Assembly (NCBI RefSeq): GCF_024713945.1
Contig: NC_134678.1
Coordinates: forward strand, 5,332,001 to 5,396,000
Length of the DNA stretch: 64,000 nt
Direction: 5' to 3'
DNA from: Dermatophagoides farinae
Taxonomy: Eukaryota; Arthropoda; Arachnida; Sarcoptiformes; Pyroglyphidae
In this document: positions 1 through 64,000 of the stretch, in pieces
How the letters are laid out: each line of letters opens with the position of its first letter
Position numbering within the stretch: position 1 is the first letter of the stretch
Position numbers and translations under genes: made by a program
The notes under the pieces: model-generated
Seen by the model: only the letters and a program-made list of their open reading frames with translations
Databases searched by the model: none
What the model was told of the DNA's origin: nothing

Positions 1-1395
1 AAAATTAGGATAAACAGGCATAAAATCAATATTTTTCGAGAATTTTAGATTTTTTGGTTTTTGTTCCGAAAATGATGACATTGCAATATTACGTCGCGTT
101 CTTCGGAGTGGTTTCATTTCTTTAGGAACTTTCTCGATTGACGGTATTGGAAAAGATTCATCATTATCACGATCATCATCGTCATCATCATCACGATCAT
201 CATCTTCTTCATTTGATGGTGGTTCATCACTGTCCGATTCTCCTCGGGGTTCATTCTTGGTTGCTGTTTGTGTATCAAATTGGTTATCAAAATCATCGCG
301 TAAATCTTCAGGATCTGCATCTGGTTCTTTGTCCGGTTCTGGTTCTGACTCAGGTTCCTGTTCTTCCTTTTCTTGGACATTGCTCGGTGATTCCGATGTT
401 TCATTAGCATTGCTGTCATTGGTTTCACTACTTTCAGGCTGGGTGTTATCACTTGAAATATCTTTTCCATTGTTTGTATCGTGATTGTCATTCTCTTCTA
501 TTTTTTCAGGATTCGGTGCCGTATCTGGCAATTCTTCAATATAATTTTGACTTCCATCATTGATTTCTTTGTTTGATTGAATCGATTTGCGGTGACGATT
601 TAGATATTCGAACGGATCATAAGGTAAAGGGTTGTCATCATCAGTATTTTCTTCTTCTTTGTCATCATGATGATTATCATTAGTGTCATCATTGTTGTCT
701 TCATCATCGCTAACATCGTTTGGATAATCGTCGCTTTCTTTCTCCAAACATTTATCTACTTTATCGGGTTCATTCGACCTTATCGGTTTATTATCATCTG
801 AAGGAGCTGAACAAGGAAAAGTTTGCCGTTGATGATCTGAATCAGAAATTTGTTTTGAATCTGTGCAATCATTTTTTGGTTTATCAAATTTCCAGTCATT
901 TGACATATCTAATGATGGTAATCCAAACGATGTGAATTCATCTAATGAATACGTAGGTGAAAATGTTGATTGTGGAAACATTTGTGGTTGAAAATTCAAA
1001 AGTAATTCAGGCTGACCTGACAACACTAAGGAATTGGGTTCCATCATCGTTAATGATGATGATTCCGGAAGAAATTGTTGAGTATTTGATTGTTGATTCG
1101 GAATATTATTGATTTGAATGTCCAATTTATTATTATGATCAGACAGTAAAAATTGTGGACGCCAATTTGTATCGAAAATATTCAATATGGATTCAGATCC
1201 GGTGAGATTTTCATTCTTATTGATTTGTTTTTCATTATTAACTGTAGAAGAATTTGAAACTTTAAGTAGAATTTGGCGAAGAATATCCGGTTTCATCACT
1301 TTTTGATCGCACAAACAATTATTCAAATTGAATGCTGTAATGATAATATATGAAAACAGTAAACTTTTAAAAATATTTTTTGTTGGAACAGACAT
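1..1395 (-). CDS. secreted Asp/Glu-rich acidic protein, 3' part cut by window edge
   Basis: The minus strand is open from the ATG at 1393-1395 down to base 1 (465 codons, no stop), so the protein continues beyond the left edge. Residues 1-31 look like a signal peptide: a short basic start, a hydrophobic stretch (IFKSLLFSYIIITAF), then NNCLCDQK. The next ~170 residues are Asn/Gln/Ser/Leu-rich. From about residue 215 the chain becomes strongly acidic, with runs of Asp, Glu and Ser (for example DDDRDDDDDDRDNDES). Near residue 447 the acidic part gives way to a basic LRRTRRN segment that fits a furin-type site (R-x-R-R) and then a Lys-rich stretch. I recognise no family. It resembles in composition the secreted acidic protein at 47.3-48.6 kb but I see no clear alignment. 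Mineral- or cation-binding is only a guess. The F-box gene lies divergently 809 bp away. Confidence 0.72.
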   Translation of the reverse strand, partial: MSVPTKNIFKSLLFSYIIITAFNLNNCLCDQKVMKPDILRQILLKVSNSSTVNNEKQINKNENLTGSESILNIFDTNWRPQFLLSDHNNKLDIQINNIPNQQSNTQQFLPESSSLTMMEPNSLVLSGQPELLLNFQPQMFPQSTFSPTYSLDEFTSFGLPSLDMSNDWKFDKPKNDCTDSKQISDSDHQRQTFPCSAPSDDNKPIRSNEPDKVDKCLEKESDDYPNDVSDDEDNNDDTNDNHHDDKEEENTDDDNPLPYDPFEYLNRHRKSIQSNKEINDGSQNYIEELPDTAPNPEKIEENDNHDTNNGKDISSDNTQPESSETNDSNANETSESPSNVQEKEEQEPESEPEPDKEPDADPEDLRDDFDNQFDTQTATKNEPRGESDSDEPPSNEEDDDRDDDDDDDRDNDESFPIPSIEKVPKEMKPLRRTRRNIAMSSFSEQKPKNLKFSKNIDFMPVYPNF

Positions 1396-2204
1396 GTTGA
1401 CAACAGGACGAACAACGTTGACAATGTTCCAATAAGATACGATATGATAAACCAATCCATCCATTCTAATCTCATTCAAGATCAATACGAACAAGTTTTT
1501 GTTATTTTGCCAAAATTCATCAGTTCATTTGATAGAGTGATTCGGGAATGAATGAAAATAATGATGATAAAAAAAACAATATAAAGAGAAATAGTATAGA
1601 CGATTCCCGGTATTGTAAGTTGTCGGTAATCATGTGTGTCGAGCATATATACAAACACAGGATTTCCTTATTCGTTCACGAAAAAAAAAATCATATCAAT
1701 TGTTCATCACGAACTGTGTGAAATAAAAAAAAAAATTTAATCAATCTGAATGAAATTGAAACCAAAATTTATAATTTGTTTTTTTTTTCTTTTTTTGAAA
1801 GAAATTGAAAAGAAAAATCCACTTTTTTCAATCGAATGCACGTTCATCTTGAATTGTGTCTGTGTAGCAAACATAAAATTCGGTATATAACGATAAAATG
1901 GAAAAAAAATATTGGAAACCAATATAATTATCGAATGCGGAAAAAAAACATAAAATTGACATTAGATTGAGTAGAAAAATTAAATGAAGAACAGGAAACA
2001 TCTAAGTTTGTTTTAAAAATTTTCAGAAACAAAAATTTAATGAACGAAAAAATTCCCGTACGCTAAGCAAATCAGCTGTTTCCAAAGTTGATTGATATTA
2101 TTCTATTGGATTATACCAAACAGATCATTATGTCTTTTATATTCTTTTGTTATTTAATTTGTTGAATCCAATTTCCAACTACGAATACACATTGATCATT
2201 ATCT
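1396..2204. other. intergenic region between divergent genes
   Basis: This stretch lies between the starts of the acidic-protein gene (minus) and the F-box gene (plus) and should hold both promoters. It is AT-rich with several poly-A/T tracts. A TATATA element on either strand near 1647-1652 is a possible core promoter for the minus gene. The short reading frames here are low-complexity and not convincing. Confidence 0.5.
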
Positions 2205-3209
2205 ATGGATAAAGTTCCAGTGGAATTGTGGATGAAAATCTTTTCATCATTAACAAATAATGATTTATTGTCATTAAGATTGGTCAATCATCATTGTAAT
2301 GATATTGTTCTACAATGTATCCAACCTATTATCGTTTATTTTCGTTACATTACACCAGGATCTAAAAATTTCCAAGCAATTCTACAGAAAGATGAATCAT
2401 TAAATAATTCAAATATTCATTACAAAATATTTTATAATCATTGGAAAAAATTTCAAGAATTTAGCAAGGTATTTGAGATTGAACATTTGTGTATAGAAAA
2501 TTTAGAAGATCCAATCTATTGGAAATCGATTCTAGAAAATGATGAACTATTTCAGACACAATTGAAAACAATTTTTAGTCATCTTAAATCATTGCGATTT
2601 AAAAATTGTTTAAATTTTGAAATATTAAAAATTGGTTGGGAAATTATCGTGAAAACCGTGAAAAAATTATATCTAAATGATTGTTTTTTAATCAATAATA
2701 ATTTCGATTATTATTCAACAGAAAAAATTAATTCATCACTAATCACAACACTCGATCTACAAGGAAGTCGGTTGAATGATAAAATCTTTTACAACATAAC
2801 CAAACATTTAAATCGATTAAAACATTTGAATTGTGCCAATACACGAATGCGTTTCTATTTTCATCTCATTCGACGTTCATATTTCTTATTAACATCATTG
2901 AACAATATCGATTTTCAACCTGTTACAACCTATGCATTCACATATTGTGCTCTTTCCTATTATTTGAACCAAATTCAAAATGAATCAAATTCATATTTGG
3001 AAGAGATTCAAATTGGACCATTACTCAATGTGGAAAATCTAACCGATTTGATTAGTTGTTCTGGTTCAAAAAATTTACGAAAAATTCATCTATGGTTTTA
3101 TGAAATGGATTTCGATGCAAGACGACAAGAATTTGAAAAAAATTTCAGTCATTGTATTGTAAAAATTATATATCATCGTCTTCCATGTGATATTCAAGTA
3201 AAAATTTGA
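2205..3209 (+). CDS. F-box protein with degenerate leucine-rich region
   Basis: A single open exon of 334 codons starts at the ATG at 2205. Residues 3-37 match an F-box: VPVELWMKIFSSLTNNDLLS followed by LRLVNHHCNDIV. This is the Skp1-binding part of SCF ubiquitin ligases. The remaining ~290 residues contain loosely spaced Leu/Ile motifs such as LKSLRFKNCLNFEIL, VKKLYLNDCF, LITTLDLQGSRL and LKHLNCANTRM, typical of a diverged leucine-rich repeat fold that would bind the substrate. There is no signal peptide or membrane segment. The partner substrate cannot be told from sequence. RRS1 starts 129 bp downstream on the same strand. A second F-box/LRR gene is at 12-13 kb, but the two proteins do not look like recent duplicates. 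Confidence 0.8.
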   Translation: MDKVPVELWMKIFSSLTNNDLLSLRLVNHHCNDIVLQCIQPIIVYFRYITPGSKNFQAILQKDESLNNSNIHYKIFYNHWKKFQEFSKVFEIEHLCIENLEDPIYWKSILENDELFQTQLKTIFSHLKSLRFKNCLNFEILKIGWEIIVKTVKKLYLNDCFLINNNFDYYSTEKINSSLITTLDLQGSRLNDKIFYNITKHLNRLKHLNCANTRMRFYFHLIRRSYFLLTSLNNIDFQPVTTYAFTYCALSYYLNQIQNESNSYLEEIQIGPLLNVENLTDLISCSGSKNLRKIHLWFYEMDFDARRQEFEKNFSHCIVKIIYHRLPCDIQVKI

Positions 3210-3213
3210 AAAT

Positions 3214-3248
3214 AATCGATACTGAATTTGCTTAAAACAATCGATAGT
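3214..3248. promoter_or_regulatory. paired ATCGATA elements upstream of RRS1
   Basis: Two near-identical decamers, AATCGATACT at 3214-3223 and AATCGATAGT at 3239-3248, stand 25 bp apart in the 129-bp gap before the RRS1 start. The core resembles the DREF site TATCGATA of insects, which sits in promoters of growth genes. The TCGATAGT form recurs upstream of the RCC1-like gene at 6201-6208. Function is inferred. Confidence 0.3.
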
Positions 3249-3338
3249 ATTCTAAACACGTGTTATTTTTTAAAAATATATTTAAAAGTCATATCAATAT
3301 CAATCATTATCAATTTTTGTAAAATTTAAATTGTAAAA

Positions 3339-4556
3339 ATGGTTTCTATTGAAGGTATATTGAAAAAAGCCTCAGACCAAGAGGAGAAAGCTCAACAATT
3401 AGTTACTGTTGATTCGAAACAAATCGATTTAACCTATGACTTGGCACATCTTGCTGCATTTGATCCGAATATATTGGATTTACAATCTCTCAAGTGAGTA
3501 TAAAACGTGAAATTATAAATTAATAAATTAAATTCATTTAAATTTTCGATAAAAAGGTCTGAAAAACGTGAAGAATATATTAAATCATTAACCAGAGACA
3601 ATACACAACTTGTTTTGAACCAGATTTGGAATTTGGAGACAAAACGTGTTGATAATGTAATAACTGCAGTGTTACCTAAACAAGCAGTCTATAACCTACC
3701 GCGAACTAAACCAATTCCTAAACCTAAACCTCCCACTAAATGGGAACTTTTTGCTCGTTCTAAAGGTATTACCAAAAAGAAAAAGGAACGAATGGTTTGG
3801 GATGAAGTTACCAAACAATGGCGTCCACGTTTCGGTTATCGTTCGATTGCTCAACAAAAACAAGAAAATGAATGGATGATTGAAGTACCTGATCAGGCAA
3901 ATCCTAACGAAGATTATTTCGCTAAACGATCCGAAGAACGAAATGAACGTGTTGCTAAGAATGAATTACAACGACTTCGAAATATCTCAAGAAATCTAAA
4001 ATTACGATTACCTGGAACATCTGGTATCCTACCAAATCTTGACTCCAATAACAAAACGGATCAATTGATTAATGCCAAAAATTTGACCCAAAAATCTAAT
4101 GCATCTATGGGTAAATTTTTTAAAATTGATTCACCAAAAGAATCAACATCGAGAAAGACTACCGGAGAGAAGAGAAAATTCGAATCAAATTTCAAATCCG
4201 ATCTACAAGATGAAAAGCAAAAAAATATTGAATTAATGAACAAGGTTTTGGCCACACAGAAGCGTCAATCTGCTGATAGGAATGCCATGGAACATCAAAC
4301 AAATAAAACGTAAATGATTTTAATATTTTAATGTGTAATTTAATGATTATATTATAACTGTGATTGTAGATTGAAACAGATGAATAAGCGATTGAATATA
4401 GTTTCGCAACAAAAACGCACCAACACTGATAATGAGGAAAATGGACCAAAATCGAATGCCAAAAAAGGACCTAAAGGAAACAAAACAAATAAAGGAATCA
4501 AAAAAGCCAGATTGAAACAAAGTAAAAAAGTCGGCAATCGAAAAAAGGGAAAATAG
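3339..4556 (+). CDS. RRS1: ribosome biogenesis regulatory protein RRS1
   Basis: Three exons, 3339-3493, 3557-4309 and 4370-4556, join in frame into 364 residues, essentially the length of human RRS1 (365). Both introns are short (63 and 60 bp) with GT..AG ends. The N-terminal part matches the family: LTYDLAHLAAFDPNILD, then LTRDNTQLVLNQIWNLET, a proline-rich LPRTKPIPKPKPPTKWELFA block and a KGIxKKKKERMVWDE segment followed by W-RPRFGY. The C-terminus is Lys-rich (KKARLKQSKKVGNRKKGK), as expected for a nucleolar protein. In yeast and animals RRS1 works with RPF2 to bring the 5S RNP into the pre-60S particle. The gene ends only 27 bp from the end of the convergent RCC1-like gene. A plus-strand AATAAA at 4631-4636, inside that neighbour's coding sequence, is the first good poly-A signal. 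Confidence 0.93.
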
Positions 4557-4583
4557 ATACAAAATCTCTTACATGTCTTCTTT

Positions 4584-6101
4584 TCAATTGAATCTATATT
4601 TCTTATTTTTCGAATGTTCATTAATTTTCGAATAAAAAGAGTGTGATGAAAAATTTAATTTTTCAATTGGTTTTGAATTTGATTCCAGAAATTCTTGATT
4701 TTCAGCTGTTTGAAATTCGAAATCTGCATTGTTTAGCGCTATCATATTCTCAACTACAATTGGTAATCGATAAGAGATAGATTCCACATCACTTGATGTA
4801 AACATTAATCTTGAAGTTTGAAAATCTACTGACATTCTTTCCAATTCTTTTCTGACACAAGGTTCGAACAGTAATTTTTGTGTTTTCAAATATCTCATGT
4901 AGTAATATAAGGCTGCAAATGAATAATTCATCCATTTGCAGCAATCGATACCTTGAGTACGTTTTTTCAAGTTATCAGAATATTGTTCGAATAAATTACG
5001 TTCGATTCGAATGTATTTATCGAATCGCTCATATGATTCCATTCCTTGAATGTTGATAAAATGTTTACTTGAATCGTGAGAAAAAATTCGACGATTGAAT
5101 TCAGCCAAATTATTCAATGTCTTCAGTTCCAAACATTCTTTAGGCAATTCTAGAGCTTCATATAAGAATCCTTTGGTGAATAGATAAGCGACATCAGGAA
5201 CCGATGATCGAAAAACTTTTTGCAAGCAAAACTTCTCGTCCATTAAATAGAAATTTGAGCTTTCTTTGTCCATAAGAAAGAAACATTCATTAATTCGTGA
5301 TTGTTCATAAGAATGATAAATATTTTCGATTTTAATATTGGGAATAAGATGAATAATTGATGTCTTGAGATAACGCACACCTAACAAATTAAATTGAAAA
5401 AGCTTTCCATCATCATCTAACAATAAAGTGATACGATGACTCATGATGATCTTTTTCAAGTCAGCAAACATTTCATTCACGCTGCCAATTATTAATTCTT
5501 CGGATGAATTTTTCGGGATTCTACCGTAACGTAAATGTCCATCCTCATAATATATCAAGAAACATTTATTAGGGCCACAGGCAATCATTTTCACAGATAT
5601 TGAGCTTTTTATGGGGAAGTTATAAAATGACATTGATTCTTGACTCCAATCTTGAATCATTAAATTTCCTTGATGATTTACGGATATTAATTTACGAATA
5701 CTGCAATCGAAATCGATAATTTGTTTGTCAATCAGAATTGGCCTATCAACAATTCTATCGTCGAATCTAAATTGATTGTGTTCATTTATGCCCCATCCAT
5801 ATAAATCACCACCAGTGGTCAGAGCATATACAATACTTCCATAACGATTAGTAATTATTTTTTTGATAGGTTTGCCAGCCAATTCGGTAAATTCACTCCA
5901 AGCTAATGGGTCATTTGGCTGTAACTTACTTTGACAAATGTTGAGACGGAATGAGAAAACCCGATGTTGTCGACTATTCCACACAATAACAGACTGATTT
6001 GCATCATAAAGTAAACATTTGTCGAATTCGTATTTTTCAAGATATACAGATGGAATCATTGATAAAACTGGATATAAATTGATATCGTGAATTTTGGACA
6101 T
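4584..6101 (-). CDS. diverged RCC1-repeat protein, possible BTB remnant
   Basis: One uninterrupted exon gives 505 residues from the ATG at 6099-6101 (MSKIHDINLYP). The frame stays open upstream only through a GTG, so this ATG is the likely start. Around residues 90-125 there is an RCC1-type blade: YGSIVYALTTGGDLYGWGIN followed by EHNQFR. Further blade-like segments (for example SVNHQGNLMIQDW and LLLDDDGKLFQFNLLGVR) are weak. This suggests a degenerate seven-bladed propeller in the first ~300 residues. The C-terminal third is helical; the segment WMNYSFAALYYYMRYLKT resembles the end of a BTB domain, as in RCBTB proteins, but I would not call a BTB from it. There is no signal peptide. The role (adaptor or exchange factor) is unknown. 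It lies tail to tail with RRS1, and its 3' end overlaps the RRS1 transcript if that uses the AATAAA at 4631. Confidence 0.68.
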   Translation of the reverse strand: MSKIHDINLYPVLSMIPSVYLEKYEFDKCLLYDANQSVIVWNSRQHRVFSFRLNICQSKLQPNDPLAWSEFTELAGKPIKKIITNRYGSIVYALTTGGDLYGWGINEHNQFRFDDRIVDRPILIDKQIIDFDCSIRKLISVNHQGNLMIQDWSQESMSFYNFPIKSSISVKMIACGPNKCFLIYYEDGHLRYGRIPKNSSEELIIGSVNEMFADLKKIIMSHRITLLLDDDGKLFQFNLLGVRYLKTSIIHLIPNIKIENIYHSYEQSRINECFFLMDKESSNFYLMDEKFCLQKVFRSSVPDVAYLFTKGFLYEALELPKECLELKTLNNLAEFNRRIFSHDSSKHFINIQGMESYERFDKYIRIERNLFEQYSDNLKKRTQGIDCCKWMNYSFAALYYYMRYLKTQKLLFEPCVRKELERMSVDFQTSRLMFTSSDVESISYRLPIVVENMIALNNADFEFQTAENQEFLESNSKPIEKLNFSSHSFYSKINEHSKNKKYRFN

Positions 6102-6184
6102 TTTTGAGTGAATTTCGAAATGAAATCGTCGCTTGTAGAATTTAAAGTGGAAAGCACACACCGGACACAGTGGAAAGGAGCAAT

Positions 6185-6208
6185 ACTATCGATTAATTTT
6201 TCGATAGT
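6185..6208. promoter_or_regulatory. ACTATCGA inverted repeat in promoter of the RCC1-like gene
   Basis: ACTATCGA (6185-6192) and TCGATAGT (6201-6208) form a perfect 8-bp inverted repeat around an 8-bp AT spacer. The site is 84-107 bp upstream of the RCC1-like start codon, between that gene and the 3' end of ALG10. It could bind a dimeric factor of the DREF type; this is inference from the TATCGAT core. Confidence 0.3.
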
Positions 6209-6278
6209 GAAGAACAAGTAAACAAATAAACAAATAAATTTTTTATTCGAAAAAAATTTTTTCAATTTAAAGAAAAGT

Positions 6279-8670
6279 TTACCAAATTATTCTTTGAATC
6301 AAATTTTCCTCTCCATATGGAAAGGTTTTAAAATTAAAAATTAAAAGTGTAGCCAAATTCAAAAAGGCTATCCAAAATAATTCCAATATTAATCGAGTGA
6401 TCATACATGCTTCTCGATCGATAATATGCAAACGCCAAAACAGATAAGGAGTGATGAAATAACGAAATTCAATCAAACGTTGTGGTATGATGACGATGGT
6501 TAGTAGAATAAAAAATACTATTTTTCGAATATTCTCGAATGCATTTCGAATCGATTTTTTAGAATCTTCTAAATAATTATTTGATGACCAATTTAAACAA
6601 TTGAGATTAAACAGATTCCACATTGATACGGCTGTTATTATATATAATGGTAACGGAGAATAACGAGTCCATGGTCGATCTGTTCGATACCAGAATCGTT
6701 TCCAAAGATAAAAAACATAATGACGATTATCAGCCAATAAGTATGGATGTTCATAAGTGAATGGTGGTGATAGACAGTTAGCTAAAAGAATGGCTATCAA
6801 TAAGAACCAAGATGGTTTAGAGATGAATTGTCGGAAAATTCGTAACAAATTATTTCGTGTTAAAATCCAAGGCCATGCAAATAAAAACACGAAAGTTAGA
6901 AAATATGGAATTTGAGCCAAATGTAGAACGGCCTGATGAGCATTTCGATCACCCAATACAATTCCTAAAAAAAATTATGATTTTTGTTTATAACCTATTT
7001 GATAATAAAAATGATTTATTAAATAAATAAAATACCTTGGTTAAGATAGATAAAAGTAAGAAAAGCCAAACCATTCAGGATGTAACCGTAACAGTGTCGA
7101 AAAATTTGAAGTATCCAATCCAATAGAAAACAAATCAAATAATATGGATGCGAGAGCTGATGTTGATGCAAACGAAAACGCATCTTTATCGATCCGAATT
7201 CAAATTGTAACTTTTTATAATCATAATATTGGCCATAAGATTCAGCAAAAATCTGCATTGGAAAAAAAGATGTTAATACAATAAATCAATTCGAATGAAA
7301 AAAAATAAAATCCATATATCTCTTACATTTATAGCTGTAATTGAAGCAAGAAAAAATATCCATATAATGTTAGTCTGACGAAACCAAAGCGATATAAAAC
7401 CAATAAATGATGCCCAATTGTTTTTTTGATTTAAATGATAATAGTACATAAGAAGTGTAAAGAATATTGATCCAGAATCAGTGTAGTATAAAAAAGTAAA
7501 CATGAACATCGGCGGTAAATGAATGACAATAAAAGATGATAATTTTGTCAAGATCAAAACTTGACGTTCGACAACTTCGTTATTGGCAGACAAATTTTGG
7601 TTTAAAATTTTATACAATAAAATGAAATTTCCCAATGAAAATAAAATATTTATAAAACGAAGTGCAGCCAATGATTGGCAATATCCATTCGTGTTTGAAA
7701 GTAATAAATCAATAGGTTTCAATACCATCGTTGCTATTAAATATAGACCAGGTGGTGTAGTAATTTTTGCATCCCACTAAAAATATTAAAATTTTTTTTA
7801 AATATCTAGCAATTATTTTAAAAAAGGAATTTTTACCTTTGTGAAATTGCCTTGGCAATAAGAAAGTGTTTGTCCACGATGAAATTGTTCGTCAATGAAT
7901 TCTTTTGGCTGGATTCGATTGAACCACAAAAAAGATAGAATGAAACATTCTATAAAATAGAATGAAAATAAAAATTCTGGTTTCTTTAACAGTATCATCA
8001 TTTGTCTAGTCACATGATGATTATCAAGCCAAATTTGAATGGCTGTCAGCTGTTTTTCAACCACTGACATATATTCTTCTGTCTTTGACTTTTGTTTGGA
8101 TGAAGATTGGTCATTTTTAGTAAGAGTCGATAATAGTATGGTTGAATCCAGATCATCGATTTCAGTTTCAATGGTTGAATCTAAATCTTCTTCAAATAAA
8201 TACTCTCCAGGATGAATTAAGGATTTTTTATTTCGTGATAATGTAATCGATGATGTCTTAGAAGGATTTTCTTTGGTACTTGTCATCGTCTGTTTGATAT
8301 TTGGCATCATTATTCGACCAGTGCGACGATCTCTTCGACGATATAACCAAGATGAAGGAGAAGAATCTCGTGGTAACTTGCCAGCTATTGAATGATTGTG
8401 GTATGGTATGGTAGGCGTGGATGATAAAGATCGATGATCCGAACAATTGACTGAATCCGGTGTTTGGGATCGTGAAGAATGTTGTGATGATGTTGAGAAT
8501 ATGGATGATTGATCCATAGATTGAATTTTAGCACGAAGTAAATAACATTGTGAACAATTACTTTGAGCCAATTTTTCGGGTGTCAACGAACGACGAATTG
8601 TAGACGTCGACATCAATGATCTGGATGACAACGTGGATTTTGGCGATTTGTCATTTGGTTGATTTGACAT
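6279..8670 (-). CDS. ALG10: dolichyl-P-Glc alpha-1,2-glucosyltransferase ALG10, with N-terminal extension
   Basis: Four exons on the minus strand, 8670-7837, 7776-7327, 7252-7036 and 6964-6279, join in frame into 728 residues. The family signature is plain: FIDEQFHRGQTLSYCQGNFT, then WDAKITTPPGLYL across the first junction, WFRQTNIIW, GIVLGDRNAHQAVLHLAQIP and HPYLLADNRHYVFYLWKRF. Many hydrophobic segments fit an ER multi-pass membrane enzyme. ALG10 adds the third and last glucose to the lipid-linked oligosaccharide before transfer to protein. Human ALG10 is ~473 residues; here a Ser/Thr-rich hydrophilic region of ~223 residues precedes the first membrane segment in the same exon. An in-frame Met-Met pair (Met224, about base 8001) just before that segment could give a normal-sized enzyme. 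Whether the extension is translated with ALG10, or belongs to a separate product, is open. Confidence 0.9.
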
Positions 8671-11600
8671 TTTTATAAATTTTTATAATTTTATTTACGA
8701 TAAAAGAATCGATTTTCATCATTTATAGAATTATTACAAATATCAGAATTCTGTTGCAAACGTGTTGACAAAGAATTTTCTTTTCTTTTACTAATAGATG
8801 ACGCTGTTTTTCGAATCTAAATTTTTTCATTTGAATTTAGAATTTTTTGTTTCTATCTATTCATATCGTGCACGCGTTAATGGGAAAAAATTTAATTCAA
8901 TTAAATCATACAAAAAAAATGTATAATTCGCAACACGCGTGTGATCAATAAATTCAATGATTATATGATTTTTTTTTCTCAATTAATTCAATCGAAAAAT
9001 TTGGTGATTTATGACCCATTATGTTTGATGCGAAAATAATAATAATATATGTATGAATGCCATTATTCCTGAAGAAAAAAAAAATTCCAATTTTCATTCA
9101 ACTAATGCTTTGTTATCATGAACAACAATCAATGATGATGATTTCTGATGATGTTGTTCATTCGGTTCGTTTTCAACGCCATCACTATGATGATAGTGAT
9201 GAGAATGATTGATCATAATTTTGGCAATAAAATCGGCGCTGACATTGAAACATTGTTTTATATTCATATAACGTAATGTCAATGCATTAGTATTGTTAAT
9301 CATTATCATGGTTGTCGTCGTCGTCGTCATACTCGTCGTTATTGTTGTTGTTGTTGTTGATAGTACAATATTTTTTATCGGCAATCTTATTCGTACAATT
9401 GTTATCGGTATTTGCATCAAACTTTTATATTGATGATGACGTTGAATATGTAATCCAAAAAATTTGAAAATAAATATTGTTTTTTTTTCACGTAACAAAA
9501 TATTTTTGAGAAAACGAAAAAAAAAATTTCTCAACAATTTTTTTTTTTGAATAAAAATATAGAATTGATAAAGAAAATTGAACAGCATTAATTGATGAAA
9601 TGTTAAAAATTTACATATAATTATAGCATCATTTATTGATCACTAAAACGAAACAAACAAAAAAGAAACTCTTTTTCAATGTCGAAATGATATATTCGAA
9701 TATCTAATGTTTGTGCACAACACCGGTCTGGATCGACAACGATAATCTTCATTTTTTTTTGTTCTGTGGAATCAAATGAATGCATTAAAATCTTTTTCTC
9801 GTCAGTTTTTTTCCATTTTTTTTCTTTTTCTTGAAACAAGACATTACCATTCTAATTAACATTTGTTTGATGCTACATGATTCATTGAAGAAAACAAAAA
9901 TTTAAATTCAAAAAAAAAAATAACAAAAAACAAGAAAGATGAACACAACAACAACAACAAAAATCACATTCTAACATTGATCATCATTGCCTTGATTTTT
10001 TTTTGACGAAAGAAAAAAAAATGCGTGTATATGTATGTGTTTGAAATTCATTTTTTTTTTTATATTCGTTGTTGCTATCTATCGATTCTTTTTATGGCAT
10101 TCAAAGGAAAAAAAACAATGATTTTATCAATGTTTTTCACACATTTTCTTTATTTATAAAAAAAAAAAAATTAGCACGCACAACACAGCGATGGGTAATG
10201 GTAAATTCATAATCACATAAGCTATATAAGATATATAATCAATAATCAATGATCGATTAAATAGCTCAATATCAAATTGGTATATATTGATTTTCTGGAT
10301 AGAATTTTAATTTTTTTTATTATAATTGCCATCTTCATTGTGTATTGAAATTGATTTCTCTCTCACTTTTTCGTGTGCGTGTTGATAGTGATTATCGTGG
10401 TCGACATATATGCTAAATATATGATAATTTTTTCTTGAATTTCTTTTCATTTTCGTATGAATAAACGAATCAATGATTTGTTTATAACGGAATGGGTGAT
10501 TCATCATCAACATTATCATGAAAATCCAATGATCATCATCATATAAGATTTTTGTTTTGCATTTAATAATTAAAATTTTGAATTTAAATATTTTGAATTT
10601 TTTTTTAAATATGTACCAAAGATGTCATGATTGGCCATCGGCAATTGTCACTTTCAAAATTTTTTTTTTTATTTTTTTTTGAGAAAAAACCAATCATTTT
10701 TGTCATTGTTGGATTAAATTGAATTTTGTTTTTCATATCCATATCCTTGATTAAACAAATAATTAATTAATGTATAAATAAAATTAATTTTTTTTTTCTT
10801 GCAATCAATGGCCCATGTAATTCTTTGTGAAATTCGGTTCAAGGCCAAGGATATATCTGTGTGTTTCATTGTGATTTGACTCTTGAAACTTTGTCAAAGT
10901 TTATATCACATGATGACATTATTTATTATTCAGTATTTTTTTTTTGTTTTGAACACGCACACACACACACACACACAAATGGTGAAAGCAACAAAAAAAA
11001 AATCAAACGTAATAAATAAAAGAAATTCAAAAAAAAAAACAACAACAACGAAAAGAATCAAATGGCCTTCAAATTTTATTAAAGTTTCAATTTTGAATAA
11101 AATCTATTCTATTCTTGATCATAAAAAAGAATACATTTTCGATAAGAAAATTAATGACCAAAAGCATCTTCAGTTAGTTTCAATAAATAACATTTTGGTT
11201 CGAAAAATGAACAAACAAATTTTTTCCTTTGAAACACAATGATACTGTTTCATCACGAAATGTGTTTTTATGTTCCTTTGAATATTTAACTTACAATTAT
11301 CATTTTGAGCAAACACAAACTAACACATTTGAGATTGTCTTCAACCATAACAACGAAACCAGGATTATGAAAGTCAAACAAATTAAAAATGAAACGAAGG
11401 AACAAGAAAATGAAAAAAAATTGAGCTAAATTGATGTTGTGATCCGTTTAATCCGTGTTTTACTATGAATAAATTCTTGTCCTGTCCATTTGTGTATCTG
11501 TCATTTTTGTTTTTGTGATATGTACATAAAATTCGATGACAAGCTACTACTTACTGGACTACTAATTTCGTTTGTTCTTTGATATTTTTTTTGGGCATTT

Positions 11601-12057
11601 CTGGATAATTTTCCAAAAATGAATTCTTATATTCTGGTTGTTTTTTTTCATTTCAAACATTCACATTAAACACACAAACAGTTTGAAGTATATTTCTCAT
11701 GGTTTTTTTTCAAATTTTGAATGAAAAAAAATGAATAAATAAATTTCAATATGATAATAATCTTCTTTATCGAACCCTTTGAATATAAATAAAAATTTGA
11801 TATTGATGATTATCATTTTAAAAAATGAAAAATAAACATATAGTTGTATTGATATTGTGATTGAAAAAAAATTATAGCTTAATAGCTTCATCCATTTTTT
11901 TGACATGGGGCTCATACAAACACCTTGAAGATTCAAGTATGTATTGTGAATTTTGCATGAATTATTTTTTCGAAACAAAATTCATAAATCTTACAAAATG
12001 TTTACGTAGAACATCATAGACATATAAATATTATATTGTTATTATTATAATACATAC
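8671..12057. other. 3.4-kb stretch without a convincing gene (probably intron/3' part of the F-box/LRR gene)
   Basis: Apart from one weak exon candidate at 9.1-9.4 kb I see no supported coding sequence. The DNA is dominated by poly-A/T runs, a CA microsatellite (10958-10977) and ATC/GAT-rich patches, and the short open frames are low-complexity. The first few hundred bases upstream of 8670 must hold the ALG10 promoter. The rest may be intron and 3' sequence of the F-box/LRR gene, whose last visible exon ends in a good splice donor at 12057. Confidence 0.45.
9094..9385 (-). CDS. candidate last exon of the F-box/LRR gene
   Basis: A minus-strand open frame ends at the TGA 9094-9096. It contains LTLRYMNIKQCFNVSADFIA, which fits the LxxLxIxxC..V leucine-rich-repeat pattern seen in the exon at 12.1-12.8 kb. 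A splice at an AG just above 9385 would join in the right phase, but its pyrimidine tract is poor and the segment before the repeat is a Thr-rich low-complexity run. The intron would be about 2.7 kb. I list it because no other LRR-like exon is visible downstream of the donor at 12057. Confidence 0.2.
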
Positions 12058-12962
12058 CCGGCTATACCACGATCAGTAATACGCCAACAACATTTAAGAT
12101 TGATCCATTCTAATTGTTTTAATAATTTTCCAATAATTTTTAATAATCCATCTTCAATAGAATAAATATGTGCTAATGAAAGTCGTCGTAGTCCAAGACA
12201 TTGGCTAAATATATTGATCAATTGATTATTGGTTACATTCCAACAATGGTCAAGATATATGTTCTCCAATGTTGTTGTAAACATAAAACGAAATCCACGT
12301 TGCCCATAATCATCAACAGATATTGATCGTTCATTGACCACTGTGTTTTTACAGATGCATTTTGGATTGCCAACAACCATCATGTTCATCTTCATCATCA
12401 TCATCATTTTATCTTCGTAAAATTTATATTTATAGCTATGTAAAAAGATTTCATTCATCAATGTTTCATCATCAAGCCAATAATGAAAACAAAAATTTAA
12501 CGTCTTCATCGTTGTCGATGTACATCGTGGTTGTTGTTGTAAATGTGTACGTAATGAATTTTTCATTTGATGATTATACAAAAAAATTCCATCATCATTC
12601 TCATCATCGATAATATAATGTTGATCAAAATCTTGACACACATCATCATTAGTGGTAAGCAAATCTATTTGTACAATATTTATTTGTCGATTTAAATATG
12701 AAATGATAACATTATAAAATTTTTGACTAACAAATCGTATTGAAAATAATCGTTGAACATGTATATGATGAAAAATTTTTTCAACAATCAAGTCATTCTG
12801 TAACAAATCTATTATTGTTATTTTAGTCAAATTTTCAGACATTGTAGAATCATGTTCTTTGTTCCAAAACAAAGTGAACAAAAAAAAAACATCTGAATTC
12901 TGACAGGTTTTTATATCCGTTATGACTTGAGTATTTTTTTTTCTTTGTTGTCCAATATTCAT
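12058..12962 (-). CDS. F-box/leucine-rich-repeat protein, 5' exon(s)
   Basis: The frame is open from an ATG at 12962. A second ATG at 12842 (MSENLTKI) starts right at the F-box and is the better start, because the 40 residues between them are low-complexity. The F-box is IDLLQNDLIVEKIFHHIHVQ with RLFSIRFVSQKFYNVI after it. A low-complexity middle follows (Met/Lys runs, basic and His-rich). The end has three cysteine-type leucine-rich repeats: LENIYLDHCWNVTNNQLINI, LRRLSLAHIYSIEDGLLKI and LEWINLKCCWRITDRGIAG. The exon stops with a strong donor (GG|GTATGT) at 12058/12057, so more repeats should follow in a downstream exon that I could not place with confidence. The family acts as substrate receptors of SCF ubiquitin ligases; the substrate is unknown. 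Confidence 0.7.
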
Positions 12963-13012
12963 AAATTGTTAGTCTTTTTCTTTGTGAAACGTGAATGTTT
13001 TTTGTCTTTTTC

Positions 13013-13044
<32 letters not shown>

Positions 13045-16000
13045 AGAGAGAATTACGGTCATGGATTACCTAATGTTCCAAAAAGAATTACTATCATCAT
13101 ATTGTTATTAATCAAATCATATCATCATCATCATCATAATCATCATTATTATTATAAACATTATTATTCACAGTTTACTATTTCCAAAAAATTACCTTTT
13201 TATTACCGCACGGTATGATGTTAAAACATATATAAACCTAATTTTTGTTTGTACATTCATAAAAAAATCATAATTTATAAATGAATATTTTATATTGAAT
13301 GTATCATATATGAACAGTTTTTGACATAGAAAATTTCCGTTTCGTTTATTCGGATTATTATTATTATCATTATCCTATTCATTAGAAAGACGTACAATTC
13401 TTATTTATTATAATCTAAATTTTCATCATTATGATCAAGGTATCATTATTCATGGTGTGTGTGTGTATGCGTATTTTACTATAAATAATCATATGTATTG
13501 ATTTAATTGATTTCAATAATAATTTGCAGTGACGCAAAACAAGATCATCATCATCTACATCAACATTAACAACACATTGATCTTAATCGAATCAATGAAA
13601 ACTTTAATCAATTTTTGAAAGTTCCAGAGGCAATTTCAGTGTTATTGTTTAAAAAAAAATGATGAACCTTACACTTGTACATTTTGTACTCAAAGCCATG
13701 GAAGGGAATAAAATTTGCATATATTTGTTTTAATTTTTCATTTTAAAATAAAAAAAAATTTACCATTCCGCATATATTCATCCGCTGATTTTGCATTATA
13801 TTGTCAATACAAATGATGAATGAAACAATTTTCCAATGAAAAGAAAAAATTAATACGCTTATTGCAACTATCAATACGGATTTTTTGAATTTTAATTTCG
13901 TTAGTTTTAGTTTTCATTTTCATCAGTTTAGTAATACTAAAGTTTCCTACATCGTTGCAATATTATCCTGCATTCACCTTGAAAAATAATTTATTTTTGA
14001 GAAACTAAAAAAAAACTAAATAAATCCAACTTCTTTTTCTTGAATGATGATGATTATATGATTATCCGCTTGTCGTTGTTTACTGTATCTTTAAACACAA
14101 TGAATGAAACTAATTGATTATCATGATTATGTATGTACATTTTTTGAAATTAATAATTTTTTTTTGGACCAAATTTCTGTCTCAAATAATGACGAGCTTA
14201 TATAATTGCTTTTTGATCATTAATTATGATGATGATAATTACCAATCGAATGCATGTTAACTAACTTTATATTCTGTCACATTTTTTTTCGTGTAAAACT
14301 TTTATTTAGAAATCTTAAGATTCATTCCATTCATTGGAAATTCATGATTAAAGATCGTAATTCTAAGTTTGTTATGTGAACAAAAAAAAATTATTCTTCG
14401 TCCCTAATATGATGACCACGATGAATTTTTTTGTTAAATGAAACAGAAAAAAACTTGAATAATGAATGAATGAACCTTGAAATTGAATTGAATTTCATAT
14501 TGTTTTTCTCATTGATGTGTCAGTAAAGAAAAAAAAACGAATTTAAAATGAAAAACAATTTAATCTACAAGAAAAAAACCACCACGACTGATTTTATTAC
14601 AATCATCATTAATAAATTCAATTTTTATCAGCAACATTTGATTTCAAAATTCTAATATGGCACGCAAAAAACTCTTAAAAAAGTAAACAATAGATTTAAA
14701 TATATAACCTGAAGCGCAATAACAAGATAGATTCAATTATTTAAAAAAAAATAAAGACGAAAGACAAAGATTCGTGATAATTATCATTGTCAGGAAGTCA
14801 TCGTTTTGACAATGAATTTTTTCTCTTTATAAATTGAAACATTCAAATGTCCAGCGTATTAAATGATGATGATCATCATCATACTTAGCCATTTCGATGG
14901 CAATGAGGACATTCAAAACAAAAAAAAATGTTTTCAAGGTATTCATGGATAATATTTTTCTCCATGTCTATAAATTGGACAAGAATTATTATTCAATTAA
15001 ACAACAAAAGTAAAAAAAAATTTTAACACCATGGTCCATTAGTTATATTTATATGTTTTTATTCAATTCAAAATCGAAATTGTTTTTTTTTGTGTGCCAT
15101 GAACATACTTTGGATGATGGATCATCACCGTTTACACACCTGTCGATTTTTTTTTCATCTTCTAACCCTTTTCGGTCAATTCAATATAATCATTTTTTTT
15201 ATAGCTGCATTGAATTATTGAATAAATCTTTAATTGAAATCAATGACGAAATTGACAAGATCATGATGAAATTTTCATCCACATCTTGAATATATTTTTG
15301 ACGTTTACAATTCAAACCAACAAGTAACATTTAGTGAAGAGAATATAACATCATATCATAATGTATGATCTGATCTTATGGCAATATTTAATGTTTTTGT
15401 GTTGTCAAAACTTTTCGATATTAATCATGGACACTATAGTGTAGTATATACTAGATATATTGTTGTTGTGATGAATCAACAATAAATGTGTGTAGAAAAA
15501 AAAATGATCAAATTAAAGACTTGAAAATGAGATTTTTTTCTTTTGTTGTAGATGATGAAAAAATAAAATTATTCTGATTTATCATGTTTCCAAAAACAAC
15601 AGAATGTAAGTAATTAATATAAGAATTTAAATGGTATAATTTTCATATATAACAATGATCATATCATCAATCATCATGAAAAATTTAGATGGACATTCTA
15701 ATATAATGTGAATGTGTATAGTAATTTTAATCGTATTTTTTTCTGAGTTGATGATGTTTCATCACTGCATTAATCGATAAACGGATGAAACATTATAACT
15801 AGTTTTTGATGATGATGATTTTGTCTCATTCGAATCATTCATTTTTTTTTCTTTCTTCTTCCTTTATAACGATAAATATATCGATATTTAAAACACAATC
15901 CGGAATAACCTTGAATTGATGATGGAACAAGCAAACATATCTTCGATGTTGATAAAAACAAAAATCTTTTATTTCCATATAGATAACACAACAATGTTAA

Positions 16001-16281
16001 CAAGAGAGGATGGGTCAATGTGACCATTCAGGAACATTGCAAAAACAATATTAAGGGCGTCATTCATTTCGTTTTTTTTTTCTCGTTTTGTTTTTTTATA
16101 TTACTGATGAAATTGAAAGGAAGAAGATTCACTTTTATTGCATTACGTTCTCTTCGAACATTCAATTTTCAATCAATACTTTTTTCTGGATTTGAGAATT
16201 GTGCAGAAGAGAAACGATGAAATGAATTTCAAAAAAAAAAAAAAAAAAAAATGAAGATGAACATCACCATAATATTGAGGC
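12963..16281. other. 3.3-kb intergenic region
   Basis: I see no supported gene here. It holds a TG microsatellite at 13013-13037, many ATC/GAT clusters and poly-A/T tracts. The left end should carry the promoter of the F-box/LRR gene (minus) and the right end that of the Pro/Ser-rich repeat gene (plus). Its size is large for such a compact genome, so distal regulatory elements or an unrecognised non-coding RNA are possible. Confidence 0.4.
13013..13037 (+). repeat. TG dinucleotide microsatellite
   Basis: About twelve TG copies just upstream of the F-box/LRR gene. Similar tracts occur at 10958-10977 (CA), 44879-44902, 46579-46602 and 57505-57521 (TG), and an AG tract at 42837-42857 lies in the NDNF first intron. 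Confidence 0.9.
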
Positions 16282-16290
16282 TATATAAAA
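16282..16290 (+). promoter_or_regulatory. TATA box of the Pro/Ser-rich repeat protein gene
   Basis: TATATAAAA stands in a locally less AT-rich context (GAGGC before, GCCGATG after) 221 bp upstream of the start codon at 16511. Transcription should start near 16312-16318, leaving a leader of roughly 195 bases. A clear TATA box fits a tissue-specific, highly expressed structural or secreted protein gene. No transcript evidence is available. Confidence 0.6.
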
Positions 16291-16510
16291 AGCCGATGAT
16301 CAAAAGGGAATTGCTTGAATTTTTTCACTCTTTCACAAAAAAATTGAATTTTTTTTCTTGTTAGCTCGCAGTGCGAGCTTGATTTTTTTTTTATTTTCGT
16401 TCATCTCAATCATAAAAGAATCGTTTCGTTTTTCGAACAAGCAGATTGTTTGATCGAGTGATTAGATTCGAGACAGAATTTTCAAAGTTTTTTCATATCA
16501 AAAAATTAAA

Positions 16511-19500
16511 TGATGTTCCAGAAGGTAATGATCAAACGAAAAAAAAAATTTGTTGAAATGTAAAACAATTCTATAGAACTTTAAAAATGGAAATTATTTC
16601 ATTAAACACTTTTTCACTTCTGACAGCTAACCGTGGTTTTTGCCGTTGTGATTATAACCAGATTTGCCACCGCTGATCATTGGAAACGTGATGGCGATGA
16701 ATGGTGGAAATCCTATGAAATTGCGTGAGTGTTTGATAAAAAAATTAATTTTGAAGTAACCATTATTAAAATAGTGAATATAAATAAAACGATTCCATTT
16801 ACAGGCGTAGTGAAAGACAAGCGCAAGAATTTTTTCAAGAAGGTCAAATTGTACAATTGAATCAATTCGAAGATCAAGATGAAGACCATACATTGGCCGA
16901 AGTTGTTGATGATAAAGCACGTCCACAATTTATTTCAATTGCGACAGATCGAATAAGACCAAATCAACCATCACTAACAGCTAGTGTAAGACCAGGGGGG
17001 TTCGGTCAAAGAATTAGTGGTAGTCAAGAAATATCCACATCAACACAATCCAGACCTACTCAAGAATTTTCTGGTTCTATTCGTCCATCAATAGGAAGTC
17101 AAGGGGGTGGCATTCTTCTGGTTGCTGTGAACGAAGATGAACAACCATTACCCGCACCACGACCAATTCAGCCATCTGGTCCATCTTCATTCGGAACATT
17201 GTCAGCACCAGCTCCAAGACCAGCTCAGCCAACTGGTCCATCATTTGGAACATTGCCAAGCCCAAGCTTGCCAGCTCCATTACCGGCACCACGTCCAGCT
17301 CAGCCATCCGGTCCATCATTTGGAACATTGACAGTTCCAGCTCGGCCATCAGGTACATCTTCATTTGGAACATTCCCAGCACCAGCTCCAAGACCAGCTC
17401 AGCCAACTGGTCCATCATTTGGAACATTGCCAAGCCCAAGCTTGCCAGCTCCATTACCAGCACCACGTCCAGCTCAGCCATCCGGTCCATCATTTGGAAC
17501 ATTGACAGTTCCATCTCCAAGACCAGCACAACCTTCCGGTCCATCTTCATTCGGAACATTGACAGTTCCATCTCCAAGACCAGCACAACCTTCCGGTCCA
17601 TCTTCATTCGGAACATTGACAGTTCCAGCTCCAAGACCAGTTCAGCCATCTGGTCCATCTTCATTCGGAAAATTGCCAGCACCAGCACCACGTCCAATTC
17701 AGCCATCCGCTCAATCAATTGGATCTTCAGCCCGTCCTGCGGTAATTCCATCACCACAAAAACCAATTCAACCGTTAACAGGTCCACAAGCTCAATTCAA
17801 TATTGAACAACAAAAAGACATCATTGATGAGGAAGAAAGTCCAATTGTTCCTATTCAACGGACGAAACCATCCTCATTTGGAACTTTGCCCACACCACGT
17901 CCCTCGCTTCCTAAACCAATTCAAACATCCGGTTCATCATTTGGAACATTACAAAGCCCAAGCTTTCCAACTCCATTACCAGCACCACGTCCAGCTCAGC
18001 CATCCGGTCCATCATTTGGAACATTGACAGTTCCAGCTCCAAGGCCAGCACAACCATCCGGTCCATCATTTGGAAAATTGCCAAGCCCAAGCTTGCCAGC
18101 TCCATTACCAGCACCACGTCCAGCTCAGCCCTCCGGTCCATCTTCATTTGGAACATTTCCAGCACCAGCTCCTAGACCCGCTCAGCCATCTGGTCCATCA
18201 TTTGGAACCTTGACAGTTCCAGCTCAGCCATCCGGTCCATCTTCATTTGGAACATTGACAGTTCCATCTCAAAGACCAGCTCAACCATCTGGTCCATCAT
18301 TTGGAACATTGACAGCTCCCGCTCAGCCATCCGGTCCATCTTCATTTGAAACATTGTCAGCACCAGTTCCAATACCAGCTCAGCCATCCGGTCCATCATT
18401 TGGAACATTGACAGTTCCAGCTCCAAGACCAGTTCAGCCATCTGGTCCTTCATTTGGAACATTACCAAGCCCAAGCTTGCCAGCTCCATTACCCGCACCA
18501 CGTCCAGCTCAGCCATCCGGTCCATCTTCATTAGGAACATTTCCAGCACCAGCTCCAAGACCAGTTCAGCCAACTGGTCCATCATTTGGGACATTGCCAA
18601 GCCCAAGCTTGCCAGCTCCATTACCGGCACCACGTCCAGCTCAGCCATCCGGTCCATCATTTGGAACATTGACAGTTCCAGCTCCTAGACCCGCTCAGCC
18701 ATCTGGTCCATCATTTGGAACATTGACAGTTCCATCTCAGCCATCCGGTCCATCATTTGGAACATTGACAGTTCCAGCTCCAAGACCAGTTCAGCCATCT
18801 GGTCCTTCATTTGGAACATTACCAAGCCCAAGCTTGCCAGCTCCATTACCCGCACCACGTCCAGCTCAGCCATCCGGTCCATCTTCATTTGGAACATTGT
18901 CGGCACCAGCTCCAATACCAGCTCAGCCATCTGGTCCTTCATTTGGAACATTACCAAGCCCAAGCTTGCCAGCTCCATTACCAGCGCCACGTCCAGTTCA
19001 GCCATCCGGACCATCTTCATCCGGAACATTAACAGTTCCAGCTCAGCCATCCGGTCCATCATTTGGAAAATCACCATTTACAGGAGGTGTTAAAGGTCAA
19101 AAAACTTCCTCAAGCAGTCTAACACGCCCACGTTTAACATCTCCCTCACCATCCCAACCATCCAGTCCATCATTTGGAACATTGACAGTTCCATCTCCAA
19201 GACCAGCGCAACCTTCCGGTCCATCATTTGGAACATTACCAAGCCCAAGCTTGCCAGCTCCATTACCAGCACCACGTCCAATTCAGCCTTCTGGTCCATC
19301 ATTTGGAACATTGACAGTTCCAGCTCCAAGACCAGCGCAACCTTCCGGTCCATCATTTGGAACATTACCAAGCCCAAGCTTGCCAGCTCCATTACCAGCA
19401 CCACGTCCAATTCAGCCTTCTGGTCCATCATTTGGAACATTGACAGTTCCAGCTCCAAGACCAGCGCAACCTTCCGGTCCATCATTTGGAACATTACCAA

Positions 19501-21077
19501 GCCCAAGCTTGCCAGCTCCATTACCAGCACCACGTCCAATTCAGCCATCTGGTCCATCTTCATTCGGAACATTGTCAGCACCAGCTCCAAGACCCGCTCA
19601 GCCATCTGGTCCATCATTTGGAACATTGACAGTTCCAGCTCCAAGACCAGTTCAGCCATCTGGTCCTTCATTTGGAACATTGACAGTTCCAGCCCAGCCA
19701 TCTGGTCCATCATTTGGAATATTGACAGTTCCAGCTCCTAGACCAGCTCAACCATCCAGTCCATCATTTGGAACATTGACAGTTCCATCTCTAAGGCCAG
19801 CGCAACCATCCGGTCCATCATTTGGAAAATTGCCAAGCCCAAGCTTGCCAGCGCCATTACCAGCACCAAGACCAGCTCAGCCATCTGCTCCTTCATTCGG
19901 AACATTACCCAGCCCAAGCTTGCCAGCTCCATTACCAGCTCCAAGACCAGCTCAGCCATCCGGTCCATCATTTGGAACATTGTCAGCACCAGCTCCAAGA
20001 CCAGCTCAGCCATCCGGTCCATCATTTGGAACATTGACAGTTCCAGCTCCAAGACTAGCTCAGCCATCTGGTCCATCATTTGGAAAATCATCATTTGCAG
20101 GAGGTGTTAAAGGTCAAAAAACTTCCCAAAGCAGTCTATCACCCCCACGTTTTCCATCTCCCACACTGACAGTTCCAGCTCCTAGACCAGTTCAGCCATC
20201 CGGTCCATCATTTGGAACATTGACAGTTCCAGCTCCAAGACCAGTTCAGCCATCCGGTCCATCATTTGGAACATTACCAAGCCCGAGCTTGCCAGCTCCA
20301 TTACCAGCACCACGTCCAGCTCAGCCATCCGGTCCATCATTCGGAACATTGACAGTTCCAGCTCCAAGGCCAGCGCAACCATCCGGTCCATCTTCATTCG
20401 GTACATTGCCAGCACCAGCTCCAATACCAGTTCAACCATCTGGTCAATCTTCATTTGGAACATTGACAGTTCCAGCACAACCTTCCGGTCCATCTTCATT
20501 CGGAACATTGACAGTTCCATCTCCAAGACCAGCTCAACCATCCGGTCCATCTTCATTCGGAACATTGTCAGCACCAGCTCCAAGACCAGTTCAACCATCT
20601 GGTCAATCTTCATTTGGAACATTGACAGTTCCATCTCCAAGACCAGCTCAACCATCCGGTCCATCTTCATTCGGAACATTGTCAGCACCAGCTCCAAAAC
20701 CAGTTCAACCTTCCGGTCCATCTTCGTTCGGAACATTGACAGTTCCAGCTCCAAGGCCAGCACAACCTTCCGGTCCATCTTCGTTCGGAACATTGACAGT
20801 TCCAGCTCCAAGACCAGCTCAGCCACCCGGTCCATCATTCGGAACATTGACAGTTCCAGCTCCAAGACCAGCTCAGCCATCTGGTCCATCTTCGATTGGA
20901 TCTCTAGCAAGTCCTGCTCAACCTTCTTCTCCAACTTCATCATTATCGTCAGGTACATCTTCCGGCGAAGAATATGGTGTGAAAGGTGGTAGTAGTAAAA
21001 CAAAAGGTCGCGGCTTCAATCCTAATTATCCTCGATTCAATCCACGACTAAACCGTGCTATAACTCAAGCTGCTTAA
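16511..21077 (+). CDS. secreted giant Pro/Ser-rich tandem-repeat protein
   Basis: Exons 16511-16525, 16627-16724 and 16805-21077 join in frame into 1461 residues. The first two exons encode a signal peptide (FQKLTVVFAVVIITRFATA) and a charged, Trp-rich start (DHWKRDGDEWWKSYE). A short acidic region (QFEDQDEDHTLAEV) follows. From about residue 150 the chain consists of roughly 58 tandem units, each opening with SGPS(S)FG. There are three main types: 18-19 residues (FGTLTVPAPRPAQP), 25 residues (FGTLPSPSLPAPLPAPRPAQ) and 14 residues (FGTLTVPAQP). Two spacers carry GKSxFxGGVKGQKTS, and a tail ends RGFNPNYPRFNP then RLNRAITQAA. The repeats hold no Cys and almost no charge except Arg, so an extended proline-rich chain, probably O-glycosylated, is expected. 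Cuticle, eggshell, cement or mucus are possible sites. I know no homologue. Many antisense open frames are by-products of the repeats. Confidence 0.85.
17180..20890 (+). repeat. coding minisatellite array of ~58 units (42/54-57/75 bp)
   Basis: The repeat region is made of interspersed 54-57-bp, 75-bp and ~42-bp units sharing the stretch TCCATCATTTGGAACATT. The 75-bp type always carries CCAAGCCCAAGCTTGCCAGC. The array is broken by a unique segment near 17700-17880 and by two related spacers near 19060-19160 and 20090-20165. Unit order is not strictly periodic, which points to repeated unequal exchange or gene conversion. Confidence 0.95.
19170..19556 (+). repeat. three near-identical 129-bp higher-order repeats
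   Basis: The dimer of one 54-bp and one 75-bp unit occurs three times in a row, at 19170-19298, 19299-19427 and 19428-19556. By eye the copies differ by only a few bases. They encode the same 43 residues apart from one Ser/Ala change near the start. This is the youngest-looking part of the array. Confidence 0.9.
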
Positions 21078-21278
21078 CACCTCATTTGTATCATTTTTTC
21101 AAAGTGGTTTGTTTAGTTGGAATTTTCTTGTCATTTGTCACAAACCATGAATATTGTTTTTCTCTATCATTTTCATACAAATTTCGTTTCAGTTTTTTTT
21201 GCTTGCTTATGAATTTTTCTTTCAACTGCCATGCATTCGATTCAATATACAGTGGAAAATGTTTTACCTTCCCTATAT

Positions 21279-21322
21279 AATAAAATTTGAAATATTGACT
21301 AGTTTCGTTTCAAAGGAAACGA
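21279..21322 (+). terminator. poly-A signal and downstream hairpin of the repeat-protein gene
   Basis: AATAAA at 21279-21284 lies 200 bp after the stop codon. It is followed by a 7-bp inverted repeat, TCGTTTC (21305-21311) and GAAACGA (21316-21322), with a 4-base loop and then a T-rich run. The poly-A signal is a fair prediction. A role of the hairpin in 3'-end formation between these convergent genes is inference. Confidence 0.4.
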
Positions 21323-21371
21323 TTTTTTATTTTTTACATTTATTTTATATAGTCACTCTAACCACATTCAG

Positions 21372-22016
21372 CTACTTATCACCTATCTGCTTTCGATTAA
21401 TCAATGAACGTGATTGAATACTAATATCTGATTTAAACGATGCTGGAGAACTTGGATTTGAAGTTGTCGATTTGGTTCTCAGACTATTTTTTGAATTTGT
21501 GGTCAATTTTGCGTTATATTCATCATTTCTATACGACTTTATTCCACCACTCGATTCAATAATACGTCTCTTTATCGTTTCCGATAAAATTTTTTTACAC
21601 ATACTTTTGGAAAATTGTTGTTTTATAGCAGATTCTGATTTTCTGTGTTTAGTTTGAGCTCGATGATTTTGTTTCAAAGTATTGAATCCAATCTTTGATA
21701 CAACACGACGAAATACATTTTCCTCTTCAAGTATTTGTACCATTTTTTTCTTATCTATTCGTATGGTTGGTATCAAAGGTTTTGAATGAGGTAACCGTGG
21801 ACACGATGTCAATTGTATTGATGGTTGTTGAATGATTTTTGTTTTTGAAATCGATAAACTTTTACTTGTCGATCGCGACGACGATGATGATGATGACCCT
21901 TGACGACTATTGTAAATGCTAGATGACAATTCTGAAAATTTTTCCATAGTTTTAGCATTCCTTTTTTGATCATCTTCGATTCCAATAAATGACTTTCGTG
22001 AACAAATCGAACCCAT
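21372..22016 (-). CDS. small basic protein with N-myristoylation/palmitoylation motif
   Basis: One exon of 214 codons from the ATG at 22014-22016 to the stop at 21372. The N-terminus MGSICSRKS fits N-myristoylation (Gly2, Ser6, then basic residues), with Cys5 well placed for palmitoylation. That would anchor the protein to the inner face of a membrane. The rest is basic and rich in Ser and Lys, with a Ser run near residue 40. A helix-like middle (RIDKKKMVQILEEENVFRRV) and a Lys/Arg-rich segment (KSMCKKILSETIKRRIIESS) follow. No catalytic domain is visible and I do not recognise a family. It converges with the repeat-protein gene across 294 bp. The protein composition is not low-complexity throughout, which supports a real gene. 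Confidence 0.65.
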   Translation of the reverse strand: MGSICSRKSFIGIEDDQKRNAKTMEKFSELSSSIYNSRQGSSSSSSSRSTSKSLSISKTKIIQQPSIQLTSCPRLPHSKPLIPTIRIDKKKMVQILEEENVFRRVVSKIGFNTLKQNHRAQTKHRKSESAIKQQFSKSMCKKILSETIKRRIIESSGGIKSYRNDEYNAKLTTNSKNSLRTKSTTSNPSSPASFKSDISIQSRSLINRKQIGDK

Positions 22017-22464
22017 TCATTTACACTCTAACCATATTGGTTAATCAATCATTTTATAAAAAAAAATTCTTTAATTATTGAATTAAATTGAATTTTCAAT
22101 TCTTAATTTTATTTTGCACTTAATAACAAAAAAAATATGCTAAATGAAGCTATCATTCAATTAAATGGTTTACTCAGTGGTTTCATTACAAAAGATCAAA
22201 CTGTATATTGATAATGATGAATCAAATTCTAATGGCATCATTATTACATAGAAAAATGATCAATATATTCATAATTATTGTTTGACAAGAATAATACACT
22301 CGCAAATACATACATTTTATTATAATTCGATTTTCTTTTTTATCATAAATGACAGTCATACATAAGAGTATGTGTATGTATTTGTTTGAATACATATTTG
22401 ACGTGAAAAAATATAAAGATATCTTAAATGGCCATTAATGGTCGTTGAATTTGTTATCTTTCAA
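22017..22464. other. intergenic region upstream of the acylation-motif gene
   Basis: The region is AT-rich and without supported coding sequence. It lies between the 5' end of the small acylation-motif gene and the 3' end of TM9SF3, both on the minus strand, so it should contain the promoter of the former and the 3' UTR of the latter. Confidence 0.4.
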
Positions 22465-24789
22465 TCAATCAATCTTGACGGTGGAATATATTTTACGGGC
22501 AAAACTTTTTGTTCCCATGTAGCCAAATGTACCTGGTGTGATTATAATGAATAATTTTTAAAATGGAGTGAAAATATTTAATTTCCATCAACTTACCACA
22601 CATGATACCCAAAGCAATGCTAAATAATGCCATATAACCGAAATAGAAGACTGTTTGAAATAATCCGTACATTTTGGTTTTGAAAAAGAAATAATAGAAT
22701 GAATACAAATAAACGTAAATGGATGTAGATGCACCGGCCATAAAACTTGTCCATTGCCTATAATTCACAAAATACTTATTAGCATTTGTTTGTCAGTAAA
22801 ATAACTACCACTTACCATCGATAATCCTCTGAATTGAGAAGAAAATATGTACAAACAATAGTCACACAAGAAGTGACTGCAGCCAAAATTAAGAATACCA
22901 ATAACATGAAACCATAAACATAGTAGATTTTGTATGCCCAAAACGAAGTGAATATAAAGTACATCTCAATGAATATTGATCCAAATGGAAGTATTCCACC
23001 CAGTATCACTATGACCAATGGTTCCATGAACCATTTCTTTTCTGGTATCGGTCGTGGTACAGCATTGATTCTACAGGGATTATTGGACTGACCAGAAATA
23101 TTACGTCCCAATACGGTACCAACTAGTGTCAAAGGTAGAATTATAAATATACAAATACTAGCGACAGCCAACTGTGAAAAAAAACATCAATTATTGACTT
23201 GAAATTCTGCAAACAAATAAATAATTACCATCGTTGTAAATGGTATGGCACGTGATGCATGATAATATATAGCAATAAAATTTATGAAGAATGCAGTTCC
23301 ACAAACAATCAATGGTATGGCGAATGCCGACCAAAACATTTGTTTGATCCAGTGTTTACCACCAAATTGAGCATATAAAGAACCACCGAAATAACCATTC
23401 ACTGGAGATGCAGCAGCGTAAACAAATATGGCCACACTGAGTATGGAACCACGGCTAGTGTAAAGATCACCCATGATTGCAAAGATGATGACCAATAATG
23501 TAACGAATGCAATATGATAACCACAGCCGATCATTAAAGAGAATAACATAGGCATGGCTGGAGGACGAAATACATCTCCATGCACTTGTTTCCATCCATA
23601 TTCATCGCCTAAATCTCGATCCATATCATCAAGTTCTTCATCACGATTATATCGAGCATAATCTTTTCTTAAAGTACGCATTAGAATCATTGTAACCAAT
23701 CCGACGAGGAAAATGACCATCATAAACGAATTGAATATTGAAAACCAATGAATACGATGCTGAAAAAAATTTGGATCCAAATATTTGTCAAAACGATCTT
23801 CAAAATGAACACTTGATGATTTCCAATTAACTTCGTAAGAGAATTCTATTTCTTGGCCAATTTCCAATCGGACTTTTCCTTCACTTGTCATATTGACATC
23901 GACAATTTGATCACCATTGTAACCAATGTCGAATTTTTTATGTGTAAAAAAGTAGACAGCTGTTGAATCGGTTTCATCCAAATAACCAACAGAACCCATT
24001 ATGGGAAGATCATCAATATACATTTGATACGAATAATAATTTTTGATAGCAAATTCAAATGTATGATAATTTTTTTTAGTCATTGTAATCTTGCAAAATG
24101 GTGTTTTCTCCATGTTAACTAAACACATGAAAGAGGAAATTAAGTTCAAATAATACAAAGATCTTTTTGATTCAAATGAACAAACCTTTAAATCGAATAT
24201 CTAAACCAGAAAATTCCAATTCAACGCCTTGAATTGCTTCGCTTAGTGTTTCATGATAATGACTAATGCCTTTTTTTGGGCCACGACAAAATGGCAATGA
24301 AAAATATCCATATGTTTCTTGACGATTATGATATGGACCAACGGTATTCATCCATAGAACAACTTCTTCATTATCTTCATACTAAATTAATCAATAAATT
24401 AGTCACAAACAAACAAAGTCAATACGAATACTTACAATATGTTCATGTTCATCACTAGCACCAAGCGGAATTTGTGCCATCAATAACATCAAAGACAAAA
24501 ATAAAAGAGATGTTCGTCTTCTGAAAACCGACAAAGGTCGGAAATATTTTCTATTCATTTGCGAATATTCTGAAGTTCTCATCAATATTGATTGTTGGGA
24601 TGATTTTTGTCCAGTCCTTTTATTATTATTCATTAATATTTGTAGATTCTGTTCGATATTATCATTCAACATCACATTTTCATGTTTAGAATTTTTGATC
24701 GTCATCATTTGGCTGGAAAATTTCTCGAATTTAGTCTGGTGCTGAATAGTGAATTTCATTGTTTCACTCGAACAAAAGGCACAAATCAT
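22465..24789 (-). CDS. TM9SF3: transmembrane 9 superfamily member 3
   Basis: Six exons on the minus strand: 24789-24436, 24381-24186, 24118-23229, 23171-22816, 22757-22597 and 22532-22465. They join in frame into 674 residues from the first ATG. Starting at Met78 (base 24558) gives 597 residues with a typical signal peptide and matches the vertebrate length (~589), so that start is more likely. Close matches to TM9SF3 include [77 protein letters not shown] and [12 protein letters not shown]. The large lumenal domain is followed by nine membrane segments. The C-terminus ...STVKID keeps the Lys-x-Asp end known as a COPI/Golgi retention signal in TM9 proteins. The family acts in Golgi/endosome membrane protein sorting. 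The extra 77 residues, if translated, would be hydrophilic and unusual. Confidence 0.93.
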
Positions 24790-25846
24790 TCAACACACAT
24801 AAATACAAAACATCGAATTCCGAATTTTTTCAACGATTCGTAATTTATTGATCATGGAATGAAAAAGTTGCAATCAATTCATTGGTTTTTCTATGTAACG
24901 AAATAAAATACAACATTTAGATTCAATGATCATCAAAAGCAATGGTAACAATAAATTATTGATAAAATTCACCTCCAAACTTGAAAATTATCATCATTTA
25001 AATGGATCATATATACACGTCGACAATAAAAACAAATGAATGAATGATATCGCAGTAGACGGAATATGGATTATGATTAATTGATGGTTGTCGTTTTTTG
25101 CAGTTTGAAAATTCAAAATTTTTTCTGGATACTTTCGGACAGGATTATGATACACAGCTGCTACGACGAAATTTAAAATTCAAACGATCAACACATTAAT
25201 ATCAGGATTGATGATTATGGTAGTCGAACAAAATCGATTAGACATATAATACAGATCAAATGATATCAATAGAAATTTTCTTAAATTAGTTCTGAAACCA
25301 CGCCACCAAATCAGAGATATATACAATCGTTTATCGTTTTACTTTTTTTTTCATTTACAATTATTTGATATTGTAACACTTATGTTTTGAGCCGCATGCA
25401 AGTAAAGATTCTGCGCTAAATAGATATAACTACTCTAAATTTTTCTTTTGCCCAAAACGGTAGCTCCACGTCAGGCTAAATAATAAAATCCATTAAAATT
25501 TTTAATCAACAAGAAATATTTGGACACCATTGCCGGCATTCAGTGCACAAATGACATTATTTTAATCAATCGATCCATGATAACCTCTTGCATTGTTTAC
25601 ATTGTGTTTTAGGAATTTTCCCATTATTATCAGAGTTGTTTCATGATGACAATTTTAATTCGTTTAAATGAATTATTATGACAATTTTTTCAAAATTAAA
25701 TTGGTTACGGTTCAATATTATGGCCAATATAGTGTCTATTTATTTTTTTCTATACATTTAATAACAAATAACTGATTAGTATATGGATTTCTCACTACAA
25801 GATGGCGCTCTTTTTCATGTGTTAGAAAATTGAATTTTTTTTTATT
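24790..25846. other. intergenic region with TM9SF3 promoter
   Basis: No supported gene. It lies between the TM9SF3 start and the 3' end of the enolase-phosphatase gene. A CAAGATGGCGC element at 25798-25808 resembles the YY1/Pho core AAGATGGCG; a similar CAAGATGGCGA occurs near 58717. The assignment of the element is tentative. Confidence 0.35.
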
Positions 25847-26854
25847 TCAAGAAAATTTGATATCTTCTAAGGAATTAATAATGGGTATACCGCCATCATT
25901 ATATTGTATTGTAGGTTTTCTTAATGTAGATTTGGTAGACGTTGGTGTTTTGGCGAAACCTTTATCAGTTCTTCGCATAAGACAAACATTATAGTTTGCA
26001 TTCAATGCAGCTTTTGCTTCTAAATATATATAGATATATAAAGTAAAAGAATTTAGTTACATAAAAAATGAATGATCAATTCTACGTACCATTATTATTA
26101 TCGGTAATAAATAAAATTTTTGATGGTGATTCACCAATTGCTTGGGCAATATTCCAATAGGATTGTGGATTACATTTATCACCAATGGATGAATCGAAAA
26201 AATCATCAATCAACTAAAAAGGAAAATTATAAATATGATTAACAAGACAGCATACGAAATAATACAATGTGTTTACCGGAAGACAATTTCCATGATTAGT
26301 ACAGCAAAGTAATAATTGTTGAGCAGACACCATTGCCGAACTGAAAACAAAGATCTTGATTTGTTGTGAATGTTTCCAATTATGAAGAACGGTAGTGACC
26401 TCATCATATACATGGCCACGTAATAATCCATTTTCATAGCCCCAAATCCATAATAATATCTGTAGCTGTTTAATCTCTGATATACGATTACGATGTACAA
26501 TATGTGCCAATGAATAATCACTGACCGATTTTATCACAGAATTTTTACCCGAAGACAATGGATAAATGTTAGGATCTATATTTTAATTATATCATTTTGA
26601 ATAAAATTAAATGTAAATGCAAACTAAACATGCTTACAATCAGGATAATATTGTCGTGTTTCTCGCAATCGTTCAATCATCTCTTGACATTCTGGTCTAT
26701 CGAACATTTCTTCAAAATATTTTCGAACATTATTCTTAGTGAATGGTAATAGGATGTGTGAAACGAATTTAATATCACTGATGGTTCCTTCAATATCCAA
26801 CAATACGGCTATAGGTCGATTCATAGCAACCTGTTGAATAGGTTTTCGTGACAT
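25847..26854 (-). CDS. ENOPH1: enolase-phosphatase E1 (methionine salvage)
   Basis: Exons 26854-26638, 26575-26277, 26213-26090 and 26019-25847 join in frame into 270 residues (human ENOPH1, 261). The first in-frame ATG is at 26854; Met11 (26824) lies directly before the HAD motif and could also serve. HAD motif I is VLLDIEGTISDI with the nucleophile Asp and the Glu typical of this family. Motif II is FVFSSAMVSAQQLL. Motif IV is KILFITDNNNEAKAAL. The enzyme converts 2,3-diketo-5-methylthiopentyl-1-phosphate to the acireductone in methionine salvage, in cytoplasm and nucleus. The segment after motif IV reads CLMRRTDKGFAK where the family usually has RPGN, so this part is diverged. The gene is followed upstream by EPRS1 in tandem, 144 bp away. 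Confidence 0.9.
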
Positions 26855-26998
26855 GATTGACCGATGCCATTGATCGAACAAACGTATTTAAATTTCTATA
26901 AAATTTAATTATTTCAATTAAAACAAATTTTATTTCATAATCAATCATCAATTATTATTATATTTTTGAAAATGCAAATTATAATTGAATCATTACAC

Positions 26999-29900
26999 TT
27001 AATAACTTCGACCAAACAATGTGTAAAATTTAGCCATTTGCTTGCATTGTGGATGAATGCACAATTGATCAGAAGCCAATGTGTGTGGCTGATGTAACGG
27101 GATACATAATGATTTGGCACCCATTAATGGACCACCACCTTGTTCAGCCACATCTTCTTTGGCTGAATCTTTTTTAATCTGATCTTCACATTCTTGTCGT
27201 CCACAGAATGGTGATTGAATTATCGATTTACATTCTAATCGTTCCAAAAATGTTGACCATGAATCAGTGACACACATGTTATCCAGCAATAATTTTTGCG
27301 CCCGTTCAAACATATCTTTTTGTATACGTTCCAATAGCTCTGGTATAACGACATCAGCCTCGGATATATTGTAGGCATATTTCACACCAGTATCTCGTCT
27401 AACTGTTATGAATTTTTCTTGTTGTAAATCTTTGGGACCCAATTCAATACGTACTGGTACGCCTTTCAATTCCCAGTGATTGAATTTCCAACCAGGAGAA
27501 TGATGTTCCTTATCATCTAATTCAACGCGAATATCTTTTCCGTTTATCAATTTATCACCAACAGTACGACAAGTGTACAATAATTTTTCCTTTTCTTCTG
27601 TTGTTGTCGAAGCTGTTATTCCACAAGGTACAATTACAACTTGTTTACATGCTACTCGTGGTGGCAATACTAATCCTTTATCATCACCATGTATCATGAT
27701 TAGAGCACCGATGGTTCGGGTAGAAATTCCCCATGAATTTTGATGGGCATAACATTTTTGTCCCGGTTTATCTGGATCTTCAAATTCTATGTTGAACATT
27801 TTAGAGAAATTTTGTCCCAAATAATGTGAAGTAGCTCCCTGAATACCACGGCCATTTACATGAACATAAGCTTCACATGTGGTAGTCATTTGACCACCAG
27901 CAAATTTTTCCTTTTCAGTTTTGCGCCCTTTTATAACTGGTATAGCTAAAAGTTCTTGATAAATATCAGCATAAAAATCTAAAATTGCATAGACTTCTTC
28001 TAAAGCTTGTTGTTCGGTGGCAAACGCTGAATGGCCTTCTTGCCATAAAAATTCCCTAGTTCGTAGAAAAGGTGTAGGCTGTTTGAATTCCCATCGGACA
28101 ACATTACACCATTGATTCAATCGTATTGGTAGATCACGATATGATTGTATCCATTTGGCGTATGATGGATACATTACTGTTTCAGATGTTGGACGTATAG
28201 CAATTGGCTCGGCTAAATCGGATGATCCGGATTTAGTTACCCATGCAACTTCAGGTGCAAAATCAGCGATATGAGTTTTTTCGGTTTCCAAAGCATTTTT
28301 TGAAATGAACATTGGAAAATAACAATTCTGGACGCCTAAACGTTTTATACGTTGATCAAAATAATGTTGTATCGATTCCCAAATCGAGTATGCCCATGGA
28401 CGAAGTATATAACAGCCAGATACATCATAATATTCAATCATTTCGGCTTTCGTTATCACTTCCGTATACCATTCAGAATAATTATCACTCTTTTTTGTTT
28501 CAATACCTAAACGTGTTTGTTTTTTAACAGTTTTTGATCCAGCATCTTGCTGTTTTTGAGGATTTTTATTCTCTTTATCGGGAGACTTTGATGTTATTGA
28601 AGATTTTTCAGTTTTCTCTTTACTATTACCTTTGTTTGGTGATGATTTTGATGGCTGATTAGCAGAAGGTGTAGAATCTGGTTTCAAATCTTGACCAGTT
28701 TGTTGTTTAAAATCATTTTTTAATTTCAGCAATATTTGAATTTCTTTCTCCAATTGTGATTTTTCAACTTTTTCAGCTTTCATTTTGCGAATTTTATCAC
28801 CTTGTTCACGAATCTGACGATCCAAATCAATACTAGTAGTAGCGGTTGAAGGTGATGAACAATTTTTAGTCTGTAGAGAATCTAACTTCCAATCTGAATC
28901 GGTAACTTGTTTGAATTCAGCTTTTAGTTTCAATAACAATTGTACTTGTTCATCAATTTGTTTTTTATCAGCCTTTTCTGATTTCAATTTTCTCACAAGA
29001 TCACCTTGTTGGCGTATTTTATTATCAAGATCACCAACACTGGAAGAATCATCACCACTGCTGGCCATTGGATTATTATCAGCTGATTTTGGTTTCCAAT
29101 CGGCATTCCAATCACTTCCAGATTGCTGCTTGAATTGACTTTTGAATAAAAGCAATTTATCAACTTCAATTTTAATTTGTTCTTTTGATGCTTTTGTTTG
29201 TTTTAGCTGTCGAACTACATCGCCTTGTTTTCGAATAAAGGAATCTAGCTCGACAAGTGATGAAGCGTTATTATTATTTTTCAAAGTTTGAACAGGAGGA
29301 GGTTCAACCCAAATGTTTTTCTTTTTCCAATCTTGAACACGTTTAGGAAAAATATTCAGATCAGTACTACCATCGGGTATTGAAATCAAATGAATTGGTC
29401 CAGGTTTACCGGAGCAATTTATCGTTGACATATCATATGATCTGTCACAAATAAAAAAGCCTTTTCGTTGTATCTGTATGATTCGACCTTTGGGCAATGT
29501 ACTCAAATCACCATCGACAAAAGCTTCGATTACCATTTTAGAATCACGATTCAAAAATTCTTTAAAATCATCATCCTTTCCAAGAACTGGTTTTTTGATT
29601 ATATTGTCAAAATAGACAAGCATTGCCGGTATTTTTGTCGTTTCTTCCAACCATGTAACCTTCAAAGTCTTTTTGAAATCTTTGTTATCCAAATCTAGTT
29701 TAGCTTTGATTGCCGTAACCAACCCATCAGAAGATCGTTCAATGGAGGTTATCTTTAAATTACCCCATTGTATAAATGTGACAGCTGTATTGGGCTGAAC
29801 AAGTTGAGCATCTTGTTGATCAATCCACAAACGCTGCCCAATGGGTACTTGTCGTTGACCTAAATCTGAATTTTTAGGATGCAAAGCAGCCGATATGGTT

Positions 29901-31261
29901 TCATTTGGTTTGATAGTATCTTCAATAATGACAGGAACGGCATTCTCTTTTTCCACGGCAGAATAACGTAGAGCATCGGCATCGATTACTTTACGATTGA
30001 ATGACCATATTTTATCCCAATCCATGACGACAACGGCTTTCGAAGAACCTTGTGCTGCAATGAACATTTTCAATCCCTCAACGGTCAAACCACGACGTAA
30101 AATTCCACGAACTGTTGGCATACGTGGATCATCCCAACCATCTACTAGACCCTAATCATGAATAAAAAAAATTGGTATTTTCTGGATAATTCAAATAAAA
30201 AGTAAAACTTACTTCTTCAACAAAATATGTTAGTTTACGCTTGGACAAAACGGTATGCATAAGATTGAGACGAGAATAAGCAGCAATTAAAGGTTTTCGA
30301 ATTTTGAGGGCATCACAGAACCAATAATATTGAACATCACGATCCATATATTCGCTAGTACGCAAAGTATGAGTGATGCCTTCAATACTATCAACAATCG
30401 GGCAAGCAAAATCATAGGTGGGATAAGCACGATATTTGGTGCCTGTACGTGGATGTTCTTGTGGTTTACATCGATAAATTGTTGGATCTCGCATGGCACC
30501 ATTGTCTGATTTCATATCAATTTTGGCTCGTAGACAATATGTTTGACCCTTGGTTGTTCCTTCCACCATTTCACGCCACATTTCTAAATTTTTCTCTACT
30601 GTATTCGATCGATTTTGTGATTCAATTCGTTCTTCACGTTCTTTTTTCATCTGTTCCGCATTAGTATCATCAACATAGGCTAATCCAGAACGTATCATGT
30701 CCTCAGCTTTAGTCATCATTAAATCGAAATAATCAGAAGTATATGTTTGTCGATCCGGTTTGATGCCCAGTAATTCTACATCTCCTTCGATTATCTGTCG
30801 TGAATCGAATTGGTATTTAATTTAATCTCTTATATCAAATCATTTTGTTATCATATAAATACCTTTTCAAACGATTCTTTCTCTTTTTCGGGATTTGTAT
30901 CATCAAAACGAAAAACTAATTTGCCATTATATGCTTGTTGATAGTGAGCATTCAATAATGCTGCTTTTGCATGACCAATATGAAGATATCCACTGGCTTC
31001 TGGAGGGAATCGTACAACTACTTCTCCATCGATGGCACCTTCCAATTTGAAATATTTACCCTCATCTTTGCAACCACTGTTTTTTGAATTTGATTCTTTG
31101 GTCGGTTTTTGGGGAGCTGGATTCACTGTGATAGAATCAACTTGAGCTTTTAACACAACATTTTCATCAGATGTTTTCTTGACTGGTTCGACGTTTGTTG
31201 TTTTAGAATCAACCTTAACTTGTTGAGGTGATTGTTTCGATTTCTTTTTATCTTTGCCCAT
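26999..31261 (-). CDS. EPRS1: bifunctional glutamate/proline-tRNA ligase
   Basis: Three exons, 31261-30863, 30794-30213 and 30151-26999, join in frame into 1377 residues. After a Lys-rich start, the GluRS domain shows [20 protein letters not shown] (HIGH at residues 94-97) and the KMSKS-type loop VLSKRKL at 315-321. Three WHEP helix-turn-helix repeats lie at about 625-675, 698-749 and 767-817, each with the pattern D..IR.QGD.VR.LK. A linker rich in Lys/Ser/Asn leads to the ProRS domain (872-1377) with [34 protein letters not shown] and EGHSAFAT. The protein charges tRNA-Glu and tRNA-Pro and in animals is part of the multisynthetase complex. Human EPRS1 is ~1512 residues and begins with a GST-like domain that is absent here; only ~70 unstructured residues precede the catalytic core. 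Confidence 0.96.
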
Positions 31262-31651
31262 TTTTTAAGTAATACACAGTCAAAAAAAAAATACGTGTGT
31301 AATCACGATTTTTTGCGAGTATTTCGGCTATTCTCGGACACGTGGAAACATCCAAAGCTAACAGACAAGCGGCTAAATATTGTAGTTGTATTTTGTTTCT
31401 TTTCTTGTGTATTATCATTGAACTCAAAGTAAAATTCTTTTACAACAATAGTGAACAATTAGAGTGAAAATAGTATTTCAAAATTAAATTCTTGCAAAAA
31501 CGGTTAGTTTATCATTTTGTCCATTAATATAATAATAATATAATATAACGAATTTGATTTCAATAAAAAAAAATAAAAATAAAATTCAATAAATTCAAAT
31601 ACAAAGTATTCGAATAACATTAAATTATTCGAGTATATCAATAATAATAAC
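31262..31651. other. intergenic region upstream of EPRS1
   Basis: This 390-bp stretch should carry the divergent promoters of EPRS1 (minus) and the small membrane protein gene (plus). The first ~130 bases are the least AT-rich part and contain CACGTG at 31337-31342 (GGACACGTGGAAAC), an E-box. No coding sequence is seen. Confidence 0.4.
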
Positions 31652-31987
31652 ATGTCTGTATTATTAGCTCATAAAAATGGATTACAATCCCGTAATAAAA
31701 CGATTGATGATGATGATGATGACGAGAATGAATATAATCATATGAATCAAATCATCACCATAATGATGATGATACAGATGGCTATATTGATAGTATGCGC
31801 TTTTCATTATCATTTAAGTAAACCAACAAATCCTACACAAAAACGATGCCAAAATCGTACAATTGATGATGAAGTCGAAAATATTATTACAGATGAATCA
31901 TCCAGTATAACGATGAATCCTACTGAAAATATATGGACTGTTGAAAGTTTAACGAAAAATTGCCTACAAACAGAAAAGAAGAAATAA
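31652..31987 (+). CDS. possible small single-pass membrane protein
   Basis: An open frame of 111 codons starts at ATG 31652. It has a polar, acidic start (IDDDDDDENEYNHMNQ), one hydrophobic segment at about residues 34-52 (IITIMMMIQMAILIVCAF) and a polar tail with two possible N-glycosylation or phosphorylation stretches, ending in KKK. No family is recognised. The ORF is short and partly built from ATG/GAT-rich codons, so it could be spurious. In favour are its position in a gap that fits a gene, divergent from EPRS1, and a plausible single-pass topology. Confidence 0.35.
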   Translation: MSVLLAHKNGLQSRNKTIDDDDDDENEYNHMNQIITIMMMIQMAILIVCAFHYHLSKPTNPTQKRCQNRTIDDEVENIITDESSSITMNPTENIWTVESLTKNCLQTEKKK

Positions 31988-32118
31988 ATTATGAATGCGC
32001 AACAAAAAACAACTTTAATTCATTTCAACAGTTTTAAAATCATTTTCTTTTCAAAATCATTCAATAAATTAATTTCATTTTTAAAAAAAATGAATTTACA
32101 TTCTTTTCAAATGTCGCT

Positions 32119-33483
32119 TTATCCGCTGGACATTGATCTCATATTTCTTTTGCTAGGTGATGAAGAACTTTTTCGTCCTAATGATGATGCTTTTGATTTG
32201 GCAATCAGCGATTGTCGCTTTTCTGACGATATGCTACTTTTCGATGTCAATGTTCGGCCAGTTGATGCACCAAATTTTGATTTCTGCGTCATTGTTGTTG
32301 GCGTTTCCATCGATGAATCACTAGATAATTGACTGCTCAATGGTGCATCAGTACTATCTTGAATTGTTGAAGTAGTTTGTTGCTGCTTTTTAAGTTTTTG
32401 TTTTGGATATAACCAAAACGATCCATAAATTACAACGCCTATTACAACCAAAATCGTGATAGCTGATAATATGCCCAAAATCATTAATATAGAACTTTTT
32501 CCTTCACTTTGCCCTTCTGGTATTATGGCAATATTCGGTTTCGTTATTCTTTTCTGATCACTATCAATCTGCGGCGGTGTCGTAACGTATTCTTCGGCTT
32601 GATCTGGAACTTGTCCACAAATGAAAAGTTGAGCTGATGGTTTTGTTGCGAATTGTTTCTCCAGATTTCTGTTGAAAAATACCGATATATCAAAGAAGTA
32701 TGCATTTGAATTATTCGATGAAATCAGAAACACGTAGTTATCCACTATGAATCCAAAACGAATACTAGAAAACATTTCAAATGTTGAGCCACAATCTTCA
32801 TTATCATCGGAATGTTGTAGACGGATACGTGTATTGTAACTCTTTACATGGAAACACAATTGTCCCAAAGGTTTTTCTTTCAGAAGAAATGACGTATATA
32901 CCAACGTTTTCTTATTTTGCATTGCTAACATTAAATAATTCAGATGACTTTGGCCTGCAGAGGTATCGCTTTGAGTATCAGTACTCCAAATTGGAACGAT
33001 ATTAGCATTTTCGGACAAATCTTCTGTCAAGGAACTAAAATCAAAAACTCTTTCTTCATTTATATCTTGAAGCATTACACGATGCTTCAATTTATCCACC
33101 ATATGGACAACAATAAATGGTCTGTTATAATCACTTTTTTGCGCAGCTAGATGAATATTTTGCAATGACGGGTCATTTGAAACACTTGTCTGAAAAGTTC
33201 CATCTTTCCAAAGATTTGGCAATCGAACTTCTGCTGTTGTAGCATTACCATTCACCAAATAGATTCGCTGATCTTTACCAAACAAATATTTCATCCGATA
33301 ATATGGATAAATGGCAAACGAATGTTTATTTGTATATTGCCAAATATGATTCTCAAATATGCCCATCGATAAAGTTTCATCCAACGAATATCCAGATTGT
33401 GAACAATCAACCGATTCCACCGTTCGAATATTAAGAGCAGTAAAGGCGACAACAAAAAAGACTGCGATGATCAACATTTTCAT
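32119..33483 (-). CDS. type I membrane protein, tandem paralogue A (unknown family)
   Basis: One exon of 454 codons begins at the ATG at 33481-33483 (MKMLIIAVFFVVAFTA, a signal peptide ending before VDCSQSG). The ~330-residue outer part carries four cysteines also present in the neighbour: VDCS, QLCFHV, EDCGST and FICGQ. Shared blocks include SMGIFENHIWQYTN, SFAIYP and IRLQHSDDN. A KRITKP motif precedes a membrane segment at about residues 340-362 (ILMILGILSAITILVVIGVV). The inner tail is ~90 residues, rich in Ser, Thr and Lys (SSSSPSKRNMRSMSSG at the end), suggesting phosphorylation. I do not recognise the family; a mite-specific receptor or adhesion-like protein is possible. It clearly arose by duplication with the gene at 33.6-34.7 kb. 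Confidence 0.85.
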   Translation of the reverse strand: MKMLIIAVFFVVAFTALNIRTVESVDCSQSGYSLDETLSMGIFENHIWQYTNKHSFAIYPYYRMKYLFGKDQRIYLVNGNATTAEVRLPNLWKDGTFQTSVSNDPSLQNIHLAAQKSDYNRPFIVVHMVDKLKHRVMLQDINEERVFDFSSLTEDLSENANIVPIWSTDTQSDTSAGQSHLNYLMLAMQNKKTLVYTSFLLKEKPLGQLCFHVKSYNTRIRLQHSDDNEDCGSTFEMFSSIRFGFIVDNYVFLISSNNSNAYFFDISVFFNRNLEKQFATKPSAQLFICGQVPDQAEEYVTTPPQIDSDQKRITKPNIAIIPEGQSEGKSSILMILGILSAITILVVIGVVIYGSFWLYPKQKLKKQQQTTSTIQDSTDAPLSSQLSSDSSMETPTTMTQKSKFGASTGRTLTSKSSISSEKRQSLIAKSKASSLGRKSSSSPSKRNMRSMSSG

Positions 33484-33602
33484 TTCGAACAAACAAAAAT
33501 AAAATTCAATAAATGAAAATGTCGATGTAAAAGTGAATAAATGTTAAAATCATAGTATTTTTTAAAAAAAAATCATTTAATTACTAAAAAAAAAATTCTC
33601 AA

Positions 33603-34733
33603 TTAGTTTGTTATTAAATTATGCTTTTTCGATATGCTGTTTGTTTGTTGTTTTTTCTGTATAGATCCTTCACTAAAAGATGATGTTATACTTTTTAATT
33701 TTTGAAGTGATTTCTTTCGCCGATTTCCATATACAATAGTTATAATTGTACCAAAAACAGTCAAAACAAATATACTGATAATGAAAAGAATTTTATAATC
33801 GAAATTAATAAGCCAACTTTGTTCTTCAATTATTGGTCTTGTAATTCGTTTTTTAGATGCCATTACATTATTATTATCTTGATTTTGAAATTCATCAGAT
33901 TCTGTACAAGTAAAAATGTCTTTAAAATTTTTTATCAAAAAATCTGTCACTATGTTTGGTGCATAAAACAATGATTGATCGAAATGATATAAATTTTGTG
34001 TCAAAATCGATCCTAAATATACATATCCATAGGCCATATATGCAAAATCGATAGTAGACATTATTGATGCTGTTGAATGACATGTAACGTTTCCATCGAT
34101 TGATTGTAGACGGATTTTCGATCGATAAGAATCTTCAACAAAACAAAGCATTCCATATGGTTTTCTATTTAAATATAACGAATCAAATACAAATGTTTGA
34201 TTTTTCTTTTCATCAATAGTTATGATCAAAAAATTTATCTGATTTATAATAATGCTTGCATCATTATCAGCAGTCCAGATTGATATTATCTTGTCATGTT
34301 TATATTCATTTGTCAATTCTTCAGCGATAAAGTAATAATTATTTCCTGTGCTCGATTGAATTACAATTTCATGAGTTGATTTAAATATTACGTGAAATAT
34401 ATACAATGCTTCCATTAATGATTGTTGAACACAAAAACTTATTCGATTTTCTTCTCCTCCTTTTTCTAAGATTACTTTAAAATCTTTATCATACATGAGC
34501 ACTGGATATAGTTGAGCAAATTTCGTTACTTTTCCATTGGCCAAATGAAAAAAATCATCTGTATTTCGAATTGGATAAATGGCAAAAGAATCGCTAAAGG
34601 TGTATTGCATAATCTGACCATCGAAGATACCCAACGAAAATGTATCATTTAACGTCAAACCTGGTTTAGAACAGTCAACCGTGAATACGGATGGAATGGT
34701 TCGAAATAAAACGATCAATATTATTGTAAACAT
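33603..34733 (-). CDS. type I membrane protein, tandem paralogue B (unknown family)
   Basis: One exon of 376 codons starts at the ATG 34731-34733 with a signal peptide (FTIILIVLFRTIPSVFT) and VDCSKPG as the likely mature start. It aligns along its length with the neighbour 120 bp downstream. Shared blocks are LGIFDGQIMQYTF, SFAIYPI, KPYGMLCF, KIRLQSIDGN and KKRITRP. The four shared cysteines are kept, with one extra (ISFCVQQ). A membrane segment follows (KILFIISIFVLTVFGTIITI), then a short basic tail rich in Ser and Lys, about half the length of paralogue A's. Sequence identity is low, so the duplication is old. Both genes lack introns, unlike most neighbours, which may point to an origin by retroposition followed by tandem duplication. 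Confidence 0.82.
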   Translation of the reverse strand: MFTIILIVLFRTIPSVFTVDCSKPGLTLNDTFSLGIFDGQIMQYTFSDSFAIYPIRNTDDFFHLANGKVTKFAQLYPVLMYDKDFKVILEKGGEENRISFCVQQSLMEALYIFHVIFKSTHEIVIQSSTGNNYYFIAEELTNEYKHDKIISIWTADNDASIIINQINFLIITIDEKKNQTFVFDSLYLNRKPYGMLCFVEDSYRSKIRLQSIDGNVTCHSTASIMSTIDFAYMAYGYVYLGSILTQNLYHFDQSLFYAPNIVTDFLIKNFKDIFTCTESDEFQNQDNNNVMASKKRITRPIIEEQSWLINFDYKILFIISIFVLTVFGTIITIVYGNRRKKSLQKLKSITSSFSEGSIQKKQQTNSISKKHNLITN

Positions 34734-34816
34734 CGAGACTTTTTTTTGTTAATCATATTTGAATTAATTTTGAATTTAAATATAAAAGTAATTTTATAAT
34801 TTAATCAATGAATGAA

Positions 34817-36347
34817 TCAAATAATGATTTGACATTCAGGATTTGTAAAATTTTCAAAATTTTGTACACGTTTCCAAACACGTGGTAGATTTTCATTATT
34901 AAATTTATGTGTGAAAATTATCGACTTTTTAAAATAGCATAGATTAATGTTTTCAGCTTTTATTCGATCATTATATCCTGGAAAATGATGATATTCATAT
35001 TTGATTCGATACTTTATAATCATTCTATGAGGAATTAGACCAGTAAGGAAAACATCTTCCCAAGGAAGAGCAGGCATCGTATCCAATACACCGGTAGCAT
35101 AGGTCAATAGCGAATTTCCAAGACCAGATAACATCCAATTAGCATCGGTATATTTGGGATAATAAACGTAGGGATAATCTTCAAAAGATGTGGCAAATTT
35201 TGACCAAAATCGTATTGCACGTGAAGAAGCCCGTATATTACCATACACAGATAACTTTGGATAATAATTATCGAGAATTCTATTTTTATTCTGCATAATC
35301 TTTGAAATAAATTTCAAGAAATTTTCATAATTAACCAATGAATCTCCGTCAACTTTATAGATATTTTGAATCAATGGACAGTATATTGAAGCCCAACGAG
35401 CAATAGCTAATGATTTGATTGTCAAACGTCTATAGCTTTCAATGAATGGCCATTGAATTAGATCATGATATAGTGAATATTCTTGTTCAATCATTGCTTG
35501 ATGAGCTGGATATTTTGAGTGACCAATAGCGAAATATAATCTTATTTGTTGAGTATTTTCAATAAATTTTTTTGCCCATGTTTGACGGATATGAGTACGT
35601 AATAAGAAATCATTTGGAGCGGTTATCACAAATATTAGGGCAGATAAATCAAGACCCAATGATTTTGAGTCACAAATTGTTCCACCGAAATTTAGATAAG
35701 TTATTGAATGGAATTCGGCAAGCTTCAAATTAGTAGTCCATCCTTGTTGCCGTCGTTGATTGATTGAATAATCCATAGTAAAATTCTGTGGATAATTTAA
35801 TCGAAGAATTTGATCAATACGTGATACAACATTTAAATGGTAGTCCAGAATTTTGCCTAATAATAAAAATAATAATTTTTATTTCAATTATTCAAATCAT
35901 CACAAATTAAATAAATAGATTAACTTTACCGAAAAATGATTGTGGAAAATCTTGTTCGATTTGTATGACAAACGAATTCGAATTTTTCCATCCTTCAAAA
36001 CTACGAAATGATAGATTGAAATTATTAGCTAACGTCCAAAATTGCTGAAATGATGATGATGATGATGATAATCTGACAGATGTATTTGGTGAAATAAGAA
36101 ATAAGGATCGTTGATGATAAATCTGTAACAATTGTTGATGAATATCATTTACATTCAACATAAGAGATGATTGTTTTTTCGGATCAGCTATGGATAATTG
36201 TATAATTCTTTTTACATAATTTTTCTGTGTTTCTTCCAGATCATATAATTGATTTGAATAATAAACAAATAAGAATAATAAAGACATTGATGCAATAATT
36301 ATAATATAATGAATCAATCGATAATAAAATCGTGAAATACGTAGCAT
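34817..36347 (-). CDS. GT31-family beta-1,3-glycosyltransferase (galactosyltransferase-like)
   Basis: Exons 36347-35930 and 35856-34817 join in frame into 485 residues. It has the type II Golgi layout: a short basic cytoplasmic end (MLRISRFYYRL), one membrane anchor (IIIIASMSLLFLFVYYS), a stem of ~130 residues and the catalytic domain. GT31 motifs are in order: RTHIRQTW, then YKVDGDSLVN as the metal-binding DxD site, and ALPWEDVFLTG as the EDV motif. The usual DDD reads DGD here, keeping both outer aspartates. The donor is probably UDP-Gal or UDP-GlcNAc; which one, and the acceptor, cannot be told. The stem is longer than in most relatives. The upstream in-frame GTG is not a likely start. It lies between the tandem membrane-protein pair and the dsRNA-binding gene. 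Confidence 0.85.
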
Positions 36348-36717
36348 GATGAATTCAAATGTCACATTAAAACAATTATCACATTAAAATCTATAAAAAA
36401 ATATGTTTGAAATAATTATGACTAATCAATATTAACAAAAGAATGATCGTACATGATTCCGTATTTTTTTTTTTTTTTTTTTTGAACCAAATAAACCAAA
36501 TAAATAGTTAAGTTTTAGAAATAACGTAAAATTTTATCAGTTAAAATAAATATCATTTTTGATAATTTGTTGCCATGATACAGATGAAACAACAATATAG
36601 ATTAGAAATTAAAATCAAGAAAAGAAACTATAAAATCATTTTTTTAGCGAACCAAATCATATAGATGTTTGTAGTTATTGGCCTTTCTATTGCCATTAAT
36701 TAATGGTCTAGATGAAA
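36348..36717. other. intergenic region between GT31 and dsRBP genes
   Basis: It holds the GT31 promoter and the 3' UTR of the dsRNA-binding protein gene. A run of T at 36466-36483 is the only notable feature; no coding sequence is seen. Confidence 0.4.
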
Positions 36718-37848
36718 TCAAAAACAACAATACCAAAGGAATGTAATTAATAAACGGGAAAGTGCTTTTTGTTTTGCTTTTTGAAGATCATCATCTGTTC
36801 CCCAAACGGACAATATAGAAAGATTATCATAAGGCGTTTCTTTTGCAATCAATTCAGCCCAATATTGATATTGATCGACCTGAGATTTTTCTGGATGTAG
36901 AATACAATGAGCTCGACATTTGATTAATTCTGCGGTTTTGTTTAGCAAAATATCGATATTTTCGATGACCGTGTCACAAAGATGTTTTTGCATAAATTCA
37001 TTGATTTCACCTGGCACTAAATTACGAATTTCATTAACAAGTTTTTCATTTGAAATGATTTGTTTAAAGAACGAATTAAGGTTAGATTCTGCCAAACGAT
37101 TTTTTTCTTGGTTTGTTTGAAAAGCTATAATTTCAGTTCTGAGATTAAATGCACTTTCGGATTGATCATTGCTTAACGGTGTATTTTTCGGTATCCGATC
37201 CAAAATTTCATCAACCTTATCTAAATGTTCATCTCGCATTACTGTCAACATTCTTTCCGCCGCTTCGCGTTTAGCTGACTTTTTTGATTTGCCCATACCG
37301 TATACACACAAATTCATGTTTTCAATTTTACATTGAAATGTAAATAATCGTTCGTGAGGCAATCCGGTTGATTGAGCTTCTTCATAGATTGGTGGATGCC
37401 AATGCTTTTTCATACAGATTTCTTGCAGTTTGCCTATAGGATTTTCTAATTCCGACCAAGTACCAGGCATTGTTTGTCCTGGTTTAATTATTTCTTTATT
37501 AAAACCTTTTTGGCCATTGGTTGATGATTCATTCGATTCACAAGTTCGCTTGTTCTCAATGATATCCACCGATTCATCAACATCTTTTAAACTGTCGAGA
37601 ATATCATTACGATCTTCTTTAATGTCTATTTTTGGATCTTCGAACAACCTTAATATCATTTTTTTTGCCGCTAAATGTTTGGCTTTCTTCTTTGATTGAC
37701 CAGATGCTTCTTCCACATGTTGATTCACTTGTACACGAAAAGTAAATGTCGGCAAATGAACTTGTCCTTCTCTTGATAATAACGTATAATCAGCCTTCGT
37801 ATTGTTGTGCATGCAAATAACATGTAATAAAGAAATTGGTGTGTCCAT
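36718..37848 (-). CDS. double-stranded RNA-binding protein (Loquacious/TRBP/PACT type)
   Basis: One coding exon of 376 residues from the ATG 37846-37848. A TTATTTTAG just before the ATG suggests a 5' UTR intron. The first dsRNA-binding domain spans about residues 4-70: TPISLLHVICMHNN, then FTFRVQV, and the RNA-contacting helix KKKAKHLAAKKM. The second spans 136-204: NPIGKLQEICMKKHW, FTFQCKI and KKSAKREAAERM. A third, weaker domain at about 320-372 ends AKQKALSRLLI and lacks the Lys pair, as in the Dicer-binding third domain of TRBP and Loquacious. The order and spacing fit the Dicer partners of the RNA interference and microRNA pathways. Loquacious versus R2D2 orthology needs a tree. It is divergent from the HAUS6-like gene with 204 bp between start codons. 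Confidence 0.88.
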   Translation of the reverse strand: MDTPISLLHVICMHNNTKADYTLLSREGQVHLPTFTFRVQVNQHVEEASGQSKKKAKHLAAKKMILRLFEDPKIDIKEDRNDILDSLKDVDESVDIIENKRTCESNESSTNGQKGFNKEIIKPGQTMPGTWSELENPIGKLQEICMKKHWHPPIYEEAQSTGLPHERLFTFQCKIENMNLCVYGMGKSKKSAKREAAERMLTVMRDEHLDKVDEILDRIPKNTPLSNDQSESAFNLRTEIIAFQTNQEKNRLAESNLNSFFKQIISNEKLVNEIRNLVPGEINEFMQKHLCDTVIENIDILLNKTAELIKCRAHCILHPEKSQVDQYQYWAELIAKETPYDNLSILSVWGTDDDLQKAKQKALSRLLITFLWYCCF

Positions 37849-37936
37849 GGTTCTAAAATAATTAATAAAATAACATAATAAATAAAATCAAGTTAAAAAC
37901 AGAATTAAGAAAATAATAACTTGAATCAACTCAAAA

Positions 37937-37964
37937 CGTCCTACATGAAGGGTTCATGTGGACG
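37937..37964. promoter_or_regulatory. near-perfect inverted repeat in a divergent promoter
   Basis: CGTCCTACATGAA (37937-37949), a GGG loop and TTCATGTGGACG (37953-37964) form a 12-bp inverted repeat with a single bulged T. It lies near the middle of the 204-bp gap between the dsRNA-binding protein gene and the HAUS6-like gene. It could be a palindromic factor site serving both directions, or a hairpin in a leader RNA. Confidence 0.45.
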
Positions 37965-38052
37965 ATCATGCTTAGCGCGTTTTGTAAACCGTTGAAATTT
38001 TGAAAGGTATAAATTTTTAAATCTTTTGTTTTTTGACAGAAATCGTTAAAAA

Positions 38053-39177
38053 ATGGACAAAGAATCTGTAAAACGTAATCATATAATCAATATATTGAGA
38101 AATCTTCATTTTGAATTATTCTTAAAAAAATTTTCACCCAAAACTGTCATAACAAGGTTTGTAGATAGTAATAATGAAATTAATTTGGATAAATTTTACA
38201 TTTATTTCATTTACAGTCAATCGTTCGATAAACTCACTCCCACACAATTCAGTCTATTTTGTTATTTTCTTTTTCATCGACTAAATCCGGAATCATGTCA
38301 TTTGCGTTTTCGTGGCGTATTTCCATCTCGTGATATTCAACAAGAAGCCGAATTTCGACGTCTTGCCATCGAAACTATTAACGATTTTGCTGATCGAAAT
38401 CCAGAACCATTAGTTAAATTGAAAAAAATTCCTCATATACATTATCAACGTCTATCAGGAATCGTTTTCGTTGAACAGATGTTCAATTTATCTCTTTATG
38501 TATTGATCAATTATACTTCTAAATCAAAATTTCAACCAGCAACCAAAGAGCTTTGCGTATTGGATTCCGTCGACAAACGAAAAAAATTTGTTCATCAGCA
38601 ATCTATCGTACAATATCAGAATGATTTAAAACAATCTGAACAACAAGTAGAGGCTTTTATTAAAGAATACGAGCAAAGAATCGAGGAATTGAACTCAAAT
38701 TTATCTCATTTACGACAATATGCTTGCATTGATAAATTGCAAAAAATTAATGAAAATTTGGCTATAAAATTATCAAAAATCACTGATAACATTCGTAAAA
38801 TGCTATGTCGATGGAACGAAATTCTCTCATCAAATGAAAATTTGCGATCACATAATCAAGACCAATCTAATTTGATTAATCTTTCAACGAATTTCATTGT
38901 GAAACTAAAAGAAACAATTAAAGAATTTGAATACTTTGTTCGAAAAGATGATGATTCCAAAGCTAAATTGTTAAAAACATTTCAACACTTTAGCTTGCTC
39001 AATGAAACTGTTTTGAAAGTCGAATCAAAATTACGTGAAATCTCCGCACAATTTATTGAAATTGAACAGGAAAAAAATGAGATTTTATCTCATGAATTTG
39101 CAAAACAGCTACGCAAACGTATCGAAAATCATCTGGAACCATTGTTAAATTTGGATCTTCAGTTAAAAATCGATTAA
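38053..39177 (+). CDS. HAUS augmin-like complex subunit 6 (N-terminal-domain type)
   Basis: A single exon of 374 codons from ATG 38053. The first ~140 residues resemble the HAUS6 N-terminal domain: FSLFCYFLFHRLNPESC then RFRGVFPSRDI, and EAEFRRLAIETINDFA. The rest is predicted coiled coil with long heptad stretches (LKQSEQQVEAFIKEYEQRIE and the segments after it). Augmin binds spindle microtubules and recruits gamma-tubulin for branching nucleation, in the spindle and centrosome. Human HAUS6 is ~955 residues, so this protein lacks the long disordered C-terminal part. Confidence is limited because the similarity rests on the N-terminal pattern only; another coiled-coil spindle protein is possible. 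The 3' end faces the NDNF-like gene 167 bp away. Confidence 0.6.
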   Translation: MDKESVKRNHIINILRNLHFELFLKKFSPKTVITRFVDSNNEINLDKFYIYFIYSQSFDKLTPTQFSLFCYFLFHRLNPESCHLRFRGVFPSRDIQQEAEFRRLAIETINDFADRNPEPLVKLKKIPHIHYQRLSGIVFVEQMFNLSLYVLINYTSKSKFQPATKELCVLDSVDKRKKFVHQQSIVQYQNDLKQSEQQVEAFIKEYEQRIEELNSNLSHLRQYACIDKLQKINENLAIKLSKITDNIRKMLCRWNEILSSNENLRSHNQDQSNLINLSTNFIVKLKETIKEFEYFVRKDDDSKAKLLKTFQHFSLLNETVLKVESKLREISAQFIEIEQEKNEILSHEFAKQLRKRIENHLEPLLNLDLQLKID

Positions 39178-39343
39178 ATCAATGAAACCATAATTTTTTT
39201 CAATATAACAAAGTTTTATTCGATGAGGTAGAATACAATTTGAAAAATAAAATAAAAATTTTAATAAATTTTTTACAATGAATTTAGAAAAAAAACAACG
39301 ATGAACTGATGAGTTTGACTTAGATGTTTAATTTGAATTTCGA

Positions 39344-42300
39344 TTAAGATGAACGTCCTCTCCAACGTTTCCGTCGTTCACGATCCAATTCATCATTGTC
39401 ATCCATATAATTATTCCTGTTCATAACAGAACATTCACCATCATCTTTGGTATCCGCATAAATCTGTTCATAATTCAATTGATTTTTACGACCTTTGATT
39501 GTAATCATGAATATATATTGTCGACCTGGTTGTAATTTTTTAATTTGTTGCATAATCAAATTATTGTTGATACGTTTTTGTGTTCGATATCTGAAAATAA
39601 AATAATGGATTAAGAAAATTTTTTTAGAATTACAAATTTACTATACCTTCGACAAAGAACTTTACGTGTTGGATAAGAATGTTCGTTCAAGTAACGATCA
39701 TCCAAAACAACCATATGGTTGACATTATTATCATTATCATTGTCAGAATCTTTCGGACTAGAACTACGCCTATTTATTGTTGGTGGTTTAATTTTTTGAC
39801 ATAAATGTTTTGATTCTTCAAAACCGTGACCATATTTAGCATCACGTTGCAATATACAATAGGTAACACGTTCATCAGGTGAAGCATTCCAAACCAATGT
39901 GACCGAATCACATTGTTTTAAGGTTTCCATTACCTATGCAAAAAACAATAATATAATAATAATAATTAATAATAAAAATATGAAGTAAAATTTAAATTTA
40001 CCCGTATAGATTTGTCGTTAGGTAAACGCGGAAATGGAAATTTTGATAAAGAATTTGTAACCAACAACACCATACTACGACTTTGCATCATTGCTACAGT
40101 ATTGAGCTCTATAATCAAATATAACATTCCAGTATTGATTGTCCGATATGAAACGGGTATGGTAAGCTCGATTGTTCTTGTTTCCATGATTTCTTCGAAA
40201 AACAACATAGCATTATCAGTATCACTATCTGTTAATGGATTATAATCATCCATTATTTCATCTATAATGGAATTATCTGCCATATCAAAATTTTCCTGAC
40301 GTCGATGATGCTGATGACGTTTTCTTCGAAGTTGGTCAAAATAATTGAGAGAAATTTCTTCAACATTTAATTGTATAGATCCTAATCCAATGCATGGTTG
40401 AATATAAATATAGAGTTTATTATTCTCTTCATTTGGCATAAACGGCAGTTTAAATAGAAAACGTTTGCGGTATTGATTTTTCGAGTCCAAAAACACTCCA
40501 GTAAATAAACTATCATGTAATTGTTGCATTGAATGAAATTGTTCGCGCCAAATTTTCTGTTGGGTATGATGATCTATCAATGTAAAATTTGCTGTCCAAT
40601 ATTTTGATTGTAATCCATTGAGGTGATTAAGATTGCGTACAAATACATCGACAAAATATAATTGTCCTGGACGTAAATCATGCACAGTCATTTTTGTCTG
40701 ATTCGAACAGATTCGAATTTCTGATAATTGAATTTCTGATGAACACTTGTCTTTATATGGATAATTTTCCTGTATGACTAAACAATATTCGTAATTTTGA
40801 TGTATATCCGATGAAATGACTGGATTCCACCAAATTTCAGCTGAAGATTGATTAAAAGTATCGAATTCTCCATACACTTGTTGGATCAAAATTGATGCTA
40901 CTGGAGGCAAAAATGGATATGGCATCGGATTAGATTTTGAATTCAAATACAATTGAATTGGAACATCAGATTTTTCATCTACTCGTTCATCGTTGTATGG
41001 AAAATTAGATTCCATTTGAATTATATAAAGACCTGGTTGAAAAACTATTCCATTTCCAAATGTTGTTCTTGACTGTTGCAATAACGAAGATGATGAATGC
41101 AACAGGTGTTCCAAGACCAGAAGTTTTCGATGATTTTTAGAACGTCTTGATAATTTACGATTAATCATTCTGGTCCATATTCGTTGAGTTTGACGATCAT
41201 TCGATCTACGACCAATTTTTCGTTTATGAACTATTTTTGGTGTGGAAATTCTTGATGAAATCAATAACTCTGGAATGAAATTTTGTTTACTTACATTTTT
41301 TTATTGTTTTTGAATTGATGAAATATAATTCAATATGTATCGTGGGTTGACTATCACTTTGACCGCATAATGTAGCAGTTAGTGATATATTTTCCGTTCG
41401 TTTGAATATCTGGAAATAAAATCTAACGTTTTCAAATGAAATTCAAAAATATAAATTATTAAAGTTATGTAAATCAAGATATTATTAATTCAATAATTTG
41501 TTTATTCTATGAATGAATCCAGTTTGCTACTCGATTTTTTCAAAAATTGATTGCAAAAATCAAGCCTGAATGTTAATGGAAACATGCTGCCAGGTTCATC
41601 GAAAAGAATTTTGATATTTAAATACTTGTTTTTGCTTTTTAACCATAAACACTACGTCAATCTAATTGAAATCAAAATTTCAACATAGATTTCAGTGAAA
41701 TATTAAACAAATTTTTTTTTTTTTGGCAAAGAATATTTCGATCAAATGTTAAATGATAAAGTTATTTAAAATTTCAATACTATTTGAATGGTAACGGAAA
41801 TGTCATCAATCATCGATTCATAGTGGAATAACGACGAAACAAAATATTTCAATCAAATGGAAAAAACAACAGTAGCTAAATAATTTCGTAATGAAATCAT
41901 TGCACGTTTTTTTTTCTTATGGATATACTCATCACCATTCATCATCAATTATAACTACTGACATAAAGTAAAACTCACAATTTTGTTTTGTTTGTCATGT
42001 CTAAAAAAGAGCTCATTAAACGATTCGAATTATCGAATCCAATAATTATTGGTCGATTTTCTTTAAACACAAACGAATTATTCGTTTCAAATAAAAAAAA
42101 GTAAAAATGATTAGTCCGGGAGAATCACATTAACAACAGTGTTTTTTCTACTAATTTGCATTTATTTTTTGGCATTCATCCAAACAAAGAAACAAACCAA
42201 TAAAACCAAATATAAACGTATGTTTTATTCGGTTCTACATCATTGTTCATGTAAATACAGATTTTGTCGTAGTTTCAGGATAGAATCATGAATGAATGAG

Positions 42301-43554
42301 TGTTCTAGTCAACATTCAGCGACAACAACAACCACAACAACAACAACATCAGCTTTGAATTTATAAAATAGAAGAATATAAAATTAGATCAACATCATCA
42401 TGAAGATGATTGGTATATTCTGATTGGTTGTATTTGTTGATATTATACAATAATGATTCATACCAACCAGAAAAAAAACAAGACGGCAAAAAATCAAAAG
42501 CAAACGACTTATCTTTGAATGAGCAACCAAAAAGAAAAAAGTTCAAGTCTACCATCATCGTCAATGCGACGAATTAGAATCCCATTGGACTCATTATTAT
42601 TATAACGCGCGTTAAACGGTATCGCACATTTGTATCTATCATTTCGTTCATATGTTTGTTTGTATATATGTGTGTGAGTGTGTGTGTGAATTATTTTTAG
42701 ATACAATTCTAAATGATTCCCATCTATTCCTCATCTTTATCATCATCAACATCAACGTTTGACTGATAATCAACTTTTTTTCAACTTGCTCAGGGTTAAT
42801 CAACTTGAACCGAGTGAGTGATCTAGATTGACAGACAGAGAGAGAGAGAGAGAGAGAAAGAGGAAAACCCAAAAAAAAAGAATCAAACAGGACATTCAAA
42901 TATATAAATAAATAAGAGAATAATGACATTCGGAAATATGAAATTAACTCTATGATGACGATTATTGAAGATGATAAAAAGATTTGACATAATTCATAAA
43001 TTCTAGCCATTTTTATGCAATAGAATCATTTGTGTGGTTATGTGTTTGGCTAAAAAAAGAAACTTCCTTGTTTTTTGACTATCACATCATAAAATAGTGA
43101 AGGCAATTAATTAGCAAACTTTATGGTCCTGAAATGACGCATTCAATGAATAAATTCTTTGGCTAGAAATTTTATTATAACTTGAATAACACTCTTTTCA
43201 CAAACTTTATGTAGAAACAAAATTGAATTGGAAATTTACAAAAAGTTACCTTTCTGTTTTGGTTCCATGAACAATTAAATCCATTGCTTGATCGAATGGT
43301 AATTGTCGTTGAAAAAAATATTCATCATCAATGGATGGCAAATATGAGGATATTTTTTGTTGATTTTTTTGATGATTTTTGTGATCAACAAATTCATAAG
43401 TCCAATCAATAGGTTTATTGTAGGAAAAATGATCGGAAAAATTTGAATCAGTCGTAACGATATTTTGTTTGACATTATCATTAGATTGAACATGGATGAA
43501 TGATGTTGATAAAAAAATGAAAAAACAAATAAATATTTGCGTTGAATGAATCAT
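39344..43554 (-). CDS. secreted FN3 protein, NDNF/Nord homologue
   Basis: Four exons: 43554-43250, 41422-40002, 39933-39647 and 39590-39344, about 752 residues. Exon 1 gives a signal peptide (STQIFICFFIFLSTSFIHVQ) and the segment LPFDQAMDLIVHGTKTER. The first intron is 1827 bp. The best acceptor is the upstream AG at 41423-41424, because it yields ERFYFQIFKRTENISLTATL. This copies the spacing of vertebrate NDNF around its KRYFF segment. Two FN3-like parts follow (SSAEIWWNPVISSDIHQNYEY and KQCDSVTLVWNASPDERVTY), plus LRPGQLYFVDVFVRN and KKLQPGRQYIFMITIKG near the end. NDNF is a secreted neurotrophic/GnRH-neuron factor; fly Nord modulates BMP and Hedgehog signals. The mite protein is longer than human NDNF (568) through acidic and Arg-rich inserts. 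Exon 2 has one base too many for a continuous frame near 41295 (see findings). Confidence 0.8.
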
Positions 43555-44179
43555 CTTGTCGATTTTGGCATTTTTTTTTTTTGGTCTGCCAATTGGTCCA
43601 CGATTATTATATGATAATTATTATTATTGACAAATAACAAATCCTGAATCCAAAGTTATATATCGGATCAAAAGCGAATAAACGAATTTAGATCAAGCAT
43701 GAATGCCGAAATGGCAATAACTTGATTAGATTCAACACTAAAGTTTATATGGTTAAGATGAGATGATTATTGCATTTTGTAAACGTTCGGCAAGCATCCG
43801 ACCAGCATTGACTAAACCATCACTGCCACCACCAAACACCATTTAAAAACGAAAAGGAATAAAAAAAAACCTAACCGAATATAACTGCTACTACCACCCA
43901 TTAAATTTTACCATTTAATGATGGTTAAAATTGTCGGTTTTTTCTCTCGTTTTATTCGATGGATTCGCCTGTGGTATTGGTGATGGTGGTGGTGGTGGTG
44001 GCGGTTATTCCATATTATTTGGTTTAAATAGTTTGAATGAAACAAAATTCATGAGAGCAGACTGAATGAATTTTTTTTTTTTTTTTTTTGAATAAAGGCC
44101 CTCGAGCTTTTACGAAACAAATGTATAATGACCAAAACAAAACAAAACGAAAGTCGAAATGATCATATAAGAACCGCCT

Positions 44180-44217
44180 TATAAACACCCGAATGGTATA
44201 ATCGAATTGAATTCAGT
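44180..44217 (+). promoter_or_regulatory. possible TATA + TCAGT core promoter
   Basis: TATAAA at 44180-44185 is followed by TCAGT at 44213-44217, the arthropod initiator, with the A about 35 bp downstream of the TATA box. No good reading frame follows for 3 kb. It may start a leader exon (a donor-like AG|GTAATC is at 44562/44563) of the gene at 47.3 kb, or a non-coding RNA. Spacing is slightly long. Confidence 0.25.
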
Positions 44218-47210
44218 AGAATAAAACAATCATTTGGTCAGTTTGTTAGAAAACAAAAATCAACATCAGTGAAAAAAAAATAAAAAATTCAAATTTATTT
44301 CATTGAAAAAAAAAAATAATTTTGTTTGTTTACAACGAAACCGACAGAAAAATATTTCTCCAAGAAACAATAATAACAACAAAAATTTATAGTAGAATTT
44401 AGTTTTTTATGACCCTCGATAACGAATAATAATAATAATAATCGAGAGTGTTGTTGAACCAATAATAAAAAAAACCTTTCCTTTCTTGCTGTGCATAGGG
44501 TTGAAGACTTGAATTGCGAACAAAAAAAAAGGTCAAATCCAAAAAATAACAATCATGTCAAGGTAATCAAATAATAATAAGTATAAAGGTATAAAGGTGT
44601 TAAAATTATCAAGTTATCTTTCTATAAAGATGGTAAAACTGGTAATTAAACAAGAAGAAATGGAATAAAAATACATACACGCACACACACACAAACACAC
44701 ACGAGCGCTAACACCAAAGACCAAACCTGAGACCTGGGGCCACAAAGCACTTTGTTGATTTTATTATTATTGATTTTTTGTATCGTTAAGAAAAAAAAAC
44801 GATGATGGTTTTGAAAAAAATGTGCCATTAATTGATTTTTTATTCTTCGTAACTTGAATGAATGAATAAACCAGAAATGTGTGTGTGTGTGTGTGTGTGT
44901 GTTTGTGTGTTTTCAAGAGAATCGGTCTGATGAATTACCATGATGATAATCATCGACAATGATGATCAAAAATTTTTTTTTTACCATTCGAAAATTCAAA
45001 CAATAATATGGTTTTGACATGAAGTTATTTATGGAACACCACACATGGCTGGTGTTTGGTTCATATGTTTGGTTCTTGCACGTCATCATCGGGTTTTTTT
45101 TTCGTTTTGTTTATAAACTATTTTTTTCATTCATTAAGACTATAGTTCGTGTTTGACATTTATATATTCGATATTAAATGCATCACATAAAAGCTATATG
45201 AGAAGAGAAAATGTTTTGTTTCATATATGAAAAAAAATGTTTACAACAAATAAGGAAAAAATTAAACTTTACTATAAATGTTCACTAATATGTTCAATTT
45301 TCACAACAATTACCATTGAAAATAAAGATAATGATGATGATGATTATACCAGACCATTACTACTAGATCTTTTAACCAGTTTATAGAAAAAAAAATCCAT
45401 CATTCATAATATAAATATCTTAAGACAATAAGATTTTCGTTCAAAACTAAATGAAACATTTTTTTTTTTTTTTTTTTGATTTAAAGAATTGATTTTATCT
45501 TTTATCATGATTCATTTTTTCCACGCTTGACATGGTTTGTTATAACCATATATGATGATTAGATGAATCGTTTTTTTCCCAACAAGGGCTTGTTGTTGTT
45601 GTTGCTGTTTAAATTATCTCAAGGTGCTCGCTGTAGATTTTCACACAAACACACAGATATGAACAAAATACAGCAAAAAAAATTGATCACGACTATGATG
45701 ATCATGGTCAAGGAAAAAAAAAAAAAAAATTGACATTAAAAACCTAAGCCTTCCTGGCCATTTTAATCAGGCTATTTAACAGTTTAATTATTATCATGAT
45801 GATCGAATAGTCGAAGTGGATGAAAGAAAAGCAATAAAAAAAATAATCATCAATCATCTATCCATCCATCGGAGATAATAATAATTTTAAGGTAATTCAC
45901 TTATTTTAAAAAAAGCAAAAAAAAAAAAAACATTCAAAAGAAACTAGATTAGTAATTATTCTAATCGAATTGAGAGATGACCGACAACGTTGTTGTCACT
46001 CGATTCAAATTTGAAAAAGTGATGACATTTTTTTTACTCGATAATACCATCGATTTTATCTTCTTATAATCATTGAAATCGTAGCGGCTTGTTTGATCCC
46101 CATCATCATCATCACATAGAGATGAATAATTTTCTTTTTTTCGTTGATGTAATTGAACATTGCCCAAAATAAAGATCATTTCATCAAAAAGAATATTTTT
46201 TTTCATTCAACAATAACTATAAAATTCCTATAATTCCAATACATGTACATTCATGGTGGTCTGGTTCGTTTATAGTAAGAAACATTCTATGAATGTTTGT
46301 CTACCTTAATGGTCGATCAACGATCATACATTCTCGTGAAATTCAAGAAATTCAAATGAATCTTATTCATTATAATATGACCAAAAATGAACGAAAAAAA
46401 CATTTCAAATCTAGTATTCGTGAAAATAATTAGATTTGTTGATGTAAATCTATTAAATAGGTATTGAATTCCTACTTAATTGTCATTGTGTTGAATACTA
46501 CAATGATGATAATGACGGTGATGATGTTGGACCACACACCGTGATCACCAATCACATATTTGTGTAAAAGTGTGTTTGCGTGTGTGTGTGTGTGTGTGTG
46601 TGAATGTTCAAATCCTCAATTCAACGATTCAATGATTCGAATGAAATCAAAAGTTGAATAGAAATAGGAAAAAAAACTTACACTAGAATGTCTTTCACGA
46701 TAAATCTGATCTAGATATTGATATGACAAAAAAAAAAATTTCGTCATATCAATGGATGATAATTGGAAAAAAAACTTCCGTGTTTGTCTATGTGTTTGAA
46801 GTGTCATGACGATAACAAATGTTCTAATTGTTTTTTTTTCGTGTATACGAAACAAATAGTTTTGTACAAAAAAAAATATTTGAATCAATTTACAGTGATG
46901 AAGAAAACTGACTGGTACGAAAAATTAAATTAAATTTTTCAATTCTTTTTTTCCACTGATTTTTGAATATTTTCTGAAATGATTTTTTTTTAAAAAGACA
47001 AGAAAACTATCACATTAAAATGTGAATGGGTTAATTCAATTTGTAATGCACAAATCAAAATAAATTTCTCTTTTTTCATTCTTAGATGAAAAAATTTCTA
47101 GTTGATCACCTGTTGATCAATTTTATATTCCATTATGGTTCGAAAATTTTGATCAACAACTAATGATTGTTCACAGTGTTTGAAGTATTTGGTGAATGAA
47201 CGTCGATAGA

Positions 47211-47236
47211 TCAATCAATCAATCAATCAATCAATC
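47211..47236 (+). repeat. TCAA tetranucleotide microsatellite
   Basis: About six and a half copies of TCAA lie 22 bp before the start codon of the acidic secreted protein, inside its probable leader. Length variation here could alter the leader. Confidence 0.8.
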
Positions 47237-47257
47237 GTTCAATCTATCAAAATAGAA

Positions 47258-48582
47258 ATGATTCTTATAGTATTCATTTATGTTTGGTGGTGGCTAATGT
47301 TGGGCCTTTGTTCTGTTCACTGTTCACCAGAATTCACTAACGGCAACGAACCACAATCTCAACAGAATAAACACAACAACAACAACAATAATAATAAGAA
47401 TGATTCGTGGATCATCTATTCATTTCAATCGTTTGATCATAATCCATCGAAACATAATGAAATTGATATGAGAATTCAGAATATTGATAATAATCCTAAA
47501 AAAAATCTAACGCCATCGGAAACATTATTGTATCATGGTTATATACCACCTGTCAATCATCTTGAAGATCCAAATGGCATTAGTGAAAATGAGAAAAGAG
47601 TATCGGATGAACCGACCACCGAATTTTATCATTCTTCAATTTATGATGATATTTTAAAATCCAATGATTCCGGAATGATTGGTGAAACAAAAGAGATACA
47701 GAATCCACCTGATTCAATTCAAGATCTTTTAGAACCGGCTGAAGCTAGAAGTACAAATCTACCGGAAGATGATCCATCCGAAGATAATTCAACAAATCAA
47801 TCACCAGATGATGATGAAGATTTTGGACCAGATCCAGTGGATGATGATACTGATGTATACGATGAAGATAGTAGTGATGATGATCAATCTAAAACAGCTG
47901 CTATGGACAATGATGATCCAGAGCATCATTCTTCAAATGGTAATATATTTTTTTGCTGAAAAAGTTTTTGAATTTTCATAAATTTTTTTTTATAAAGAAG
48001 ATAACATTATGACTCGAAGATCGGATGATGATGATTATGATCAGGATGATGATGATGATCGAGCCGAAAGTAACAGAGATGAGGTGGAATATACACCAAT
48101 TATGCTTGATGATGATGATGATAATAATAAAGAAGACGATGATGAAATTGATCGAGAAGATTTCGGTGATGGTGGTGAAACACAAAAGATTGTAAGCCAT
48201 TTCTATTAGAATAATATAATAAATGTAATTATTAAATCGAAATAATATTTCCAACTAAATATAGGATTCGGAGATTATTATGCCACAAATATTTTTATGG
48301 AGCAATCCAATCGAAACCATCAATGATGATCCAGATGAGAATGGTGAAAAAGAGGATGATTTCAATCTAGATGAAACACAATTTGATCAAGAATATCCTG
48401 ATATGTTAGATCCACAAGCAAGTTCACCAATGGAAACATCAGCAAGTGTTAAACATGAAATTACCAATCAGACAAACATGTTCGTACCAATTCATGACAA
48501 TACTGACAACAATGCTAATATCGACAACAATACAGCAAATGTAGAAGCTATTGTAACAGGTGAAACAATTATAATCAAATGA
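47258..48582 (+). CDS. secreted Asp-rich acidic protein
   Basis: Exons 47258-47939, 47998-48191 and 48265-48582 join in frame into 397 residues. The start MILIVFIYVWWWLMLGLCSV is a signal peptide, ending near HCSPEF. An Asn run (residues ~40-47) and a region with possible glycosylation sites follow. A conserved-looking non-acidic part is TPSETLLYHGYIPPVNHLED. Then come long acidic stretches, such as DDDEDFGPDPVDDDTDVYDE and exon 2 with DDDDYDQDDDDD. The C-terminal exon has MPQIFLWSNPIETINDDPDE and ends Asn-rich. There is no membrane anchor. The family is unknown; the protein resembles in composition the gene at the left edge of the window. Calcium binding or an extracellular matrix role is a guess from charge. 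Both introns are short (58 and 73 bp). Confidence 0.75.
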
Positions 48583-49342
48583 TGATGATTAATCATGATT
48601 TAATTATCAACACATCAGCAATCAGCATTTATAAGAATATATGATGATTTACATATTTCGCATTTATTATTAAACTGTACAAAAAAAAACTTATATGATA
48701 ATAATTTAGTAAAAATATTCGTTTTTATGCAGCATTATTTTTTTTCTCGCTCTTTCTCATAACTAGCACGTAACTGAGTGAGTGAACAAAAAAAAAAATA
48801 ATGATAATTCTTTATATTTGTAGAGGCATTTCTGGGAATAATAATCAAAATTGATGATTAAATCGTCAATAGTGTATAATGTTGACAATAATGTGGGTGT
48901 GTGTGTGTATGCGTGTGTCGAGAAACAATAATTATTTTGAATTAAACAAAATATATATATAATAAATAGAAAAAAATATGTGTGTATGAAGTGACAAATT
49001 TATATAATTTTAAATGTTGATAAAGAAAGAATGAAAAAAAAATCCGGATGAATAAATCAACAATAAAATTTGCCATCATTATCATTATCATTATCATGGT
49101 AAACAAATAACAACATTCAATTCGGATGAATTTGATTAATATAAAATGCTATGTGTATCATGCCATTTTTTTTTATTAGTAGGTATTGCGAGGTATTTTT
49201 ATGATTTTGACCATGCAAAATAAAAACAGTGAAAAAATCGAACATAAGAAATGATTTCTTCATCAAACATAATTGTACTGTATGTATATAGTCATAGTCA
49301 TTATAATTTATGAGACAGAAATAGAGTAATTTACTGTGATTA
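48583..49342. other. intergenic region between convergent genes
   Basis: The 3' ends of the acidic secreted gene (plus) and the AF4/FMR2 homologue (minus) face each other across 760 bp. It holds a TG tract around 48897-48909 and poly-A/T runs and must contain both 3' UTRs. No coding sequence is seen. Confidence 0.4.
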
Positions 49343-52300
49343 TCATTCACGTTTAATCGGCAATGATGATCCGGTTTGATTATTATTATCCAATGCATTA
49401 TTATTGATATTTGAATTGCTGTTGACTAGTAATGGAGCCAAACTTGTCTGTATATTTTTCACTCCTTTCAATGTATGATGTATAAGCTGTTCTAATGAGC
49501 TACTTAATTGTAAGCCAGTTTCATGATCAATTTGTTGAAAAAATTCCTTACAAAAAGGATTTGATTCGATCATTGATTCTGATTTGATCCATAAATCATT
49601 GGCCGAATATGATTGTTGCAATAGAAAAAGTTGCCGTGAAATAAAATTCATCATTTGTACCGGTACGGACATCGTTGCTGCTGATGATGATGCATTTGAA
49701 CTAGGTGGATTCTGACATGAACTGAGAATTTTTTCATGTGTTTTAAAGAATTGTCCAATCGTTTCTTTATTCTCATGTATCTCTCGATAACGCATTCGTG
49801 TTAAACGTGAATTGAGCAATGCTTGACAACGATACGATAATATGGTTAATTTGAGATCAATCAATTGTGCCTGTTCTTGATTGGCCATTAATAATGATGG
49901 ACGATTTTGTTTCGATAATTTAGCTGTAGCTACTTTGATCAATTGTAATGTATCACGATATAATTGATAAGCTTTGTCTACCTCGGATTTTTGTTCCATG
50001 ATTAATCCAGACTGAATAAAATACATTGATGCTTCAATATATTGTAGAATTTGTTGTTGAGGAATTTTTATTGAATCCGCTTTACGTTTCAATGTACGTG
50101 CCATTGTTTGTGCTTCTTGTTCTGTTTGACATAAAGGTGAAAATCGTTGAGATGAATAATGATGATTAATATGTGGCGATGTTCGTATTGACAATGAATT
50201 AATATTATTTATTGGTATTGATACAGGTAATGATGCTGGCTGTGGTGAAGGTACCTGCAATTGTTGGCCATATTGTCGCGAACTTTGTTGTCGCCCTGTC
50301 TGATGCTCTAATGGAATATCCGATTTGTTATGTTTGCTTACTATTGTTTCAGAAATTTTATTTGACGTACTGATTTTATTGTTGGTTGAACTCGTTTTTA
50401 ACATGGAACCACTACCAATAGCAGATTTACCATTAACATTAAGAAATTTTTCATTATCGGTTCGTGAAGATTTTTGAAAATCTTTTTGTTGTGAACTTTT
50501 TTTCGAGTCTGATTTAGAATTTCTCGATAAAGGTGGTATTGGTGATGATGATCGTCGATCAAGAGGAATATTGCCATTACGATCAATATGTGGTATGCGA
50601 TTCAATTTAGGTAGCTCTATCGATACGATAAGTGATTGTTGGCCAGAATGATTTTCAGAATTTGTACCAGAGACAAGATCTACTTTTCGTGTATATGAAT
50701 TTGAATCAGACGGATCTTTTTTATTTGTACCGATTAAATGAGGAGAATATCGGCCGGAAATTTTTGATGAAAGTTTTTTATTATTCGGTATCGACGATAA
50801 TCGATTAGACGTTGAATTTTTCGACTCAATTCTCGATTCATTTGTATGATGACTAGTCGTTGATGCAATATTACTGTTATCGGCTATACGGGATGATTTG
50901 GTGAGTGGTGGTGCCTGTGCAGAAGAATTAGATATGAATCGTTCCTTTCTTCTTTTAACATCTTTCCATGTGCTGTTTTCATCATTTAGTCGATTTTTTT
51001 GCTGATTATTAGATTTTAATTCATCATTAAATTTTGTTGGTGTTTGTAACGAAGATGGCTGACTCATGGTCATTGCCGATGGTGACGGTGGTGGTTGTTT
51101 CTTTTTGTGGATTTTATTAGATGAAGCTTTAGTAGTGGTGGGAGCTTCCTGAAATGGTGAAGACTTTGATGAAGGCAGAATTCGATAATCTTGATGATTT
51201 ATTTTTGAACGATCATTCTTTTTAGATTTTTCCGATCGATTAGTCTTTGAAAGCGGTTTTCTAGACCTCGAATGCATTGGTAATTCATCGCTATTATCGT
51301 CTAATTCACCTTCTTCCATTTCTTCATCCGGCTTTTGACAATTAGACGAATGTTTAGCAGAGAATGAATCATTCGATTCATAATCAACATCATCTTCATC
51401 ATCACGAATAGAATTTTTTGACCCAGACCTTGAAAACGATGAACTATGATCATCATCCGATTCATCGTTCTCAGATAGAACAAATTTTGTTGATTTAGCG
51501 TCATTAATATTTTTCAAATGTTGTTGTTTGGTATTTTTTGAGCTAGAATTTTTTCCCTTTGACTTTAAATGATTATTTTTTGAAATTGAAGCTTTATTTC
51601 GATTTAAATCTTGTATCGAAATTTTATTATTATTCACTAAATCTTGACTATTACTATTATTATTATTATTATTATTGATGTTATTGGATGATTGAGTATC
51701 TTTATTTGAAGTATTCGTATTATTATTATTATTATTATTATTCGATGATGAATAATCACCTGGAGGAAGAAAATTATCCAGATCCCATTTATGTTCTTCA
51801 TCTTCATCATCATCATTATTTTGATTGTGCATCATAAATGAATGTGAATCATTTATCGTATGATGATCACCTTGTTTCAATTTCATTCGAGCATCAACAA
51901 TTTCAGAATTATTAAAAAATTCACGTGATTTTTGTCGTCGTATCTTGCCATTTTCATTTCTATTATTATCATTCCTTTTTGAATGATTCATTGAGCCCGA
52001 TTCTGATTCTCCAGAACTATTGTCATTAGAATCTTTTTCTTCTTCCTCATCATCATCATCGTCGTCGGATGATGAGGATGATGATGATGATGAAGATGAG
52101 GATTCTTCATCATCATCCGAAGATGATGCTGATGATAGATTGAATTCACCTGTATGAGTCTTGTTCTCTGATTTTGATAATGTTGATTTTTGTGATTGAT
52201 TAATTTGATTATGTAATGTTGAATATGGTGATAATGATGACATTTGTGGATGATGATTATGAATTTGTGATGAAATATTATTTAGGTTATGTTGTTGATG

Positions 52301-52981
52301 AGTATTTGAAGTTGATAACGTATTATTATTATTCTTCAGACTATTATGATTAGCAATAATCTGAGAATTAGATATAGCTGTATTTTCCGATGACGATATG
52401 TTCGTAGATGGAACAACATTCATCACTTGTTGCTGCTCATTATATAAATCATCAAGACCAGTTACAGGTTGTGATGGTAATAAGCTTTGATTTGGTATCA
52501 TTTCAGCAAAAATTTCCTGTACTCGACGACGATTGAATTCATTACGAGAAATACCAACCAGATTTGAATTGATACAATCTGATGAATAATTGATTGAATT
52601 ATTTAAAAATGGTACAAATTTTACAAAATCACCCAACGTGGATTTGATCTCTTTGGTTGTATCATCTTCACGTTCAAGACGTACAGGATCAGGAAATAGT
52701 GAATGTGATTTATCGATAGGATTTTTTTCACGTCCAATCGTTGCATGATGATGATGATGATGAGAATGATGACCAACAGAAGATACAACAGCCGATTGAT
52801 TTGATGCTTGTGATAATGCTAATGCTTGTTGACGGCGTTGTTCACGTTCACGTTGTCTTTCACGATCACGTTGTGATGATGTAACCAATAAAGAATTGGT
52901 CGATGATGATGATGATGATGATGATGAACCGGCTGATTGAGCCGCTGTTGAAGTATTCGATAATTGATGATGTGCATGCAT
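49343..52981 (-). CDS. lilli: AF4/FMR2 family protein (lilliputian homologue)
   Basis: One exon of 1212 codons from the ATG 52979-52981 to the stop at 49343. After a Ser-rich and Arg/Glu-rich start, residues 93-118 (SLFPDPVRLEREDDTTKEIK then STLGDF) match the AFF segment that binds P-TEFb. The middle is disordered, rich in Ser, Asn and Lys, with an acidic Ser/Asp run near residue 290-310. The C-terminal ~250 residues match the AFF C-terminal homology domain: EAQTMARTLKRKADSI, QYIEASMYFIQSGLIMEQKS, AYQLYRDTLQLIKVAT and LSYRCQALLNSRLTRMRY. The family scaffolds the super elongation complex that releases paused RNA polymerase II. An AG (CACATTAG) just before the ATG suggests an upstream exon, coding or not, beyond 52990. 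Many homopolymer codons make the middle length-variable. Confidence 0.9.
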   Translation of the reverse strand: MHAHHQLSNTSTAAQSAGSSSSSSSSSTNSLLVTSSQRDRERQREREQRRQQALALSQASNQSAVVSSVGHHSHHHHHHATIGREKNPIDKSHSLFPDPVRLEREDDTTKEIKSTLGDFVKFVPFLNNSINYSSDCINSNLVGISRNEFNRRRVQEIFAEMIPNQSLLPSQPVTGLDDLYNEQQQVMNVVPSTNISSSENTAISNSQIIANHNSLKNNNNTLSTSNTHQQHNLNNISSQIHNHHPQMSSLSPYSTLHNQINQSQKSTLSKSENKTHTGEFNLSSASSSDDDEESSSSSSSSSSSSDDDDDDEEEEKDSNDNSSGESESGSMNHSKRNDNNRNENGKIRRQKSREFFNNSEIVDARMKLKQGDHHTINDSHSFMMHNQNNDDDEDEEHKWDLDNFLPPGDYSSSNNNNNNNNTNTSNKDTQSSNNINNNNNNNSNSQDLVNNNKISIQDLNRNKASISKNNHLKSKGKNSSSKNTKQQHLKNINDAKSTKFVLSENDESDDDHSSSFSRSGSKNSIRDDEDDVDYESNDSFSAKHSSNCQKPDEEMEEGELDDNSDELPMHSRSRKPLSKTNRSEKSKKNDRSKINHQDYRILPSSKSSPFQEAPTTTKASSNKIHKKKQPPPSPSAMTMSQPSSLQTPTKFNDELKSNNQQKNRLNDENSTWKDVKRRKERFISNSSAQAPPLTKSSRIADNSNIASTTSHHTNESRIESKNSTSNRLSSIPNNKKLSSKISGRYSPHLIGTNKKDPSDSNSYTRKVDLVSGTNSENHSGQQSLIVSIELPKLNRIPHIDRNGNIPLDRRSSSPIPPLSRNSKSDSKKSSQQKDFQKSSRTDNEKFLNVNGKSAIGSGSMLKTSSTNNKISTSNKISETIVSKHNKSDIPLEHQTGRQQSSRQYGQQLQVPSPQPASLPVSIPINNINSLSIRTSPHINHHYSSQRFSPLCQTEQEAQTMARTLKRKADSIKIPQQQILQYIEASMYFIQSGLIMEQKSEVDKAYQLYRDTLQLIKVATAKLSKQNRPSLLMANQEQAQLIDLKLTILSYRCQALLNSRLTRMRYREIHENKETIGQFFKTHEKILSSCQNPPSSNASSSAATMSVPVQMMNFISRQLFLLQQSYSANDLWIKSESMIESNPFCKEFFQQIDHETGLQLSSSLEQLIHHTLKGVKNIQTSLAPLLVNSNSNINNNALDNNNQTGSSLPIKRE

Positions 52982-55900
52982 CACTAATGTGGATTCAATT
53001 TTTCATATGAATAAGAAAAAAATTTGTTATCAGGAATGATGATAAATATTTTTTTATGCGTGTTTAATTTTTTTTTGTCTTTTGAAAACCTAACAAAAAA
53101 AAAAATTCAATAAATATCTCATCAACTTGTTGAATAAATATGAATATATATAAACTTACGATTCGATTACTTTTTTTTGTTTGATTCGATGCGAAAACAA
53201 ATAAAAAAAACAAACAATTCTAACAACCAAAAAAAGAAAAAGAATTCCGTTTCAAATCCGTGTGTTCAAAAAAAAAGCTCGTTCAAAGAATATATCGATA
53301 TTTTGTGTGTTTTAGATTTTAAATAAACAACAAACAATAATATAACACATGGATCAGTTTGTCAGTTTTTGTTTTATCACATTTGATGATGATAATTTTT
53401 TGAAAGAACTGAAGAAATGAATTTGTACGAGAAAAACAATTAGATTGTTTTTTTTTGTTTGTTTGTTTGTAAACAAAATTACAGAAAAAACTGCCAAATT
53501 ATTATAATGTGTGTGTATGAGTGTGTGTTGTGTATGAATGTGTTGGTGTTACATATGTTTGAGGCAAATAATTCTTTAATATAATAATAATCATTATATA
53601 ACTTGAATTTTTGTTTATTTTTTTTTTAAATGTCACATTTTTCAGGAGGAAAAAAAAATCCGATAAACAATTTATATATCACTGGAAAAAAAACTATTCC
53701 AATTTATGTATTTGAAAAAAAGGGTTCAGTCACATTTTTTTTCCCCATTTCAATTTCTGGTCACTTTCTCATCCACACTCTCAACACTTTTTTCTTTCAT
53801 CTTTTTCATTATTTTATCATCATAATTTTTTTTTTCGAATAGAAAATGAGTAAGTTAATGTTTGTGTTTATAAATGAATGAATTAAATTAAGAAAAAGAG
53901 AGAGTGTGTGTGTGTTAGAGATGAAAACAAAAAAAAAAAAAATTTAGGTCATATTTCGTTGATGAGGGTCGTAAGTCGTATTTTTTCATATATTTATATG
54001 CTAATCACCTAATTCGAAATTGTATAAATGAAAATAGAAAATCGTTAATCAAATAATTAATATATTACCTTTAAAATTAATTCGATGAATGAAACAATGT
54101 TTTCAAATGATTTGAATGTGATTGTTTTTTTTTTCGTTGGTAATTTATTTTTTTGCGCTAATTATCTACCATGAAGAGTGTATTATATCGATTTGTTGGT
54201 TTAGTTATTCTAAAGTTTTTTTTTCCTTTCTAATCGGATCAATCAATCAACAAGCATATCGCAAAAATTTTGTTGGTTTATAGAAATGAGGGGGGGAAGA
54301 CAACGAATAGAAAAACCAAAAACCCAAGCAGAAAAAAAAATTAAAGATCATGAAAAAAATCAATAGATCCATGTATGTGATCAGTGCATTGGTTGCTGGA
54401 CACATAAACATCACAATCAACAACAACAACAACGTCGACAGTTATATATAACATATACACATAGTGTATTGGTATTAAAAAAGGTAGTAGTTTATAATCA
54501 TGATAACAACACCATTTGATTGAAGCATATTTTAAAAGTGATGAGAGAATGAGAACAAAAATTTTACATATGTATAAATGAGCTAATCATAAACACTAGT
54601 ACAAACAAAATCAATTCCCAGTTGATTCACGGAAATCAATCAATGATATTTGAAAAATTAAAACTCTTCAATACCATTTTGTGGATCCTAACACCAAGGT
54701 TGTGAATTTTTCGATCCATTTCTTTTCATTCATTATTTTGTGATAGCATTCTTTTCATTCTGTAATTAAGATTAAACACTACCCACTCTATTCTAACCAA
54801 CCAAATTGATACCAACTAAATTGGTGTAAGTTGAAATTTATCTTTTTTTCCCAATTGATTTTCATTTTCAAATTCAATGTAGAGAAAAATCGAGAACATC
54901 TTTTTTTAAAAAAACTGATTCGAATTTTTTTTTTTGTCATTTTAGTTTTCTATCCATTTCATAGAATTGATCATTCCATTTGTTCACTAAATACGATCAA
55001 TCGAACGTCAAAAAACAAATAAACTTAAATTATCTTTTGCATATAATCTTTCTTTCTTTTTCTGGAAACGAATAACGAATTCTTCTCTGTTTTCGCCTTT
55101 CTTTAGTACATTCGTATCATGTATCCACACCCAAGCTATTATATAAATATAATCATTATAACTAAATTAAAATGTATCCTGAAAATGGATTCTGGAATTT
55201 GTTATTGTTGTTGTAGTTGACAACACCAGAGTTTTTTTTTCACTGTGACCATTCAACAACAAACAAACAAAAAAGTAACCATTGTTATCGCGCAATTTAT
55301 TATTATTATCATGTGAAGCAAAACCAACAACAATAACAAGAATAAAAATAAGAAAAAAAATTATCTAAAAAAAACAATGAAGATCCAAAGACATGAAGAA
55401 GAAGACGAAAAAATCATGAAAAAAAGAACATGAAAGTTTTTTTTCATGCTTTCAGATTTAAGTAAATCGTTATGATCGTTAAATTATGATAATGATGATC
55501 ATCGTTCTAATCGTTGTCGATTGATCAATAACACATGACGTTGATTTACTTGAATGATGATAATGTCGTGATATATATGTACTGGTGTATGGTAGAAAAT
55601 TTGTAAATACAAAAATTCTCTAAAATACAATATGTTCAATGTCAATGTTTTTCTATGTGAAAAATATTTTTCTATATCAATTGATCAGGTAACAAAGAAG
55701 AAAAAAATTAATAGAATCGCTGAAAAATGTATTTTTTTCTTTCTATTTTTTTTGTTATTGTTTTTTAAAGAAAAAAACAATAAAAAAAAAATTTCCCTTG
55801 TACATTTGGCCTTTAGTTCATTCATTTTGATCGAATGATATCGATATCAATCTCTAGATTCTTGATTGAACCATAAGAAGAGAAGAAAATTTTGTGATCT

Positions 55901-57041
55901 AATTTATTTGAAACATCATGATGATTAAATATCGATCATATTTGAATCAATTTATTAGTAGTAATCTGATTGATTGGAAATGAGAAATTTTATTTATTTT
56001 TCCAATTCAAATTGATGATAAGCTCATTTTTATTTATTTAAAAGAAAAAATGAGAGAGAAATAGAGAATATTTCAATTCTGAATGGTCAATAATTCTATA
56101 ATCAATGTCCATTGATTGATTTTTTTTTCAGTGATTGAAAAAAATATGTTTGATCTGGGACCGTATTGATATGAGATAGACTATAGCAAGAAATCATATT
56201 AATCTTTTTGAATTGAAATGAAGTTGTAAATTTTTTTATTTTTTTTGTTATATTTCGATTTTCAAATCGATCAGTCAATAAAATAATCATCATCATGGAT
56301 TATGGGAATCGAAATTTCTTTCGTTCACTTTAACTTTGAGTAGTAGATCGTCATATTAGATGAGATTCATCAGCAAATTAATGGATGAATGTGAATGTGA
56401 ATGGAAACGAAAAAATTGAAAATGGAATCATGCGAATAATGAATGCATGAATGGCATATATATCGATTTCTCATTATTCGCTTTTGGAATTTTTTTTTAT
56501 TTTTTTTCTCACTGTCTAGTCTGAGTTTTTTCTTCTTGTTTTTTAATGCCCATGTACAAAAAAAAAGTTTCATAGTATTTAATTATCATAGCCTTTTGGT
56601 GTCCACACAATGTAATATAATAGAATGTTTGTGTGCTTGTGTGTCTGTGTTTTTACAGTAACAGAATTTTTGTTGAAAGTTTTTTTTTTCTTTAAAACTA
56701 TAATTTTGAAAAAATTCAAATGATGAATTTTGAATCAATTTTTTTGTTGATAAATAAAAAAAAAGAAAGAAAAAGAATGATCGAGATGAAGAGGGTAGAA
56801 AAAAAATGTTCGATCATCATTTCTTTTTTTAATGGAGAGAAAGAGAGTTTTCAACCCGAAAAAAAATAAAAAATAACCGGGTATAACATTCAATGCTTTT
56901 TTTTATTCATTCATTCATTTTTTCCTGTTTGGTTCTTTCGCTATCCAGAATTCTTTGTGTATTTTTATGTATAATATATATATAGATCTATAGGATGTTA
57001 AATTTTCTGCTTGAAAAACTTTTTTTTCAATCTATCTAGTG

Positions 57042-57442
57042 ATCATCATCATCATCATCGTCATCATCATCATCATCATCATCGTTGAAATGAATGTTGA
57101 ATGAATTCCATTTCTCATATACATGGTTATAGGGGACAAATCTAAATTCTTGAGTTTGATTCGATTTGATTTTGATTTTACTTACTACTTTTACTTTTTT
57201 TTCAATGATAGATATAGAAAAAAAGACTACTATTATTATCATCATCATCATCTTCATATATTGAATGAATTGAAAATAAAATCGAAATCAAAAATGCAAA
57301 AGAATGTTGAATCCAAAATGTCAATTTTTTTTTCTTTTGCTTTCTCTTTGTCATTTGTATTGTACATTTTTTTTGTCATTTACTTTTCATTCAATTCGGT
57401 GTTGTGTTGGTGGTGGTGATGATGATGATGATGATGATGATG
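57042..57442. repeat. inverted pair of ATC/GAT trinucleotide arrays
   Basis: An ATC array at 57042-57083 and a GAT array at 57418-57442 are reverse complements of each other, about 335 bp apart, with a shorter ATC run near 57237-57253 between them. The pair could fold back in single strands. Such tracts are common throughout the window, so the pairing may be chance. Confidence 0.6.
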
Positions 57443-59551
57443 TTCATTATTCGTGTTTAGAAAAATGTTTTTTTTTCTTGTTTGGCCGTTAACAAATGAA
57501 AATGTGTGTGTGTGTGTGTGTGCGAATGTGACATATGGATTTATGAGATTATTCTGCATGCATACATATTCATTTATAATTCTATTATAATAGAATTCAA
57601 ATACAAGTTTTTGTTCTTTTGAAAAATTTTCTTGTTATCGGCCAAAGATTTTTGAATCATCGTTCTGGAACTGTTGTTGTTGTTGTTGTTGTTTGTTATT
57701 AAAAAAAACCGTTGTATTCTTGATTATTTCTATACCAAATTCTTATGAATATTTTGTTATATATAAATCAACATCTATCATATGTTTATATTATCTTCCG
57801 ATTATTTCAATATATACACATTAACAAAATTCCAATCGAATGAAAAGAAAAGAAAAGAAAAACCATGTTCATGTCCATTTATGAATACGTAGAATAATAA
57901 CGTATGTGCTACAAAAACCTTGAAGAATTCCATGGAAAATTTTGTTATGGAACCAATTGAAACTGGATGAAAAAAAGATGTTATCTGTTTCTTAGTTTTT
58001 ATTATATATTTACAAATATATTTTATATATTAACCATAAAGTTTTTGGTGATCTCAATATTATTACAAGTTATATATGATTAAACAAATCAACATTGAAC
58101 AACAACAAATGTGTTATTTTATCTTATATCTCTAATATCTAATTTTATTATTACTATACATTGGAATGTAAATCAAATTTTCTCCAGAAAAAATAGATCT
58201 AATTCAGATTCCATTGTACTAATAATAATAATGACAAACAATAATAATAATAAAGTCATTTCTTTTCCGTTTTTTTTATACGTGAAAATCACATCATCTG
58301 TTAGCCTAATTATTTGTGTGTGTGTGTGTGTGTTTGTAGTTATTCCATTATATTCTACTGGCTGTTGAATATATAAACAAGATATATCTTTACTAACTAA
58401 ATTATTATCCTAGTATGTTAGTTACTACTACAAATTATCACAATAATTTGTTGATGATGTAAATAATGTATAATGCAACTTTTGATGTATATTATATGGT
58501 ATATATGCAAGATATAATATAATAGGTATATAGTCCCTAATACAAGAAAGGTTAAGGTTTGCTCCATCCAAAATCAGCACCGAACCGTTGATTTAATTAT
58601 TTATTTTTTTTTTGCTTTTTTTCTTTTTAAATGCTTGATCGGATTTTCCCTTATAATGATGATGTGTTATTTTATTCTGATATTTTTTTTTGTTTTGTTT
58701 TACATTTATTCAACTCAAGATGGCGATGCTACTCTGCTATTTATTGTGTGTGTGTGTGCTATCATCACTTAGCAATTATTGTTTCACCATTCATTGATCA
58801 CCAAAAATCGATGGGATTAAATTGTTTCGGTTTTTTTTTTGCTATTTGGTGAATGAAAAAAAAATGTAAAATGAAATAAAATAGCTCTCATCATAAGCTG
58901 ATTTTTATTCTTATTTTTTTGTTGTCTCTGGTATTTTTGGTTGAAGAGGCGTAAAAATGAGAGAGAATTCATCAAATGAAACGGTTCATTAATTTGATAA
59001 TTAATGATTGTATCTCGTTAGTTTTTTTTTCTTTTTCCTCTCACTTTCTTTTTTTATAAATATACACCCTTTTAATACATTTAATGTCTGACAAAACACT
59101 ACGGTAATTCAACTATTAGATAGCAACAGAATGATTCTGTTGTCATGACAAGTGTAAATTTATATATTTATATATAGGAAAATAAGTGAGAATAAAGAAA
59201 AAGAAAAAAAAATCAATCTATATTTATCTGTTAATCAAGAATTTTTAAATCTGTTTTGTAATTTAGAAAAATGTCTATTTTCTCATTAATACCTTGTAAT
59301 CATTTCCATTATTCTTTTTAAAATGAACCTCATTATTCTCATCAAATGGATAGAATTCCTAGAATTCTTTTTTCTTCATCTCACTTTATTCTTTTCATTT
59401 CAAATACAAAATGGTTAAATGATTTTTTATCATTGAATGAATCCATTCATACACTGTGTAGGGTTAACTCGTTTCAATTGGACGAATCGTTTTTTTTCAT
59501 TATTTCTATTTATTTATCCCTTTTTCTATTTATTTTTTCAGATAAAACAAT

Positions 59552-59557
59552 AACAAC

Positions 59558-59589
<32 letters not shown>

Positions 59590-59590
59590 A
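59552..59590 (+). repeat. ACA/CAA trinucleotide repeat in TMEM41A leader
   Basis: About a dozen ACA units, with one interruption, end 8 bp before the TMEM41A start codon. Such unstructured CAA leaders are known to favour cap-dependent scanning; a role here is inference. Confidence 0.7.
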
Positions 59591-59597
59591 AACCAAA

Positions 59598-62500
59598 ATG
59601 GCAATAAATCATCATTATAAATCCATATGGATACGATTACTATTTATTCTGCTGATATTTTTAGCATCATTTTTTTGGCTATTGTTTCTTGTTCAAGTGG
59701 CTAGACCGGATATTAATTTGAATATCGGTGATAAAAAACAAAAAATCAGGTGTGTTCATGAAATTTTTTCCTCTCTCTCTCTTTTGTTCATATGAGCTTT
59801 TGTATTTGTATTTGTATTTGTGCATACTTTTATTGTTTTGATTCCTCTGTCGCTGGCTTATCATCACCATTCATTAAATTCATATTTATGAAGATGATTT
59901 TTATGTTGACGTTTGTATTATACAATGTCTTTATTATGTTTTTAGTAGCAGCTGCTTTAGTACGAAAAACAACAACAACACCAAATAAAACCTTGTTTCA
60001 TTCATCCGTAAACGAGCTGATAAACCCCAAAAAAGAGTATAAGCAGAATGACTTGTTTATTGTTGTTTTTTTTGGATATTCCATCAACTAGAAATTCAAT
60101 CACTATCATGTGTAATATACATGATAGTGAGATGAATGTCACAAATGAATTACCATAGCCTTAAGGAACATATTCTTAATATATGATATGGTCATTTTTT
60201 GCATTGTAATTGAAAATTTTAGCTTTATTAATTGATTCATACACAACACAGCACAAACTTGCATATTGAATCAAATCATTGTTGTTATTGTTATTCATGC
60301 TTGTTTCTTTTTTTTTTCTTTTACATTTAGTTATGACGAAGAATTTTTACATGATGATCAAAAAACGAATCAAGAAATGTCGGACATCTTAAAGAATAAA
60401 CCCAATGATGAAGATTCAAGAATTTCATTTCCAAGTAACATTGAACAATTAAAACGATTAGCCCGTATATTATCATTATATTCACAAACTCATTCACAAT
60501 ATGTTTTCATATTATTCTGTTCGGCCTATATATTTAAACAAACATTTGCCATACCTGGTTCAGTTTTTCTGGTAAGCTTAAAATAGTCATTCATTTTATT
60601 TAGAAGATTAGACCAAAAATAAACATTACCCGTCTAAATGAAATAAATCCGAGTTTTTTTTCGATTTTAATTCTAGGATTTGATTGCGTTTGCGTGCGTG
60701 TGTGTGTGTGTGTGTGGATGGCCTGATTGGGCTCTAGTGTCCAGATAAAAAAGAATAAAGCAAATTGAATAAAGTATGGTAGCAAGAAATGTACGAGACT
60801 ATTATTTTATTCTTTTTCAAGTACATTTTTTTTGGTTAGTTAATTTTTCTGATTCTTGAAATAATATAGAATCATAATGATGACCCAACCACGGTAATAA
60901 AGTCAATATAAAAAGAGAGAGAGAGATGAAATTTCTCCCTACAGCATTTTATAAATGTCAATGTTGAATGAAGAATCAATAGATAATTTAGCCGAATATA
61001 GTTTTGTTTTCGACATTTGCACATTCATAAAGAATAGACCATATACCATAGGAAAAAAAAGAATATTTCATCGATCTCAAATAAAATATTTTTCAGTCGT
61101 CTTTGTTTATTTTCTTTTATTCTACTACATTAGTAATACAATATCAGTATGCTTAAAACGAAGCTAATTTGATAAATAATTGTTCGATTAATAATTGGCC
61201 TTACGGGATATAACCTAGGCCATACACACACACAGAGACTACTAGCTATAGAAATAAAACAAACGAATCGACTGAAAAAAAATGAGATCGTGAATCACAT
61301 ACACAAACAATAGATCGATTGAAGAATCAACTACTTAGAATCGTACATAATATATTGTGAGCTCAAATAGTAATTTGATATGATTTTATTTATCAGTATT
61401 TATATGTGCATAAACGATGAAAATAGTTCCACCATAATAAGCTTGTGGCTTCCCCTTTGTTGCCATCACCACCACCACCGCCACCGCCACCACAAAAGTC
61501 CAGTCTATCAAAACATTTATCATAATATATTAAATACTTTTGATATAAATGATCGTTTAAGTTGTGCCCGAATTTTTTTTTCGTTTATGTAATACGAATT
61601 CTATCATTAGTTTAGTAAGTGTAATCATCAATTCAATACATGTATGCTAATTGTATTTATATATGGTGTATCAATTTTCTTTCCAAAAGTAAGAGAGAAT
61701 CTTGCTAGAATCTATTTCTTGGAACAGTTTATTTTTGTTTATTTTTTGTTGTTGTTTTCGCTTATTTTTTTCTTACATTGAAAAGAGAAATTTGCCACCA
61801 TATATCTTAGCTTTAAAAGTAGTTATTATTTTTTTTCTGGCCATCGAAACGAAAAGAAAAATTATTCACTCATTACTTTTTCTGGTTGATCGATTATATT
61901 ATCTTTGTGTAGAAAATAATATCTGGTCTTTATCCAGCCATACACACGTTATTTATTTTGTGGTCGTTTAGGCTTTTTTTTTATTTGATTACAACAAAAC
62001 ATTATATCCACATGAATTTAAGAAATGGTTATCAGTCCCATTTAAATATATAAATTTTTTTTTCATTCATTTATCCTTTTTTTTATATTCACTGTCTGTA
62101 GAATCTTCTTGCCGGTGCCATTTATGGTACATGGATCAGTTTTCCACTTTGTTGTCTACTATCAGCTATTGGAGCAACATGCTGTTTTTTTCTATCCAAA
62201 ATGGCTGGCCGTCATTTATTGGAACACTATTTTCCGGAAAAACTTAATTATTTCCGCCAAAAATATATTGAACAACAACGTCATCAGGAAAATCTTTTCT
62301 TGGTACTAATTTCACTACGGCTATTTCCTATGACACCAAATTGGTTTCTTAATATTGCCTCACCAATAGTCAATGTTCCTTTACATTTATTCTTCTTATC
62401 TGTATTAATCGGTAAGTAATGGACTTGTGTGTCTGCATACATTCATATCGGATGGAGTGGAATATGTCAATAAGATTTTAATAAGATATATACAAAAATG

Positions 62501-62891
62501 TGAATATTTATTTGTAAAAAAAAAATTGTGATAAAAATGTTGGTCGAAGAATGAAAATCCTAAAATATTTTCATTTACATTTCATTTTGTATTTTTCAAT
62601 TCTGATTTCGATTTCTGTTTTTTTCTCTTTTAACTTGCATACACCAAAAAATATATATGCTTTACAGGCTTAATGCCGTACAATTTCATTTGTGTACAGA
62701 CCGGATCGATATTATCGCAAATAAATTCAATGGACGATGTGTTTACAATAAAAACATTCATTGCATCATTATTCGTAGCCATCGTTGTTGCTATACCAAC
62801 CTTATTGACCAAAAAAATTCGACCACCGATCATGTCCACGGCCAACAGCAATCATTTGGATAGATCGAAACCAAAATCGAATCAAAACTAA
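59598..62891 (+). CDS. TMEM41A: TMEM41A (VTT/DedA-domain ER membrane protein)
   Basis: Exons 59598-59749, 60331-60571, 62102-62411 and 62668-62891 join in frame into 308 residues (human TMEM41A, 264). The ATG at 59598 opens with a membrane segment (LLFILLIFLASFFWLLFLV). Matches to TMEM41A are strong: FPSNIEQLKRLARILSLY, YIFKQTFAIPGSVFLNLLAG across a junction, SAIGATCCFFLSKMAGRHL, LRLFPMTPNWFLNIASPIVN and GLMPYNFICVQTGSILSQIN. The F-x-G-S and R-x-F-P-x-x-P re-entrant motifs of the VTT domain are present. The family includes the ER phospholipid scramblases TMEM41B and VMP1. TMEM41A itself is less studied. The introns (581, 1530 and 256 bp) are long for this window. An AATAAA at 62926-62931 lies only 35 bp after the stop codon. 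Confidence 0.94.
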
Positions 62892-63545
62892 ACAAAAAAA
62901 AAATCCCACTAAATAAGACGATGATAATAAAAAAAAATGCTGCAATTGAATAGAAGTGAAAATCGAATCAATTGTGAAAATGAATTGTCTATGATTATGA
63001 TGATGATGATCAAGATGACGACAAACAAACACAAACATTCAAAATAAAAAATCGGACAATGATCCAATACCCTTGGAGATTCCAAATCATCATATATTTT
63101 CTTTTCTATATTCTCATTTTGATGTCCATTGTTTGATCAAGATTGATATAATTTGATTATCATTTTTTTTTCTTTCTATAACATTCATTTTATGTATGCG
63201 CTCATTTTTAGAATTTATTCTTCTTCTTCTTCTCCTTTTTTTCTTTGTTTCTCTATGAATGTTGTTATGTTCGTTATTTTTACTTTTTCTTAATGATAAT
63301 GAAAAAAAAACAAAAAACAAAAACAAAAAAAAGAAGAATCATATTTTTCATTCATTCATGTTTGTTCATTACATTTGTATTTGTTATATTAAATCATGAT
63401 TAGTTGATGTTGCATTCTGTTTTTTATTTTGTTTTGTTTTTCATTCGCTTATAATGGTGATCAGTATACTTGGTGTGTGTGTGTGTGTTTTTCTTGTCTC
63501 GATTCGGACAACATAGAATTTCATAATAATATGGCATTTCTCGTT

Positions 63546-63584
<39 letters not shown>

Positions 63585-64000
63585 GTTGCCTTTTCATTTG
63601 ATTCCACTCATCCCTTCTCACTAGCTTTCATTTTTTTTCCATTGGCTTATTCTCACATTTTCGTAATGATAGATTGATTCGTTGGAAATCACATATATAT
63701 GCCAAGAGTGAGTGGAATTTTGGTCAAAAATTATTTTTTGACAATAAAAAAAAAATAATAACAAACATCATGTTTCAGAATTTTTCATTCACATTTCATT
63801 TTCATCACCACCATTTGATTAATCTAGTATCATTTTTCAATTGTATATACAATTCAGTGTTTGTAATGACTAAACCAACCAATCATAATATAATTTTTTT
63901 TTTTGATGTCATGTGCATCATTCCATTGATTAGTAGTAAAGGTCCGTTGTTCATCCATTTATATCTATATATATGGTACGTAAATTTTCAGAGAAAAAAA
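62892..64000. other. 3' flank of TMEM41A
   Basis: TMEM41A 3' UTR followed by non-coding DNA to the window end. It contains a 32-base poly-T at 63552-63583, an A-rich block near 63300-63334 and a short TG tract near 63474-63488. No coding sequence is supported. Confidence 0.45.

Follow-up and report, generated by a model that had tools for sequence, protein, structure and literature searches.

The gene and its flanks

The window is a 64,000-nt stretch of the Dermatophagoides farinae genome (contig NC_134678.1, forward strand), and all positions given here are positions in the window. A group-2 allergen relative matches Der p 2 and Der f 2 closely in alignment, though with clear differences from both, which points to an astigmatid mite. 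At 16510-21077 (+) there is a three-exon gene which, as modeled from the sequence alone, encodes 1461 amino acids and contains one stop codon, at its end. The ATG at 16510 is one base upstream of the start in a first-pass annotation of this DNA (16511); the end at 21077 agrees. The features of the locus are:

16282..16289, +, TATA-like box TATATAAA, 228 nt 5' of the ATG (motif match, weak evidence)
16510..16524, +, exon 1, MMFQK, the first portion of the signal peptide (gene model)
16525..16626, +, intron 1 (GT..AG; GTAATG...ACAG), phase 0, interrupting the signal peptide after MMFQK
16627..16724, +, exon 2, which completes the signal peptide (through 16674) and begins a Trp-containing head
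16725..16804, +, intron 2 (GT..AG; GTGAGT...ACAG), phase 2
16805..21077, +, exon 3, whole (gene model)
16805..17174, +, the remaining portion of the head, in exon 3
17175..20879, +, repeat array: 52 canonical units (14-25 residues, around 18) with longer pieces and islands
17787..17867, +, acidic island inside the array, QAQFNIEQQKDIIDEEESPIVPIQRTK
19065..19160, +, basic island 1, which contains GGVKGQKTS
20082..20165, +, basic island 2, which contains GGVKGQKTS
20880..21077, +, tail: GVKGGSSKTKGRG, basic C-terminus, and stop codon
21279..21284, +, AATAAA, a putative poly(A) signal and the only AATAAA between the stop codon and a convergent ORF

We infer that both pairs of splice sites are in use. 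The array has the marks of coding sequence. Across 17160-20900, just one of the six frames is free of stops: the frame of the gene has 0 stops over 1247 codons of array, and the other five have 11, 11, 37, 55, and 104. In the four main classes of units (50 units), the copies diverge mostly at silent sites, with in-frame pN/pS ratios of 0.21, 0.24, 0.44, and 0.20; in the two other forward frames, the ratios range from 0.96 to 8.95. (One antisense frame also has low ratios, 0.27-0.35, in three of the four classes, yet that frame is not open.)

The first-pass annotation had described a strong TATA box and an isolated gene. There is indeed a TATA-like motif at 16282, but the expected number of TATAWAW per 400 nt of this window is 0.67, and because such motifs are common, we take it as weak evidence; the high, tissue-restricted expression proposed from it is speculative. 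On its upstream side the gene is isolated, with the nearest listed ORF of 150 or more codons ending at 12968. It is not isolated on the downstream side: the 3' end of a convergent 214-codon ORF lies 295 bp past the stop codon. A palindrome on the 5' side was considered as a shared motif and rejected: with up to two mismatches, this place is its only match.

The protein and its relatives

The protein has the layout that had been claimed for it, with a signal peptide (recognized by eye rather than with SignalP or DeepLoc), a head with tryptophans, a repeat array without cysteine, and a basic tail. The claimed ~58 units of SGPSFG type are close to the 55 SFG motifs that we counted (29 SGPSFG and 14 SGPSSFG). 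Over its 1461 residues, the protein contains no cysteine, 24.8% proline, 23.3% serine plus threonine (at most 33% over any 100 residues), 9.7% glycine, and 5.4% aromatic residues. The mature chain would have 1440 residues and a net charge of +56. The head is acidic (pI 4.8 for residues 22-140) and contains all three tryptophans (W24, W31, and W32), while the last 40 residues have a pI of 10.5. Of the 52 canonical units, 51 contain phenylalanine, 42 contain arginine, and only one contains an acidic residue. The three tyrosines (residues 35, 1428, and 1446) all lie outside the canonical units. The mature chain is probably disordered. An AlphaFold prediction without an alignment for 303 residues of exon 3 fits with this (mean pLDDT of 45.1, pTM of 0.14, and a single helix of 9 residues), although such output is weak for a single sequence.

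As far as they reach, our searches, together with the signal peptide, the repeats, and the lack of cysteine, support the proposal of a secreted structural protein that belongs to no known family. Exon 3 had no match to any Pfam family at E ≤ 1. A piece that contains the head gave a single sub-threshold Pfam row (E = 0.058), which lies in the repeats, and the tail and the acidic island had no match in Pfam. The best hit for the head in the PDB was not significant (E = 1.9). In the mite's own 62.4 Mb genome, the head, the array, and the tail each match this gene only. The pattern DEWWK..YE from the head, with up to two mismatches, occurs at eight places in the genome including this gene (read by eye). 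One of them, L034, has a hydrophobic stretch about 25 residues before its motif, but the 80 residues inspected contain no Met, and it was rejected; at none of the other seven does the likeness to this head extend past the motif. Pattern matches to the head in viral contigs (6) and in bacterial or archaeal contigs (128) were also rejected: none were related by tblastn, and these collections are unsuited to a mite gene. When five repeat strings were sought in 5.39 million open-access papers, the sole match was a paper on an oomycete glucanase.

We also compared the protein to known systems. It lacks the Chitin_bind_4 domain (PF00379) of the R&R (CPR) proteins, as judged from exon 3. It also lacks CBM_14 (PF01607), the domain of CPAP proteins and peritrophins, in which cysteines are required. 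(CBM_14 yielded 73 matches but no loci for the first-exon comparison described below.) In resilin-type elastic proteins, tyrosine-bearing repeats serve dityrosine cross-links, and the canonical units have no tyrosine.

Among mite proteins, the CPH proteins of Dermatophagoides pteronyssinus are similar: like this protein, they have a signal peptide, no domain, no cysteine, a composition rich in Pro, Ala, and Gly, and tandem repeats, which are the traits of hypothetical mite cuticle proteins as described in PMC12105342. The protein has no annotation, a signal peptide, and at least one cuticle-like trait, which is the sequence part of the CPH definition; the definition also involves transcription in the first decile (PMC12105342). 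At 1461 residues, it is far longer than most CPHs, more than 70% of which have fewer than 300 residues (PMC12105342). CPLCP proteins are described as dense in PV and PY pairs (PMC12105342), and here there are 12 PV and no PY in 1461 residues, which does not fit that group. DFP2-like mite proteins are also secreted and without a known domain, and some are linked to the cuticle. By their description, they are multigene families (81 in Psoroptes ovis and 32 in D. pteronyssinus; PMC6806590, PMC12105342), with membership set by sequence similarity to D. farinae DFP2; the single copy of our gene in its own genome argues against its being one of them. The low-complexity pharyngeal cuticle proteins of C. 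elegans, as described, are secreted, disordered, predicted to phase separate, and part of a chitin-based cuticle (PMC9629831), but they are from another phylum and have other sequences.

An analogy outside of the cuticle is the tick cement protein GRP77. By description, it is disordered and has a signal peptide, an acidic N-terminal part, and a basic part with regularly spaced Arg and Phe (PMC11794139); our protein has the same layout and is probably disordered too. GRP77 has 77 residues and about 26% glycine (PMC11794139), versus 1440 residues, 9.7% glycine, and fewer aromatics here. By analogy, the composition and spacing are compatible with a coacervating cement of the GRP type.

The first exon compared with cuticle genes

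We inspected all 24 R&R (PF00379) loci in the mite's genome and sorted them by eye. We considered a locus to be split if the exon with the signal peptide begins at a splice acceptor. Eleven loci were split, five had the Met in the same exon, and eight were unclassified. (L070 was first scored as split and then as unclassified; its exon start has no AG acceptor.) As controls, we used 20 loci from three other secreted families: 7 Inhibitor_I29, 7 ML, and 6 of the 85 matches to trypsin. A signal peptide was readable in seven controls (L026, L027, L029, L042, L046, L076, and L045) and was split in none of these; the other 13 were unclassified. Comparing split to same-exon loci, R&R genes differ from controls (Fisher test, P = 0.012 without L070, 11:5 versus 0:6; P = 0.0046 with L070, 12:5 versus 0:6; both with six controls, before L045).

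To find first exons, we used a fixed rule: an ATG, 1-4 further codons of which the last is AAR, then GTR, with an intron of 50-330 nt. By this rule, our gene and 7 of the 11 split R&R loci have a tiny, Lys-ending first exon, as compared to 1.35% of 2000 random acceptors. A caveat is that the rule was formulated after the candidates had been inspected. Also, it misses L051, L055, L062, and L067, and in L053 it selects an ATG other than the likeliest. A signal-peptide intron with a tiny first exon is common in R&R genes rather than defining for them. Each of the seven R&R loci to which a first exon could be assigned carries a TATAWAW in the 400 nt upstream (the joint chance of this is 0.7%), which is suggestive only.

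In other arthropods, this intron is associated with cuticle genes. In Anopheles, 86% of the intron-bearing R&R genes are reported to split the signal peptide, and the most common length of the first exon is 12 nt (PMC2259329). In Drosophila, as described in PMC1626468, a signal-peptide intron of this type is mainly a trait of cuticle genes: 88 genes have a signal peptide and a phase-0 intron at position 5, of which 38 are annotated as cuticle genes, 46 are unknown, and 4 are other genes. It is the sole intron in 80 of the 88 (PMC1626468). Two observations count against a cuticle reading: our gene has two introns, unlike most of these Drosophila genes, and for its intron to be at exactly position 5, translation would have to begin from the second Met.

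A candidate cuticle polymer and its alternatives

The resemblance of its first exon to those of the mite's own cuticle genes makes a structural coat protein the most likely product. More specifically, we lean towards a secreted structural protein of a cuticle-type extracellular matrix that may condense via sticker-and-spacer contacts of Phe and Arg. The signal peptide, as its sequence suggests, would export the protein from the cell. Almost every unit presents a single Phe, and most also present a single Arg, set between spacers of Pro, Ser, Ala, and Thr, and Arg-Phe and Phe-Phe contacts would drive condensation, as Arg and aromatics are described to do in tick cement GRP (PMC11794139). The acidic head, or other acidic parts of the matrix, may attract the basic array and aid this process. 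The chains would gather as a dense, flexible layer, and enzymes could then cross-link the Lys-bearing islands and the Gln of the units. The tissue, the condensation, and the cross-linking are what we infer; what the sequence shows is the open frame and the constraint on its repeats, the single copy, the composition, and a first exon of the type seen in cuticle genes. Counting against the cuticle reading are the lack of an R&R or CBM_14 domain and the lack of PY pairs and of AAP motifs (0). Counting against condensation, aromatics are 5.4% of residues, versus 9-20% in tick GRPs (PMC11794139). Of the sites that had been proposed (cuticle, eggshell, cement, or gut lining), the R&R-like first exon and the Drosophila pattern favor the cuticle.

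A similar condensation might take place outside the cuticle if a gland makes the protein for glue, cement, silk, eggshell, or spermatophore, which we view as unlikely. Tick cement GRP, with its acidic N-terminus and its basic Arg/Phe part, ages to an adhesive gel (PMC11794139), and female-enriched hypothetical cuticle proteins of D. pteronyssinus have been suggested to be in the chorion or the genital cuticle (PMC12105342). Also, glue genes can split the signal peptide, which again counts against the cuticle reading: Drosophila Sgs1, Sgs3, and Eig71Ee have long Pro/Ser/Thr repeats and a split signal peptide, and Sgs1/3/7/8 are described as split as well (PMC10835880). But the Sgs intron is in phase 1 at codon 10, instead of phase 0 after codon 5, and the C-terminal IRXC[L/V]C motif of those proteins (PMC10835880) is absent here, as is any cysteine motif. 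Our gene's first exon instead matches the R&R genes of its own genome.

Long Pro/Ser/Thr tandem repeats and a signal peptide are shared with Drosophila mucins as well as with the glue proteins (PMC2515642, PMC10835880). An O-glycosylated, mucin-like protein that lubricates or lines the gut is another alternative, which we consider quite improbable. The protein is rich in Pro (24.8%), has many repeats, and has an array that covers well above one third of its length. The mucin-like character that had been claimed is borderline: it is borne out by the looser thresholds of 20% Ser+Thr and 5% Pro, and by the more than three ten-residue repeats that PTSP-Miner looks for in insect mucins, but not by the 25% Ser+Thr cut-off for fly mucins (PMC2515642), as Ser+Thr is 23.3%. 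Pfam finds no chitin-binding peritrophin domain, and neither the conserved Phe nor the charge of +56 would be necessary for a bottlebrush. Finally, a tandem repeat whose unit has no stop codon yields a long open frame for free (the other frames of the array are open for up to 238 codons), so the array might be non-functional and open by chance. This seems extremely improbable given the low pN/pS (0.20-0.44), the 0 stops versus 11-104 in the other frames, and an open frame that is shared by the non-repeat head, islands, and tail, together with a signal peptide and GT-AG introns.

Returning to the cuticle-matrix protein, what is unfamiliar about it is most likely its sequence and not its biology. 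A bolder version, which is tentative and unlikely, is that this single-copy gene encodes an Arg/Phe-coacervating polymer with a new type of repeat, with the GVKG basic islands as cross-link nodes and around 19 times the length of tick GRP77, and that other domain-free cuticle polymers of mites will form a class of which it is the first member.

So far, the cuticle proteins known from chelicerates are limited to R&R types, chitin-binding peritrophin types, and few others, if any, and further kinds are anticipated (PMC12105342). Being short, the regular Phe/Arg unit lends itself to synthesis and to an assay for condensation. If the cuticle reading is right, other such genes might be found in mite genomes from sequence alone, by looking for a tiny, Lys-ending first exon followed by a phase-0 intron that splits the signal peptide. 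If the ordinary reading holds, this is another lineage-specific repetitive coat protein; if the protein is what we propose, it would add a very large, domain-free cuticle polymer to the chelicerate set.

Gene model and repeat layout

The gene for the Pro/Ser repeat protein has two introns, both short and GT-AG, and encodes 1461 residues. The chain opens with a signal peptide (MMFQKLTVVFAVVIITRFATA; cleavage site placed by eye). Next comes a head that contains three Trp and is acidic (pI 4.8 over residues 22-140), then the Pro/Ser array, and finally a tail with a pI of 10.5 over its last 40 residues. The protein has neither cysteine nor an N-glycosylation sequon. Cutting the chain at unit starts gives 58 pieces, and 52 of these are canonical units (14, 15, 18, 19, or 25 residues). 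Three islands break up the array: one is acidic, and the other two are basic and carry GGVKGQKTS.

Features of the gene and its surroundings
16282: TATA-like box, TATATAAA, 228 nt upstream of the ATG
16363-16379: G+C-rich palindrome with one central base, AGCTCGCAGTGCGAGCT, in the likely 5' leader
16510-21077, + strand: the gene, ATG to stop
19065-19160, 20082-20165, and 20976-21074, + strand: GVKG core in the basic islands and tail
19165-19627: 129-nt higher-order repeat (3.6 copies, 95%)
21372-22016, - strand: convergent single-ORF candidate, 214 codons, start MGSICSRKS
32119-33543 and 33603-34748, - strand: two adjacent ORFs

The tail shares GVKG with both basic islands, as if the array had been enlarged by duplication of blocks ending in a tail-like module. 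Adjacent units seem about as similar as distant units, despite the 129-nt higher-order repeat.

Across 17160-20900, only the gene's frame, among six, is free of stops; the others contain 11, 11, 37, 55, and 104, and no antisense frame is open. Leaving aside the two 15-residue units, 50 units fall into four main classes (4, 16, 17, and 13 units); their in-frame pN/pS was 0.21, 0.24, 0.44, and 0.20, and the two other forward frames gave 0.96-8.95. In one antisense frame, three of these classes also had low values (0.27-0.35), for which coinciding silent sites are the probable reason.

Surrounding sequence and family searches

The first-pass annotation took a strong TATA box as a sign of high expression. 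But TATAWAW is expected here 0.67 times per 400 nt, so the box says nothing about expression. Nor is the gene isolated on its downstream side, as had been proposed: the convergent ORF ends 295 bp past the stop. (L060, an R&R cuticle locus in the same genome, has CTATATAAA 230 nt upstream of its first-exon ATG; motif and distance are nearly those of the repeat gene.) The palindrome was not found elsewhere in the genome with up to 2 mismatches.

The convergent ORF had no Pfam match at E ≤ 1; we take MGSICSRKS to be a possible N-myristoylation start. The two adjacent ORFs begin alike after a signal-like stretch (VDCSQSGYSLDETLSMGIF, VDCSKPGLTLNDTFSLGIF) and have a hydrophobic stretch further on. 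Judging by sequence, they look like tandem duplicates of a membrane protein, with no Pfam match above the cut-off.

For the repeat protein itself, Pfam gave no family for exon 3 at E ≤ 1 and no matches for the tail or acidic island. For the 221-residue N-terminal piece, a single sub-threshold hit (E = 0.058) covered residues 139-206, largely repeats, and the head's best E in PDB was only 1.9. Within the genome (62.4 Mb in total, 22 contigs), in searches that scored only the best candidates, the matches to the head (2), signal peptide plus head (2), array (21), and tail (1) were all to this gene. Searching the open-access literature for five repeat strings gave a sole, unrelated paper.

First-exon anatomy and cuticle genes

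Intron 1 is in phase 0 and interrupts the signal peptide after MMFQK. In Drosophila, 88 signal-peptide genes are reported to have an intron in phase 0 at position 5; 38 of them carry a cuticle annotation, 46 are unknown, 4 are of other kinds, and 80 lack further introns (PMC1626468). Position 5 means after codon 4, so an exact match for our gene requires counting from the second Met, and its two introns contrast with the single one in those 80. In the Anopheles data cited here, 86% of the R&R cuticle genes that have introns show a split signal peptide, and the first-exon mode is 12 nt (PMC2259329).

We inspected all 24 loci with PF00379 matches in the mite genome. In 11, a splice acceptor opens the signal-peptide exon; in 5, Met and signal peptide share one exon; 8 were placed in neither class. 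A fixed rule picked tiny Lys-ending first exons in 7 of the 11 split loci (MFK, MMLK, MFK, MKFK, MQK, MIMFK, and a doubtful seventh in L053), and our gene is also positive. The rule was drawn up after the candidates were seen; when it was applied to 2000 acceptors sampled at random from the window, 1.35% were positive (binomial 3e-11). Twenty control loci from three other secreted families gave seven readable signal peptides, none of them split. The split to same-exon ratio was 11:5 for R&R versus 0:6 for controls (p = 0.012, computed before the seventh control was found). We regard this as real but moderate support for a cuticle-gene identity.

Three R&R loci (L054, L056, and L058) have similar starts (MKF..., ...VNTG...) with Met and signal peptide in a single exon. 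Set against the split group, they hint at two gene architectures inside the R&R family.

Composition and role

The mature chain has a net charge of +56, with 5.4% aromatics and 4.7% Arg. Phe occurs in 51 of the 52 canonical units, Arg in 42, and an acidic residue in 1; within the array, Phe recurs at a median spacing of 18 residues and Arg at one of 19. The tick cement protein GRP77, whose N-terminal part is acidic and whose Arg/Phe part is basic, is reported to condense via regularly spaced Arg and aromatics and to age to an adhesive gel (PMC11794139). However, its relatives have 9-20% aromatics (PMC11794139), which is above our value. In the C. elegans pharyngeal cuticle set, 48% of moult-secreted products are predicted to be disordered, and one exemplar phase separates in vitro (PMC9629831). 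The likeness is in composition and layout only. By analogy with GRP77, the protein might condense through Phe and Arg. Hardening by dityrosine or histidine looks unlikely because the entire chain has just 3 Tyr and 2 His; enzymatic cross-linking via unit Gln and island Lys would be possible.

We lean towards a structural, cuticle-type role. A gland glue or eggshell protein, which the resemblance to tick cement would favour, seems rather unlikely: five Drosophila glue genes also have a split signal peptide, but in phase 1 (PMC10835880), not phase 0. A mucin we consider improbable.

Secreted mite proteins that are domain-free, cysteine-free, and repeat-bearing are an expected class. In D. pteronyssinus, 70 hypothetical cuticle proteins (CPHs) were selected, and the DFP2-like secreted family is given 32 genes (PMC12105342); a count of 81 is reported for Psoroptes ovis. 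Where the first-pass annotation saw a candidate for an undescribed material, we do not claim that the gene or its ortholog is undescribed, and we place it in this expected mite class.
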